DNA of 64,000 bases from Calditrichota bacterium (GTDB lineage Bacteria > Calditrichota > Calditrichia > RBG-13-44-9 > J042), in the NCBI GenBank assembly GCA_013150955.1, contig JAADJD010000059.1, positions 46,857 to 110,856 on the forward strand, given 5' to 3'. Every line of letters begins with the position of its first letter. Within the stretch, counting starts at the first letter, position 1. The notes under the pieces are model-generated. The model searched no databases. It was given only the letters and a program-made list of their open reading frames with translations, and was not told where the DNA came from. The position numbers were made by a program, and so were the translations under genes. This document shows positions 1 through 64,000 of this stretch, in pieces.

Positions 1-240
1 GTTTTTATCCGATATAATCAAACGGATTTTATTATTTTTGTTCGCGTTAATTCGTGTCATTCGTAGGCTAATGCATAATCTGGGTTAAACCGCGAATCAC
101 GCGAATGAAACCGAAAAATATCTACAAAATCGCGAATAAACTCTGGCCCACATTTTCATCTATACACAATCCAATGCATTTTATTGGTTTTATTTGTGTT
201 AATTCGTGTCATTCGTAGGCTATTGCATAATTTGGGCTAA
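1..240 (+). repeat. Dispersed palindromic element, two fused copies (first cut by window edge)
   Basis: ATTCGTGTCATTCGTAGGCTAATGCATAATCTGGGTTAAACCGCGAATCACGCGAATGAAACC ... AATTCGTGTCATTCGTAGGCTATTGCATAATTTGGG. Confidence 0.85.
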
Positions 241-611
241 TTTGTGCCCTGCGGGATAGAGGTTTTTCGCAGTATGGTTTCCTGCCGGCGTGATCCGAAA
301 CACAAGGTCGAGTCTGCCAGAGGATTCGTCCATTTTTTGACCTTCTCTGGATGCAAAGTTTTGTCAGTATTTTGGAGCACTTCAGCCGTTGCCCCCTCGA
401 AATGCATCTGAAAAAATCATTTCCTTTTCGTAAAAAATTTAGAGTTGTAAATTAAACCGGTGTGATGTAAGATAATTTGGCTATCATTTTTAAATGTCAA
501 ATTGTCGATAACTTGGTTGGGGAACAAAGATATCGAGCAAATTTTTTTTGGTATTGCAATCAAATAGGGAAGCGTTTAAACTGAAATTGGGAATGACAAA
601 GGGAAGGATCC

Positions 612-1403
612 ATGTGTCGATTTTTGGCGTTTTGGGGGAAGAAGGCGCGTCGCCTGGATTATTTTTTAATTGATGCGCCGAACAGTTTGAATCATCAAAG
701 TGCGGGGGATAGTTCCGGGAGGCCCAATCCCGATGGGTGGGGGATTGCTTACTTCAGTGACCATCGACCGGACATCATCAAGATGTCCAATCCGGCCTAC
801 GAGGATCCCCAATTCCGATTCATCGGTCGCCAGATTTCCGCGCGGATTTTATTTGGGCACGTGCGCCGGAAATCCTACGGCGATGTGTGTTACGAAAACA
901 CCCATCCTTTTGTGAAAAAAGGATGGTTATTCATGCACAACGGAAACATTCCGGATCTGGAACAGGTGGTGCAGATCTTGCAGGAAGAAGTGGTGTTGCC
1001 GGAGGAGTACCGTCCAAAAGGACAAACCGACAGCGAATTTTTATTTTCCTATGTTCTGTACCTGTTCGAGATCAAACGGGCCCACAGCGTGGAGCAGAAA
1101 TTTCAGATTCTTAAAGACATCATTTTACGCATCGAGTCCATTACTCCGCGAGAAAAATTCGATCAGCTGGCCTTGAATTTTGTTCTTGCCAATACCGAAA
1201 ATTTGTTTGCCTACCGTCGAAATCGCCCGCTGTATTATCGCATCTGGGGAGATGGTATTTTGCTGGCTTCTGAGCCGGTGGATCGCTCGCCCCACTGGCA
1301 ATCGGTTGAGGACGGGAGTTTTATTGTGGGCAGCAAACCGGGCGAAATTCAGGTGTTGACCCGCCGGGAAGTTCAACAGGTAAACGATCGAGAATGGGCA
1401 TGA
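612..1403 (+). CDS. Class II glutamine amidotransferase (YafJ-like)
   Basis: Starts Met-Cys (nucleophile Cys2), NPDGWGIAYF, GHVRRKSYG, NTHPF motifs; GGAAGG RBS upstream. Confidence 0.88.
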   Translation: MCRFLAFWGKKARRLDYFLIDAPNSLNHQSAGDSSGRPNPDGWGIAYFSDHRPDIIKMSNPAYEDPQFRFIGRQISARILFGHVRRKSYGDVCYENTHPFVKKGWLFMHNGNIPDLEQVVQILQEEVVLPEEYRPKGQTDSEFLFSYVLYLFEIKRAHSVEQKFQILKDIILRIESITPREKFDQLALNFVLANTENLFAYRRNRPLYYRIWGDGILLASEPVDRSPHWQSVEDGSFIVGSKPGEIQVLTRREVQQVNDREWA

Positions 1404-2125
1404 CCTCCCTGCAAGTCGATGTACTGGCCTTTGGTGCACATCCCGATGATGTGGAACTGGGGTGCGGAGGTACCCTGTTTAAACTGGCCCGGCAGGGATA
1501 TCAAACGGCTATTGTGGACTTAACCGAAGGGGAGATGGCCAGTCGCGGGACGGTGGAGGAACGCTATCGGGAGGCGGAAGAGGCGGCCCGGATTCTACAG
1601 GTCACCCACCGGGAAAATCTGAAGATCCCCGATGCCGGTATTGAGAACAACGAGTTCAATCGCCACAAGGTCATTGAGGTGGTTCGGCGACTCCGACCCT
1701 CGCTGGTGTTTTTACCCTATCCACGGGATCGACATCCCGATCACATTCACGCCAGCCAATTGATTACCGAAGCCTGTTTTTATTCCGGGCTGGCAAAAAT
1801 TTTACCCCACCTGTCGGCCCATCGGCCCCGACGACTGGTTTACTACATGTGTACCTACGAGTTCGAGCCCACTTTTGTGGTGGACATCAGCCAGGAGTTT
1901 GAAACCAAACTTAAGGCGTTACAGGCGTATCGTTCGCAGTTCTACAATCCCGATTGGCCGGGGCAACAAACCTTTGTCTCCTCTCGCTGGTTTATGGAGG
2001 CGGTAGAATTCCGGGCCCGTCATTTTGGGTATAAGGCCGGAGTGGAATACGCCGAACCGTTTTATGTGCGCGAATCCATTGCCCTGAATGATATTTTCCC
2101 CATCCTGAATCAAAACCGCATGTGA
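1394..2125 (+). CDS. bshB1: PIG-L/LmbE-family deacetylase, probable bacillithiol biosynthesis deacetylase BshB1
   Basis: AFGAHPDDVELGCGGTL, DLTEGEMASRGT, PYPRDRHPDHIHAS motifs; overlaps upstream gene. Confidence 0.85.
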   Translation: MGMTSLQVDVLAFGAHPDDVELGCGGTLFKLARQGYQTAIVDLTEGEMASRGTVEERYREAEEAARILQVTHRENLKIPDAGIENNEFNRHKVIEVVRRLRPSLVFLPYPRDRHPDHIHASQLITEACFYSGLAKILPHLSAHRPRRLVYYMCTYEFEPTFVVDISQEFETKLKALQAYRSQFYNPDWPGQQTFVSSRWFMEAVEFRARHFGYKAGVEYAEPFYVRESIALNDIFPILNQNRM

Positions 2126-2193
2126 TCCTCTCATTCGGATGTTTCCATCCAATCATTCGATGAAATGAATGGACCCAGGCCAGGACCGTTTTT

Positions 2194-2524
2194 TATCCCG
2201 GATTATGCGTTAGCCTACGAATGACACGAATTGACACCAATAAACCTAAATAATGCATTAAACCGCGAATCACGCGAATAAAACGAAATATATCCACAAA
2301 ATCACAAATAAACCCGGAAACAAAACTTCACCCGGATATAATCCAATGTATTTTTATTTGTGTTAGTTCGTGTAATTCGTGGTTCTAATGCATAATCTGG
2401 GATAAAAAAGTAAATTGCACGTGATTCTATCTGGATAAAAATGTTTTCCCGGATACATTCGTTATTTTATTGATATGATTCGAATTCATTCGCGTGATCC
2501 ATGGTTGAAGGCATTATCTGGGTT
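2194..2524 (+). repeat. Dispersed palindromic element, composite (full copy ~2243-2404 with partial inverted copies either side)
   Basis: CCTAAATAATGCATTAAACCGCGAATCACGCGAAT...TTCGTGTAATTCGTGGTTCTAATGCATAATCTGGG. Confidence 0.85.
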
Positions 2525-2568
2525 TATAGACACACTACCGGGTTCGAAATACCGTTTGGTGGGGGAAT

Positions 2569-3378
2569 TCATTTCCCTTCAGGGGAGTTTTCCCCTTTCC
2601 GAATGCTGCGAACAAATGCGGGAATGGCGGTTGCATATGCCGCAGGATCCAGATTGGCCAGGAATTTTAAGAAGGCGGTTCCGATGATGACTCCCCGTGC
2701 GAATTGTCCGTAATATTGGAAATCCTGGTGGGTTTTCACCCCGAACCCAATCATCACCGGATGGGTGACCAGGCGATTCAGGCGCCGGAAAAATTGTTCT
2801 CCTTCTGGTGTTAAGCGATGATCCTTTCCGGTTACCCCGGTGTAGGCAGTGCAGTAAATGAAGGCGGTGGTGTGGCGATCGATGAGCTGGATGCGGGAGT
2901 CGGGTGTGTTGGGAGCAATCAGATGGATAAAATCCAGCTGATGCTTCTGGAAAAAGGGAAGGTAGTGCAGGCTTTCTTCCAGCGGCAGATCGGGCAGGAT
3001 GATGCCATCGACTTGCAGGTCCTGGCAGGTGCGAACAAACCGTTCCATTCCGAATTGATAAACCGGATTGGTGTAACCCATGAGCAGGATGGGAATGGAA
3101 TGGCGCTGGCGGATGGTGGCCACCATTTCCAGTACTCGTTGAACGGTCACCCCGTTTTGCAGGGCCTGGTTTGCGGCCATCTGTATCACCGGGCCATCGG
3201 CGATGGGGTCAGAAAATGGGATGCCCAGCTCAACAAAATCCACACCCGCCTGTTCCAGCAGGGGAATGATTTGCACCGTAGCCTCGATGGTGGGATAGCC
3301 GGCCATCAGGTAAAGGCTTAACGCCTGACGCTCCTCCGCTTCCAGGTGTCGAAGTCTCTGCTGCAGTCGCTGACTCAT
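2569..3378 (-). CDS. trpA: Tryptophan synthase alpha subunit
   Basis: [24 protein letters not shown] motifs; last gene of trp operon. Confidence 0.96.
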
Positions 3379-4622
3379 GGCGCCTTTTCACCTCCCTGAT
3401 TTTCCAGATATTGAATGTAGGTGGACATGTCCTTATCCCCGCGCCCACTTAAATTGACCACCACAATCTGATCCGGGTGTGTGGTGGGTAGCAGCCGATC
3501 CAGGTAGGCCAGGGCGTGGGCGCTTTCCAGTGCCGGGATGATCCCTTCCAGCCGGGCCAGTCGAAATGCTGCCTGCAGTGCTTCCTGATCGGTGACCTGG
3601 GTGTAAGTCACGCGTTTTTGTTCCTTCAGAAAACTGTGCTCCGGGCCCACACCGGGATAATCCAGGCCAGCGGAAATGGAATGGGGTAACTGGATCTGGC
3701 CATCGGCAGTTTGTAACAGGTAAGTCTTCATGCCATGAAAAATGCCCGGACGACCCCGCGAAAGGGTGGCCGCGTGGTGTGGGGTGTGAACACCCAATCC
3801 ACCGGCTTCAACACCAATCATCTGGACGTCTGGAGACGATAGAAATGGGTAGAACAATCCCATGGCATTGCTGCCTCCGCCCACGCAGGCAATCAGGAAG
3901 CTGGGCGATGGGTGTCCCAGAGCCTTGAGTTGTTCCTGCACTTCTTCTCCAATGACTTTTTGAAAATACCGCACGATGAGCGGAAACGGGTGCGGCCCCA
4001 CCACCGATCCAATGATGTAATGAGTTGTAGCCACATGGGTGAGCCAATCCCGCAGCGCCTCGCTGGTTGCATCCTTAAGCGTTCGGGTACCGCTGTGCAC
4101 GGCTCGGACTTTGGCACCCAGCATGCGCATCCGTTGAACATTGGGGAATTGGCGTTCCATATCCTCCGCCCCCATGTAGATGCAGCAGTCCATCCCGAAG
4201 CGGGCAGCGACCGTGGCTGTGGCCACGCCGTGCTGGCCGGCACCGGTTTCGGCAATGATCCGTTGCTTGCCCATGGCGCGGGCCAGTAAAATCTGCCCGA
4301 TGGTGTTGTTGATTTTGTGTGCCCCGGTATGCAGCAGGTCTTCCCGTTTCAGGTAGATCCGGGCTTTTCCGTAATAGCGGGTTAAATTGCGGGCAAAATA
4401 CAGGGGCGTGGGACGTCCGGCATACGTGCGCAACTCCTGCCGAAACTCCTGTTCGAAGTCCGGATCGGTGCGCAGCCGGTTAAATGTGGTTTCCAGCTCT
4501 GTCAGGGCCGGTCGCAGAATTTCGGGTACAAACTGGCCGCCAAATTCGCCAAAGTATCCCCGTGCATCAGGCCACTGATCGATCGGGGATGATGGATGAG
4601 GAGGTGCCGATGGTCTGCTCAT
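3375..4622 (-). CDS. trpB: Tryptophan synthase beta subunit
   Basis: [35 protein letters not shown] motifs. Confidence 0.98.
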
Positions 4623-5359
4623 GGGTTTCTCCCGGATTTGAGAATGGATTTTTTGCTCTGGGTTGCTTTGCCAGCCACCGGGAAATTCCCTGCTTTGGAA
4701 GGGTTTCCCGGAAGGGCAGAGTGCATGCGGCGATATTGCCGGGCGTTGAAATGGGCCAAAGCTTCCAGCAATTGAAGCACCCGGGATATGTCTTTTACCC
4801 CCGGTGAATGTTCCGCACCACTGGCCACATCGATGACCGCGGGTGCCACCTGCTCCAGCGCCTGGCGGATGTTACCCGGATGGATGCCACCGGCCAGAAT
4901 CAGGCGCGAGCGAGGCAGATGGTCGGGAAGTCGCTGCCAGTCAAAGGCCTGACCGGTGCCCCCCATCTGCCGGGGGTGGAAACGATCCAGCAGCAGATAA
5001 GCAGCACCGCGCCGTGGATCGGGAATTATGGCAGGATCGCTGATGCGGGCGCAGTCGATGACCGGGACGGGGATGTCGGAATAATCCTGGAAATCGATCG
5101 GCTCGTAGATCTGAAGCAGGGTTACCCCACTTTTTTCCAGCACCTCCTGTACGGTCTTCCGGGTTGGACGTACCAGAATGCCAACCGTCTGGCACCGGTG
5201 GCGTACCGCGAGAATCAGGTCGCGGGCTGCAGCAGGGGAAATGTAACGGGGACTTTCGGGGTAGAAATTAAATCCCAGAAAATCCACCCCGAGCTCCGCC
5301 AGCTGAACGGCATCTTCCATCCGGGTAATGCCGCAAATTTTAAGTTTTGTGGACATCAT
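4619..5359 (-). CDS. trpF: Phosphoribosylanthranilate isomerase
   Basis: [33 protein letters not shown] motifs; extended basic C-terminus. Confidence 0.95.
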
Positions 5360-6152
5360 TCACCTCCTGCTGAAACTGCTGCAATAGTGGGCCGGGGTGG
5401 GGCTCGCGCATCAGGGCCTCGCCAATTAATGCCCCCTGGAAACCTGCCTGCCGGAGCCGCCGGCATACGTCTGGATTTGAAATGCCGCTTTCGCTGATGA
5501 CCGGCATGTCCGCCGGAAGAAGCGGTTTGACACGAAACGCATGATTCACATCCACCTGAAAGCTGTTTAGATCCCGGTTGTTAATGCCCAGGATGATGTG
5601 ATCCGTTTGCGCGGGAATCCGGGATATTTCCTCCGGATGATGCAGTTCGAGCAACACCTCCATTCCCAGGTCTCTGGCCAGGGCGCTCAGACGATCCACG
5701 GTTCTGGCCGGCAGGATGGCAGCAATTAGCAGGATCAAATCCGCCCCCGCCACGCGAGATTCATATACCTGATATTCATCCAGAATGAAATCCTTGCGGA
5801 GTACGGGAATGGGAACCTGCCGCCGCACGCTGGAGAGATCGTACAATTCTCCCCGAAAAAATCGGGCATCGGTGAGTACCGAGATGGCCGATGCGCCTCC
5901 TGCGACGTACGCCTGCGCCCGCTCCGCAGGATGGCAGTTAGGTTGAATGATTCCCCGGGATGGCGATGCCTTTTTGATTTCGCAGATGAAATGAAAGCGG
6001 GGATCGTTTTCCAGTTTCTGGCGCAGGCTTCGCACCGGAAAGGTTTGCGAAAGGAGCATGCGTTGCAATTCGCGGAGTGGAAGGGTGGCCGCCCTCTGTT
6101 GCACTTCCTGACGTTTGTGTTCAATGATGCGGGTGAGAAATTGGTTATTCAT
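5340..6152 (-). CDS. trpC: Indole-3-glycerol phosphate synthase
   Basis: EIKKASPSRG, VLRKDFILDEYQVYE, GINNRDL, SESGI motifs. Confidence 0.97.
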   Translation of the reverse strand: MNNQFLTRIIEHKRQEVQQRAATLPLRELQRMLLSQTFPVRSLRQKLENDPRFHFICEIKKASPSRGIIQPNCHPAERAQAYVAGGASAISVLTDARFFRGELYDLSSVRRQVPIPVLRKDFILDEYQVYESRVAGADLILLIAAILPARTVDRLSALARDLGMEVLLELHHPEEISRIPAQTDHIILGINNRDLNSFQVDVNHAFRVKPLLPADMPVISESGISNPDVCRRLRQAGFQGALIGEALMREPHPGPLLQQFQQEVNDVHKT

Positions 6153-7180
6153 GATTCCCCTTTGCAGTTTTGGGTGAATTCCCGGAATGCTTCAAGCGTT
6201 TTCATGGCCGCACCGGAATCGATGCATTCCCGGGCCAGCTCCAGGCCATCTTCAATTTTCTGGACTTTTTCGGCCACAAAGAATCCCAGCGCCGCGTTGA
6301 GCACCACCATCTCCCGGGCGGCACCCCGGATTTTTCCCGACAACACGCCCTGGATTTTCTCTGCATTTTCCCGCGCGGAATGCCCTTGCAGTTCTTCCGG
6401 CTGGAATGACCTGCCATCGATTGGTGCCCGGTACTCCAGCGATTGGATCCCACCATTGTTCGGTTGAATAAGGAAGAGGTGGTTACTGGCAAACGGTGAG
6501 GCTTCGTCGTAACCATCCTGGCTGTGGACGGTCACCGCCCGATGGACGCCCCGGGTGGCCAGCACCTCTGCCAGGCGCTGCGCGGTTTCCCGGTCAAATG
6601 CGCCGATCAACTGCCGGCGTACCCGTGCCGGATTGAGCAATGGGCCCAGAATGTTAAAAACGGTGCGGATACCCAGGTGCTTGCGGTGCGGGGCAATGTG
6701 TTTCATCGCCGGGTGGTATAATGGCGCAAAAAAGAAGGTGATGCCCATTTCGTTAGCACAACGGACGGCCTGTTCTGGTGTTAGATCGATCCGGATGCCC
6801 AGTGCCTCCAGAACATCGGCGGAACCGGCTTTACTGGATACCGATCGGTTGCCGTGCTTGGCTACCGTTACGCCTCCGGCAGCGATCACAAATGCCGCTG
6901 CAGTAGAAATGTTGAATGTATGTTTGCCATCGCCGCCGGTGCCACAAACGTCAATGGCATCGGGATCGTTCAAAGTAACCCGAACCATGTGTTTTTCCAT
7001 GGTGTCGGCGAAACCGGTAATCTCCCGGGGGTGTTCTCCCTTGGTGCGGAGCCCCATGAGCAGGGCACCGGCGGCCGCCGGGGGAATCGCGTTTTGAACC
7101 ACCTGTTCCAGCACCGCCGCGGCTTCTTCCCGGGACAAATCCTGTCCCCGGGCCAGCTTCTCCAGCGTGGATGCAATCAC
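6149..7180 (-). CDS. trpD: Anthranilate phosphoribosyltransferase
   Basis: DVCGTGGDGKHTFNIST, KHGNRSVSSKAGSADVLEALG motifs. Confidence 0.97.
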   Translation of the reverse strand: MIASTLEKLARGQDLSREEAAAVLEQVVQNAIPPAAAGALLMGLRTKGEHPREITGFADTMEKHMVRVTLNDPDAIDVCGTGGDGKHTFNISTAAAFVIAAGGVTVAKHGNRSVSSKAGSADVLEALGIRIDLTPEQAVRCANEMGITFFFAPLYHPAMKHIAPHRKHLGIRTVFNILGPLLNPARVRRQLIGAFDRETAQRLAEVLATRGVHRAVTVHSQDGYDEASPFASNHLFLIQPNNGGIQSLEYRAPIDGRSFQPEELQGHSARENAEKIQGVLSGKIRGAAREMVVLNAALGFFVAEKVQKIEDGLELARECIDSGAAMKTLEAFREFTQNCKGES

Positions 7181-7800
7181 GGTTGAACCCTCCTGTGTTT
7201 CGTGCCTTCGGGCTGAGCCTGTTGATGAAATTGTTGAACCAGCCGAAGCCAGTTCTGAATGATTTGCGATCCGTGCGGGGTGAGAATGGATTCCGGATGA
7301 AACTGCACCCCGATCAGCGGAAACTGCCGGTGCTGAATGGCCATGACGGTACCATCTTCGGTTTGAGCGATGACCTCAAGACATCCCGGCAGGGTTGCCC
7401 GGTCGATGATCAGGGAATGGTACCGACCGGCGGGGAAGGGTGAGGGAACATCCGAAAACAGGGGATGTCCCGAATGAAACACCCGGGACGTCTTCCCGTG
7501 CACCGGCATGGGCGCCCGTACAATGCGGGCACCGAAGACCTCCCCCATGCACTGATGACCCAGGCATACCCCCAGGATGGGGATCTCCGGATGCAATTCC
7601 TGGATGATCCGGGAGCTGATGCCCGCCTGCCGGGGCGTACCTGGGCCGGGGGAAATGACAATGGCTTCCGGCGCCAGCAGGCGAACCGCTTCAACTGTAA
7701 GCGCATCGTTGCGGTAAACGGCAACTTCGGGAACCTGCTGGGCGATGGAATCCACCAGGTTATAGGTGAACGAGTCGTAGTTGTCGATGAACAGAATCAT
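7177..7800 (-). CDS. trpG: Anthranilate synthase component II (glutamine amidotransferase)
   Basis: IDNYDSFTYNL, SPGPGTP, LGVCLGHQ, GVQFHPESI motifs. Confidence 0.97.
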   Translation of the reverse strand: MILFIDNYDSFTYNLVDSIAQQVPEVAVYRNDALTVEAVRLLAPEAIVISPGPGTPRQAGISSRIIQELHPEIPILGVCLGHQCMGEVFGARIVRAPMPVHGKTSRVFHSGHPLFSDVPSPFPAGRYHSLIIDRATLPGCLEVIAQTEDGTVMAIQHRQFPLIGVQFHPESILTPHGSQIIQNWLRLVQQFHQQAQPEGTKHRRVQP

Positions 7801-9260
7801 GGTGAACCTCCCGTTGCAATGGTAATCGCCTGTTGAAGCGCCCGAATTTTATGCAGCGTTTCCTGATATTCCTTTTCGGGATGGCTGTCGGCCACAATGC
7901 CTGCCCCGGCCTGTAGATACAGGTAGGGGGATCTGGCCAGAATGGTGCGAATGGTGATGCAATGGTTCATGCGTCCGGTAAAATCGAAATAACCCACACT
8001 GCCCGCGTAAAACGACCGTTTCTCCGGTTCCAGCTCGTCGATGATTTCCATGGCGCGGATTTTGGGGGCGCCGCTCACGGTTCCCGCAGGAAAAACCGCA
8101 CGAAAGGTGTCCACCAGAGATGCCGATGCCGCTACCGTTCCGTAAACGCGGCTGATGATGTGCATCACGTGGGAGTAGCGTTCCACCGTACACAGGTCAT
8201 CCACTCGCACGCTGCCGGGTTGGGCAACACGCCCAACATCGTTGCGTGCCAGATCCACCAGCATCATGTGTTCGGCCAGTTCTTTGGGATCGGCCTTCAG
8301 TTCCCGGGCAATGGATTCGTCTTCTTCCGGCGTGCGGCCGCGGTGACGGGTACCGGCAATGGGTACCAGCTCAATTTCGTTGCCCTCCTGACGAACCAGC
8401 ATTTCAGGAGATGATCCAATAAGCTGAAAATCCCCAAAATCCAGGAAAAACAAGTATGGGGAGGGGTTTAACCGTCGCAATGCCCGATATACCTGAAAGG
8501 GATCTCCTGAAAAGGGAATTCTGAAGCGCTGAGACAGAACCACCTGAAAAATGTCGCCCGCAAAAATGGCCTCCCTGGCCCGCCGCACGGCTTCCTGGAA
8601 GTCCCCGGGTGTAAAATTGCCTTCCAGCGCGTCGGGTGAGGCCTGGAATGATCCCAGCTGGAAAGGAGCATCCTGCAGGTGCTGCAGCAGTTCGGTTAGC
8701 CGCTGCATTTCCTGTTCGTATTGCGCTTTCAGGGGTTGTTCGGCGCGGGGTTGAAGATTGGCGATCAGGATCATCTCGTTCTTTAAATGGTCAAAGGCAA
8801 TGATCCGGGTGTAAATCCCCAGGCAGACGTCGGGAATATCCAGTGAATCCGGAGGCATTCCCGGTAAATGTTCAATTTCCCGAACCACGTCGTATCCCAG
8901 ATAGCCCACCAGCCCACCGGTGAGCGGAGGCAATTCTTCCAGATGCACACTCTTCCATTTTTCCAGCAGGGATTGTATTCGGGTAAACACGCTGGAAGAT
9001 TGTGGGGAAGGTGGCGTTGGCATTCGGTAGCGAAGCACCTCCCGGGGATGAAATCCCACAAAAGAATAGCGCCCGACCTGCTCCCCGCGGATGGCACTTT
9101 CCAGTAAAAACGAAGGGGCCTGGGGAGATCGAAGCTTCAGATAAACCATCTGGGGGGTGTAAAATTCCCCGCCCACTTTCAGGAACAACGGAACAACCTG
9201 ATTTGTCCTGGCCAGAGCCTGGAATTGAGAAAATGACATTTTATCGACAATGCGATCCAT
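7797..9260 (-). CDS. trpE: Anthranilate synthase component I; start set at MDRIVDK (9260), not at the ORF-track start 9341
   Basis: PSPYLFFLDF, SPEMLVR, TRHRG, GTVSGAPKIRAMEI motifs. RBS GAAGGAAG precedes ATG 9260. The upstream 81 nt overlap the attenuator terminator. Confidence 0.95.
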   Translation of the reverse strand: MDRIVDKMSFSQFQALARTNQVVPLFLKVGGEFYTPQMVYLKLRSPQAPSFLLESAIRGEQVGRYSFVGFHPREVLRYRMPTPPSPQSSSVFTRIQSLLEKWKSVHLEELPPLTGGLVGYLGYDVVREIEHLPGMPPDSLDIPDVCLGIYTRIIAFDHLKNEMILIANLQPRAEQPLKAQYEQEMQRLTELLQHLQDAPFQLGSFQASPDALEGNFTPGDFQEAVRRAREAIFAGDIFQVVLSQRFRIPFSGDPFQVYRALRRLNPSPYLFFLDFGDFQLIGSSPEMLVRQEGNEIELVPIAGTRHRGRTPEEDESIARELKADPKELAEHMMLVDLARNDVGRVAQPGSVRVDDLCTVERYSHVMHIISRVYGTVAASASLVDTFRAVFPAGTVSGAPKIRAMEIIDELEPEKRSFYAGSVGYFDFTGRMNHCITIRTILARSPYLYLQAGAGIVADSHPEKEYQETLHKIRALQQAITIATGGSP

Positions 9261-9292
9261 GTATTTCTTCCTTCGGTTTTCATGAATGGGGA

Positions 9293-9328
9293 TAAAATAA
9301 AAAACCCACTCCGAATTCTGGAGTGGGT
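9293..9328 (-). terminator. trp attenuator terminator
   Basis: On the minus strand: ACCCACTCC-AGAATTC-GGAGTGGGT followed by TTTTTTATTTTA; 9-bp perfect stem. Confidence 0.9.
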
Positions 9329-9358
9329 GGGTATGGCACACCTAATGGAGGGAAGTGG

Positions 9359-9439
9359 CTACCAACGCCACCCACTGCGGGTCAGTGTCCACCACCACCA
9401 GGATTTTTTCGGCGTGTATTTAAATAAGAATCCGTTCAT
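9359..9439 (-). CDS. trpL: trp operon leader peptide MNGFLFKYTPKKSWWWWTLTRSGWRW
   Basis: 26-aa ORF with four consecutive Trp codons plus two more, GAGGG RBS, followed by an intrinsic terminator before trpE. Confidence 0.9.
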   Translation of the reverse strand: MNGFLFKYTPKKSWWWWTLTRSGWRW

Positions 9440-9463
9440 TTTTCCCTCAAAAATTTCAGCCCA

Positions 9464-9492
9464 ATGATAAAAAATTTTAATCGGCAAATCAA
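9464..9492 (-). promoter_or_regulatory. Probable sigma70-type promoter of the trp operon
   Basis: On the minus strand: TTGATT - 17 nt - TATCAT, upstream of the leader peptide. Confidence 0.65.
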
Positions 9493-9604
9493 GAAAGAAA
9501 AAAATGAACCCAGAAGATTGGCTTTGCAAACGGGTCAATCTTAAATCCAGATGATGCATTCGACCGCGGATGACATCGAATTAATATAAATAGAAATAGT
9601 AGAA

Positions 9605-9865
9605 TACCCTGGATTATGTCTGGATGAAAATTTGTTTCGTGGTTTAACCCAGATTATGCAATAGCCTACGAATTACACGAATTAAGACGAATAAAAATAA
9701 TAAAATCCATTTGATGGTATCTGGATGAAAATGTGTTCCAGGGTTTATCCACGATTTTGTAGATTTTTTTGTTTCATTCGCGTAATTCGCGGTTTAATGC
9801 ATTATATGAGTTCAATGCATTATTTGGGTTTAGTCGTATCATTCGCGGTTTATTGTATTAATTGG
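9605..9865 (-). repeat. Dispersed palindromic element, inverse orientation, composite
   Basis: AACCCAGATTATGCAATAGCCTACGAATTACACGAATT...GTTTCATTCGCGTAATTCGCGGTTTAATGCATTAT. Confidence 0.82.
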
Positions 9866-9942
9866 GATTATGGGAATCGCTTGCAAATTCGAGGTTTGGC
9901 AATGTAAATTCGGGTTCACTGGAATAAACCCGGGAGACGGCA

Positions 9943-11406
9943 ATGCCTTTGCAGATTTACAATACCTTAACGCGAAAAAAAGAACCCTTCACCCCACTGC
10001 ATCCGGGACGGGTACACATTTACGTGTGCGGGCCCACGGTTTATGGGCATCCGCACATTGGTCATGCCAAAAGTTATGTCAGTTTCGATGCGGTGGTTCG
10101 CTGGTTCCGCTATCTGGGCTATCGTGTGAAATATGTCCAGAACATCACCGATGTGGGACATTTGACCGACGATGCCGATGAGGGAGAAGATAAGATCGAA
10201 AAGAAGGCGCGAGAGGAGAAGCTGGATCCCTGGGAAATTGCCCAATATTACACCTGGAGCTATTTCGATGACATGGATGCGCTGGGCGTGTTACGTCCGA
10301 ATATTTCGCCGCATGCCACCGGACATATTGTGGAGCAAATAGAGCTGGTCAAGCGGTTGCTGGAGAAAGGGTATGCCTACGAGGTGAACGGATCGGTGTA
10401 TTATGATGTGCGAAAGTTTCCGGAATACGGGAAACTGAGCGGGCGGAAGCTGGAAGAGCTGGAGGCAGGTGCGCGTGTGGAGGTCAATCCGGAAAAGCGC
10501 CATCCCTTCGATTTTGCCCTCTGGAAGCGGGCGGAACCGGGACACATCATGCGCTGGCCCAGTCCCTGGGGCGAAGGGTATCCCGGCTGGCATATCGAAT
10601 GCTCCGCCATGTCCATGAAATACCTGGGGGAAACATTCGACATTCATGGCGGGGGAATTGAAAACGCCTTTCCGCATCATGAGTGTGAGATTGCGCAGAG
10701 CGAGGCCGCCACGGGAAAGCCATTCGTCCGCTACTGGATGCACAACAACATGGTCACCGTGAATGGCACCAAAATGGGCAAGTCCCTGGGCAATTTCGTC
10801 ACCATCAAGGACGCGCTAAAGAAGCATTCCCCGCTGACCATTCGATTTTTCATTTTGAGCAGTCATTACCGCAGTCCGGTGGATTATAGCGATCAGGCCC
10901 TGGATGCTGCGGAGAAGGGATTGGAGCGGTTGCACAACAGTGTCCGCCAACTGTATCGTACCCTGCAGAAAAGCACCGAAGTGGTCAATTTTACTCCACC
11001 GTTTTCCATCGATGCGTTCCGGGCACGCTTTGAGGAGGAGATGAACGATGATTTCAACACTCCCAGGGCCATCGCCGTGCTGTACGATTTCTCCCGGGAA
11101 TTGAATAAATATTTGAATGCCCCGGGACCACACCACCGGCCGTTTCTGGAAGAGGCGGAAACGTTTTATCAGACATTTGCCGGTGAAGTTCTGGGATTGT
11201 TGCCAGAAGATATTTCCCGGGAGCCGTCTGTGGAAACGCAACAGCTGGTGGAAAAACTGGTTCAGTTGACGGTGGACATCCGCGGCGAATTGCGGAAGCA
11301 AAAGTTGTGGCCGTTATCTGACAAAATCCGCGACGAGCTGGCCCGGCTGGGCATCGTCATTAAAGATCGGCCAGACGGAACCAGTGAGTGGGAGCTGAAA
11401 GGGTAG
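9943..11406 (+). CDS. cysS: Cysteinyl-tRNA synthetase
   Basis: [50 protein letters not shown] motifs. Confidence 0.98.
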
Positions 11407-11446
11407 GGCATTGTTTCGGATTTCGGCTTATGAAATATCTAAAATA

Positions 11447-11614
11447 AACCCAAATAATGCAATAAACCGCAAATCACGCGAATGAAACCCAAAAATACCT
11501 ACAAAAACGCGAATAAGCCCGGGAACACATTTTCATCTAAACACAATCCAATGTATTTTATTGGTTTTATATGTGTTCATTCGTGTCATTCGTAGGCTAT
11601 TGCTTAATCTGGGA
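11447..11614 (+). repeat. Dispersed palindromic element
   Basis: AACCCAAATAATGCAATAAACCGCAAATCACGCGAATG...TTCGTGTCATTCGTAGGCTATTGCTTAATCTGGG. Confidence 0.88.
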
Positions 11615-11757
11615 TAAAGGATTATCCCTGAACCCCAGCAGTTAATTTGGAATCTAATGCCGAAACGGAAGAATGATCAACAATCTGGATGGATCACCCT
11701 CCTGGCCGTATAAAGATATCCTCAATATTTCCCCGGTACTCTTTGGGTTTTTTCCAT

Positions 11758-11928
11758 TAACCCAGATTATGCATTCGCCTACGGATTATACGAATTCACG
11801 CGAACAAAAATAATAAAATCCGTTTGATTATATCTGGATAAAAAATGTGTGCCGGGATTTATTTGCGATTTTGTTGATATTTTCAGGATTCATTCGTGTG
11901 ATTCTGGTTTAATGCAATATTTGGGTTT
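11758..11928 (-). repeat. Dispersed palindromic element abutting the RAYT stop codon
   Basis: AACCCAGATTATGCATTCGCCTACGGATTATACGAATT...CATTCGTGTGATTCTGGTTTAATGCAATATTTGGGTTT. Confidence 0.85.
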
Positions 11929-11931
11929 ATT

Positions 11932-12492
11932 TTACAGAATACCATTTGGTGTAAAATTTTCGTTATCCCTCGCCCAAATTAATGGATTGTTGATAATATA
12001 TTCGCGTATGCGATTTAATTCATTATCATTTCGGATGATGTGTTCGTAATAATTGCGTTGCCAAACATGGTAAACATTGGTATGTTGGCGTGCCCATTTG
12101 GTTACACCGATTTTAAAACCGCGAACAATGGAACCAATGGTTCGGGATGTACCACGGGGACGTAGGGGCGAAACATTTTTCGCCCCTACATTTTTCACCA
12201 CCACATTTTCACGGTTTGGGTCATCCACAATCCAAATAATCCCATGCACATGGTTGGGCATGATGACAAATTCATCCAAACGGGTGCGGGGAAAATGGTC
12301 GGGAATGGCCAACCAGCATTGGTGGGCAATTTTTCCCAATGCATTCAATTTCATTTTTCCATTTACAATATGGCCAAACAACCATTGCCGGTCATGGGTA
12401 CAAATGGTAATAAAATACGCCCCGGGTTGGGAATAATCATACCCCTTCAACCGGATGGAACGGCGGTGGTGTTTATCCGGATTGTTTTTCAT
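11932..12492 (-). CDS. RAYT / TnpA_REP-type Y1 transposase
   Basis: RRSIRLKGYDYSQPGAYFITICTHDRQ, FVIMPNHVHGI (HVH motif), GFKIGVTKWAR, VWQRNYYEHIIRND, YIINNP. Confidence 0.9.
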   Translation of the reverse strand: MKNNPDKHHRRSIRLKGYDYSQPGAYFITICTHDRQWLFGHIVNGKMKLNALGKIAHQCWLAIPDHFPRTRLDEFVIMPNHVHGIIWIVDDPNRENVVVKNVGAKNVSPLRPRGTSRTIGSIVRGFKIGVTKWARQHTNVYHVWQRNYYEHIIRNDNELNRIREYIINNPLIWARDNENFTPNGIL

Positions 12493-12497
12493 GGTGG

Positions 12498-12662
12498 TTA
12501 CTGTATCTGAAAGGCATCGGAAATGTATTTCAAAAAAATCAAACCCAACACCACATTTTTGTATTCAGAAGCATCCATGTGGCCACGGAATTTGTCGGCC
12601 ATCTCCCAGAGTTTGTTTTCAAATCCCAGATTGGCGCCGTTGGTGGTCTGTGGTGCTTTCAT
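12498..12662 (-). pseudogene. hsdM: Type I restriction-modification HsdM N-terminal relic (54 codons then stop)
   Basis: My translation: [87 protein letters not shown] is the conserved HsdM N-terminus. Shorter than the ORF-track cutoff. Confidence 0.8.
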
Positions 12663-12956
12663 CTGGTAAAGATTTTTTTGTTTGAAATTTTCAATCTGGA
12701 ATTAGTTTAGGTATCTTTTAAGGATTTTTCAAGAATATTTTATTTGGAATGCGGGATTCAAACCTTTTGCATGGCAGGATTGAAGGAATTTTGGGTGGTT
12801 TGAGAATGAATGATCGGTTCCGGAGAAAAACGAAGTGGCCTCGCAAATCGTTTACACCCTCAAAAAGATATTTTTCTATTGATTTTAAAATTGTCTTTCT
12901 TGTAATTTCAACACCTGTTTTGTGAAAAAAATTATAAAATAAAACCAGGTGGGCTC

Positions 12957-13322
12957 ATGCTGATCCAGTACGTTCCGATTTTGGTGTTGTTGCTGATTGC
13001 CCTGGGATTTGCGGCGGCGGTTCTGATCCTGACCCACGTTATCAGCCCCAGAGTCAAAGATCCCGTCAAACTCACGGTTTACGAGTCCGGGCTACCCCCT
13101 CAAATGGAAGCCCGTTTGCGCTATCCCATTCGATTCTTTGTGGTGGCCATGATGTTCATCATCTTTGATGTGGAGGTGATTTTCATTTATCCCTGGGCAG
13201 TAGTATACAAGCAATTCCTTTCCTATGGTAGCTTCATCTTCTGGGAAATGATTCTGTTCATTGCCATCCTCTTTGCTGGCTACCTGTACCTTTACAAACG
13301 TGGCGCGTTTAAGTGGGAGTAA
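12957..13322 (+). CDS. nuoA: NADH-quinone oxidoreductase subunit A
   Basis: YESGLPP...RYPIRFFVVAMMFIIFDVEVIFIYPWA. Confidence 0.95.
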   Translation: MLIQYVPILVLLLIALGFAAAVLILTHVISPRVKDPVKLTVYESGLPPQMEARLRYPIRFFVVAMMFIIFDVEVIFIYPWAVVYKQFLSYGSFIFWEMILFIAILFAGYLYLYKRGAFKWE

Positions 13323-13328
13323 GGACGT

Positions 13329-13820
13329 ATGTTGGAGAATAAAACGATCATCGAGGCGGTTCAGGATAAATTCCCGGATGCCACCTTCGAAGAATTTCGC
13401 GAACAGCTTGCCATCCGTATCCCCCGTGACCATCTCTTCGACCTCATGAAATTCCTGAAAGAAGACAAAACGCTGGCCTTTGATTATCTGACCGACGTCA
13501 CCGGCGTGGACTATTTAAAGATGGAGCGCGATCCCCGCTTCGATGTGGTCTATCATTTGTATTCCTTTAAAAACAACGTGCGGGTTCGGGTAAAGTGTGG
13601 CATTGCGGAGACGGATATGGACGTGCCCTCCATGGTGCCGCTGTGGAAGGCGGCGACCTGGCTGGAGCGCGAGGCGTTCGAGATGTTTGGCTTTCAGTTC
13701 AAAGGGCATCCCGATTTACGACGCCTGTTACTTCCCGACGTGTTCGAAGGTTTCCCCCTGCGCAAGGACTACCCGTTACGGGGTCGCGGGGAGCGCGATG
13801 TGATTTTAAATCTGAAATGA
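13329..13820 (+). CDS. nuoC: NADH-quinone oxidoreductase subunit C
   Basis: WLEREAFEMFGFQFKGHPDLRRLLLPDVFEGFPLRKDYPLRGRGE. Confidence 0.96.
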   Translation: MLENKTIIEAVQDKFPDATFEEFREQLAIRIPRDHLFDLMKFLKEDKTLAFDYLTDVTGVDYLKMERDPRFDVVYHLYSFKNNVRVRVKCGIAETDMDVPSMVPLWKAATWLEREAFEMFGFQFKGHPDLRRLLLPDVFEGFPLRKDYPLRGRGERDVILNLK

Positions 13821-13885
13821 GGGACCACGGCTGTTTCTCCGGTCCTGATGATTTGAAAACGAATGGTTTGACCAAAAACAAGTGA

Positions 13886-15088
13886 ATGAGCATGGCCGAT
13901 TTGAGCTACGATTTGAAAACCGATCAAATGGTGTTGAACTTTGGGCCGCAGCATCCGGCGACCCATGGAACCCTGCGGCTGGTGCTGGAGCTGGACGGGG
14001 AAGTGGTGAAAAAAGCCGAACCCCACATCGGGTATCTGCATTCCGGGTTTGAAAAGTTAGGGGAATATAAGACCTACAATCAGTGGATCACCCTCTCGGA
14101 CCGGATGAACTATCTGTCCCCGCTGGCCAATAATATCGGATTTGCCCTGGCAGTGGAGAAATTGATCGGGATCGACGTTCCCGAACGGGCAAAATATATC
14201 CGGGTCATCCTGGCAGAGCTTTCCCGCATTGCCGATCACATGGTGTGGTTGGGTACCCACGCGCTGGATATCGGGGCATTCACCGCATTTCTGTACGCAT
14301 TCGAAGTGCGGGAGCATTTGTACAATATCTTTGAACATGTGACCGGTGCGCGATTAACCACCAGCTACACCCGCATTGGGGGGCTCTTCCGGGATGTGCC
14401 GCATGATTTTGAGGAGCTGGTGCGCGCCTTCCTGAAATATTTCCCCGGCGTGTTAAAGGAGTTACACGGATTGCTGACACGCAATCGGATCTGGATGGAT
14501 CGCACCCGGGGGGTGGGATACCTGTCCAAAGAAGATGCCATTAACTGGGGCGTAACCGGGCCGGTTTTACGGGGTTCCGGTGTGGCCTATGATGTACGTC
14601 GTAACTTTCCGTATTTGATTTACGATCGGCTGGATTTTGAAATTCCGGTTTGCGATGAGGGCGACGTGTACTCCCGCTATCTGGTGCGCATGGAAGAGCT
14701 GGTGCAGAGCATGAAAATCGTGGAACAATGCCTGGCGGATTTTCCCGACGGTCCGGTCAACTATTTTGATCATAAATACACCCTTCCGGAAAAAGAGGCG
14801 GTGTACGACACCATCGAAGGCCTGATCCATCATTTTAAGAATATCATGCCTGGCCATGGATTTGAGGTGCCGGAGGGCGAAATTTACGTAGCGACAGAAG
14901 CCCCCAACGGTGAGCTGGGCTTTTATATCGTTTCCGATGGCAGCAACAAGGCGTATCGATTGCGGGTGCGCCCTCCCTCTTTTGTGAATTTTGCCTGTTT
15001 CGATCATCTGGTTCGCGGGAACCTGGTCTCGGACGTCGTGGCTGTGCTGGGTAGTTTGAATATCATTGCAGGTGAGTTGGACCGTTAA
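13886..15088 (+). CDS. nuoD: NADH-quinone oxidoreductase subunit D
   Basis: NFGPQHPATHGTLRLVLELDGE, GYLHSGFEKLGE motifs. Confidence 0.97.
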   Translation: MSMADLSYDLKTDQMVLNFGPQHPATHGTLRLVLELDGEVVKKAEPHIGYLHSGFEKLGEYKTYNQWITLSDRMNYLSPLANNIGFALAVEKLIGIDVPERAKYIRVILAELSRIADHMVWLGTHALDIGAFTAFLYAFEVREHLYNIFEHVTGARLTTSYTRIGGLFRDVPHDFEELVRAFLKYFPGVLKELHGLLTRNRIWMDRTRGVGYLSKEDAINWGVTGPVLRGSGVAYDVRRNFPYLIYDRLDFEIPVCDEGDVYSRYLVRMEELVQSMKIVEQCLADFPDGPVNYFDHKYTLPEKEAVYDTIEGLIHHFKNIMPGHGFEVPEGEIYVATEAPNGELGFYIVSDGSNKAYRLRVRPPSFVNFACFDHLVRGNLVSDVVAVLGSLNIIAGELDR

Positions 15089-15109
15089 CGAAAAGGATAT
15101 GGATTACCA

Positions 15110-15595
15110 ATGAAAGTAGAGTTCTCTGAAGCGGCCAAGAAGGAGTTTGACGAAATTGTCAAACGCTATCCGCAGAAACGTGCCGCCCTGTTGACTGTGC
15201 TCCATCTGGCGCAAAGAGAGTTTGGATGGTTGTCGCGAGACGTGATGGAGTACGTGGGACAGTTGCTGGATATCCCCGTGGGCGAGGTGTACGATACGGC
15301 CTCGTTCTACACCATGTTTTACAAAAAACCCGTGGGGAAATATCATATTCAGGTGTGCCATACGTTATCCTGTGCCCTGCGGGGTGCCCGCAATATTTAC
15401 GAACATCTGGAGCAAAAACTGGGCATCAAGGATGGGGAAGTGACCCCGGATGGAAAGTTTTCTCTGATCAAGGTGGAGTGTCTGGGCTCCTGTGGCACGG
15501 CACCGGTGGTTCAGATCAATGATGATTATTACGAGGGACTGACCATCGAGAAGCTGGATGATATTCTTAACCACTTGGACAAAAATTCGGAGTGA
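15110..15595 (+). CDS. nuoE: NADH-quinone oxidoreductase subunit E
   Basis: CHTLSCALRGA (2Fe-2S), VECLGSCGTAPVVQIND. Confidence 0.96.
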   Translation: MKVEFSEAAKKEFDEIVKRYPQKRAALLTVLHLAQREFGWLSRDVMEYVGQLLDIPVGEVYDTASFYTMFYKKPVGKYHIQVCHTLSCALRGARNIYEHLEQKLGIKDGEVTPDGKFSLIKVECLGSCGTAPVVQINDDYYEGLTIEKLDDILNHLDKNSE

Positions 15596-15605
15596 GCAGG
15601 TTTCC

Positions 15606-16880
15606 ATGTTCGAAAAAGTATTGACCCAACATATTCAGATCCCGGAGTCGCGCGATATCGATTACTATATGAAGCATGGCGGCTATCAGGCTTTTCGGAA
15701 AGTGCTGAAGGAGATGGACCCCGATCAGGTCATCGAGGTTGTCAAGGAGTCCAATTTGCGGGGCCGGGGTGGAGCGGGATTCCCCACCGGTGTCAAGTGG
15801 GGATTTGTCCCTAAAAATGATGACAAACCTCATTATCTGCTGGTGAATGCGGATGAGAGTGAACCGGGAACGTTCAAAGATCGACTGTTGATGGATGGCA
15901 ATCCCCACCTGGTCATCGAAGGGGCCATGATTGCCTCGTATGCCATTCGCGCCAATCTTTCCTATATATATATTCGCGGCGAATTCGTAAAAGAAGCGCG
16001 GATTCTGGAGGCGGCCATTCAACAGGCGTATGATAAGGGCTTGTTGGGTAAGAACATTCTGGGCAGTGGTTACGATCTGGACATGTACGTGCACCGGGGT
16101 GCGGGGGCTTACATCTGTGGCGAAGAAACCGGATTGATCGAATCGCTGGAAGGCAAGCGGGGCTGGCCGCGAATTAAACCCCCGTTTCCGGCCATTGAAG
16201 GGTTTCTGCAAAGCCCCACCATTGTAAATAATGTCGAAACACTGGCCTGCGTGCCGTTTATCGTGGAACGCGGTGCCCGCTGGTTTAAATCCATCGGGCC
16301 GGAAAGCAGTCCCGGTCCCAAACTGTATTGCTTAAGCGGACACATCAATAAGCCCGGCGTGTATGAATTGCCCATGGGGACCAATCTGAAAGAATTAATT
16401 TATGAATACGGGGGTGGCATTCTGGATGGGAAGGCGCTGAAAGCGGTCATTCCGGGTGGATCGTCCGTGCCGGTGTTGCGTCCCGATGAAATTGATGTGG
16501 CCATGGATTTCGACTCGCTGGCAAAGATTGGCACCATGCTGGGTTCGGCAGGTACCATCGTGATGCATGAGGACACCTGCATGGTGGATGCACTGCTGAA
16601 TCTGATTCACTTCTATCGTCATGAATCCTGCGGGCAATGCACGCCCTGCCGGGAAGGTACCAACTGGGCCGAACGCATTCTAAAGAAAATTGAACACGGG
16701 CAGGCGTCGGAAAAGGATGTGGATTTGCTGGAAGAGGTGGCCAATCACATTAATTTCCGTACCATTTGCCCGCTGGGTGATGCCGCTGCCATGCCCATTC
16801 AGAGTTTTCTGAAGAAATTTCGGGATGAGTTTAACGCCCACGTGGCGCAGCATAAATGTCCGTTAAATAGTCGATTGTAA
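15606..16880 (+). CDS. nuoF: NADH-quinone oxidoreductase subunit F; start set at MFEKVL (15606)
   Basis: SNLRGRGGAGFPTGVKW, ICGEETGLIESLEGK, ESCGQCTPCREG. The track start at 15558 lies inside nuoE. Confidence 0.97.
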   Translation: MFEKVLTQHIQIPESRDIDYYMKHGGYQAFRKVLKEMDPDQVIEVVKESNLRGRGGAGFPTGVKWGFVPKNDDKPHYLLVNADESEPGTFKDRLLMDGNPHLVIEGAMIASYAIRANLSYIYIRGEFVKEARILEAAIQQAYDKGLLGKNILGSGYDLDMYVHRGAGAYICGEETGLIESLEGKRGWPRIKPPFPAIEGFLQSPTIVNNVETLACVPFIVERGARWFKSIGPESSPGPKLYCLSGHINKPGVYELPMGTNLKELIYEYGGGILDGKALKAVIPGGSSVPVLRPDEIDVAMDFDSLAKIGTMLGSAGTIVMHEDTCMVDALLNLIHFYRHESCGQCTPCREGTNWAERILKKIEHGQASEKDVDLLEEVANHINFRTICPLGDAAAMPIQSFLKKFRDEFNAHVAQHKCPLNSRL

Positions 16881-16915
16881 TCGGGTCAAACAATCAAATT
16901 AATGGGAAACGTTAT

Positions 16916-18541
16916 ATGCCGCTCATTAAAATAAATGGGATTGAAACCGAAGTTCCTGCGGGTGTGAACCTGATCGAGGCCGCCAAACAGATCGGCATCG
17001 AAATTCCCCATTATTGCTATCATCCGGGGTTGCGTGTTGTGGCCAGCTGCCGAATGTGCCTGGTCAAAATCGAAGGTATGCCCAAGCTGGTACCCGCCTG
17101 TCAAACCCCGGTACGCGAGGCGCCACCGGAACGGAAAGTGGATGGCAAGTACGACATGGTCGTGGTGACCAACGATGAAGTGGTCAAGGATGCGCAGGAA
17201 TCCATTCTGGAATTTTTACTGCTGAATCATCCGGTGGATTGTCCGGAATGTGACCAGGCCGGGGAATGCCTGCTGCAGGATTACACCTATAAATATGGAA
17301 AAGACCATAGCCGCTTTGAATTTGAAAAACGGGTTCCCCCGCGCAAGGATCTGGGACCCGAAATTTTATTGATTGCCACCCGGTGCATCCTGTGTAGCCG
17401 TTGCGTACGGTTTACCCAGGAAGTTACCGGAACGCGGGAAATATTCATCAAGAATCGCGGGTATCAGGCAGAGATCGAGGTCTATCCCGGAAAATCGTTG
17501 AACAACAAACTCTCCATGTGTACAGCGGATATTTGTCCCGTGGGTGCGCTGGTGACCAAGGACTTTCTTTTCAAACCGCGGAACTGGCGGTACCAGAAGG
17601 TGCGGACGGTTTGTCCCGGATGCTCGGTTGGGTGTAACGTGCAAATCGAATATATGGATGAAGACAATCAGATTTACCGGATCAAGCCGGTCTACAATGC
17701 GGAAGTGAATCAGTGGTGGGCCTGCGATGATGGACGACTGTTGTACCACGTCTACCGCAAACTGGAGCGGTTTGAGTATCCCCTGATACGGGAGAACGGT
17801 TCTTTAGTCCGTAGCAACTGGAAAAAGGCTCTGTTAACGGTTCGGGATACGTTTCGAAAATACCGTCCAGAACAGATTGCGGTGGTGGGAAGCGGTTATC
17901 TGACCAACGAGGAGAACTATCTGCTGCAGAAAATTTTCCGACAGGGACTGGAAAGTCCCCATGTTTGCCTGAACGATCGTCTGTATCGGGAAGAGGATGT
18001 GGTTTATCCAAAATTCGTGATTAAGGGCGAAAAGGTACCCAATTACCAGGGCGCGCAGGATACCCTGCAGCCGTCTTTATCATTTGATGATCTGTTGAAG
18101 AAGATTGAAAAGGGTGAAATCAAGGCATTGTACTGGACGGGTGGTGGACCGTACCAGACGCTGTCCGAGGCAGACCTGGCGGTTTTGGATAAGCTGGAAT
18201 GGTTTGTGGTACAGGACATTGCCCACAATGTGCTGACGGAAAAAGCGCATCTGGTACTGGCGGGGGCAACGGCTTACGAAAAGGAAGGGACGTTTACCAA
18301 TTATCAGAATCGCGTGCAGCGTATTCGTCCAGGTGTAATGCCGCCACTGGCCGCAAAGACCGATTTTGAAATTTTGCAAGAACTGGCCGATCTGCTGGAC
18401 GTGGGTGTTTACATCCGCCCGGAACAGGTCTTTCTGGAAATTAGCGAGAAGGTTGACGGCTACCAGGGCATGAGCTACGCGGCCCTGGGGGAACTGGGCC
18501 TGCCTAAGGGACAAAAGGTTCCGGCAGAAATGGCCAAGTGA
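16916..18541 (+). CDS. nuoG: NADH-quinone oxidoreductase subunit G (short form)
   Basis: N-terminal ferredoxin domain, HPVDCPECDQAGECLLQDY, CILCSRCVRF, VCPGCSVGCNV. Confidence 0.92.
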   Translation: MPLIKINGIETEVPAGVNLIEAAKQIGIEIPHYCYHPGLRVVASCRMCLVKIEGMPKLVPACQTPVREAPPERKVDGKYDMVVVTNDEVVKDAQESILEFLLLNHPVDCPECDQAGECLLQDYTYKYGKDHSRFEFEKRVPPRKDLGPEILLIATRCILCSRCVRFTQEVTGTREIFIKNRGYQAEIEVYPGKSLNNKLSMCTADICPVGALVTKDFLFKPRNWRYQKVRTVCPGCSVGCNVQIEYMDEDNQIYRIKPVYNAEVNQWWACDDGRLLYHVYRKLERFEYPLIRENGSLVRSNWKKALLTVRDTFRKYRPEQIAVVGSGYLTNEENYLLQKIFRQGLESPHVCLNDRLYREEDVVYPKFVIKGEKVPNYQGAQDTLQPSLSFDDLLKKIEKGEIKALYWTGGGPYQTLSEADLAVLDKLEWFVVQDIAHNVLTEKAHLVLAGATAYEKEGTFTNYQNRVQRIRPGVMPPLAAKTDFEILQELADLLDVGVYIRPEQVFLEISEKVDGYQGMSYAALGELGLPKGQKVPAEMAK

Positions 18542-18601
18542 ATGGTACGTGAACCATCAATTAGATGATAAGGAATTGAACGTAGACGGGGAATTGAAGC
18601 G

Positions 18602-19648
18602 ATGAATCCGTGGCTGTTGGAAGCAATTCTGGCATTAATCAAGATTGTGGTGGTCGTATTTGGGGTCATTCTACCTCTGGTGATGATGCTCATTCTGGCC
18701 GAACGCCGGGTATCGGCATTTATTCAGAACCGGTTGGGGCCCAATCGCGTTGGCTGGCAGGGAATGCTACAGCCGGTTGCCGATGGCTTAAAATTTCTGT
18801 TCAAGGAGGATGTCATCCCCGGTCATGTCGATCGATTCCTTTACCTGATTGCACCGGGCATTATCCTGTTTCCAGCCATCATGACCTTTGCGGTGGTACC
18901 TTTTGGCGACCAGCTGACCACCTACATTGGCGATACCCTGGTGACCATCAAATTTCAGATTGCCGATCTCAACGTGGGTGTACTCTACATTGTGGCCATT
19001 GCGTCCCTGGGCGTTTACGGGCTGGTGGTTGGTGGATATTCGTCAAACAACAAGTATTCCATGCTTGGCGGGTTGCGGTCTTCGGCCCAGATGATCAGCT
19101 ATGAATTGCCCATGGGACTGGCCATCATCTCGGTGGTGATGATGAGCGGCTCCCTGCGCCTGCAGGATATTGTGGTAGATCAATATGAAGTGTGGAATGT
19201 CTTCCGGCAACCACTGGGCTTTATCATTTTTCTGGTGGCTTCTTTTGCAGAAACCAACCGTCTGCCCTTCGATTTGCCGGAGGCGGAACAGGAATTGGTG
19301 GGCGGTTACCACACCGAGTACAGCTCCATGAAGTTCGCATCCTTTTTCCTGGCGGAATATATTAACATGATCACGGCATCGGCGTTAATTGCCACCCTTT
19401 TCTTTGGAGGCTGGCATGTGCCATTCGGCATTCTGGAAGCCCTGAACCTGCCGGTGCTCTGGGAACAGATTATTCAAATTCTGTCCTTTTCGGTAAAAAC
19501 GCTGTTTTTCCTGTTCTTCTTCATCTGGGTGCGCTGGACCCTGCCCCGTTTCCGTTACGATCAGCTGATGAATCTGGGGTGGAAAACCATGGTGCCCCTG
19601 GGATTACTGAATATTGTCCTGACGGCCATTGGCATTGCCATTTTCTAA
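18602..19648 (+). CDS. nuoH: NADH-quinone oxidoreductase subunit H
   Basis: AERRVSAFIQNRLGPNRVGWQG, ETNRLPFDLPEAEQELVGGYHTEYSSMKF. Confidence 0.98.
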   Translation: MNPWLLEAILALIKIVVVVFGVILPLVMMLILAERRVSAFIQNRLGPNRVGWQGMLQPVADGLKFLFKEDVIPGHVDRFLYLIAPGIILFPAIMTFAVVPFGDQLTTYIGDTLVTIKFQIADLNVGVLYIVAIASLGVYGLVVGGYSSNNKYSMLGGLRSSAQMISYELPMGLAIISVVMMSGSLRLQDIVVDQYEVWNVFRQPLGFIIFLVASFAETNRLPFDLPEAEQELVGGYHTEYSSMKFASFFLAEYINMITASALIATLFFGGWHVPFGILEALNLPVLWEQIIQILSFSVKTLFFLFFFIWVRWTLPRFRYDQLMNLGWKTMVPLGLLNIVLTAIGIAIF

Positions 19649-19666
19649 TCGAAACGTGAGGGTGAA

Positions 19667-20179
19667 TTGACAATGTTACAAATTACGCTGTTCTACATTT
19701 TTGCCATCCTTGCGGTGTTGGGTGGGATCATGGTGATTGTGCATCGAAACCCGATTTACAGTGCGCTTTCCTTAATCCTGACGCTCTTTGCCCTGGCTGG
19801 GGAGTATGTATTGTTGATGGCTCATTTCATTGCCATTGTACATATTGCGGTGTATGCCGGGGCCATCATGGTGTTGTTTCTGTTTGTGATCATGTTATTG
19901 AACATTCGCATCGAAGAGCGGGCACCGGGGGCGTTTCGTTACATGGTGTACATCGGAGTGCCCATGGCCGCAATTCTGTTTTTACAGCTGGGATACCTGG
20001 CGTTTCAGGGATTTAAAGAGGTGTATGTGCAGAACACCGATGTGGGCACCGTGGAACGCATTGGCCAGGCCCTGTTCAGCAAATACGTCCTGCCGTTTGA
20101 GATTACTTCGATTTTGCTGGTGGTGGCGATGGTCGGTGCGGTGTATCTGTCCAAACGTAAACTGGAAATCGTTGAATAA
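19667..20179 (+). CDS. nuoJ: NADH-quinone oxidoreductase subunit J
   Basis: HRNPIYSALSLILTLF, AVYAGAIMVLFLFVIMLLN; position in operon. Confidence 0.93.
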   Translation: MTMLQITLFYIFAILAVLGGIMVIVHRNPIYSALSLILTLFALAGEYVLLMAHFIAIVHIAVYAGAIMVLFLFVIMLLNIRIEERAPGAFRYMVYIGVPMAAILFLQLGYLAFQGFKEVYVQNTDVGTVERIGQALFSKYVLPFEITSILLVVAMVGAVYLSKRKLEIVE

Positions 20180-20191
20180 GCAATAGATGGA

Positions 20192-20512
20192 GTGGCGACC
20201 GCGATGCAGGGAATCCCGATTTCGCATTTCTTGATTTTAAGTGCCATTTTGTTCTCGCTGGGTGTGATTGGCGTGACCATTCGGCGAAATGCCATTGTCA
20301 TTTTTATGTCCATTGAATTGATGCTAAATGCCGTGAATCTGACCTTTCTGGCGTTCTCCAATTACCTGAACAATGTGGAAGGTCAGATTTTTGTCTTCAT
20401 GGTGATGGTGGTGGCTGCGGCCGAAGTGGCCGTGGGACTGGCCATCATCGTGGCGATCTTCCGATTGCGGGAAACCGTACATGTGGATGATATCAAACTG
20501 ATGAAATGGTAG
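20192..20512 (+). CDS. nuoK: NADH-quinone oxidoreductase subunit K
   Basis: [38 protein letters not shown]. Confidence 0.95.
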
Positions 20513-20601
20513 GCCCTGAGAAAGAGGAGCGTCTCAGATGGGGCAGACGGGGATTTTCGGTGAGGGTCGACTGAAGTAGCGGAAAATAACGGAGTTCACC
20601 C

Positions 20602-22494
20602 ATGGAAAGTTTTATCTGGTACATTCCATTATTGCCACTGGCGGGCGCGATTATTAACGGGTTGTTTGGGCGCGTACTGAAGGAGAAGGCCGGTATTATT
20701 GCCAGTCTGGCTGTGCTGGGTTCGTTTGTGTTGTCGGTAAAAGCCTTCTTGTTGGTTCGTCAGGGCATCACCTTCGATGGGAATTTGTTTGACTGGATTG
20801 TGGCCGGGGATTTCCACACCAGCTTTGGCGTACTGGTCGATCCCCTGTCGGTGGTCATGATGCTGATCGTTACCGGTGTGGGATTCCTGATTCATGTTTA
20901 TTCCAATGGATACATGCACGATGATCCGGGCATTGCCCGCTATTTTGCCTACCTGAATCTCTTCATTTTTTCCATGCTCATGCTGGTCATGGGCAACAAT
21001 CTGCTGCTGTTGTATCTGGGGTGGGAAGGCGTTGGTCTGTGTTCCTATCTTTTGATCGGTTTCTGGTATCAAAAACCTTCTGCAGCAAAAGCGGGTTTAA
21101 AGGCGTTTATCACCAACCGGGTCGGGGATTTTGGGTTTGCCATTGGCATCTTCATTATTTTTAAGACGATTGGAACCATTTATTACGCGCAAATTTTTGA
21201 ACAGACCGAAGCGTTGCTGGCATCTGGTGTGCTAACGGCGGCAACGTTGTTACTGTTTGTGGGTGCGGTTGGAAAATCGGCGCAGTTTCCGCTGTACGTC
21301 TGGTTACCGGACGCCATGGAGGGGCCCACACCGGTCAGCGCCCTGATCCATGCCGCTACCATGGTGACGGCGGGCGTTTACATGGTGGCGCGCTTCAGCC
21401 CGCTGTTCAGTTTAAGCGAGGTAGCCATGGCCGTGGTGGTGGCTATTGGCACCTTTACCGCACTGTTCGCGGCCACCATGGCGCTGGTGAATAACGACAT
21501 CAAGCGGGTACTGGCCTATTCCACCATCTCCCAGCTGGGATATATGTTCATTGGTGTGGGTGTGGGTGCTTACGCGGCGGGGATCTTCCACCTGATGACC
21601 CACGCGTTTTTTAAGGCGTTGCTCTTCCTGGGAGCCGGTTCGGTGATGCACGCTCTGGCCAACGAGACCAACATTCAGAAAATGGGCGGATTGTATCCCA
21701 AAATTAAAACCACGGCCATTACCTTTATCGTTGCCTGGCTGGCCATCAGTGGTATCCCCCCCCTCAGCGGTTTCTTCTCCAAGGACGAGATTCTGGCCAA
21801 GGCATTTGCTTATCATCCGCTGGTGTGGGCGCTGGGTACCCTGGGGGCGCTGCTCACAGCTTTCTACATGTCGCGACTGGTGTTCCTGACCTTCTTTGGA
21901 AAGTCGCGGGTGGAACCGGAAGTGGAACACCACATTCACGAATCGCCCCCGGTGATGACCATTCCGCTGATGATCCTGGCCGTATTGGCCGCCATTGGGG
22001 GATTCGTTGGTATTCCGGAAGTGCTGGGCGGCCATAACCATTTCGAAAAATTCCTGGCCCCGGTGTTTGAACAGGCCGAAGAACACATCCATCTGGCCCA
22101 TCCGTCTCACGCGGTGGAATATGCGTTAATGGGAACGTCGATATTGATGGCGCTGGCAGGGATTGTGCTGGCCTATCTGATGTACATTAAAGGAAGCATC
22201 AGTCCCGTCAAAATGGCGCAACGTTTTCAGGGATTGTACCGGTTGCTGTACAATAAATACTACGTGGACGAAATTTATCAGAAGTTCATCATCAACCCGT
22301 TGATTGCCTTTAGCCGCTGGCTGTGGCACTTTGTGGACGAGGGCATTGTGGATGGACTGGTCAATCTTGCCGGGCGACTCATGATCCTGTTCGGGTTGCT
22401 GTTGCGGCGGGTGCAAACCGGGTATGTGCAAAACTATGCCGCATTTTTTGTACTGGGTACCCTGATTCTGCTGGCGTATTATCTATTAAGTTGA
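20602..22494 (+). CDS. nuoL: NADH-quinone oxidoreductase subunit L
   Basis: WEGVGLCSYLLIGFWY, LPDAMEGPTPVSALIHAATMVTAGVYMVAR. Confidence 0.97.
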   Translation: MESFIWYIPLLPLAGAIINGLFGRVLKEKAGIIASLAVLGSFVLSVKAFLLVRQGITFDGNLFDWIVAGDFHTSFGVLVDPLSVVMMLIVTGVGFLIHVYSNGYMHDDPGIARYFAYLNLFIFSMLMLVMGNNLLLLYLGWEGVGLCSYLLIGFWYQKPSAAKAGLKAFITNRVGDFGFAIGIFIIFKTIGTIYYAQIFEQTEALLASGVLTAATLLLFVGAVGKSAQFPLYVWLPDAMEGPTPVSALIHAATMVTAGVYMVARFSPLFSLSEVAMAVVVAIGTFTALFAATMALVNNDIKRVLAYSTISQLGYMFIGVGVGAYAAGIFHLMTHAFFKALLFLGAGSVMHALANETNIQKMGGLYPKIKTTAITFIVAWLAISGIPPLSGFFSKDEILAKAFAYHPLVWALGTLGALLTAFYMSRLVFLTFFGKSRVEPEVEHHIHESPPVMTIPLMILAVLAAIGGFVGIPEVLGGHNHFEKFLAPVFEQAEEHIHLAHPSHAVEYALMGTSILMALAGIVLAYLMYIKGSISPVKMAQRFQGLYRLLYNKYYVDEIYQKFIINPLIAFSRWLWHFVDEGIVDGLVNLAGRLMILFGLLLRRVQTGYVQNYAAFFVLGTLILLAYYLLS

Positions 22495-22520
22495 TGAAAA
22501 TCGGTTGGAGATAAAGACTT

Positions 22521-24077
22521 ATGGAGATGGCATCGTTACTCAACTATACCACGTTTCTACCGCTACTGGGAGCGGTTATTCTGCTCATGATCCCTCGCAC
22601 GGAAGAGGTTCTGATTAAATCCTGGGCATTTTTTGTGACCCTGGCAACGTTTCTCTTATCGTTACCCCTGTTTTACTATTTCGATGGTTCCCAATCCGGC
22701 ATGCAATTTGAGACCATCAAGAGCTGGATTCCCTCCATTGGGGCGTCCTATCATGTGGGTCTGGATGGCATCAGCATCCTGCTGTATGTATTGACCACGT
22801 TTATCATGCCCCTGGCCATTCTTTCTTCCTGGACGGCCATCCAGAGCCGGGTAAAAGAATACATGCTGGCGATGCTCATTCTGGAAACCGGCATGCTGGG
22901 GGTGTTCATATCGCTGGACTTGCTGCTGTTTTACATTTTCTGGGAAACCATGCTGATCCCCATGTACCTGTTGATTGGGGTCTGGGGTGGACCGCGGCGC
23001 ATTTACGCCGCCGTGAAATTCGTCCTCTACACCATGGTGGGTTCGGTTTTAATGCTGGTGGCCATTCTGTATCTGTATTTCCTGCATCACAATTTTACCG
23101 GCACCTACACGTTTGATTTGTTGAAGATTAATGCCATCGATATACCGTTTGGGTTGCAGTTCTGGTTATTCCTGGCCTTTGCGCTGGCTTTTGCCATAAA
23201 AGTGCCCATGTTTCCCTTTCATACCTGGTTGCCGGATGCGCACGTGGAGGCACCGACGGCCGGATCGGTAATTCTGGCGGGGATTTTGCTGAAGATGGGT
23301 ACCTATGGTTTTCTGCGGTTTAATTTGCCGCTGTTCCCGGAAGCTTCGGTCTATTTCGCTCCGCTGTTTCTGGTATTGGCCGTCATCGGTATTTTGTATG
23401 GCGCCTGGATTTCCATGGTCCAGCGCGATGTCAAGAAACTGGTGGCATACTCTTCGGTGAGCCATCTGGGTTTCGTGATGCTGGGACTGTTTGCGTTTAC
23501 CGTTCAGAGCATGCAGGGGGGATTGATCCAGATGATCAACCACGGTCTCTCCACAGGTGCCCTTTTTCTGGCCGTTGGAATGATCTACGAGCGACGGCAC
23601 ACCAGGGAGATCAGCGAGTTTGGAGGCATTACCCGTGTGATGCCGGTGTTTGCCACCCTGTTTTTGATTGTATGCCTGTCCTCACTGGGACTGCCTGGCA
23701 CCAATGGATTTGTGGGTGAGTTCCTGATCCTGGTGGGTAGTTTCCAGACGGTTCCCACATTCGCCGTGCTGGCTACCGTGGGAATCATTTTTGCTGCCGT
23801 TTACCTGCTGTGGATGTTCCGCCGGGTCATGTTCGGTCCATTAACGCGGGATGAAAACAAAAAATTAGTCGACCTGAACGGACGTGAAATTGCCACCCTG
23901 TTGCCCATTATTCTGTTCATTTTCTGGATTGGGTTTTATCCCAAAACGTTTTTAAACAAAACGGAGGCGACTATCGCCAGACTGGCGGAAACCATGAATA
24001 CCGCTAAAGCTGAGTTACAACAGGAAAAATCATCGCCTTATTTTAAATATTTTGTCTGGAAATCGGATGATCGTTAA
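22521..24077 (+). CDS. nuoM: NADH-quinone oxidoreductase subunit M
   Basis: [53 protein letters not shown]. Confidence 0.96.
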
Positions 24078-24118
24078 TCCGTTGGAAGGGACCTGAGATT
24101 AGTGGAGGATTTGGATAC

Positions 24119-25552
24119 ATGCCAATAACGATTGGAACCCGGGACCTGATTGCGATCCTGCCCATTGCCGTTGTCAGTTTGTTTGGGCTGTATTTGCTGC
24201 TGCAGAGTGTGTTTGCTCCGCGAATGAATCGGATTATCATCCCTTACCTGGGAATTGTGGGCGTGGTGCTGGCACTGGTGAGCAATTTTGTGTTGATTGG
24301 AATGGACACCACCGCCTTTGAGGGCATGGTCCGGGTGGATCGGCTAACCGTGGTGTTGAATTTTGTCTTTTTGATTACCGCCGCGCTGAGTTTGTTGATG
24401 ACCATCAGTTATCATGAACAGGAACGGGTGGAATTTCTGGAGTTTACCCCGCTGGTGCTGTTTTCCACCGCCGGTATGATGCTGATGGGTAGCGCGGAAA
24501 GCCTGATGACGCTTTTTCTGGGACTGGAAACCATGTCCATTGCCCTGTATGTAATGGCTGGATTTCGGCGCACCAATCGGCATTCCCTGGAGGCCGCATT
24601 GAAATATTTCCTGCTGGGGGCGTTTGCCACGGGATTCCTGTTGTACGGAATGGCCCTGACCTACGGCATGGTGGGTTCCACCAATCTCACCCAGATTGCC
24701 AATTACTTTGCGCAAAATGCCCTGGATGTGAAACTGGTGGCCCTGATTGGTCTGGGGTTGATCATCATCGGGTTTGGATTCAAGGTGGCGCTGGTGCCCT
24801 TTCACATGTGGACACCGGATGTTTATCAGGGATCGCCCATGCCGGTAACAGCCTTTATGGCGGTGGGGGCCAAGGCCGCGGGTTTTGCGGCCATTCTGCG
24901 GGTGATTTCTCTCAGCGCCTTTAGCATTTCCTTTCACTGGACGGAGGTCATGTGGGTGTTGGCCGTCCTCACCATGACCGTGGGCAATATTATCGCGTTA
25001 GTGCAGGACAACATTAAGCGCATGCTGGCGTATTCCAGCATTGCCCATGCGGGTTACATCCTGGTGGGAATTGTGGCCAGCAACGATATGACCGTGCCTT
25101 CGGTGGCGTTCTACCTGATTGTGTATTTATTCATGAATCTGGGGGCGTTTGCTGTGGCCACCATGGTGGCCGGTCAGAATGAACGCCGGGTGAAAATCCA
25201 GTATTATCATGGCCTGGGGCGAACACAACCCCTGCTGGCACTGGCCATGGCTATTTTCATGTTTTCCCTTGCGGGATTCCCGCCAACTGCCGGATTTATC
25301 GGGAAATTTTACATTTTCAGTGCGGCCCTGCAGTCCGGATACGTCTGGCTGGTGATCATTGGGGTGATCAATTCACTAATTTCGGTTTATTATTACCTGA
25401 ATGTGGTGGTGGCCATGTACATGCATCAGCCTGTGGATGATAAAAAGTTGCCAGGCGTGTTACCGGGCGTGGGGGTGGTGATTTTGCTGGCAGTGCTGGG
25501 AATTTTTTACCTGGGCATCTTTCCGGGAACCATGCTTTCGGTTCTGAGATAA
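24119..25552 (+). CDS. nuoN: NADH-quinone oxidoreductase subunit N
   Basis: FKVALVPFHMWTPDVYQGSPMPVTAFMAVGAK, RMLAYSSIAHAGYILVG. Confidence 0.96.
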   Translation: MPITIGTRDLIAILPIAVVSLFGLYLLLQSVFAPRMNRIIIPYLGIVGVVLALVSNFVLIGMDTTAFEGMVRVDRLTVVLNFVFLITAALSLLMTISYHEQERVEFLEFTPLVLFSTAGMMLMGSAESLMTLFLGLETMSIALYVMAGFRRTNRHSLEAALKYFLLGAFATGFLLYGMALTYGMVGSTNLTQIANYFAQNALDVKLVALIGLGLIIIGFGFKVALVPFHMWTPDVYQGSPMPVTAFMAVGAKAAGFAAILRVISLSAFSISFHWTEVMWVLAVLTMTVGNIIALVQDNIKRMLAYSSIAHAGYILVGIVASNDMTVPSVAFYLIVYLFMNLGAFAVATMVAGQNERRVKIQYYHGLGRTQPLLALAMAIFMFSLAGFPPTAGFIGKFYIFSAALQSGYVWLVIIGVINSLISVYYYLNVVVAMYMHQPVDDKKLPGVLPGVGVVILLAVLGIFYLGIFPGTMLSVLR

Positions 25553-25723
25553 AAAGAATGTGGTTCGGGGAGAAGGAAGTCTGCCACTGCCGGTTTAGAT
25601 GCACTTCGGATAATCAATGGGTCTAAAAATTAAAGTTTTTTAAATGTGATTCGAGTCCTTTTTATGGATTCAGAAAGCATTTAAGATGGAACGGTGTGAC
25701 GTGAGATTTGGTCTTAAAATAAA

Positions 25724-25752
25724 TTGCATTTTTTGAGTGAATCCCGTATATT
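25724..25752 (+). promoter_or_regulatory. Probable sigma70-type promoter
   Basis: TTGCAT - 17 nt - TATATT. Confidence 0.6.
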
Positions 25753-25758
25753 TTCGGA

Positions 25759-25936
25759 TCAAAAAATAGGAGGGTGCATATAGGGAGAATTGTTAAGGAT
25801 ACGGAATGTTTTTGTTAATGATAACTAAATCGTTTCAATGAATAATTGTTTGAAAAATATCCTTAACAATCATGCACCCGCAAAATGGCGCCGAATGATA
25901 CGTGTGGGTGATGAACACACGTCATTCGGTTTTTTT
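25759..25936 (+). ncRNA. Candidate structured leader RNA / attenuator upstream of porV (or stand-alone ncRNA)
   Basis: Nested arms GGGTGCAT(25772-25779)/ATGCACCC(25872-25879) and ATTGTTAAGGATA(25789-25801)/TATCCTTAACAAT(25858-25870), then an intrinsic terminator directly before the porV RBS. Confidence 0.6.
25891..25936 (+). terminator. Intrinsic terminator immediately upstream of porV
   Basis: CCGAATGA-ta-CGTGTG-ggtgatgaa-CACACG-TCATTCGG followed by TTTTTTT. Confidence 0.85.
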
Positions 25937-25964
25937 ATGCAAATAATTTTCAGGAGGTTCTGAT

Positions 25965-27056
25965 ATGAAAAAGGTAGTGGTAATTTCATTCTTATCGATG
26001 GTGATGCTGTTGAGCAGTTTCTCCCCGGTGTTTTCCCAGGGGGAAGCGACGGCTTTGTTCTTATTGATTAATCCCGGTGCCCGTCAGGGAGGTATGGGGG
26101 AAGCCGGTGTGGCCCTGGCCAACGATGCAAGTGCCGTTTACTGGAATCCCGCCGGTCTGGCCTTCCAGTACAACGATCCCGAAGTGGATAATCTGGGAGA
26201 AGCCACATTGATGCATGTGCAATGGCTACCCCAATTTAACCTGAGCGACCTGTATTACGATTTTGCCGCCGCTCGGTATTATTTGCCCGACATCGGGACG
26301 GTGGGTTTGGCCATTCAATTCATTAATTATGGGGAAAACATTCAAACGAATGACAAGGGTGATCCAATCGGTCGATTTAACAGTAACGAGGTAGCGGTCA
26401 CAGCGAGTTACGCCGTAAAGGCAAATTCTAATCTGGGTGTTGGGGTAAATCTCAAATATATTTACTCCAACCTGTCGCCGGGTATTTTTGTCGATAACGA
26501 ACGCCGGGAAGGGCGGGGAACTTCGTTTGCGGTAGATCTGGGTGTGCTGTACTATCCATCGTTTGCTCCCAAATTGAGCCTGGGTTTGAACATCTCCAAC
26601 ATCGGTCCCAAAATGACCTACATCGACAAGAAGCAGGCCGATCCCCTGCCGACCAACTTGCGGGTCGGGCTGGCTTACAAAATTCTGGATTCTCAGTACA
26701 ATCGGTTTACCCTGGTGTATGATGTGAACCGCCTGTTGGTTCGACGCTACAAGGATGGAACATCCGACAATGTGCTGAAGGCCATGTTTTATTCCACCTG
26801 GACGGAAGGCGACGTGTCCACCCAGTTTAAGAAATTCACCCATTCCATTGGGTTTGAGTACTGGTACACCGACCTGATTGCCCTGCGTTGGGGATCCTTT
26901 TATGAAGATCCCAGCAACGGTGGACGGAAATTCTGGACATTTGGTGGCGGGGTGCGCTATTCGTTTATCGGGGTGGATTTCAGCTACATCTATGCTTCCA
27001 TCGAGGATCATCCACTGTCCGATACCATGCGCTTTTCCCTGACCATCCGGTTCTAA
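25965..27056 (+). CDS. porV: PorV/PorQ-family outer membrane protein
   Basis: Signal peptide; NPGARQGGMGEAGVALANDASAVYWNPAGLA motif; C-terminal barrel strand ending in F. Confidence 0.82.
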   Translation: MKKVVVISFLSMVMLLSSFSPVFSQGEATALFLLINPGARQGGMGEAGVALANDASAVYWNPAGLAFQYNDPEVDNLGEATLMHVQWLPQFNLSDLYYDFAAARYYLPDIGTVGLAIQFINYGENIQTNDKGDPIGRFNSNEVAVTASYAVKANSNLGVGVNLKYIYSNLSPGIFVDNERREGRGTSFAVDLGVLYYPSFAPKLSLGLNISNIGPKMTYIDKKQADPLPTNLRVGLAYKILDSQYNRFTLVYDVNRLLVRRYKDGTSDNVLKAMFYSTWTEGDVSTQFKKFTHSIGFEYWYTDLIALRWGSFYEDPSNGGRKFWTFGGGVRYSFIGVDFSYIYASIEDHPLSDTMRFSLTIRF

Positions 27057-27087
27057 GTTCCATTGGACGAGGCAACCCAACGGCAAT

Positions 27088-27117
27088 CCCCGGACCGCAT
27101 GTGTCCGGGGTTCGTTT
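27088..27117 (+). terminator. Possible terminator downstream of porV
   Basis: CCCCGGAC-cgcatgt-GTCCGGGG then TTCGTTTT. Confidence 0.6.
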
Positions 27118-27148
27118 TACTGGCGATGTGTAAAATTGGAAGAGGTCC

Positions 27149-30124
27149 ATGAAACGATCGATCTTTCGGCGCGGCGCGGGATTCCTGCTGGCCAGCTTTC
27201 TCATCCTGCAACCGTTCTTAACGGCGAGTGTTCCGGATACCATTCGGGTGCTGGCGATTCGGGTGGAATTTCAGGAAGATACCGATGAAACCACCACAGG
27301 CAACGGCAAATTCGATTTAAGTCAATCGGACGATCCGTTTCAGATTGATCCCCCACCGCACAACCGACTGTATTTTGAGGATCACCTGCTGTTCCTGAAA
27401 AATTATTACTGGAAGGTCAGCCGCGGGCGTTTGCTGGTGCTGGGAGAGGTCTTTCCGCGGGAGATTGATGCGGCCTATCAATTGCCGCAAAAAATGGCGG
27501 CTTATAATCCCAACACCACTCCCGATGAGATCAATCGCGGTCTGGCAAATTTGTTCCGGGATGCGCTACTGGCCGCGGCAGAGGATCCAGAAATCGATTT
27601 CCGCCGTTACCAGAGCGTGATTGTGTTCCACGCCGGTGTGGGCAAGGATGTGGATCTGGGCTTCGATGCTACCCCCCAGGATATCCCTTCACTTTTCATT
27701 ACCCGGCAGTTTCTGCAGCAGTACCTGGAAGCGGATGGGGTGCCGGTGAAAGACGGTGTGGTGATTTACGATGGCATCATCCTGCCGGAAACCGAAAGCC
27801 AGGATGGCTACCAGCTGGCGTTGAATGGCATTCTGGTGGCCAATTTTGCCTCCCAGCTGGGCTGGCTGGATTTGTTTAATCCCAAAACTCACCGCAGTGG
27901 CATCGGGCGTTTTGGGCTTATGGATGCCGGCCTGTTCAATGGGGATGGCCTGTTACCGGCACTGCCTTCTGCGTGGACGCGCATTCAGGCGGGATGGGAA
28001 ACCGCCTACACCGTCTACCATGCCCAGGATGAAGAACTTCAGCTGCACTGGGTGCTCTCCAATCGCGAGCCGCGGGTGTATCGATTCCCCATCAACGAGA
28101 GGGAATATTTTCTGGTGGAGAATCGGTACGCCGGGGAAATGAATCTGGACAGTCTCCAATACGTGATGGCTCAATCGCGGGAAAGTCTACCCAATATGAA
28201 GGAAGTGCTGTTGACCTACTTTCCGGATGCAGTGACGTTTAGCGTGCGGGGGGTGTTGATCGATGTGGACAATCCGGATCGCGGTTTGCCGGGCAGCGGC
28301 ATTTTAATCTGGCACATTGATGAAAACGTCATTGCAGCCAAGCGGGCAGAAAATCGGATCAATGATGATGATCGGCATCGCGGGGTGGATTTGGAAGAGG
28401 CGGATGGTTCCCAGGACATTGGGCAGGTGTTCGATTTTTTTAGTGCTGGCGCCGGTTCGGAGATTGGCACGGTGCTGGATCTCTGGTACGAGGGCAATCC
28501 CGCCCCGGTGTTTAAAAACGAATTTTCTCCGAATACCTTTCCCAACAGTCGCAGTTATTACAATCGTGCCAACAGTCACATCAAACTGTCACACTTTTCG
28601 CGTCCCGATTCGGTCATGACCTTTCGGGCCCGGCTGGACATCTACCAATCCCGTTTCCCGCTGCAGCTGGATGGTCAGCTGCTGGGGCGGCCTCTATCGA
28701 TAAAGATGGCCGATATCACCGATGCGCCCGGAGAGGAAATTTTGATTCTGACGGATCGCAACCGGCTGGTGTTGCTGGAAAATCCCGAAGACGCTACCCA
28801 TCCCCTGCAACCGATTGTTTACGAATCCAGTGGAGAAGTGATCTCACCCCCGGCGGTGATGACCGCACCGGATGGTCAGCGGATTGTGGTGCTGGCCCTG
28901 CGGGAAGGCCGCATCCTGCTGTTGCGGGTGGTAAACGGCTTGCTTCAGCTCCAGACCGGGGTGTCGATCGGGGATTCGGTTTGGACATTTCCGGTGGTGG
29001 ATGACCGTTTTGACCGGAATGGGGATGCACGGGTTGATCGCATTTTTGTGGGAACCGCCTCCGGGCGAATCTGGAAGATCCAGGCAGATGGGCAAACGCA
29101 GGCCATCTTCGATATTGGCGAGCCGGTGGTTCATCTGTTAATCAGCGATGAGAATCGCCTGTGGGCGGTTGGCAGAACGGGGCGGGTCTACCTGAATGGC
29201 GAGGAAGCGTTTTCCCTTCCCGCGAATGCCCATCTTCCTGCAGGCAATGTCCCCCTGGCCGCCACTGCTGATGGTCAGTTCATCCTGCTGGAACAGCCCG
29301 ATGAAAAGGCGGCCATCGAAACGGTTTACCCGGTTTTTTCTCCACCCAGCCAGTTTTACGATGAAAATTATCAGCTGCACTTTGCCCTGGGGAGCGACAA
29401 TCGCCTGCTGGCGGTTTCCGGGAATCTGGCCATGAAAACCAACTTTCCGGTAACCCTGTACCGTCCGTATAAACCTGCCCCGTTGCGGTTTCAGCCATTA
29501 ATTGGGGTTTTATCCGCGGAGGATGGGCCGGGGATTGTGGTTGTGGATGAAGCAGGGGTGCTGGATGCCTTCGATTTTCAGGGAGAACGGCTGGCGGCTT
29601 TTCCCCTGTCGGTGGGTGATTCCATTGCCACCACGCCGGCGCTGGGAGATTTCGATGGGGATGGCGATGTGGAGCTGGTGGCCATCACCCGAAACGCCCG
29701 CGTTTATGCCTGGGATTTGACCGGAGCGGTGGATCCCGAAAGCCGGGGAACGTACTGGATGCAGGAATATGCCAACCCGTATAATCAGAATCGGCTGGAA
29801 CCGGTCACCGTTAATCAGGTGGCGGTGGTGCGGGATGTGGAGTTGTTGCCAGCCGAACGGGCCTATTGCTGGCCCAATCCCAATCAGGAGGATTTCACCA
29901 TTATTCGCTACTGGCTGGCCGAGCCGGCCACTGTTTCCATCCGGGTGTATGATCTGGCAGGTGAACTGGTGGATGCATTTACCGGCCCCGGAAATGGGGG
30001 AGTGGATAATGAAGTCCGCTGGGATCTTGCAGACATTCAAAGTGGGGTGTACTTTGCCCGTATTCAGGCAAAATCGGCCCGGCGGGAAGCGGTTCAGATT
30101 ATTAAAATTGCCGTGGTAAAATGA
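27149..30124 (+). CDS. Secreted M6-like (pseudo)metalloprotease with FG-GAP-like repeats and T9SS type A-like C-terminal domain
   Basis: M6 context (LDLFNP...SGIGRFGLMDAG...PSAWTRIQAGW) but HEFGH replaced by ANFAS; GDFDGDGDVELV; C-terminus NPNQEDFTIIRYWL..VSIRVYDLAGE...SGVYFARIQA. Confidence 0.75.
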   Translation: MKRSIFRRGAGFLLASFLILQPFLTASVPDTIRVLAIRVEFQEDTDETTTGNGKFDLSQSDDPFQIDPPPHNRLYFEDHLLFLKNYYWKVSRGRLLVLGEVFPREIDAAYQLPQKMAAYNPNTTPDEINRGLANLFRDALLAAAEDPEIDFRRYQSVIVFHAGVGKDVDLGFDATPQDIPSLFITRQFLQQYLEADGVPVKDGVVIYDGIILPETESQDGYQLALNGILVANFASQLGWLDLFNPKTHRSGIGRFGLMDAGLFNGDGLLPALPSAWTRIQAGWETAYTVYHAQDEELQLHWVLSNREPRVYRFPINEREYFLVENRYAGEMNLDSLQYVMAQSRESLPNMKEVLLTYFPDAVTFSVRGVLIDVDNPDRGLPGSGILIWHIDENVIAAKRAENRINDDDRHRGVDLEEADGSQDIGQVFDFFSAGAGSEIGTVLDLWYEGNPAPVFKNEFSPNTFPNSRSYYNRANSHIKLSHFSRPDSVMTFRARLDIYQSRFPLQLDGQLLGRPLSIKMADITDAPGEEILILTDRNRLVLLENPEDATHPLQPIVYESSGEVISPPAVMTAPDGQRIVVLALREGRILLLRVVNGLLQLQTGVSIGDSVWTFPVVDDRFDRNGDARVDRIFVGTASGRIWKIQADGQTQAIFDIGEPVVHLLISDENRLWAVGRTGRVYLNGEEAFSLPANAHLPAGNVPLAATADGQFILLEQPDEKAAIETVYPVFSPPSQFYDENYQLHFALGSDNRLLAVSGNLAMKTNFPVTLYRPYKPAPLRFQPLIGVLSAEDGPGIVVVDEAGVLDAFDFQGERLAAFPLSVGDSIATTPALGDFDGDGDVELVAITRNARVYAWDLTGAVDPESRGTYWMQEYANPYNQNRLEPVTVNQVAVVRDVELLPAERAYCWPNPNQEDFTIIRYWLAEPATVSIRVYDLAGELVDAFTGPGNGGVDNEVRWDLADIQSGVYFARIQAKSARREAVQIIKIAVVK

Positions 30125-30141
30125 TGGGTGTGGGATAACGC

Positions 30142-33100
30142 ATGTTGATGCATGAAAAAATATGGTGCAGCACAAAGCCTCTGTGGCGGATGGCGAAGCG
30201 GAAAGGGCAAACTTTTTCCAGCTGGGTTCGAATCCTTTTGCTGGCTATCGGGGTGGCGGGATGGTGGTTTCCGACTCCGGGCACGGCTCAACCGGGGCAG
30301 AGCAATCATCCCGAACTGCGCTGGCAAACCATCGAAACCGAACATTTTCTGATTCATTACCACCAGGGAACCGAGCGCACAGCAAACGTCGTGGCCCGGA
30401 TTGCCGAGGAGGTCTACCCCCACATCACCGGTTTGTATCAGTATGAACCGCCGAAGAAGGTTCACATCATTATTCGGGATACGGACGATTATTCCAATGG
30501 CGGTGCCTACTTTTTTGACAACAAAATCGAGATCTGGGCGGAGAATCTGGACTACGTTTTGCGCGGTACCCACAACTGGCTGCGGGATGTGGTGACCCAT
30601 GAATTCACTCACATCGTTTCCATCCAGAAATCATTGCGATTTAGCCGGAAGATTCCGGCGGGCTGGTTTCAGGTGTTTGGTTACGAAGAAGTCCGCCGGC
30701 CGGATGTGGTGCGCGGTTTTCCTGATGTGCTGGTTTCGTATCCCATTTCCGGGGTGAACATTCCCGGTTGGTTTGCCGAGGGCGTGGCCCAGTTTCAGTC
30801 GCCCTCCCGACGGTACGATTATCGGGATTCCCACCGGGAGATGATTTTACGGGATCGGGTCATGACCGGCAAGCTGCTGGATCTGAAGCAAATGAGCGTG
30901 TTTGGAAAAAACAGTGTGGGGAACGAATCGGTTTACAATCAGGGGTTTGCGTTTGTCGAATTTTTAACGGCGCAATTTGGGGACAGCATTGTGAAGGACA
31001 TTGCGCGGCTGGCCTCCAATCCCTTCTCTTTGAAATTTAATCAGGCGCTGGAGAAGGCCACCGGCGTGCCGGCCGATCAATTGTGGGCCACCTGGAAAAC
31101 GTATCTGGAAAACACCTATCGGACGCGACTGGCCACCATCCTGCAACATCCAGTGGTGGGTGAGCCGGTGGACACCCTGGGGATTGGGAATCTGTACCCC
31201 CGCGTCTCACCGGATGGGCGCTACCTGGCCTATGTGGCCACGGGGAAGTCGGATTATCTTTCCCTGAACCATCTGGTCATTCTGGATTTGAAAACGGGTA
31301 AGAAAAAACGGGTGAGCAGCCGGATCACTTCCTCGCTCAGCTGGTCGCCAGATGGCCGCTATCTGGTCTATTCCCGCAAAGTGAAGGTACAGCCCAATGG
31401 CAGCCGATTTAACGATCTGTACGTTTACGATGTGCAAAACGATCGGGAAATTCAGATCACCGATGCCTTACGGGCGCGCAATCCGGACTGGTCTCATGAC
31501 GGGCGCCGGCTGGTGTTCGTGGTGGGTGCAGATGGTCTGGCCAATTTGTACACGCTGGAGTGGGAACGCCTGGAGTCCCTATTACAGGAAAAATCCTGGA
31601 AAACCCTGTATTATCATCTGACGGAACACCGGGTGGTGGAAGCCCTGCCAGAAGACGCCGGAAAAGACTGGCAACTGAATTACCGAAAGGCTCGAATCCG
31701 TGGGGGGCAATTGCGGCAGATTACGCGCTGGATGAATGGGCGCCAGTTCTATCATCCCCGCTGGTCGCCGGACGATCGGTATATTTTTGTGGATACGTCC
31801 ATCGGGTTTGGACGGGACATTGTCCGCGTCGATCCTCAGACGGGAGAGATGACTCCGGTTTTAAACAGCGTCTGCGATGAGCGGTATCCCACATTCCACC
31901 CCGGTACCGGAGAATTGTTTTACGCCTGCGACGAAACAGGCATTTTCAACATCTATTCGCTGGATTTGAACACCGGCGAAAAACATGCCCATACCAACGT
32001 GGTCGGTGGGGCATTTATGCCGACGATTTCTCCCGAGGGAGACATGTATTATTCCCTGTATCGGCATCAGGGATACAAGATTTTTCAGGTGCCCCAGGTG
32101 AATGCTGTCCCCATGGAATATCTGACCTATGATGCCGATTATGAAAGCAAAATTCCCCGATTGCAGGTGGATGATCGACTCACCAACGCGTTGCCGGCAT
32201 CTACTTATCGACGCCAGTTTCCCGGGTTCTTCATGCCTCGCCTTTTCTTCGATTACGGTACCTTCAAACCCGGGTTTTACTTCGTCACCGATGACATTTT
32301 AAGCAAGCTGTCCTTTCTGGGTGGTGCGGCGGTCAACCGCTACTGGGAATACGACATTTACGCCTTCTTCGATTTAAAGTTGTGGAAGCCTACCGTGTCT
32401 GTGGGCGTGTATAACATCACCCGCAAAATCCAGGACAAATTTAGCGATCCCTTTTATGTGACCGGAGATTCCATTGAAATCAAATTCGATTTGCTGGAAG
32501 CGGAGTTCACGGTTCGGCATCATTTGTGGAACAAAGTGGACTGGCGGCTCAGCTACATCTTTCGGCAATACAAGGCGCGGATCGGAACCTTTGCGGTAAA
32601 GGAACTGGCAACCAATCGGGTGTTTGTGGTACCGCCCGTTCGTTACACCTATTTGAAAGGCCACATCATCAGCCTGTGGCTGCGTTATAAACGCCTGCCG
32701 TTGAATCTGGAAAGCGATATCAATCCCGTGAAGGGACGCTACATTACCCTGCGCATCAATCGGGAATGGAATCGATTTCTGGAAGATTTTGCCACCGATC
32801 GTGCGGTGGGGCTGGAAATTTTTAAGCCGGTAAATTTCACCCGTTTTGAATTGGATTGGGAAGAGTATCTTCCGGTGCCGTTTTTAAAATACCACACCCT
32901 GGATTTACGCATGCAACTGGGCTATATTGACCGTCCAGTAGATAGTTTCTTTTATTTCTTCGCCGGTGGATTGGTGGGCTTAAAGGGCTATCCCTATTAT
33001 TCCATTGAAGGGCGAACCATGGTCATCGGCACCGCCATTTACCGATTCCCCATTTCCCGTCAGATGAATCTGGAAATTGGACAGGTGCATTTTAACAAAC

Positions 33101-33375
33101 TGTATCTGGGTGCCCTGTTTCAGTATGGCAACGCCTGGACGGGGCGATCCATCCCCTGGAAGGATTTTCGTTCCAACGTGGGCATTCAATTGCGGCTGGA
33201 TGCCTTTTCCTGGTACCTGTTCCCCACGCGGGTATTCTTCGAGGCGGTTTATCCGCTTCAGGAGCATGAGTATCGTGGGGTACGTTATCCCCGCAAATGG
33301 AAATATTATCTGGGTGTGTTATTTGATTTCGATTTACGGTTCGATAGAAAGGGGTTTATGCCATGGGTAAGATGA
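30142..33375 (+). CDS. Gluzincin-like peptidase domain (HEFTH) + WD40-like beta-propeller + C-terminal surface-antigen/barrel-like region
   Basis: DVVTHEFTHIVS, WFAEGVAQFQS, PD40-like repeats (SPDGRYLAYV, SWSPDGRYLVYS), D15-like C-terminal region. Confidence 0.75.
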   Translation: MLMHEKIWCSTKPLWRMAKRKGQTFSSWVRILLLAIGVAGWWFPTPGTAQPGQSNHPELRWQTIETEHFLIHYHQGTERTANVVARIAEEVYPHITGLYQYEPPKKVHIIIRDTDDYSNGGAYFFDNKIEIWAENLDYVLRGTHNWLRDVVTHEFTHIVSIQKSLRFSRKIPAGWFQVFGYEEVRRPDVVRGFPDVLVSYPISGVNIPGWFAEGVAQFQSPSRRYDYRDSHREMILRDRVMTGKLLDLKQMSVFGKNSVGNESVYNQGFAFVEFLTAQFGDSIVKDIARLASNPFSLKFNQALEKATGVPADQLWATWKTYLENTYRTRLATILQHPVVGEPVDTLGIGNLYPRVSPDGRYLAYVATGKSDYLSLNHLVILDLKTGKKKRVSSRITSSLSWSPDGRYLVYSRKVKVQPNGSRFNDLYVYDVQNDREIQITDALRARNPDWSHDGRRLVFVVGADGLANLYTLEWERLESLLQEKSWKTLYYHLTEHRVVEALPEDAGKDWQLNYRKARIRGGQLRQITRWMNGRQFYHPRWSPDDRYIFVDTSIGFGRDIVRVDPQTGEMTPVLNSVCDERYPTFHPGTGELFYACDETGIFNIYSLDLNTGEKHAHTNVVGGAFMPTISPEGDMYYSLYRHQGYKIFQVPQVNAVPMEYLTYDADYESKIPRLQVDDRLTNALPASTYRRQFPGFFMPRLFFDYGTFKPGFYFVTDDILSKLSFLGGAAVNRYWEYDIYAFFDLKLWKPTVSVGVYNITRKIQDKFSDPFYVTGDSIEIKFDLLEAEFTVRHHLWNKVDWRLSYIFRQYKARIGTFAVKELATNRVFVVPPVRYTYLKGHIISLWLRYKRLPLNLESDINPVKGRYITLRINREWNRFLEDFATDRAVGLEIFKPVNFTRFELDWEEYLPVPFLKYHTLDLRMQLGYIDRPVDSFFYFFAGGLVGLKGYPYYSIEGRTMVIGTAIYRFPISRQMNLEIGQVHFNKLYLGALFQYGNAWTGRSIPWKDFRSNVGIQLRLDAFSWYLFPTRVFFEAVYPLQEHEYRGVRYPRKWKYYLGVLFDFDLRFDRKGFMPWVR

Positions 33376-34268
33376 GCGTCATTATTTTATTTGCCGGGTG
33401 GTTGGCCACGCTACAGGCGTCCCGCCCCCTGCCCGTAGCCGATCAGGTGTTGTTACACCGCTACACCATTCTGAGCCAGGTGAAGGCCAATGTCCAGCAG
33501 GAACTGGAGCAGCGGGAATCTGCGGATGGAAAGAAGAAATCAATACCTCGCGCGGTGATGCTGTCTGCCGTGTTACCGGGTGCGGGTCAGTTTTATGCGG
33601 GCTCCTATGTTAAATCCATTCTCTTCCTGACGGTGGAAGTGGCTGCCTGGGTCATCAACGTGCGGTACAATCGCCTGGGAGATAAAAAAGATGCCGAGTT
33701 CCGGGCGTTTGCGGATAAGTACTGGGATGAAAGGCGGTATTGGTCATATCTATATTATCGATTACTGGAAGATGGTGTAGAATTACCATTTAGTTTTGAA
33801 AGGAAACTTGAGAATAAGGAGAAATATTGGTATTTGATTGTTGAAGAACAATATCCAGAAGCCAGGCGATTGTTGCGGGATTACGAAAACGTATTACCAG
33901 GTTTTACCCATCGTTTACCAGAAAAAAGTGAAGATCCCCAGCAGTATTACGAAATGATTGGAAAATATCCGGGACAGTTTGGCAACGCCTGGGCGGATGC
34001 CAGTTTTCTTGTAGAATACAGCGGCTACGAGGGGCGAGTCACACCGTTGAATGAGAAATACGTGCAGATGCGCAACGAAAGCAACCGCTACTTCGATATT
34101 GCCGGCTACGGGGCCATGGTGGCGCTGGTGAATCATGTAATTTCCGCCATCGATGCGGGATTTACCACCCGGAACCTGAACCGAAAACAGCAGGTGAAGC
34201 TCAGTTACAAAAATATTTATTATCCCGGCGAATACGTTAACATGCTGGGACTGCAGATGGAGTTTTGA
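33363..34268 (+). CDS. DUF5683-like envelope protein
   Basis: AVMLSAVLPGAGQFYAGSYVKSILFLTVE core motif. Confidence 0.6.
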   Translation: MGKMSVIILFAGWLATLQASRPLPVADQVLLHRYTILSQVKANVQQELEQRESADGKKKSIPRAVMLSAVLPGAGQFYAGSYVKSILFLTVEVAAWVINVRYNRLGDKKDAEFRAFADKYWDERRYWSYLYYRLLEDGVELPFSFERKLENKEKYWYLIVEEQYPEARRLLRDYENVLPGFTHRLPEKSEDPQQYYEMIGKYPGQFGNAWADASFLVEYSGYEGRVTPLNEKYVQMRNESNRYFDIAGYGAMVALVNHVISAIDAGFTTRNLNRKQQVKLSYKNIYYPGEYVNMLGLQMEF

Positions 34269-35089
34269 TCTTTCAAGATTGTTGTGTGAATCACGAATCG
34301 TGGAAAAACAGGATGATTAAGTTAGAAGGTCGCATGCAAAGGATCGGGCGGTTAAAGTGGATGCTGTTAGGCGGATGGCTGCTGGTGCTGTGGATGGGAC
34401 ATCTCCAGCCGGCACCCGCTGCGGGTGGCTCTCTTAAAAATGCCCAATCGGCGTTTACTTTCCACGCGGTTTCCCTCGATGAAACCGGGGAAGCAATGAC
34501 TCCGCAGCGGAGCGGTGCCCGTGCCATCCTTTTGTCGCTCATTTTGCCCGGTGCCGGAGAGTGGTCGCTGGGACACCGGCGGATGGCCAAAATCTTTCTG
34601 GGCGCAGAAGTGGCCCTCTGGGCGGGTTATTTTGGCAGTCTGGCCTATGCCGAGGTCTTGCGGCGGGATTATCAGACCTTTGCGGCCCTGCACGCCGGGG
34701 TGAATCCCGCTGGAAAGGATGATCAATACTGGATAGACATCGGCAATGCCAATAATATTTACGATTTCAATGAAAAACGACTGGTGCAACGCAACCTGGA
34801 TGCCGTTTATATGAATACCCGGGAGTACTACTGGCAGTGGGATGCTGAGGAGAATCGGTACCGCTATGTGGACTTGCGGCTCAAACAGCATCGCTGGAAA
34901 CGCAGGGCAACGTTTGTAATCGGGGGAATGATTTTAAATCGGATTTTAAGTACGGTGGATGTGATCCGAATTATTCGGAAAGAGAAGAAAGAAAGGGAAA
35001 CCGGACGCCGGGCCATGTTGTTTAGCAGTTACTTCTGGCACCCGGCCCGTGGAGATGTCGTTCAACTACATTTTACATGGACGTTTTGA
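34265..35089 (+). CDS. DUF5683-like envelope protein, paralogue of preceding gene (true start may be at 34313)
   Basis: RAILLSLILPGAGEWSLGHRRMAKIFLGAEVALW; overlaps previous CDS. Confidence 0.55.
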   Translation: MIFQDCCVNHESWKNRMIKLEGRMQRIGRLKWMLLGGWLLVLWMGHLQPAPAAGGSLKNAQSAFTFHAVSLDETGEAMTPQRSGARAILLSLILPGAGEWSLGHRRMAKIFLGAEVALWAGYFGSLAYAEVLRRDYQTFAALHAGVNPAGKDDQYWIDIGNANNIYDFNEKRLVQRNLDAVYMNTREYYWQWDAEENRYRYVDLRLKQHRWKRRATFVIGGMILNRILSTVDVIRIIRKEKKERETGRRAMLFSSYFWHPARGDVVQLHFTWTF

Positions 35090-35090
35090 T

Positions 35091-35966
35091 ATGGAACGGG
35101 TATATATCACCGGTGCATCGGGATTTCTTGGACGCTATTTATTAAAATATGCGCCAAAGCCCTATCGGGTGCTGGGGCAGTATCGGCAACATCCGGTGCG
35201 GGCATTTCAGGGGCATGTGCAGGTGGTGCAACAGGATTTACTGGCCAATGACTGGAAACCGCTGTATAACTTTGCCCCTCAGGCCATGATTCACACGGCA
35301 GCGCAGGCCTCCATCGATGCCTGTCAGTTGCATCCAGACGATGCCTGGGAGATCAACTATCGCACCACCTGCAAACTGGTTGATGTGGCCAGAGAGCTCA
35401 ATGCCCGCTTTATTTTTCTGTCCTCAGATGTCATTTTTGATGGGCAGAAAGGCGATTATCAGGAAGAGGATCCACCCGTGCCCCTGAACGTTTATGCCGA
35501 AACGAAAGTAGCGGCGGAACAGTACATCCTGGAACATCATCCCGATGCGGTGGTTGTCCGCCCGGCCCTGTTTTATGGCCAGTCGCTGAATGGTCGACCT
35601 TCCTTTACCGAAGTGATGTACAAAAACCTGAAGGCCGGGAAGTCGGTGTATCTGTTTACCGATCAGTATCGCACCCCCGTGCTGGTGAACAACCTGGCCA
35701 CGGCGCTGTGGGAACTGGTGGAATCGGACTATCAGGGAATTTTACACATCGGAGGCAGCCAGAAGGTCTCCCGCTATGAGATGGGATTGATTCTCTGTGA
35801 GGTGTTTAATTTGCCGCGGGATTTGATTATCCCCATCCCTTCCGATCAGGCCAATCAGGCCGCCCCCCGTCCGCGGGATTGTTCTTTAAACATCGGTCGG
35901 GCGCGCTCGGTGCTGAAAACCCGATTGCTGGATGTGCGTTCGGGATTAAATCTGGCGTTTCATTAA
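35091..35966 (+). CDS. SDR-family sugar-nucleotide reductase/epimerase (RmlD-like)
   Basis: MERVYITGASGFLGRYLL, AAQASIDACQ, FLSSDVIFDG, VYAETKVAAE (YxxxK). Confidence 0.85.
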   Translation: MERVYITGASGFLGRYLLKYAPKPYRVLGQYRQHPVRAFQGHVQVVQQDLLANDWKPLYNFAPQAMIHTAAQASIDACQLHPDDAWEINYRTTCKLVDVARELNARFIFLSSDVIFDGQKGDYQEEDPPVPLNVYAETKVAAEQYILEHHPDAVVVRPALFYGQSLNGRPSFTEVMYKNLKAGKSVYLFTDQYRTPVLVNNLATALWELVESDYQGILHIGGSQKVSRYEMGLILCEVFNLPRDLIIPIPSDQANQAAPRPRDCSLNIGRARSVLKTRLLDVRSGLNLAFH

Positions 35967-35990
35967 GGGCTGCACCTGGTCGCTGTTTAA

Positions 35991-36106
35991 ACCGGATTAT
36001 GCATTAGACCACGAATTGTACGAATTAACACAATTAAAAATAATCAAATACATTGGATCAGATCTGGATGAAAATTCGTTTCGAGGTTTAATGCATTATT
36101 TGGGAT
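35991..36106 (-). repeat. Dispersed palindromic element, internally deleted, flanking hairpin array
   Basis: CCGGATTATGCATTAGACCACGAATTGTACGAATT...GAGGTTTAATGCATTATTTGGG. Confidence 0.78.
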
Positions 36107-36108
36107 TA

Positions 36109-39100
36109 TTTTGCCCTTTCAGGGCGGAGGGGATTTGTGGTTTTGGGACGTTCCCATTACCAGGGGCGTTGCCCCTGGCTATCCTATCTTGCCCCTTCGG
36201 GGCGGGGTGGATTTATGCTCTGGAGGGTCTCCCTATTGCCTGGAACGTTCCCCCGGGTTACCCAATTTTTGCCCCGTTGGGGCGCATTTGCCCGAAGGGC
36301 AAAAATAGGGCAGCCCCGTGCAGGGCGCGGGGGACACGTGGTGCAGCCCGATAATTCATCTGCTGCCTGAAGGGCAGCGATAGAATTGGCCCGTTTCCGG
36401 GGCATGGGTAATGTTTGTTGGGGCTTCCCAATCACCGGGCAATGGTTATTTTGCCCTTTCATGGCGAAGGGGATTTGTGGTTTTGGGACGTTCCCACTAC
36501 CAGGGGCGTTGCCCCTGGCTATCCTATTCTGCCCCTTCGGGGCGAGATGAAACGGGTGGTTCTTTCTGTTTTCCGTTGAAAATTAATTCGTATGGTTTTC
36601 CTGAATCCCGGGGGCCGGTATTTTGCTCTTTCGGGGCGCATTTGGATTTATGCTCTGGAGGGTCTCCCTATTGCCTGGAACATTCCACCGGGTTACCCAA
36701 TTTTTGCTCCGTTGGGGCGCATTTGCCCGAAGGGCAAACAGATGGTAGCCCCGTGCAGGGCGCGGGGGCACGTGATATCCACCGATCCATCCGCTGCCTG
36801 AAGGGCAGCGATAGATTTTGCCAATTTCCGGGGCATGGGTATTGTTTGTTGGGGGTTCCCAATCACCGGGCGATGGTTATTTTGCCCTTTCAGGGCGGAG
36901 GGTATGGATTGGGTCGGCTCCACTACCAGGGGCGTTGCCCCTGGCTATCCCGTTTTGCTCCTTCGGGGCGGGATGAAATGGGTGGTTTTTTCTGTTTTTC
37001 CTGGAAAATTCACATGGTTTTCCTGAATCCCGGTGGCCAATATTCTGCCCCTTCGGGGCGCGTTTGGATTTATGCTTTGGAAGGTCTCCCCATTGCCAGA
37101 AACATTCCCCTGGGTTACCTAATTTTTGCCCCGTTGGGGTGCATTTGCCCGAAGGGCAAAAATAGGGCAGCCCCGTGCAGGGCACGCGGGCACATGATAC
37201 CCACCGATAATCCATCTGCTGCCTGAAAGGCAGCGATAGAATTGGCCCGTTTCCGGGGCATTGGTAATGTTTGTTGGGGGGGGCAATCACGGGGCGATTG
37301 CTATTTTGCCCTTTCAGGGCGGAGGGGATTTGTGGTTTTGGGACGTTCCCACTACCAGGGGCGTTGCCCCTGGCTAACCTATTCTGCCCCTTCGGGGCGC
37401 GTTTGGATTTATGGTTTGGAGGGTCTCCCTATTGCCAGAAACATTCCCCTGGGTTACCTAATTTTTGCCCCGTTGGGGTGCATTTGCCCTAAGGGCAAAA
37501 ATAGGGCAGCCCCGTGCAGGGCGCGGGGGGCACGCGATACCCACCGATTCATCAGCTGCCTGTAGGGCAGCGATAAATTTTGCCAATTTCCGGGGCATGG
37601 GCGTTGTTGGTTGTGGGTTTCCCAATCACCGGGCGAGTGCTATTTTGCCCTTTCAGGGCGGAAGAAATTTGTGGTTGGGGGCGGCTCCGCTACCAGGGGC
37701 GTTGCCCCTGGCTACCCTGTTTTGCCCCTTCGGGGCGCGTTTGGATTTATGCTTTGGAAGGTCTCCCCATTGCCAGAAACATTCCCACAGGTTACCCATT
37801 TTTGCCCCGTTGGGGCGCATTTGCCCGAAGGGCAAACAGATGGTAGCCCCGTGCAGGGCGCGGGGGACACGTGGTGCACCCCGATGATCCATCTGCTGCC
37901 TGAAAGGCAGCGATAGAATTGAACAATTTCCGGAGCGATTGCTATTTTGCCCTTTCAGGGCGGAAGAAATTTGTGGTTGGGGGCGTCTCCACTACCAGGG
38001 GCGTTGCCCCTGGCTATCCTATTCTGCCCCTTCGGGGCGAGATGAAACGGGTGGTTCTTTCTGTTTTCCGTTGAAAATTTCCGTTGAAAATTCGTATGGT
38101 TTTCCTGAATCCCGGGGGCCGGTATTCTGCCCCTTCGGGGTGGGATGAATTTATGCTCTGGAGGGTCTCCCTATTGCCAGGAACGTTCCCCCGGGTTACC
38201 CAGTTTTTGCCCCGTTGGGGTGCATTTGCCCGAAGGGCAAAAATAGGGCAGCCCCGTGCAGGGCACGGGGGGCACGTGATACCCACCGATAATCCATCTA
38301 CTGCCTGAAAGGCAGCGATAGAATTGGCCTGTTTCCGGGGCATGGGAATTGTTGGCCGAAATTACCAATCACCCGGCGATTGCTATTTTGCCCTTTCAGG
38401 GCAAAGGGGATTTGTGGTTTTGTGACGTTCCCATTACCAGGGGCGTTGCCCCTGGCTATCCTATCTTGCCCCTTCGGGGCGCATTTGGATTTATGGTATG
38501 GAGGGTCTCCCTATTGCCAAAAACATTCCCCCGGGTTACCCAGTTTTTGCCCCGTTGGAGTGCATTTGCCCGAAGGGCAAACAGATGATAGCCCCGCGCA
38601 GGGCGCGGGGGTACGTGATACCCACCGATAATCCATCTGCTGCCTGAAGGGCAGCGATAGAATTGGCCCATTTCTGGAGAGGTTGCTATTTTGCCCTTTC
38701 AGGGCGGAGGGGGTGGATTGGGTTGGCTCCATTACCAGGGGCGTTGCCCCTGGCTATCCTATCTTGCCCCTTCGGGGCGAGATGAAACGGGTGGTTCTTT
38801 CTGTTTTCAGTTGAAAATTCGTATGGTTTTCCTGAATCCCGGTGGCCGGTATCTTGCCCCTTCGGGGCGCGTTTGGATTTATGCTCTGGAGGGTCTCCCT
38901 ATTGCCAGAAACATTCCACCGGGTTACCCAATTTTTGCTCCGTTGGGGCGCATTTGCCCGAAGGGCAAACAGATGATAGCCCCGTGCAGGGCGCGGGGGC
39001 ACGTGATACCCACCGATCCATCCGCTGCCTGAAGGGCAGCGATAGAATTGGCCCGTTTCCGGGGCATGGGTATTGTTTGTTGGGGGTTCCCAATCACCGG

Positions 39101-39283
39101 GCCATGGTTATTTTGCCTTTTCAGGGCGGAGGGGATTTGTGATTTTGGGACGTTCCCATTACCAGGGGCGTTGTCCCTGGCTATCCCGTTTTGCCCCTTC
39201 GGGGCGGGATGGATTTATGCTCTGGAGGGTCTCCTGGGTCTCCGGGTCACCCGATTTTGCCCTCTTGGGGCACCCCATCATCT
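36109..39283. repeat. Tandem array of ~8.5 hairpin-rich units (302-441 bp)
   Basis: Units begin TTTTGCCCTTTCAGGGCGGA at 36109, 36449, 36880, 37304, 37643, 37945, 38386, 38689 and 39111 (last partial). Each carries GC-rich palindromes such as CCAGGGGCGTTGCCCCTGG, GCCCCTTCGGGGC and TGCCCGAAGGGCA. Confidence 0.95.
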
Positions 39284-39290
39284 GGTGGGA

Positions 39291-39632
39291 TAAACCCAGA
39301 TGATACATTAATTCACAAATGACACGAATGAACACCAACAACAATAATAAACCCAAATTATGCAATAAACCGCGAATCACGCGAATGAAACCAAAAAATT
39401 TCGGCAAAATCGCAAATAAACACTAAAACACATTTTCATCCAGACACAATCCAATGTATTTTATTGGTTTTATTTGTGTTCATTCGTGTCATTCGTAGGC
39501 GAATGCTTAATCTGGGATAAAAATTCACTTGATCCTATCTGGATGAAAATATTTTCCTGAATATACTCGCTATTTTGTTGATATGATTCGAATTCATTCG
39601 CGTGATTTGTGGTTTAACGCATTATTTGGGAT
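39291..39632 (+). repeat. Dispersed palindromic element, composite (full copy ~39349-39516), flanking hairpin array
   Basis: AACCCAAATTATGCAATAAACCGCGAATCACGCGAATG...TTCGTGTCATTCGTAGGCGAATGCTTAATCTGGG. Confidence 0.87.
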
Positions 39633-39663
39633 AATGGGTCTGTTCTCGAACGACGAATTTGGG

Positions 39664-40737
39664 TCAGGACTTTTCCGGGGGTTTGGATTTGTCTTCTGGA
39701 ATCAATCCCAACGCTTTGGCCCGTTTTGTCCACAATTGGCGTGCCAGCACCTGCATGTCTTCGGTGACGTCAGTTTCGTCTACAATTTCAATGCCTAAAA
39801 GCGTTTCCACCACATCTTCCATGGTCACAATGCCCGCTATGCTTCCGTATTCATCAATCACCAGTTTAATGTGTTCGCGCTGGTTTAGAAATTGTTCGAA
39901 AACATAGAGCAACGGAACCACCTCGGGCACCACTTTTAACTTGCGCCCCAGGGCACGAAGCGGGGTGTCGTAACGCTCGCGAGATGCCTCCCGCATGATG
40001 TCCTTATGCATGACGTAGGCGTGAATGTCCTCGGGGGTTTTCTCGTAAATGGGGATCCGGGAGAACTTTATTTCAGGATACTTTTTCAGGACTTCTCCCA
40101 CCGTCATGTCTGCCGGCAGGGTAAACATCACCGTGTGGGGAGTCATGATGTCCTTTACCTTCAGTTTGCGCACCCCCAGAAGGTTCTTTAACAGACGGTA
40201 CTCCTGTTCACTGAAGACGCCTTCCTTTTTGGCCAGAACAGCCATGGCGCGTAATTCCTCCCGACTGACATTGGCGGTGTGTTTTTCGGAGGATAGCCAG
40301 CTGGCGATTTTTTGGGACATCAGCACCAGGGGATAAAATAGCCAGACCATCACCAGCAGCACCGGCGCCGTAAAGGTGGCCAGCTTTTGCCAGTACAGGG
40401 CGCCCAGGGTTTTGGGGATGATCTCGGAAAACACCAGGATCAGAAAGGTCAGCACCGCAGAAGTGACGGCGACATAGCCACTGCCGAAGACCACCAGCGC
40501 CTGCGCCCCCACACCCGCTGCTCCCACGGTATGGGCAATGGTGTTTAAGCTGAGGATGGCTGCTAAAGGCCGTTCGATGTTTGTTTTAAGGTGTCGGAGG
40601 GTGGCGCCCATGCGATGGGATTTTTGCTCCAGCGTTTCCACAAAACTTGGGGTGACCGACAAAATGACCGCCTCCAGCAACGAACACAGGAAAGATACGC
40701 CCAGTGCCAGGAATAAATAAAACAGGAGCAATGTCAT
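39664..40737 (-). CDS. CNNM/CorC-family transporter (hemolysin-like, CBS domains)
   Basis: LCSLLEAVILSVTPSFVE, FSEIIPKTLGA, VKDIMTPHTVMFTLP, VIDEYGSIAGIVTMEDVVETLLG. Confidence 0.9.
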   Translation of the reverse strand: MTLLLFYLFLALGVSFLCSLLEAVILSVTPSFVETLEQKSHRMGATLRHLKTNIERPLAAILSLNTIAHTVGAAGVGAQALVVFGSGYVAVTSAVLTFLILVFSEIIPKTLGALYWQKLATFTAPVLLVMVWLFYPLVLMSQKIASWLSSEKHTANVSREELRAMAVLAKKEGVFSEQEYRLLKNLLGVRKLKVKDIMTPHTVMFTLPADMTVGEVLKKYPEIKFSRIPIYEKTPEDIHAYVMHKDIMREASRERYDTPLRALGRKLKVVPEVVPLLYVFEQFLNQREHIKLVIDEYGSIAGIVTMEDVVETLLGIEIVDETDVTEDMQVLARQLWTKRAKALGLIPEDKSKPPEKS

Positions 40738-41666
40738 CGTTGTTTATGTTCCTCTGTTTTTGTTTTCTCTTTATTTATGCCCCTCAAATGTAATATGCAG
40801 TACGGTGAAATAAACGCCCGAAATATTGTTTCCTCCCACGCCCGGCCCCGGTCAGGAGCGAAGCCGATCGCCGATTCCGGGTGAATTTTGATGACCTCAC
40901 TGGATGCCATCGGCGCTGGCGATGGGTACAGCCGATTGTATGGCCCATTGGGCTGTCATGGGATCTTCGGGAATGATCTGGTTGTGTTGAATTTTTGTCC
41001 GGTGGTGCTTCCTTCGACCGCGCGATGATTCACATCTGGATAGATGCATTTCGATCCCCCTTTGTCGGCAATTCCATTGATTGTTTCTTTTGGCGTTCGG
41101 ATACCCATTGGAGAGGGCATGAAGAATGTCGGCCTGCACACTTGCCTTCAATTTCCGATTGCGTTTCGATTGGGGTCGATGGTTTGATGAGGATGTGTCC
41201 ATTTTATGAAAGCCGGTTTTTTTCTAAGATTCAGCAATTGAATCTAACAAAAATATTTTCGTTGATTCTACCTTTTCTTCCACGGCCGACCGTAAATCGC
41301 TTTCCCATTAACGTTTTAGTTTTATTTTACCCTTCAAAATTAAAAATTTTTCCACATTTTTACGAATGGAAAAACCATTGCCCGTCCAAAGGAAGTTTTA
41401 ACACCAACGTCACCCTGGCAGATTGTAAAATTAATGGAATCGCCTGCTGAAGTGAATCGGTTCAGCGCCCTTGTTGGGTTGAATGCCATCGAAAAATGAC
41501 CGCAGCCAAAGAAGGAGCAATTGGTGTCTAAATGAGTTTCCTGGAACAGTGATGCAGTGCGTAATATTTTTAATATCTTGACACCATATTGTCGGGATAT
41601 TAAATTCTTGGGCTTCAAAAGCGAGAGAAATAGGGACGAAAATTAAAATTTGGGAGTTGTGCATCC

Positions 41667-41981
41667 ATGTATGCGATTGTGGAGATTGCCGGTAAGCAGT
41701 TTCGGGTCGAAAAGGACATGCAATTAAAGGTGCCCCTGTTGCATCGGGAAGTGGGCGAAAAGGTGGAATTCGATCGGGTGCTGTTGATGGGCGATGAAAA
41801 TGGCGTCAAAGTCGGTCGTCCGGTGGTTGAAGGCGTGAAGGTCATGGCAACGGTGGTGGAAAACGGGCGTGAAAAGAAGATCATTGTATTCAAGAAGAAA
41901 CGCCGTAAGGGATATCGGAAAAAACGCGGACACCGGCAACATTTTACGCGCATAAAAGTTGAAGATATTGTGACCGCTTAA
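41667..41981 (+). CDS. rplU: 50S ribosomal protein L21
   Basis: [17 protein letters not shown]...[26 protein letters not shown]. Confidence 0.97.
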
Positions 41982-41998
41982 TTTTTGGAGGTGAGATT

Positions 41999-42256
41999 AT
42001 GGCACATAAAAAAGGACAGGGCAGTTCCCGGAACGGTCGCGACAGCCAATCCAAACGCCTGGGGGTAAAGGCCTTTGGGGGAGAATTTGTGACCGCCGGA
42101 AGCATTCTGGTTCGACAACGGGGAACCAAATTTCATCCCGGAAACAATGTGGGGCGTGGTGGTGACGACACCCTGTTTGCCTTGATTGATGGCATTGTCA
42201 AATTTGAACGCAAGGACAAGAAGCGCCTGAAGGTTAGCGTATATCCGGTGAGCTAA
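41999..42256 (+). CDS. rpmA: 50S ribosomal protein L27
   Basis: [61 protein letters not shown]. Confidence 0.98.
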
Positions 42257-42279
42257 GTATCAAACCGCCTGAAGAGGAA

Positions 42280-42306
42280 AGGGAATCCACTGGATTCCCT
42301 TTTTTA
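42280..42306 (+). terminator. Intrinsic terminator after rpmA
   Basis: AGGGAATCC-ACT-GGATTCCCT-TTTTT. Confidence 0.88.
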
Positions 42307-42341
42307 TTTCCACCGAAACCACATAACAAAAGGAGGCCACC

Positions 42342-43022
42342 ATGCCAAAGCTTACGTTTTTGGGTCACGCGGCTTTCTTGATTGAAGGTGACAAAGGCAG
42401 GTTGATTATCGATCCTTTCCTGGAGGGCAATCCCAAAGCCACCCTGAAACCCACCGATGTGCAGGTAGATTACGTGTTGCTGACCCATGGGCACGGCGAC
42501 CATCTGGGCGATGCCATAGCGATTGCAAAGGCCAACAATGCCACCGTTATTGCCCCCTTCGAACTGGCCACCTATTGTCAGAATCAGGGGGTGGAAAAAG
42601 TGCATCCCATGCACATTGGGGGTGGCTATGACTTCCCCTTTGGACGTGTGAAACTCACCATTGCCCATCATGGATCCATGACACCGGATGGCACCTATGC
42701 CGGAAATCCCTGCGGATTTTTAATCACCATGGATGGAAAAACCATTTACCACGCGGGAGACACAGGTCTGTTTTACGATATGAAACTGATTGGCGAAATG
42801 CACAAGATTGACGTTGCCCTTTTGCCCATCGGGGATAATTTTACCATGGGTGTGGAGGATGCGGTCAAGGCAACCGAATTTTTGCAACCGCGATTGGTGG
42901 TACCCATGCATTACCAGACGTTCGACGTCATTGCCGTGGAACCGGAACAGTTCGTTAAGCAGGTGACCTCGAAAGGATTTAATGCCAAAGTTGTACCTCC
43001 CGGAGAATCGTTTGAAATTTAG
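42342..43022 (+). CDS. Metal-dependent hydrolase, UPF0173 family (MBL fold)
   Basis: FLGHAAFLIEGDKGRLIIDPFL, LLTHGHGDHLGDA, YHAGDTGLF, PMHYQTFD. Confidence 0.92.
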   Translation: MPKLTFLGHAAFLIEGDKGRLIIDPFLEGNPKATLKPTDVQVDYVLLTHGHGDHLGDAIAIAKANNATVIAPFELATYCQNQGVEKVHPMHIGGGYDFPFGRVKLTIAHHGSMTPDGTYAGNPCGFLITMDGKTIYHAGDTGLFYDMKLIGEMHKIDVALLPIGDNFTMGVEDAVKATEFLQPRLVVPMHYQTFDVIAVEPEQFVKQVTSKGFNAKVVPPGESFEI

Positions 43023-43048
43023 TGCATTGGAGATGCAGCAGGATATGG

Positions 43049-43077
43049 CCGGACCTCATTTGGGGTCCGGTTTTTTT
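43049..43077 (+). terminator. Intrinsic terminator after UPF0173 gene
   Basis: CCGGACC-loop-GGTCCGG-TTTTTTT. Confidence 0.85.
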
Positions 43078-43124
43078 ATCCCGGATAATGTATTATCGCC
43101 CGGCTTATTTGAGATTTCATATTA

Positions 43125-43291
43125 TCCCAAATAAAGCGTTAAACCACGAATCACACGAATGAAACCAAAAAATATCTACAAAATCGCGAATAAACCCTTG
43201 AACACATTTTCACCCAGACACAATTTAATGTATTTTATTGGTTTTATTTGTGTTAATTCGTGTCATTCGTAGGCTATTGTTTAATCTGGGA
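43125..43291 (+). repeat. Dispersed palindromic element
   Basis: TCCCAAATAAAGCGTTAAACCACGAATCACACGAATG...TTCGTGTCATTCGTAGGCTATTGTTTAATCTGGG. Confidence 0.87.
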
Positions 43292-43336
43292 TTATGAAAA
43301 CCGGATTCTGCATTCGTGATCTAATGCAGAATTTGA

Positions 43337-44326
43337 GTGCCTCCCCTCGACTTCCTTCCCCGAAAAATCCGTTGGAAATTTTTGGGAATGGGGTTAAGTT
43401 TTTACATGATGAGATACCGGATTACAGGCATACAGAAGTTGCAGAACCAGTTATTTACGGATATTTCGGTAGGTCTGGAAAATGGCGGACTGGCGTTGCT
43501 GGCCCGAAAATATGGAGCCATCTGCGACCGCTATTTGCGGATGAGTCGCACGGTGGCCTGGCACGAACTTACCGTGGCTTCCCGGGCGGCTCTGTTGAAT
43601 ATCGAGGGATGGTTGCACTGGCTTCAGGGGAAGGATCATCGCTTTGTGCAGTTGCAGAGAATCTTTGAGTCCCAGCGGGTGGTGTTATCACCGCGCTTCC
43701 GGAAGTTGCCCATTCTGCTGAAGATTCGGCCGGGGGAAAAATTGTACCACTCCATTAAACTGGTGGGGCATTTCATCCTGGTGGAAATTTCCCTCCTGAC
43801 CTTTGAGTGGAACGTTCAGTATTTCGAAGCGCTGGCACGGTTGCTGTTTCAAAAGCTTTCCCGACGAAAAATTCCCCGGGAAATCCTGCATCAATTTTAT
43901 GCCCTGCAGGAAGAAGAACTAAGCCGTTCCCCCCGAATGGCGGCCACGGTCGGTTCCGATCCCCGTCTGGAACGACTGTTTGATGAGTTGAATCACGCCT
44001 ATTTTAACGGAAAATTACCAAAACCCCGAATAAAGTGGAGTGCCCGGGTGGGAAGACGCCAGCTGGGGTATTACGATCAGGTAAAACACGAAATCGGTAT
44101 TAATCCCCTGCTAAGGCATCCGGAAGTGCCCTGGTATGTGCTGGAGAATGTGGTCTACCACGAAATGCTCCATATCTATTATCCCCCGTACATTAAAAAT
44201 GGTCGGCGGGTACAACACGACCGCAAGTTTCGAGCACTGGAACGCCAGTATGTCCATTTCGAAAAGGCCCGACGCTGGATTAAGCATCATTTTCCACAAC
44301 ACCTGAAGCGAGGCTGGATTGATTAA
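43337..44326 (+). CDS. SprT-like zinc metalloprotease-domain protein (exact start uncertain)
   Basis: RLFDELNHAYFNGKLPKPRIKWS, GYYDQVKHEIGINP, VVYHEMLHIYYPP, HDRKFRALERQY. Confidence 0.8.
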   Translation: MPPLDFLPRKIRWKFLGMGLSFYMMRYRITGIQKLQNQLFTDISVGLENGGLALLARKYGAICDRYLRMSRTVAWHELTVASRAALLNIEGWLHWLQGKDHRFVQLQRIFESQRVVLSPRFRKLPILLKIRPGEKLYHSIKLVGHFILVEISLLTFEWNVQYFEALARLLFQKLSRRKIPREILHQFYALQEEELSRSPRMAATVGSDPRLERLFDELNHAYFNGKLPKPRIKWSARVGRRQLGYYDQVKHEIGINPLLRHPEVPWYVLENVVYHEMLHIYYPPYIKNGRRVQHDRKFRALERQYVHFEKARRWIKHHFPQHLKRGWID

Positions 44327-44446
44327 ACAATCGAATGATATGCCCCGATCGGGTTTGTGCCCGACTATTGATAAAAGTTTACGGTACCGGCAGAAGGACT
44401 CCTGGAATGCAGCATCGGTTACCGCATCTTTCTGGATGGTGAGGCG

Positions 44447-46282
44447 ATGAGCAGGGACAAACACACCACCTCCCGCATCGATGAAGACCGGGTGGAGAAG
44501 GTTGCTTACGACCACCGGTTGTTTCTTCGATTGTTGCGCTATGGCAAACCATACGCGTTGCTCATTCTGACAGCCGTGTTCCTGATCATTCTGGCGGCCG
44601 GGCTGGACATCCTGGGCCCTTATTTAACCCGAATTGCGGTGGATCGATATATTCTGATCGGAGATTCGCAGGGGTTGTTGCGCATCGTGTTGCTGTATTT
44701 CATCGTGTTGCTGGGGAGTTTTGGCGTGCGCTACGGGCAAATTTTACTGACCCAGTACATCGGCCAGAAAATGATTTACGACCTGCGGGATCAGATTTTT
44801 ACGCACCTGCAAAAATTGCATCAACAGTTTTTTGATAAAAACCCCGTGGGCCGACTGATGACCCGGGTTACCTCCGATGTGGAATCCCTGAACCAGATGT
44901 TTACTCAGGGCATTGTGATGATCTTTGGCGACGTATTTCTGATTGCCGGCATCGTGGTCATGATGTTGTCCCTGCATACGGGGCTGGCATTGTGGACGCT
45001 TTCGGTTATTCCGCTGTTGTTTCTGGCCTCGTTTTTATTTCGAAAGAAAGTGCGTCGGGCTTACAATCAGATTCGGTTCCACCTGGCGCGGATTAATGCG
45101 TATTTGCAGGAACGGATTTCGGGAATGGCCATTGTGCAGGCGTTTAATCGGGAGGATCGCGATTTCGAGGAATTTAAGGGAATCAACTGGCAATACACGG
45201 AAGCGTTCATCCGCACCATTTTCTATTATGCCTTATTTTATCCCGCCGTGGAGTTGATCAGTGCGCTGGCACTGGCACTGATCATTTTCCGGGGCGGCTG
45301 GCTAATTCAGGATGAGACCGTCACGCTGGGGATTCTGATCGCATTTATTCAGTACACCAAAATGTTTTTTCGCCCCATATCCGATTTGTCTGAAAAATAC
45401 AATATTTTGCAGGGGGCACTGGCTTCGTCCGAGCGGATTTTTAAACTGCTGGATACGCGGCCGGCTATCGTGTCCCCGGTGGGTGGATTTCGCAAAGAGC
45501 GGCTGGAGGGACGGATTCAATTTCGCGGCGTCTGGTTTGCCTATTATGATGAATGGGTGCTCCGGGACATTCATCTGGACATTCCTCCCGGACGGCGGGT
45601 TGCACTGGTGGGACACACGGGGGCCGGGAAAACGACCATGATCCGTTTGATTGGCCGGCTCTACGATGTGCAAAAGGGCCAGATCCTGATCGATGGCGTG
45701 GATGTGCGCGAGTGGGACTTGCAAAATTTGCGCAGTCACATGGCGGTGGTGCTTCAGGATGTCTTCCTTTTTTCGGGAACGGTGTTGGAGAATATTCGTC
45801 TGGGGCGCACCGATATTTCCCGGGAGGCGGTCATCCAAGCGGCGAAGCTGGTTAATGCCCACGACTTTATCCAGAAGTTGCCCGGCGGGTATGATGCGGA
45901 AATCAAGGAGCGGGGGGGCAATCTGTCCATGGGACAAAAACAGCTCCTCAGCCTGGCCCGGGCACTGGTTCTCAATCCCGACATTTTAATCCTGGACGAA
46001 GCCACGGCAAATATCGACAGCGAATCCGAAGCGCTGATCCAGAAGGCCTTGAAAGTGGTGTTGCAAAATCGCACCGCCATTGTCATTGCCCACCGGTTAT
46101 CCACCATCCAGCACATGGATCAAATTGTGGTTTTGCACAAAGGGTGCATTCGCGAAGTGGGGACCCATCAGGAATTGCTACGTCAACGCGGCATTTACTA
46201 CAAGCTTTATCGGCTTCAGTACCAGAAGCGGCGTCCCGCCCGGAAGGTGGTCAAACCCCTCGCAGAAAAAGGAAATCTGTGA
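44447..46282 (+). CDS. ABC transporter, fused permease-ATPase (MsbA/exporter type)
   Basis: Walker A GHTGAGKTTMIRL, LSMGQKQLLSLARAL signature, Walker B ILILDEATANID. Confidence 0.95.
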   Translation: MSRDKHTTSRIDEDRVEKVAYDHRLFLRLLRYGKPYALLILTAVFLIILAAGLDILGPYLTRIAVDRYILIGDSQGLLRIVLLYFIVLLGSFGVRYGQILLTQYIGQKMIYDLRDQIFTHLQKLHQQFFDKNPVGRLMTRVTSDVESLNQMFTQGIVMIFGDVFLIAGIVVMMLSLHTGLALWTLSVIPLLFLASFLFRKKVRRAYNQIRFHLARINAYLQERISGMAIVQAFNREDRDFEEFKGINWQYTEAFIRTIFYYALFYPAVELISALALALIIFRGGWLIQDETVTLGILIAFIQYTKMFFRPISDLSEKYNILQGALASSERIFKLLDTRPAIVSPVGGFRKERLEGRIQFRGVWFAYYDEWVLRDIHLDIPPGRRVALVGHTGAGKTTMIRLIGRLYDVQKGQILIDGVDVREWDLQNLRSHMAVVLQDVFLFSGTVLENIRLGRTDISREAVIQAAKLVNAHDFIQKLPGGYDAEIKERGGNLSMGQKQLLSLARALVLNPDILILDEATANIDSESEALIQKALKVVLQNRTAIVIAHRLSTIQHMDQIVVLHKGCIREVGTHQELLRQRGIYYKLYRLQYQKRRPARKVVKPLAEKGNL

Positions 46283-46311
46283 TTTCGGGCAATTCACGGC
46301 CAACTTTTCTA

Positions 46312-46340
46312 TTGACTCAATTTTGGGCAGGTGTTAAATT
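46312..46340 (+). promoter_or_regulatory. Probable sigma70-type promoter of the orphan acidic gene
   Basis: TTGACT - 17 nt - TAAATT; the -10 box overlaps the track start of ORF 46331. Confidence 0.65.
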
Positions 46341-46363
46341 CACTGAAAATATGGAGGATGGTT

Positions 46364-47719
46364 TTGTCTGAGCGGTTCCAGAAAACGTTTATCTCGGTTC
46401 GGGAGTTTATTGAGAGCTGGGATAAAGAAATTTATGAGCTGAACAATCTCGACTTTTTTATATATTTATTGATTAACCACGTTGGCAATCGTCTGGATCG
46501 TCAATTTTTTACCCCCGATCGACAGAATTCCCCCCTTTTTCTCGATTTTGAAAATCTGGGCACGCTATGTTTTAATCTGGGCGATAGTCTGGAATATTTT
46601 TTACAGGACAATTGCTTCGGTAGCTGCTCCCTGAATTGTCCACTGGATATGGAGAATCGGGTTCAACCGGAGCAGTACGAGGGAAATGACTGGATGCGCC
46701 GACGCATCGATCTGTTACAGTCCTTTCTCAATGGCAACCTGGTTAAGGAGCAGTGCCTGCGGGTGGATATCATGAATCACGTGATTCTGGAAACGCTGAT
46801 GCAGTTTTATTCCGAAGAGCTGGGAGTGGATTTCGGGGAAGATGATGTGGAGATGGTGGAACTGGCGGAGTTTATCGAAAACGTGATGATCGATTTTATC
46901 CGTCTGGAAGGCCAGGGATTGCTGCAACGTCCGTTTGATTCCGCGATGGATTACTTCGAAGAACTGCTGGACATTGACGAGGAGTACACGGGCGAAGATG
47001 AGTGGCAGAACGAAGGTGAGAGCTGGACGGCTTCACCGGCCGAAGATTCCTGGCAGCAGTCGTTTGAAGAAATTTCCCATACCCTGGAGAAATTCCTGGA
47101 AGATTATCAGCTCCAGGCTCCCGATTCCCTGGGATGGATGAGCCATGACATTCACCTGTTTCAAAAATATTTAATGGAAATCGGTGGGGTTTATGATATT
47201 TACGACCTCAAAGATGAGCACATTCTGGAATTTCTGGCCTTCTGGTTGGTTAAAGAATTTGTGATGGAGGATGAGACGCAGGTTCAGCATGTGTTCCGCA
47301 CCATGGCGCGGTTTGTGACCTGGGTATACAACAATTATGGATTGGACTTTCGTCGGCCTTTCCTGGAGTATTACGAACAGGTAAAACGAGAAGTGCCGCG
47401 GGTGATTCGGGCGCTTAACACCTACCTGAATGAATACAACATCTTTGAGGTCATGGTGAATCGGGACAATCCCGAAGTTGAGCAAATCTCCGGATTCTTT
47501 GAAATCAAGCAGTTGCACAGCCGGATTCACAAGTTTATGGATCTGGCGGATGTTCATTTCTTTGCTGAACTGAAGCATGTGCACCTGGATTCATCGGCAT
47601 TTTTGAACTTGCGGCCGGGCGACATTTTGCATGCCACCCTGATGAAACGCGATGGCAACTGGGTGGTGCTGGAAATTCACTATATTTATCCGAATATTGC
47701 CCGCACGTTTATACATTAA
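46364..47719 (+). CDS. Orphan acidic protein; likely TTG start at 46364 (track start 46331 lies in the promoter)
   Basis: Long ORF, GGAGG RBS (46353-46357) 6 nt before TTG (MSERFQKTF...). No family recognised. Confidence 0.7.
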   Translation: MSERFQKTFISVREFIESWDKEIYELNNLDFFIYLLINHVGNRLDRQFFTPDRQNSPLFLDFENLGTLCFNLGDSLEYFLQDNCFGSCSLNCPLDMENRVQPEQYEGNDWMRRRIDLLQSFLNGNLVKEQCLRVDIMNHVILETLMQFYSEELGVDFGEDDVEMVELAEFIENVMIDFIRLEGQGLLQRPFDSAMDYFEELLDIDEEYTGEDEWQNEGESWTASPAEDSWQQSFEEISHTLEKFLEDYQLQAPDSLGWMSHDIHLFQKYLMEIGGVYDIYDLKDEHILEFLAFWLVKEFVMEDETQVQHVFRTMARFVTWVYNNYGLDFRRPFLEYYEQVKREVPRVIRALNTYLNEYNIFEVMVNRDNPEVEQISGFFEIKQLHSRIHKFMDLADVHFFAELKHVHLDSSAFLNLRPGDILHATLMKRDGNWVVLEIHYIYPNIARTFIH

Positions 47720-47728
47720 ATTTTTCTC

Positions 47729-47757
47729 TTGACAGATTGGAAATTTTCAAATATATT
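47729..47757 (+). promoter_or_regulatory. Consensus sigma70-type promoter for candidate sRNA
   Basis: TTGACA - 17 nt - TATATT. Confidence 0.8.
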
Positions 47758-47763
47758 TAAAGC

Positions 47764-47872
47764 GGCAATGGGGCTCTCCCCTCAAAGAAAACCCTCCCTC
47801 CCTTGAAATAATTTGAGATTTGGCCCCATTGCCAGTAAGAGGGACATCCAGACGGATGTCCCTCTTCTTTTT
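47764..47872 (+). ncRNA. Candidate ~109-nt small RNA with CCCTCCCTCCC loop and strong terminator
   Basis: Closing arms GGCAATGGGGCT(47764-47775)/GGCCCCATTGCC(47822-47833); inner CTCAAA/TTTGAG; terminator 47837-47872. Confidence 0.72.
47837..47872 (+). terminator. Intrinsic terminator of candidate sRNA
   Basis: AAGAGGGACATCC-AGAC-GGATGTCCCTCTT-CTTTTT; 13-bp perfect stem. Confidence 0.92.
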
Positions 47873-47928
47873 AGGGAATCCCGGATCACCGGCTTTTCCC
47901 TTTCTTGGATTCACCCAAATTTTTCATT

Positions 47929-48095
47929 AAACCCGGATGATGCATTAGAACCACGAATGACGCGAATGAACACCAATAAAAATAATAAAATGCACTGGAT
48001 TCTATCTGGATGAAAATGTTTTCCCGGATACATTCGCTATTTTGTTGTTTTTTCGAATTCATTCGCGTGACTTGTGGTTTAACACATTATTTGGA
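47929..48095 (-). repeat. Dispersed palindromic element, inverse orientation
   Basis: AACCCGGATGATGCATTAGAACCACGAATGACGCGAATG...CATTCGCGTGACTTGTGGTTTAACACATTATTTGG. Confidence 0.85.
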
Positions 48096-48294
48096 ATGAA
48101 CATCTTAGCATTCTTTGGGGAACAATTCCCCGGTTCTTTCCGGTTACCGAATGATCCCGCTATTGTTCTGAAATCTGGAATAGCGTAATTTTCAGCGGGC
48201 AGGGACAGGGGTGGGCAAGAACGATCGCAATGGGGTGTAACAATCAACCGCTTCTTCCGTAAGTAAGAGTCGAATTGAAACAACTGGAGTTACC

Positions 48295-49875
48295 ATGAAC
48301 AACCGTTCGCTTCGTTCAGAGAATGTTTCCTTGGTCTGCCTGCTTATCTGGGCCGGGATTATCCTGCTTTTCCCCGGCAGGGAACTGGATGCTCAGGAAA
48401 ATGCATGGGTGGACACCACCGAAGTCCAGCAGGTGGCCGAAAGGAAGTTTTTAAATCTGGAGCGAAATCAGACCATTCACCGGTTTCGAGGGGATCATGT
48501 GGTTCAGAAGGATGAGGTGATCAACGGGCATGTGGTGATCGTGAAAGGTAATCTGGATGTGTATGGCACGATCAACGGTGATGTGCTGGTCATCGGTGGG
48601 GACGTTCGGGTACGAAATGACGGTTGGGTGAACGGGGATATTACCAGTCTTGGTGGGAAAGTGGTGGTGGAGCAGGATGGCCATGTGCTGGGGAACATGC
48701 TGGAAACCCACGCCAGCAATCTGATGTTTACCCATGTATCCTCACACCGTTCTCGCTGGCGGGCTTTGTGGGAGGAGCCGGGTGACTGGCATACGGATAC
48801 CCACGCCGATGCGGAAAAACTGGTATTTCGTTACAATCGCGTGGAAGGCGTTTTTCTGGGAATCAACATGCGTCAGCCCTGGAGACGCACCCGTTACTTT
48901 TCCCTTTACGGTTTTGGTGGCTACGGGTTTAAAAATAAGGCCTGGCGCTACGAACTGGGCATCCGGCGTTGGTTTATCGATCCGTACGACTATCGCCTGG
49001 AAATTGGGTTTGACATTCATGATCTGACGGATACCAAGGATTTATGGCGGACGTCTTACCTGGAGAATTCACTGGCCGCATTTTTATTCCGGGAAGATTA
49101 TCATGATTATTTCCGGCGTTACGGTTACCGGGTTTATGTGGCTCAAAACCTGGGATCGCGGGCATTCCTGAAACTGGAATATCGGGACGATGATTACGAA
49201 AGCATGAGCAACGTGACCAACTGGTCGCTGTTTGGGGGGAAGAAGGTCTTTCGGGAAAATCCGCCACTGGGCATTTATGAAGGAAAGTACCAGACCCTGA
49301 TTGCCCGATTCAACTGGGACAGGCGAAAGGGATACCATTACCACCAGCGGGGCTGGTGGCTTAACCTGGAAGCGGAAATCGCTCCGGAATCCTGGAAAAA
49401 TACCACCATTTTTGAACGATACCTGCTGGAGCTGCGGACTTACATTCGGTTAACGCCGGACGAGAATTTGAATGCCCGTGTTCTGGTGGGGGCATCGCAG
49501 GGCGATCTTCCCATTCAGAAAAATTTTGAATTGGGTGGCATTGGAACGCTGCGGGGTTTTCCCTACAAAGCATTTGTGGGAAATCAGATGATCCTGGGGA
49601 ACGTGGAGTATGTGGTTTCCAACGATTTGCTGGGATTTCCCTTTCCCGATGGTTGGAATTTAATTTTGTTTGGCGATGTGGGAGCGGTCTGGAGAAGCAA
49701 CCCCGATCAGAAATTGGATGAAATCTGGAAGAATCTGCATCGGGATCGGTTAAAAAGTAATATTGGATTTGCAATTGCCAGCCGGGATGGCGATTTTCGG
49801 GTAAATATCGCGCGGCCAATTCGATCCAGTCGCCAGGATATTATAGTAACGGTTCGAATTCAGCAGCCGTTTTAA
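48295..49875 (+). CDS. Outer-membrane protein: bactofilin-like N-terminal repeat region + surface-antigen (BamA/D15-like) barrel
   Basis: INGHVVIVKGNLDVYGTINGDVLVIGGDVRVRNDGWVNGDITSLGGKVVVEQDGHVLGNM, then barrel with FELGGIGTLRGFPYKAFVGNQMILGNVEYV. Confidence 0.72.
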   Translation: MNNRSLRSENVSLVCLLIWAGIILLFPGRELDAQENAWVDTTEVQQVAERKFLNLERNQTIHRFRGDHVVQKDEVINGHVVIVKGNLDVYGTINGDVLVIGGDVRVRNDGWVNGDITSLGGKVVVEQDGHVLGNMLETHASNLMFTHVSSHRSRWRALWEEPGDWHTDTHADAEKLVFRYNRVEGVFLGINMRQPWRRTRYFSLYGFGGYGFKNKAWRYELGIRRWFIDPYDYRLEIGFDIHDLTDTKDLWRTSYLENSLAAFLFREDYHDYFRRYGYRVYVAQNLGSRAFLKLEYRDDDYESMSNVTNWSLFGGKKVFRENPPLGIYEGKYQTLIARFNWDRRKGYHYHQRGWWLNLEAEIAPESWKNTTIFERYLLELRTYIRLTPDENLNARVLVGASQGDLPIQKNFELGGIGTLRGFPYKAFVGNQMILGNVEYVVSNDLLGFPFPDGWNLILFGDVGAVWRSNPDQKLDEIWKNLHRDRLKSNIGFAIASRDGDFRVNIARPIRSSRQDIIVTVRIQQPF

Positions 49876-49884
49876 CACGAGGGT

Positions 49885-51669
49885 ATGATGAGGAAGTTGA
49901 TTTACATGGGATGTTTACTTCTGGGAGCTTTGGGTGGCTCCCTTTTGCTGGCGCAGGCGCATTCGGAGCTGCGGCTGGACGAGATCCGCTACGGGAAATT
50001 GAAATACGCCGGCTTTCATCTGAAGACCACAAAGACAATTCAGGTCACCGCCTACGGTGGGGGTGTCCCCGATCATGGCCGTCGAAGAAGAAAGATGATG
50101 TACGATCCCTCGGGAATGTTCGCCTACGGCTGGATCATTAATACCGAGACCCGTGATGTGGTCTGGAAAATGACCGTGGACAATACGGATGAAGATCCCC
50201 TGAGCCGATTCGGGCGCAAATTTAAGGGCGAAATCAATTTGCCCGCCGGCGATTACGAAGTCTACTTTTATGCCCGCAAGCCTTATTTGCACTGGATCTC
50301 CGATGGCTTTTTTAGCCTGGGGAAATTCCTGGATATGTTAATCCGGGGCGATGAGGATTGGGATGAACTGGAAGCCCGCCTGAAGCTGGTGATCCGGGGA
50401 GTGGATCAGGTGTTTACGGACGAACACGTACGTAACGTCATTCGACAGAAGCAGAAGGCAGCCGTGGTATCCATTACCGATCTGGGGAATTCTGATTATC
50501 GCCAGCAGGGATTTTCCCTGACCAGGGGCGGGGAGTTCCGGGTTTACGGGATCGGCGAAGCCTTTCATGGCGACGAATTTGATTACGGCTGGATCGTAAC
50601 CGCCGATAGCGATCGCAAGGTGTGGGAAATGGTCGAAGAAAGCAGCGAGCACGCCGGTGGTGCCATCAAGAATCGGGTCTGGCGGGAAACCCTGTACCTG
50701 ACGCCCGGTAGCTACTGGGTGTATTACATTACGGACGATTCCCACTCTCCGGAGCGATGGAATGCCAATCCTCCCAGCGATCCTTTTTACTGGGGCATCA
50801 CCATCGAGGGCGTGCCCGGTCGCTTCGATCCCACCAGCGTGAAAAAATTGAGCGTGGCAGCCATTACCCCCATTGTGGAATTGACCCGACTGGGTAGCGA
50901 TGAGTATGTGGAGTCCCGCTTTCGGTTAAAAAAGCCCATGCGGGTTCGCATTCTGGCGGTGGGTGAGGGGGAGGATGGCGAGATGTATGACTATGGCTGG
51001 ATTGTGGACGATCGTACCGGGCAGAAGGTGTGGGAAATGACCTATGCCCGTACCACTCACGCCGGTGGTGCCCGTAAGAATCGCGCCGTGGACGAAGTCA
51101 TCACCCTGCAACCGGGTTCTTACACGGTGTATTTCGTGACCGATGGATCCCATGCTTTTCGGGACTGGAATGCCCGTCCCCCTTACAATCCAACCCGCTG
51201 GGGAATTACCATTTTTCCCGCGGATCCGCACGAAATCCCCCCCTCTGCAGTGGAGGTCAGCGCACCGGCGGAGAGAACGGAAGATGAACCCGTTCTGGTC
51301 AGCCTGGTTAAAGTTCGCAACGACGAACACCGGAAAAAAATCCTTACCCTGGATCAGCCCACTCGCATCCGCATTTACGTCATCGGGGAGGGCGATTGGG
51401 ATGAAATGTACGATTATGCCTGGATAGAGAATCGCGAGACCGGTGAGATCGTCTGGGAAATGAGTTACGAAGATACCCGCTGGGCTGGGGGAGCCCGTAA
51501 AAACCGAAAGGTGAATAAAGTGATCACCCTGCCCGCCGGAGAATATATGGTGCATTATGTGACGGACGATTCTCACGCCTATCGCAGCTGGAATGCCGAT
51601 CCTCCAGATGATGCCTCGCATTACGGAATTACCATTTACCGGATGAAAACAAAAGGGGAAACCAAATGA
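49885..51669 (+). CDS. Secreted protein with four tandem ~110-130 aa repeats (no named family recognised)
   Basis: Signal peptide; repeats of [DEMYDYGWIV..TG..VWEM....HAGGARKNR...ITL..GSYTVYFVTDDSHA...WNA.PP..P..WGITI]. Confidence 0.8.
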   Translation: MMRKLIYMGCLLLGALGGSLLLAQAHSELRLDEIRYGKLKYAGFHLKTTKTIQVTAYGGGVPDHGRRRRKMMYDPSGMFAYGWIINTETRDVVWKMTVDNTDEDPLSRFGRKFKGEINLPAGDYEVYFYARKPYLHWISDGFFSLGKFLDMLIRGDEDWDELEARLKLVIRGVDQVFTDEHVRNVIRQKQKAAVVSITDLGNSDYRQQGFSLTRGGEFRVYGIGEAFHGDEFDYGWIVTADSDRKVWEMVEESSEHAGGAIKNRVWRETLYLTPGSYWVYYITDDSHSPERWNANPPSDPFYWGITIEGVPGRFDPTSVKKLSVAAITPIVELTRLGSDEYVESRFRLKKPMRVRILAVGEGEDGEMYDYGWIVDDRTGQKVWEMTYARTTHAGGARKNRAVDEVITLQPGSYTVYFVTDGSHAFRDWNARPPYNPTRWGITIFPADPHEIPPSAVEVSAPAERTEDEPVLVSLVKVRNDEHRKKILTLDQPTRIRIYVIGEGDWDEMYDYAWIENRETGEIVWEMSYEDTRWAGGARKNRKVNKVITLPAGEYMVHYVTDDSHAYRSWNADPPDDASHYGITIYRMKTKGETK

Positions 51670-52463
51670 AGGCAAAATCCATTATGATTGGAGGACTTTG
51701 TGTGATTCTCCTTGGAATGTTTCAAAACGTATTTACCAAGACGCTGGAAGAATTTTTTAAAAAGAAAGTGAGCTTCCAGCCGGGTGGAAAGGTCGTTCTG
51801 GATAACCGCAATGGATCGGTCGTGGTGGAAGGATGGGATCGGGATGAGGTGCTGATCGAAGCGCGCATCGAAGTCAAAGGGGGGAGTGAGCGGAAACTCC
51901 GGGAAGCGCTGGAAGAAGTGGAAGTGCTGGTGGATGCCGAATCGGATGTGATTACCATCGATACCCGCTATCCAGAGACCGGTTTTGCCAGCATCCTGGA
52001 CGTGATTTTTGGCAATCATGTGAACGTCAATGTGCAGTATACCTTGAGGGTGCCCTACCAGACGAACCTGAAAATTAAAACCACCAACGGCCGGGTGGAG
52101 GTTTCGGGTGTGTCCGGGCAATTAATGTTGCGCACCACCAACGGTAAGGTCATTGCGGAAAACGTGGGAGGTGTGCTGCTGGCGCGAACTACCAATGGCT
52201 CCGTCGAAGCTCGAATCGAAAAGGTGGATCCCGATGGCGAGTACGAGCTGGTCACCACCAATGGAAGCATTCGGGTGTATCTGCCATCCAGCGCAGCCTT
52301 TGATGTGCGCGCCCGCACCACCAACGGTTCCATCGAAACCGATTTCCCGTTGACCATCGAAGGCAAATACGCCGGGAAGAATGTACGGGGAAGCGTGAAC
52401 GGTGGTGGCCCCCTGTTTTTTCTGGAAACTACCAACGGCAGCATCCGAATTAACAAAATGTGA
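51666..52463 (+). CDS. DUF4097-like beta-strand repeat protein (TTNG repeats)
   Basis: Signal peptide; repeated TTNGRVEV / TTNGKVIA / TTNGSVEA / TTNGSIRV / TTNGSIET / TTNGSIRI. Confidence 0.8.
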   Translation: MKAKSIMIGGLCVILLGMFQNVFTKTLEEFFKKKVSFQPGGKVVLDNRNGSVVVEGWDRDEVLIEARIEVKGGSERKLREALEEVEVLVDAESDVITIDTRYPETGFASILDVIFGNHVNVNVQYTLRVPYQTNLKIKTTNGRVEVSGVSGQLMLRTTNGKVIAENVGGVLLARTTNGSVEARIEKVDPDGEYELVTTNGSIRVYLPSSAAFDVRARTTNGSIETDFPLTIEGKYAGKNVRGSVNGGGPLFFLETTNGSIRINKM

Positions 52464-52657
52464 GAATCGGTTAAATAACTATTCTTTTGTAACCTATTCC
52501 CTCATCCAAAATTCGCCGGTTCCGGCCGGGAAGGGTGCCCGAGGCAGGCACCCCCGGCAGATAATCCCATGCGTTCCCCCTGGATGGCCTGACCCGCAAC
52601 GAAAGTGCCCACTTTTCCCAATTCCTGCTTGCTTCATTTCCCAAAAATCGATTTTTT

Positions 52658-52817
52658 AACCCAAATAATGCAATAAACCGCGAATCACGCGAATGAAACC
52701 TAAAATATTCACAAATTCGCAGATAAACCCTGAAACAAATTTTCATACCGATATTATTCTCTTATTATTTTTTTGTGTTAATTTGTGTAATTCGTGGTTT
52801 AGTGCGTAATCTGGGTT
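52658..52817 (+). repeat. Dispersed palindromic element, directly upstream of reverse gyrase
   Basis: AACCCAAATAATGCAATAAACCGCGAATCACGCGAATG...TTTGTGTAATTCGTGGTTTAGTGCGTAATCTGGGTT. Confidence 0.87.
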
Positions 52818-52847
52818 AGAAGCAACCATAGACTGGCGGGAGGGATC

Positions 52848-55800
52848 ATGGGCGATTCATCCATTCCAGTAGTATATGAACAGTTGTGCCCGGTTTGTGG
52901 AGGGGCCCTCAGTCATCAGGAAATGGATACCAACACCTGCTTCCACCAGAAAATACCGTTAACCTCGGCGTATGCGCCACCTACTTTTCAGGATTTTGCC
53001 CGGTTCTTCCAGCAGAAGACGGGTTTCCGGTTAAATCCACTTCAGCAGTACTGGGCCAAAAAACTGGGGCTGGGGCTTAGTTTTGCTGCCATGGCACCGA
53101 CGGGCGTGGGCAAGACCTTATTCGGACTGGCCTACAGCGCATTCCTGGCCAGGCGGGGGAAGTTCGCCTATGTGCTGGTTCCCACCGTTCAATTGCTTCG
53201 GCAATGTGAACAGCGGCTGCGGGAGTGGCTGGGGGAGGCGCCCTTGCTGGTATTTTACGCCCGCAGCAGCGCGACGGCCAGAAATCACTTCTTCGAACGG
53301 CTGTCCCGGAAAGATTTTCGCATCCTGCTCACCACCACGGCTTTTTTGGCTCGCCACGGGGAGGCACTTGCGGCCCATGATTTTGATTTCGTGTTTGTGG
53401 ATGATGTCGACGCCATTTTGAAAAATTCCCGCAATGTGGATCGGGTGTTCCAGTTGCTGGGATTCACGTTGGAGGAAATCTCCCGCATGGAGGTTCTGGA
53501 ATCCCGCCCACGGGGGCAGTTGATGGTTTCCACCGCCACTGGCAAACCCGGACGTAAGGCAGGTTTGTTTCCCCGCTTGTTGAATTTTACCGTGGGCAGC
53601 AGCCGCCATTTTTTGCGCAACGTGCTGGATGTTCTGGTTCCCTGTTCCTCCCATGCACAAAGGCAGGATGTATTACGGCATCTGGTTCGGCAACTGGGAA
53701 AGGGCGGACTAATTTATGCCCACACGGAAGCCGAGGCCCTGCAGTTGCAGGAACAGCTGGCGGACGCCGGTATTCCTTCAGGATGTTTGATCAGCGGAAT
53801 GCCGCAGAAGCAGCGTGATGCATTGCTGGATCAATTTCGTCGAGGGGATCTCTGGTTGTTGCTGGGGGTGGCCACGTCTTACGGATTGCTGGTGCGGGGC
53901 ATCGATTTGCCAACTGAGGTTCGGTATGCGGTGTTCTGGGGCATTCCTCATTTCCGCGTGGGCTGGAAGGATCTGGAATCGGCTTCCCCGCGATTGATTG
54001 CCACGCTGGCATCTGTTTTTCGGCAGCATCCGGAACTGGGGCGATTGTCCCCCCTGATTTTGAGAAAACCCACCGCTCGCGAGCAGGCACGGGAGCTCTT
54101 GCAGCGGCTCTTTCGGTCGGGCGATTTCCGCTGGATCACCGGGGGTGTCTGTGTGGAAGAAAATGCGCTTATTTTGCCGGATGTGAGCACCTATCTGCAG
54201 GCCAGTGGCCGCACTTCTCGCCTGTTTGCCGGGGGATTGACCCGTGGTGCCGCATTTGTTCTGGACACCGCCGAACGTTTGGAGGCATTTCAGCAGCGGG
54301 CACGAATTCTGGATCTGGAATTTCAGCAGCGAACGCCAGCCCAGCTCACCGATACCTTTCTTGGTGACCTGCGACGGGAACTGGAGGACAGTCGCCAGGC
54401 CATGCGTAATGCGCGGCAGAGCGGGGGATTCGATATCCGTCCCGCATTATTTGTTGTGGAAAGCCCCACCAAAGCCCGACAGGTCAGTCGGTTCTTTGGT
54501 ACCCCGGCCGCTTTCTGGATAGGCCAGCAGCCCCTGTATGAGGTGCTGCTGGGAAACTATTTGTTGATTATCACAGCCAGCCTGGGCCACCTGACCGATC
54601 TTTCCGAAGGAAAATTTATTTATGGGGTGGAGCGTCAGGACTCCCAATTTATTCCCCACTTTGGTTCCATTAAAAAATGCGAGACCGATCGGGTTCAATT
54701 TGTGGATGGGGAAAACTGCCCCCGCTGCGGCCTGCCCGCTTCCGACGATGCCCGGCACCGCCTGCACACCATTTCCTGGATAGCCCATCTCACCGGTCAG
54801 GTCATTGTGGCCACCGATCCCGATACCGAGGGAGAGAAGATTGCCTGGGATGTGGCCAATTTTAGCAAATCTGGCGCCGCAGTGTACCGTGCAGAATTCC
54901 ACGAAGTGACCCGATCGGCCATCCTGCAGGCACTGGAACGATTGCAATCGGTGGATGAGAAACGGGTTCGGGCGCAACTGGTGCGCCGCATTTCCGACCG
55001 CTGGATTGGATTCCGCCTGTCAAAAATTTTGCAGGAAACGTACGGCGATCCCAATCTCTCCGCAGGCCGTGCCCAGACACCGGTACTGAGCTGGATTGTC
55101 GATCACTTCCTGGAGCACCGGCAGAAAATTCGCCATTTTTACCTGGTGTTCGAAGGTTTCCGGTTGCACCTGGGATCGGAAGCCGAAGTCGCCCTCCCGT
55201 TCCGGCGATCGCGTACCGTTTCCGTGGTGATTGAAAAAATCGATACTATTGAAGAGACCCGTTCGCCGCTGCCTCCATTCAGCACCGATGCCATTCTTCG
55301 CGAAGCCAGCGGGGTTTTGAAACTTCCTGTGCAAACCACCATGCAAATCCTGCAACAATTGTTTGAAAACGGGTGGATTACCTACCACCGGACGGATAGC
55401 ACCGCGGTGTCGGATCGTGGCTTGCAGATTGCCCGCGAATTTTTGAAACAGGATTTTGTGGGACGCAAATGGAGCGATACTCCGGGAGCGCATGAGTGCA
55501 TTCGCCCCACCCGGCCCATCGATGCCAGCCTGTTACGGGATCTGATCTACCAGGGAGTTTACGGGACGGCTGAACCCTTCCGCCGGGAGCATTTTCGATT
55601 ATACCAGTTGATTTTTCAGCGGTTCATGGCCAGTCAGTGCCCACCTTTTAAGCAGATTCGTGTTCGCTATGCCGTCCATTTTCCGGACGAACAGATCCGG
55701 CTGGAGGTAGAGCGGGTAGAGTCGGCGCAGGGGCGGGCGGTGGAGCTCTATCCCCACACGGTGCGGGTTTATCCAGCGTTGCCCTGTGGTCGGCTGCAGG

Positions 55801-56207
55801 TACTTCTGGAAGTCCGCAAACAATCCCGCAGGGAATTGTTGACTCCCTCCGAGGTCATCCGCCTCATGAAAGAGCGAGGCATCGGTCGCCCATCAACGTA
55901 TGCTGTGATTCTGGAACGATTGTTCCGCCGGTTTTACGTGATCGAAAGACGGATGCGATTAATCCCCACCCGTCGCGGAATGGACGTGCGGAATTTCCTG
56001 ATGCAGCGGTACGCCCATCTGGTTTCTGAGGAACGCACCCGCAGGCTGGAACTTCAGATGGATGAAGTGGAGCGGGGAGTACGGACGCATCACCAGGTGT
56101 TGCAGGAAATTTATGACGAATTGATGGCACTGGAATTGGAGGAGACGGAAACGGAAAAGTTGGCCGGTGGAAATGTCAATCCAATGGATGAATGCCAGAA
56201 GGGATGA
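52848..56207 (+). CDS. rgy: Reverse gyrase (helicase + topoisomerase IA)
   Basis: N-terminal CPVCGG; Walker A APTGVGKT; DDVD box; topo IA VESPTKARQVSRFFG, ATDPDTEGEKIAWDV, active-site Tyr ITYHRTDSTAVS, TPGAHECIRPTRP. Confidence 0.97.
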   Translation: MGDSSIPVVYEQLCPVCGGALSHQEMDTNTCFHQKIPLTSAYAPPTFQDFARFFQQKTGFRLNPLQQYWAKKLGLGLSFAAMAPTGVGKTLFGLAYSAFLARRGKFAYVLVPTVQLLRQCEQRLREWLGEAPLLVFYARSSATARNHFFERLSRKDFRILLTTTAFLARHGEALAAHDFDFVFVDDVDAILKNSRNVDRVFQLLGFTLEEISRMEVLESRPRGQLMVSTATGKPGRKAGLFPRLLNFTVGSSRHFLRNVLDVLVPCSSHAQRQDVLRHLVRQLGKGGLIYAHTEAEALQLQEQLADAGIPSGCLISGMPQKQRDALLDQFRRGDLWLLLGVATSYGLLVRGIDLPTEVRYAVFWGIPHFRVGWKDLESASPRLIATLASVFRQHPELGRLSPLILRKPTAREQARELLQRLFRSGDFRWITGGVCVEENALILPDVSTYLQASGRTSRLFAGGLTRGAAFVLDTAERLEAFQQRARILDLEFQQRTPAQLTDTFLGDLRRELEDSRQAMRNARQSGGFDIRPALFVVESPTKARQVSRFFGTPAAFWIGQQPLYEVLLGNYLLIITASLGHLTDLSEGKFIYGVERQDSQFIPHFGSIKKCETDRVQFVDGENCPRCGLPASDDARHRLHTISWIAHLTGQVIVATDPDTEGEKIAWDVANFSKSGAAVYRAEFHEVTRSAILQALERLQSVDEKRVRAQLVRRISDRWIGFRLSKILQETYGDPNLSAGRAQTPVLSWIVDHFLEHRQKIRHFYLVFEGFRLHLGSEAEVALPFRRSRTVSVVIEKIDTIEETRSPLPPFSTDAILREASGVLKLPVQTTMQILQQLFENGWITYHRTDSTAVSDRGLQIAREFLKQDFVGRKWSDTPGAHECIRPTRPIDASLLRDLIYQGVYGTAEPFRREHFRLYQLIFQRFMASQCPPFKQIRVRYAVHFPDEQIRLEVERVESAQGRAVELYPHTVRVYPALPCGRLQVLLEVRKQSRRELLTPSEVIRLMKERGIGRPSTYAVILERLFRRFYVIERRMRLIPTRRGMDVRNFLMQRYAHLVSEERTRRLELQMDEVERGVRTHHQVLQEIYDELMALELEETETEKLAGGNVNPMDECQKG

Positions 56208-56228
56208 TTTATCCCAAATACTGCATTA

Positions 56229-56447
56229 AACCCAAATAATGCGTTAAACCACGAATCACTTGAATGAAACCAAAAAATATCTACAAAATAACGAATAAAC
56301 CCTTGAACACATTTTCATCCAAATACAATCCAATGTATTTTATTGGTTTTATTTGTGTTAATTCCAGTAATTCTTAGGCTATTGCATCATCTGGGTTTAT
56401 TCATGTTCATTCGTGTAATTCGTGGGCTAAAGCATGATTTGTGTTTG
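56229..56447 (+). repeat. Dispersed palindromic element plus extra right-end fragment
   Basis: AACCCAAATAATGCGTTAAACCACGAATCACTTGAATG...AGGCTATTGCATCATCTGGGTT. Confidence 0.85.
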
Positions 56448-56484
56448 TTGGGGATTTTTTAAGGCAGGCCGGTCAAAGTCGCGT

Positions 56485-57855
56485 TCAGGACATTTTCTTT
56501 TTAGGGGGAAACACGTCGATGACGCGTTCCACCGGCAACATCTGCAACGTCAGGTTGCGTTTCAGGGAGGCGTCCAGCGACTGGTGCGCGGACAGAACCA
56601 CCTGGCGAAACCCCATTTTCTGAATTTCCTGCAGACGGGATTCTAAATAGGCCACCGGTCGGACCTCGCCGCCCAATCCCAGTTCTCCCAGATACACCCG
56701 GTCTTTTTCCAGCGGCTGATCCAGGCGGCTGGAATACAGGGCGGCAGCCACGGCCAGATCCAGTGCAGGATCATCAATGCGAAATCCCCCGGCAATTTTC
56801 ACAAATACGTCGTAAATACCAAAATCCAGTCCCACATAGCGTTCCAGAACCGCAAGGATCAGCGCCAGACGACGATAATCCAATCCGCTCACGGTTCGTT
56901 GCGGGGTGCCGTAATGGGAACGGCTGACCAGTGCCTGCACCTCCACCATCAGGGGACGGCTGCCCTCGTAGCTGCACACCAGACTGCTGCCTACCGGGGG
57001 ACGGTGAGCGGGGGAAAGAAACAGTCCGGAAATATCGCCCACTTCCACCAAACCCTGGTTGCGCATTTCGAAAACGCCGATTTCATTGGTTGCCCCAAAA
57101 CGATTTTTGGTTGCCCGGATGATTCGATATTGCTGGCTGGTATTCTCGAAGTAAATAACCGCGTCCACCAGATGTTCCAGCACTTTTGGGCCGGCAATAG
57201 CCCCTTCCTTGGTCACATGCCCCACCAGAAACAGGCTAAATCCCTGCCGTTTTGCCGACTGAAACAGTTGGGCCGCACATTCCCGAACCTGACTCACATT
57301 TCCCGGTGAGCCACTGAGCTGGCTGGAGTAAATGGACTGAATGGAATCCACTACAACCACCACCGGCTTAAGTTTTTCAAGATGGTACAGAATGTCTTCC
57401 AGGTTTGTCTCTGCCAGCACCAGTAGTGCGTCAGCGGAGGGCGCGATCCGGCTGGCGCGGGATTTGATCTGCTCCAGGGATTCTTCGCCGCTGATGTAGA
57501 GCACATTTTCCTTCTGTGATGCCAGCTGGAGCAACATTTGAAGCATCAGGGTGGATTTCCCGATTCCGGGTTCACCGGCCAGTAGCACCACCGATGCCGG
57601 AAAGATTCCCCCACCCAGTACCCGATCCAGCTCGGCCATCCCGGTATGTATCCGCTTTGGAGCCGTGCTCAATTCCACCTGGGACAGGCGCACCGGTTCC
57701 CGCTGTGGCGGACGCCGGCTCCCGCCAGTGGACGGCTTCTCAATAATTTCTTCTACAAAGGTGTTCCAGGAATCGCATTCCGGGCATTTCCCCAGCCATT
57801 TGTACGATTCGTAGCCACAGGACTGGCAGATGTAGATTTGTTTGGGTTTTCCCAT
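56485..57855 (-). CDS. radA: DNA repair protein RadA/Sms; start set at MGKPKQ (57855)
   Basis: CQSCGYESYKWLGKCPECDSWNTF zinc finger, GEPGIGKSTLMLQ, Lon-like C-terminal domain. Confidence 0.97.
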   Translation of the reverse strand: MGKPKQIYICQSCGYESYKWLGKCPECDSWNTFVEEIIEKPSTGGSRRPPQREPVRLSQVELSTAPKRIHTGMAELDRVLGGGIFPASVVLLAGEPGIGKSTLMLQMLLQLASQKENVLYISGEESLEQIKSRASRIAPSADALLVLAETNLEDILYHLEKLKPVVVVVDSIQSIYSSQLSGSPGNVSQVRECAAQLFQSAKRQGFSLFLVGHVTKEGAIAGPKVLEHLVDAVIYFENTSQQYRIIRATKNRFGATNEIGVFEMRNQGLVEVGDISGLFLSPAHRPPVGSSLVCSYEGSRPLMVEVQALVSRSHYGTPQRTVSGLDYRRLALILAVLERYVGLDFGIYDVFVKIAGGFRIDDPALDLAVAAALYSSRLDQPLEKDRVYLGELGLGGEVRPVAYLESRLQEIQKMGFRQVVLSAHQSLDASLKRNLTLQMLPVERVIDVFPPKKKMS

Positions 57856-58024
57856 CGCTCCCTGGATTTTTTGCGAATTTAGGGGAATTTCCCGGCAATT
57901 GCAAATGGCAGATTTATCGATGGGCGGATTGCAGCAGGGTGCTCTCAGTCCAGGCCAGGAAAAGACCGCCAAAACGGTTGCAGACGGCTGGATTTCTTAA
58001 CATATTGAGAAAAAAGGATAAACC

Positions 58025-58564
58025 ATGCGTGGCCAATACTGCTGGATTGTTTCTGGAATATTGGGAATGGTTTTCCTGCTGGGGTGTCAGTCGGAAAATT
58101 CATCGCCGGGCAAAATGGAAAGCCAGGTGGTTCAGGAGCAGGGCATGGCGGATGTTCAGGTACCAGAGGTGACGTTCGATTCCATTTCCCGTGAGCGCTG
58201 GGAGGCCATCCGACAATTGCAGATGCGCATTCGCCAACAGCCACGGGAGACCGGTTTACGCGCCGAACTGGTGCAACTGGCTTATGGCCCTTCCTGGAAG
58301 GCCATTTTTGTCACCGGAACGGCGCTGCTCAAACATCCGGAGAGTGGACGGGCCATCCCGGTTTACCAGGCCGAACAGGCCGCCTTTGCCGATGCTCAGC
58401 GATGGGCTGCCTATATTCAGCAATGGCGGGAACATCCGCTTTCCCCCAATTTTGGAGAGCTGAATCGCTGGCAAACGCTGCCATCATCTGTTTTGTATAA
58501 GGAGAATCGAGGCGATACGCTGGTGCTGTACCTGGCCTTTCAGGAGCTGGCCCCGCTACCCTGA
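58025..58564 (+). CDS. Hypothetical lipoprotein
   Basis: Signal peptide with lipobox VFLLGC. Confidence 0.65.
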   Translation: MRGQYCWIVSGILGMVFLLGCQSENSSPGKMESQVVQEQGMADVQVPEVTFDSISRERWEAIRQLQMRIRQQPRETGLRAELVQLAYGPSWKAIFVTGTALLKHPESGRAIPVYQAEQAAFADAQRWAAYIQQWREHPLSPNFGELNRWQTLPSSVLYKENRGDTLVLYLAFQELAPLP

Positions 58565-58575
58565 GCAGCGGGATG

Positions 58576-58743
58576 AACCCAAAAAATGCATTTAACCGCG
58601 AATCACACGAATGAAACCAAAAAATATCTACAAAACCGTGAATAAACCCCGGAACACATTTTCATCCAGATACAATCCAATGTACTTTATTTGTTTTATT
58701 AGTGTTCATTCGTGTCATTCGTAGACGAATGCATAATCTGGGA
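58576..58743 (+). repeat. Dispersed palindromic element
   Basis: AACCCAAAAAATGCATTTAACCGCGAATCACACGAATG...TTCGTGTCATTCGTAGACGAATGCATAATCTGGG. Confidence 0.87.
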
Positions 58744-58780
58744 TGAAATCCAGAACGGGCACGCGTTTCGATGCAGGGGA

Positions 58781-59239
58781 TCAGAAATAATACCGCAATC
58801 CAAAGCCGCCGTTAATTTTTAGCTCTGTGGCCGGGATGAGCTCCATGATGGGAACAAATTCGATGAAAAATTCCAGGGGTGCTCCGGCAAAGAGGTAATT
58901 GATGCCCACCGGAATGCGGACACCCAGCAGAATGCCATCCCGAAATTTACTGCGCACGCCCAGTCCAAAGTAGGAGGCCAGGTTGCCCTGCCGAATTTCC
59001 TGGGTGACGCTGTGATGAAATAGATAGTCCACGTGCACGTGCACAGCGGCTTTCCCCCGGAAAGACCAGGCGGCCGCCGCCGCAAAAGCCTGACTTGAAC
59101 TTTGCCAGTATTTAAGGCTAATGCCCGTGGGCTCTCCAATAATAATCCCCGCACCGACTCGCGGGGTGACCGTCTCCTGTCCCATTGTCAGCTGGAGAAA
59201 CATCATCAACAAAAACACCACCAGACCCAGTCTGCTCAT
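58781..59239 (-). CDS. Small secreted/outer-membrane beta-strand-rich protein
   Basis: Signal peptide, GAGIIIGEPTGISLKYW start, terminal aromatic residue (LRYYF). Confidence 0.6.
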   Translation of the reverse strand: MSRLGLVVFLLMMFLQLTMGQETVTPRVGAGIIIGEPTGISLKYWQSSSQAFAAAAAWSFRGKAAVHVHVDYLFHHSVTQEIRQGNLASYFGLGVRSKFRDGILLGVRIPVGINYLFAGAPLEFFIEFVPIMELIPATELKINGGFGLRYYF

Positions 59240-59282
59240 CGGTGTCCCTCATCCGTTTATTCCAATTTGTCCGTTCGTTCAA

Positions 59283-62200
59283 CTACAGATCCGCTCCCAG
59301 GGAGAAATACCACAGCGGTTTACTGGACGATTGCAAATCGAATCGCCAGGCGACATCGATTTTCAGCAGGAAGTACAGGAAGAATACCCGCGCACCGATC
59401 CCGTAACCGCTGATCAGATCTTTAAAGCGCCGGTTACCGAACGCATCCACTGTTGTGGGCTCAAATTTTTGATTGCCGTACCAGGCGCTGCCCAGATCGT
59501 AAAACATTACCCCGCGAATGTTGAAAAACCGGATCTTGGGAAATCCCAGCGCCAGGTATTCGATTAATGGAAAGCGAAATTCCAGGTTGGTGAGGAAGTA
59601 TCGGGTGCCGATTTGTTCGTAGTAGTAGGCCCCGCGCAGGGGGGTGACGAATTCCGAGAAGAAAATGTCGTCAATGCGTTGAATGCGCAACCCCCCGCGG
59701 AATTTTCGATTGATCCAGTTATCCACTCCGCCCAGGAAAAATTGCTGGGCATTCTCACCAAAGCTGGCACCCGCAGCCAGTCGAAAGGCAAAGCTGTAGT
59801 CCCGATTGATCATGAAATACTTCCGGTAATCGATCTGTAACGTCTTGAAATCCCGGCTGTATCGGCTGTATTTGGGACTGTAGGTGGCGGTAATGGAGTA
59901 TCGGGATCCGTCCCACGGCCCGGTGTATCCCCACAGCACATTGTCGTGTACAAAGGACAGCGATGGCAACATGGTGCTGACCTTCTGTGTGGGGATGGGA
60001 AGATCCAGGTATTCCAGATACACGTTGTACCACAGATTATAAAAATCCAGCCGTTTGAAACGGTTGAAGGGATACGACATCAGGAAGGTGGCCCCAAAGT
60101 TTCGGTAGCGCACCAGTCCATAGGGGCCAAAGAAGAAATAAACCAGATGAAACCCGCCCACACCGTAATTGATGCGTTGCTTTAGATAGAAGTACAGCAG
60201 GTTGAGATCGCTATTCTTCAAATCCGAGAGCAGGTTGATGTTCAAAATGACCTTATGATCCCCCAGCAAATCGCTGAAGGCAATGGTGGTGTACCCCTGA
60301 ACGCCAAAGAAGGTATTGTAACCGGCTGATCCCGTGATAATGTCCGGTGAAAATTTCAACTTATATTTGCGCACCTTATATTGTCCCGGTGCCACCTGAT
60401 AAGCCTGCACCGGCAATTCCACATCCTTTTTCTTTTGCTTGCGCAGCAATACCCGATTTTTAGTAAAGACGTAACGACTGTAGTCGTATTTGGTGGCGCT
60501 TACGGTCTTTTTGGGAGCTTTCTCCTTTCCGCTGCCGGGAGCCTTCCAGTTACGGGCGTACACGGGCAGCGTCCCTTTTTTCATGTCTTTAACGAATTGG
60601 GTATCCTCCAGCTTTTCGATGGGAGGCAGCTCCAGCGGAGTATTCATCAGATAGATGTCGAATCCGCCATCGTAAAAGGACGTAAAAACCATTTTGTTGG
60701 CGTTCTTATCCCACCCAATTTGCAGGATGCCGGAAATGACGTTGGTGATGGGGTAGTCGGTGCTATCCTCCAGATTGCGAATGAAGACGTTAAAAATGCC
60801 ATTTTTGTCGGCCAGGTAGGCCAGCTTTTTCCCATCGGGAGAAAAAATGGGATTCTGCTCTTCCCATTCCGTATCCGTAATGCGCTGCATTTTGCCCGTT
60901 TCCACTTCCACAATGTAGATGTCCTTCTTCTCGTAATCGAATTCACTCATGCGAAAATCCGGCGGGATTTCCACGCCGGTAATGTAGTGTTTGCGATCGG
61001 ATACAAAGGCGATGTATCGGCTGTCTGGCGACCAGGAAGGTTGATCATCGGTAAATGGGTCGTTAGTGATCTGGCGGACTTCTTCGGTTTCCAGATCAAA
61101 AATGTAGATATCGCTCTGGCCGTCTTTATTCCCCACAAAGGCGATGTAGCGCCCATCGGGACTCCAGGACGTGGTGAACGCACCGTCCAGCTTCATGATG
61201 TATTTTTCAATCTCGTCCGTTTTGATATCGATGATGTAGATGGCATCCCAGGGGCCACTTTTGGCCGTAAATGCCAGTTTCCGTCCGTCGGGACTAAAAC
61301 TCATTCCCGGCCGCAGGAAATGCAGCTCTTCGAAACTCTCCGAGCGTTGCCCCTTAACCAGGGTTTTAATGATCTTTCCCTCGATGGCGGAGAGCAGGTA
61401 GATGTTCTGATAGCCCTTGCGATCGGAAATGAAGGCGATTTTATCGCCGTTGGGCGTAATGGCCGGGCTCACGTTCAGGTAATTGCGATCCTTCTTGTGG
61501 TTGGTCAGGCGCTTGGCAAATTCCACCGGTTCTTTCCGATTGGCCACGTCCGGCCAGTACTGGCGGCGCAGGTAGCGGTGCCATTTTTCGGTAAATTCCT
61601 CGTAATTCATGCCCACGGCCGTGCGGAGCACTTTCTCGAAACTCACCCGACCCCGCATCTTGCTGAGTAATTCCCCGATCTTTTCCCGGCCGTAGGTTTC
61701 CGCAATAAATTTGAACACCGAAGCCCCACCCTGGTATACCAGAAAGTATTGCAGATACTCCAGTGGCGGCATGTAGCCGTTCAGGGTGGCGTCCCGCACC
61801 ACCATGTCCAGGCGGGTGTTCCAGCCCTGCGATTCAAATTCGGCTAACCCTTCGGAAAACCAGAGGGGGGGTGGGGTTACCTCCTCGCGGATCAACGATT
61901 GGATCGATCCCCCATACAGCATATCGTTCATAACCGCGTGCACCAGCTCGTGATGGATCACGTGCCGAAACTGTTCGTAAGAGCCCTCAAACGGAACCAC
62001 AATCCGGTTTTTGAACAATTCGGTCACACCGCCAATCCCTTCTTCCAGATATTCGATGACCACATTGGTTTGCTGCCAGTCGTTATGCGATTTGTACACG
62101 ATAAACACGATGCGGTCTTTGATTTCGTAACGGAAGTCCCGGCTCAGCTGTACGTAAGCGGACTCCGCCACTTCGGCGGTAAACTTGGCAATGTCCAGTC

Positions 62201-62354
62201 CACCTTCGTAGAAGTACACGTCAAAATGCTTGGATTGGATGTAGTACCATTCGAACGTTTTATACTGAACCTTGTTTTTTCCGAAGTACTGAGCAGGAAG
62301 TGTGGTGGGGATCAGGAAAACACCAATCAGGATAAGGATGCGGGTCAACTTCAT
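59283..62354 (-). CDS. Gluzincin-like peptidase domain (HELVH) + WD40-like beta-propeller + surface-antigen (BamA/D15-like) barrel
   Basis: VIHHELVHAVMND, PLWFSEGLAEFES, PD40 repeats (SWSPDGRYIAFVGN, SWSPDSRYIAFVSD, FSPDGKKLAYLAD), barrel FFLGGVDNWINRKFRGG. Confidence 0.8.
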   Translation of the reverse strand: MKLTRILILIGVFLIPTTLPAQYFGKNKVQYKTFEWYYIQSKHFDVYFYEGGLDIAKFTAEVAESAYVQLSRDFRYEIKDRIVFIVYKSHNDWQQTNVVIEYLEEGIGGVTELFKNRIVVPFEGSYEQFRHVIHHELVHAVMNDMLYGGSIQSLIREEVTPPPLWFSEGLAEFESQGWNTRLDMVVRDATLNGYMPPLEYLQYFLVYQGGASVFKFIAETYGREKIGELLSKMRGRVSFEKVLRTAVGMNYEEFTEKWHRYLRRQYWPDVANRKEPVEFAKRLTNHKKDRNYLNVSPAITPNGDKIAFISDRKGYQNIYLLSAIEGKIIKTLVKGQRSESFEELHFLRPGMSFSPDGRKLAFTAKSGPWDAIYIIDIKTDEIEKYIMKLDGAFTTSWSPDGRYIAFVGNKDGQSDIYIFDLETEEVRQITNDPFTDDQPSWSPDSRYIAFVSDRKHYITGVEIPPDFRMSEFDYEKKDIYIVEVETGKMQRITDTEWEEQNPIFSPDGKKLAYLADKNGIFNVFIRNLEDSTDYPITNVISGILQIGWDKNANKMVFTSFYDGGFDIYLMNTPLELPPIEKLEDTQFVKDMKKGTLPVYARNWKAPGSGKEKAPKKTVSATKYDYSRYVFTKNRVLLRKQKKKDVELPVQAYQVAPGQYKVRKYKLKFSPDIITGSAGYNTFFGVQGYTTIAFSDLLGDHKVILNINLLSDLKNSDLNLLYFYLKQRINYGVGGFHLVYFFFGPYGLVRYRNFGATFLMSYPFNRFKRLDFYNLWYNVYLEYLDLPIPTQKVSTMLPSLSFVHDNVLWGYTGPWDGSRYSITATYSPKYSRYSRDFKTLQIDYRKYFMINRDYSFAFRLAAGASFGENAQQFFLGGVDNWINRKFRGGLRIQRIDDIFFSEFVTPLRGAYYYEQIGTRYFLTNLEFRFPLIEYLALGFPKIRFFNIRGVMFYDLGSAWYGNQKFEPTTVDAFGNRRFKDLISGYGIGARVFFLYFLLKIDVAWRFDLQSSSKPLWYFSLGADL

Positions 62355-62584
62355 GGAAGGCCTCCGAAACGTTTTCTAAACAATGGAATCCTTTCATATT
62401 CTTTGAAAACATAAAATAAAGTGCTGCCATGGATAAGGCAAGCGGTTATCGTGACCGGGGTGGATTCTGTGAAGCCGATGTCGGTTACCGTTCTCGACCA
62501 TAAATTCCAGATATCCGTTTCAATTTCTGTTAAAATATTCTAATTTCAATTTCGATCAGGAGTTCCAAAAATAAAGGACATTTT

Positions 62585-62971
62585 ATGCGAAAATGGGTGA
62601 CCGGGATTCCAGAAGGATGGCTGTTCATGGTGCTGCTGTGGGTGAGTTCAGGATGGGCAACGTCGGCGGATTCGTTACAGCATGGGGTACCGTGGGATAG
62701 TGTGGTGGCGGAGATTCAGATCATCCAGGGCTCGCGATTGCCCGATTCGGTAAAGGCGCAGTTGCTGGGACAGGTATTCCAGAAGTTCGATCTTGAGATG
62801 AGCGATTATCAGGCATTTTATCAGCAATTTCGTCGCTGGTCGAATGAGCGGGTGGTGCGTTTTCTTCACCGCGTGGAAACCATTATAAAAGCCCGCGCAA
62901 AGCAACCGATTCGCGTTTCTGAAAAGAAACCGCCGAAACTCCCAGAACCACCGCCTTCCGGCAAACCGTGA
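62585..62971 (+). CDS. Hypothetical secreted protein
   Basis: ORF with N-terminal signal-like segment; no recognisable family. Confidence 0.5.
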   Translation: MRKWVTGIPEGWLFMVLLWVSSGWATSADSLQHGVPWDSVVAEIQIIQGSRLPDSVKAQLLGQVFQKFDLEMSDYQAFYQQFRRWSNERVVRFLHRVETIIKARAKQPIRVSEKKPPKLPEPPPSGKP

Positions 62972-63040
62972 ACCCACAAGGCAATTCGATCAACTGGCGT
63001 TCAAGCCCTTACCTGGCAAAATAGATTGTCCCGGTTGCCG

Positions 63041-63670
63041 CTATTCCAGATCCTCCCGCACTATGTCGCTCAGGTGGAGATTCTGGTTTAATTGCATCAG
63101 CGTGTAGCCGCGTCCGGCCGAATATTCCACAATGCTGTAGGCCGCCGTGTCCATGTGGATCTTCCAGAAGTATGGTTCGGGAATGTTGAGCAGGCCGGCA
63201 ATCAGGGCTTTTAGCACCACCTTGTGCGAAACGATGCCGATGGTTTCCCCGGAATGGTGCGACTGGATGGCCTGCAGGGCGGCCAGCGCCCGGTGTTGCA
63301 CTTCAGGGATGGGTTCCATACCGGGAAAACGCAGTTTTTCGGGATGGGTGTGCCAAATGTTCCAGAGCTCCGGGTAGCGTTCCCGGATGACCGACTGTGG
63401 GGTGTTTTCCCATTCCCCCAATCGGATGTTAATGAAGCCCTCCTCTTCTACAACGGGAATGTGTCCGTTTGCGATGATATCGGCCGTCTGTCTGCAGCGG
63501 CTTAAGGGACTGGTGTACAGCGTCTGGAATGAAATGCCCTCAAGTGCCTGCTTTAACTGGTGCGCCTGACGGATGCCGTTTTCGTTCAGGGGGAAATCGT
63601 GCCGCCCGCGGAACCGCTTTTCCCGATTGCCCTGACACTCACCATGACGGATGAAATAGATGGTCAACAT
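63041..63670 (-). CDS. Histidine phosphatase family protein (phosphoglycerate mutase-like)
   Basis: IYFIRHGECQGNREKRFRGRHDFPLNENGIRQA, YTSPLSRCRQTA, VSHKVVLKAL. Confidence 0.92.
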   Translation of the reverse strand: MLTIYFIRHGECQGNREKRFRGRHDFPLNENGIRQAHQLKQALEGISFQTLYTSPLSRCRQTADIIANGHIPVVEEEGFINIRLGEWENTPQSVIRERYPELWNIWHTHPEKLRFPGMEPIPEVQHRALAALQAIQSHHSGETIGIVSHKVVLKALIAGLLNIPEPYFWKIHMDTAAYSIVEYSAGRGYTLMQLNQNLHLSDIVREDLE

Positions 63671-64000
63671 GAAACGAACTCCTCTGGATTTTTGTTCTGA
63701 TCCCGCTGGATTTCAAATCCCTGATCGGATAATGCAGGATAATTCAAGATGGGCAGCAAAATCAAGGGAAATGATTTGTCGATCGGAGGACATCTCCGGT
63801 TTTCAAGAAAGGGGGCTTTCGTATCCCTGAAAGGCCTTGCCGGCTGGACTGGAAAATTGCCGATTGTTGGTTCAATGAGAAAAATCCGCTCGCTACAATC
63901 CATTCTTGATATTCGCAGAGTGAGCCTCTAAATTGCCATGTCCAGAACGGTTCGTCTCCATCTCCTCCGGGTCAGGCCATTATGTTTGCCAATAAGGCCG

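Follow-up and report, generated by a model that had tools for sequence, protein, structure and literature searches.

A candidate cis-acting leader RNA of the T9SS genes porU and porV in Calditrichota and related phyla

Introduction

A Calditrichota genome (4.07 Mb in 66 contigs) supplied the 64,000-nucleotide stretch of DNA analysed here, referred to as the window. In it, a structured RNA that ends in an intrinsic terminator lies between a promoter and porV, a gene of the T9SS outer-membrane shuttle protein family. Does this RNA act in cis on porV, or is it a product in its own right that merely shares a promoter with the gene? A first-pass annotation of the window, made without database searches, had proposed a new regulatory leader with the geometry of an attenuator or riboswitch, placed at the head of a six-gene operon, and had named a divergent 6S RNA as the main alternative. 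We compared the locus with its counterparts in related genomes and in other phyla to determine which reading the sequences support. Most of the sequences come from metagenome assemblies.

Results

Architecture of the porV leader

All features described here lie on the plus strand. The promoter (25724-25752), read from the sequence, consists of a -35 element TTGCAT (25724-25729), a 17-nt spacer and a -10 element TATATT (25747-25752). This -35 element is weak by consensus (3/6) and was not called by a generic promoter scan; a promoter of the type TTG(A/C)NN-17-TA(T/A)ATT occupies the equivalent place in 37/37 Calditrichota leaders. From the inferred transcription start to the end of the U-tract, the leader RNA spans about 175 nt (25760-25936).

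Two helices organize its 5' part. The P1 5' arm, GGGTGCAT (25772-25779), is a perfect 8-bp complement of the P1 3' arm, ATGCACCC (25872-25879), and the P2 5' arm, ATTGTTAAGGATA (25789-25801), pairs perfectly over 13 bp with TATCCTTAACAAT (25858-25870). Between the helices lies an asymmetric internal loop with 9 nt on one side (25780-25788) and 1 nt on the other (25871), and P2 encloses an AU-rich apical loop, 56 nt long in the window (25802-25857), that varies in length and sequence across the alignments. A conserved UAU (25779-25781) opens the segment that carries this internal loop (25779-25788), which stands out by column conservation and is mostly unpaired in the predicted fold. Together with the GC that follows it, the P1 3' arm (25872-25881) contains CACCCGC, the target of the terminator loop discussed below.

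The intrinsic terminator (25891-25936) is built from a CCGAATG/CATTCGG stem (25891-25929), an inner stem and seven T residues (25930-25936); its loop segment (25903-25913) is complementary to 25869-25882. The porV ribosome-binding site, CAGGAGG (25951-25957), follows 15 nt past the U-tract, and the porV ATG is at 25965. The promoter, the 8-bp and 13-bp arms with their 9-nt versus 1-nt asymmetry, the loop of about 56 nt, the terminator and the ribosome-binding site at 15 nt had all been described in the first-pass annotation and held base for base. Its claim that no room remains for a promoter after the terminator held as well, as the distance from the U-tract to the ribosome-binding site and ATG is too short and shows no sign of one.

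Conservation within Calditrichota

We read the DNA preceding porV orthologues in the source genome and 36 relatives. All 37 leaders share the promoter, a GGAG..GC.TATA stretch or a close variant of it, an TTTGTTAA(A)GG arm, a variable AU-rich loop, a complementary arm, a terminator at the equivalent place and an SD.

A GGAG near the 5' end of most leaders, followed in a few by a start codon, could point to ribosome-mediated attenuation, in which translation of a leader peptide would govern the terminator. This explanation is very unlikely, as the 37 leaders have no SD-placed start codon at a common position or in a common frame, and the apical loop varies in length with no relation to codons.

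A covariance model built from the Calditrichota porV leaders (R1) found one locus per genome, directly before porV, in 37/40 genomes of the phylum. The leader was present at porV in 23/23 genomes that were at least 90% complete, and the three misses were incomplete assemblies. R1 was trained on these same leaders, so the result bears on copy number and linkage and is not an independent discovery. Minus-strand matches arose from the palindromic character of the leader, mirrored on the other strand. We considered whether the leader is a repeated element and rejected this, as it is single-copy in the source genome. One weak second match away from porV was seen in another genome, on a different contig (G039:C112:1962-2129, plus strand; E 0.008, 31.8 bits).

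Upstream of the leader lies nuoN, both in the window and elsewhere in the order to which it belongs; many other families have a Trm112-like gene there. Because the upstream gene changes while the adjacency of leader and porV stays, the leader travels with porV.

Folding and covariation

The first-pass annotation had called for a fold of the RNA and a search for covarying stems in relatives. The leader folds at -53.7 kcal/mol against -37.3 ± 4.0 kcal/mol for shuffled sequences (z -4.07), with 0/200 shuffles as good, and its stems proved to be conserved with covariation. Across 30 diverse leaders, P2 was paired in 90.9% of cells, compensatory changes occurred in 5/11 P2 pairs and 3/6 terminator pairs, and 48 cells were double-changed (shuffles, 16.8; slid controls, no more than 10). 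In the rest of the class (22 leaders), P2 was 97.5% and the terminator 89% paired, with 19 double-changed cells (shuffles, 5.9; slid controls, no more than 7). Within the window's own order, P2 was 98.4% paired; P1 was paired in only 73.5% of cells, with two pairs showing compensatory changes, and is therefore less constant than P2.

Outside the pairing, conservation in the 30 diverse leaders peaks at the UAU, where each of the three columns (25779-25781) is conserved in 29/30. The UAU and the internal loop could thus form a recognition site, a suggestion inferred from the sequence and without binding data behind it.

Complementarity of the terminator loop to the leader

In the window, CACCCGC (P1 3' arm plus GC) complements the loop sequence GUGGGUG (25904-25910), with a predicted duplex energy of -17.6 kcal/mol. 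Outside the window's order the partners differ: GUCUACC, just 5' of the P2 3' arm, complements GGUAGAC in the terminator loop, and 4/5 pairs show compensatory changes. Leaders matched their own terminator loops better than those of swapped species, both in the window's order (p 0.0017 for 14 leaders; p 0.0046 with one per genus) and in the rest of the class (p<5e-5, also with one per genus). Complementarity was computed over the whole inner terminator rather than the innermost loop only. In Calditrichota the swap tests were thinned to one sequence per genus without a full phylogenetic model, and the Ignavibacteria set described below was not thinned. On this sequence evidence, the complementarity between terminator loop and leader is real.

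We also considered a simple nested antiterminator as a general mechanism and rejected it. When the 5' arm was masked, the terminator was predicted to be lost or nearly lost in only 6/37 leaders (L018, L026, L028, L029, L036 and L039); that of the window stayed formed (0.98), as it did in most other leaders. It may be that the loop-leader pairing forms a pseudoknot rather than a competing antiterminator.

Homologues at porU and porV in other phyla

In KSB1 genomes, R1 also detected the leader immediately upstream of porV. Its matches in Bacteroidota and Kryptonia lay some 4.2 kb ahead of that gene, with porU, which encodes the T9SS sortase (NF033707), in between; the leader therefore heads a porU-porV operon in these genomes. 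Homologues that head porU were found in Ignavibacteria, Kryptonia and other Bacteroidota, and in three loci (L057, L066 and L093) the porU ATG lies 3-9 nt past the U-tract. Each KSB1 or Bacteroidota genome with a significant match had one match.

A wider covariance model (R2) was run on 39 whole genomes of a phylum absent from its training and returned two matches, each lying ahead of PorU (E 4e-10 and 1e-9). The E-values of such purpose-built models are rough, and the spread of the leader was assessed without Flavobacteriia and Bacteroidia.

Two further observations concern possible relatives. Upstream of porU or porV in Balneolales/Rhodothermales (L071, L103, L120 and L127), CGCCTAT/TTGCCTAT...GTTAC(G) elements resemble the 5' element of the leader; these short elements could be a further spread of the family, although they rest on resemblance only, without statistics. 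Locus L068 (3619-3794 and following) carries P2 and a terminator-like hairpin that lacks a U-tract and has an ATG inside it, and it might be a mixed translational form.

Pairing with the porU coding region

The Ignavibacteria leaders have the promoter and the 5' element (GGAGAAAUUAUAGAG.UUUUGCUAC), and the terminator is absent. Here the porU coding region itself provides the partner of the 5' element, with pairing that begins at about its nucleotide 5. Over 20 Ignavibacteria species, the helix between a leader and its own porU codons averaged -23.2 kcal/mol versus -16.8 kcal/mol for swapped partners (p<5e-5, z -8.2); later coding sequence, used as a control, gave -10.1 kcal/mol. Four examples were folded: L106 and L112 fell far below shuffles, with the AUG region itself paired, and L082 (z -3.2) and L074 (z -2.3) were only moderately below them. 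The output in Ignavibacteria is probably translation initiation, as inferred from these sequences.

In a Kryptonia locus (L075), the 3' arms of P1 and P2 both fall within the predicted porU coding region. The P1+P2 stem of this locus (3712-3852) ends in TTTTTT inside that predicted region; perhaps the stem is itself the terminator, or the annotated porU start is wrong.

These comparisons show that one 5' element, the near-invariant UAU with P2, serves different expression platforms: a terminator in Calditrichota and KSB1, and occlusion of the porU codons in Ignavibacteria and Kryptonia. Riboswitches, and protein-bound leaders as well, exchange platforms in this way.

Two rival explanations can be judged at this point. 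In the first, the product is the terminated 175-nt RNA itself, acting in trans as an sRNA, and porV is expressed by constant leak-through from the shared promoter. The strong terminator and the compact, structured RNA speak for it, and the loop pairing could belong to a stand-alone fold. Against it, the leader stays with porV/porU even where the upstream gene or the phylum differs, and the genomes searched yielded no further significant copy. In addition, the leader makes sense only in cis in Ignavibacteria and Kryptonia, because its 3' arm sits in the porU coding region. We consider this explanation unlikely, although the 175-nt RNA, once released, might still act in trans.

The second holds that the leader is constitutive, its structure stabilizing the mRNA or setting a fixed level of expression, with no sensing involved. 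In its favor, no ligand or regulator has been found, and most folds keep a stable terminator whether or not the 5' arm is present. However, the near-invariant, mostly unpaired UAU and the primary-sequence conservation of P2 exceed what a plain stem needs, and the replacement of a terminator by start-codon occlusion suggests control. This explanation, too, seems improbable to us.

Comparison with known RNA classes

The first-pass annotation had recognized no known riboswitch consensus, and this held: an Rfam scan of the window returned no family, riboswitch or leader class at the gathering score, and a permissive scan of the leader (E up to 10) gave only chance-level matches, none of them significant. 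Scanning twelve related loci yielded no class and only one unrelated tRNA.

The reading as a divergent 6S RNA (RF00013) failed. The leader resembles 6S RNA in its length of about 175 nt, its long hairpin with an asymmetric internal bubble and its terminator. However, a separate, bona fide 6S RNA lies elsewhere in the source genome (G000:C6:74711-74892; 67.4 bits, above the Rfam cut-off), 28/40 Calditrichota genomes have a 6S match, and the leader is tied to porV/porU and gives no 6S score of its own. The presence of a separate 6S RNA in the genome and in most of its relatives excludes this alternative.

The literature searched, which did not cover many subscription papers and preprints, yielded no RNA element ahead of porU or porV. 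The genome paper of Caldithrix abyssi mentions, in the sections bearing on its Rfam scan, only B12, TPP and Moco riboswitches (PMC5317091). In Flavobacterium psychrophilum, a T9SS-bearing relative, 64 structured 5' transcribed regions have been reported, some of them attenuators, and a PorU promoter is listed among the data (PMC9723704); a porU/porV leader RNA was not found in the relevant sections of that paper, supplements not covered. Within Rfam and the literature searched, the family has most likely not been described before.

Genes downstream of the leader

The identity of porV (25965-27056) rests on matches to PF19572 (6e-26) and NF033709 (4e-92); it also matches NF033710 at 2e-71, just below the cut-off of that model. 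Downstream follow a T9SS-dependent M6-like inactivated metalloprotease (27149-30124; NF052323, 4.9e-188), a TolB-like propeller/peptidase MA/Omp85-like protein (30142-33375; profile matches) and a DUF5683-like protein (33363-34268; match below the curated cut-off). A second small membrane protein that resembles the preceding DUF5683-like one (34265-35089; open reading frame only) and a dTDP-rhamnose-reductase-like (RmlD-like) protein (35049-35966; open reading frame and sequence pattern only, with the true start probably near 35088) complete the series.

The proposed six-gene operon thus held in part: there are six genes in one direction, but their joint control is not shown. The 92-nt gap between porV and the M6 gene contains a GC-rich terminator-like hairpin (27088-27110), which might cut porV off from the other genes of the presumed operon; the gap folded whole was no better than shuffles. 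Control by the leader of genes past porV is plausible and remains undemonstrated.

Beyond these genes, the window contains a gene-poor block of about 3.6 kb (35960-39650) with long, diverged direct repeats, present in 8-9 copies 340-430 nt apart and 60-95% identical. A 271-aa open reading frame (36411-37226) is derived from these repeats.

Discussion

Structure, conservation, covariation, linkage to porV/porU and the terminator are established by the sequence evidence. The locus has the features of a cis-attenuator: a promoter, a structured leader, an intrinsic terminator before the first gene, no other promoter, compensatory changes and linkage to the same gene. The attenuator or riboswitch geometry first proposed is therefore supported, but without expression data actual regulation of the terminator is not shown. 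The pairing of the terminator loop, the link to porU outside the phylum and the version built into a coding region were not part of that proposal. We conclude that the RNA is most likely a cis-acting attenuator or translation-control leader of the T9SS porU/porV operon and a member of a new family across several phyla, a conclusion reached without expression data.

In the mechanism that we propose, transcription would start from the promoter at 25724-25752, and the nascent RNA would fold into the two-part P1+P2 hairpin, with the UAU of the 5' strand in the asymmetric internal loop, followed by the terminator. PorV would be made only by read-through. An unidentified agent, either a protein or a small molecule, is inferred to recognize the UAU, the internal loop and the 5' strand of P2. 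It would shift the balance among the hairpin, the loop-leader pairing and the terminator and so set the level of read-through, whether up or down being unspecified. In Ignavibacteria, the same 5' element would pair with the first porU codons instead, and translation initiation would be controlled. The gene content around the leader suggests no ligand or binding protein.

Two kinds of known system come close. Like transcription-attenuating riboswitches and orphan candidates, the leader has a conserved 5' domain, a terminator directly before the first gene and, possibly, alternative pairing, and its expression platforms differ by clade (terminator or start-codon occlusion), as those of riboswitches do. 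Unlike them, it has no ligand or Rfam family match, its conservation lies mostly in one long helix and the UAU rather than in a multi-helix junction, and it is attached to secretion genes instead of a metabolic pathway. The second kind comprises protein-bound attenuator leaders (ribosomal-protein leaders, PyrR and TRAP-type). These likewise act in cis through a terminator or start-site occlusion, carry conserved sequence in a helix and an internal loop, and consistently precede one particular operon. The porV leader differs from these in that it has no known binding protein and is not an Rfam leader family.

A bolder reading, which we offer as a possibility only and without ligand-binding data, is that the family is a new riboswitch class over Calditrichota, KSB1, Ignavibacteria, Kryptonia and related phyla. 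Under this reading a small molecule tied to the envelope would set production of the PorU-PorV sortase and shuttle, through terminator and start-codon-occluding versions of the same element.

The retention of one leader ahead of porU/porV in several phyla would mean that post-initiation control of this T9SS biogenesis step is ancient and under selection. One recognition element appears to be used with two outputs, the second of them built into the porU coding sequence, and this orphan element is now open to testing for a ligand or a protein.
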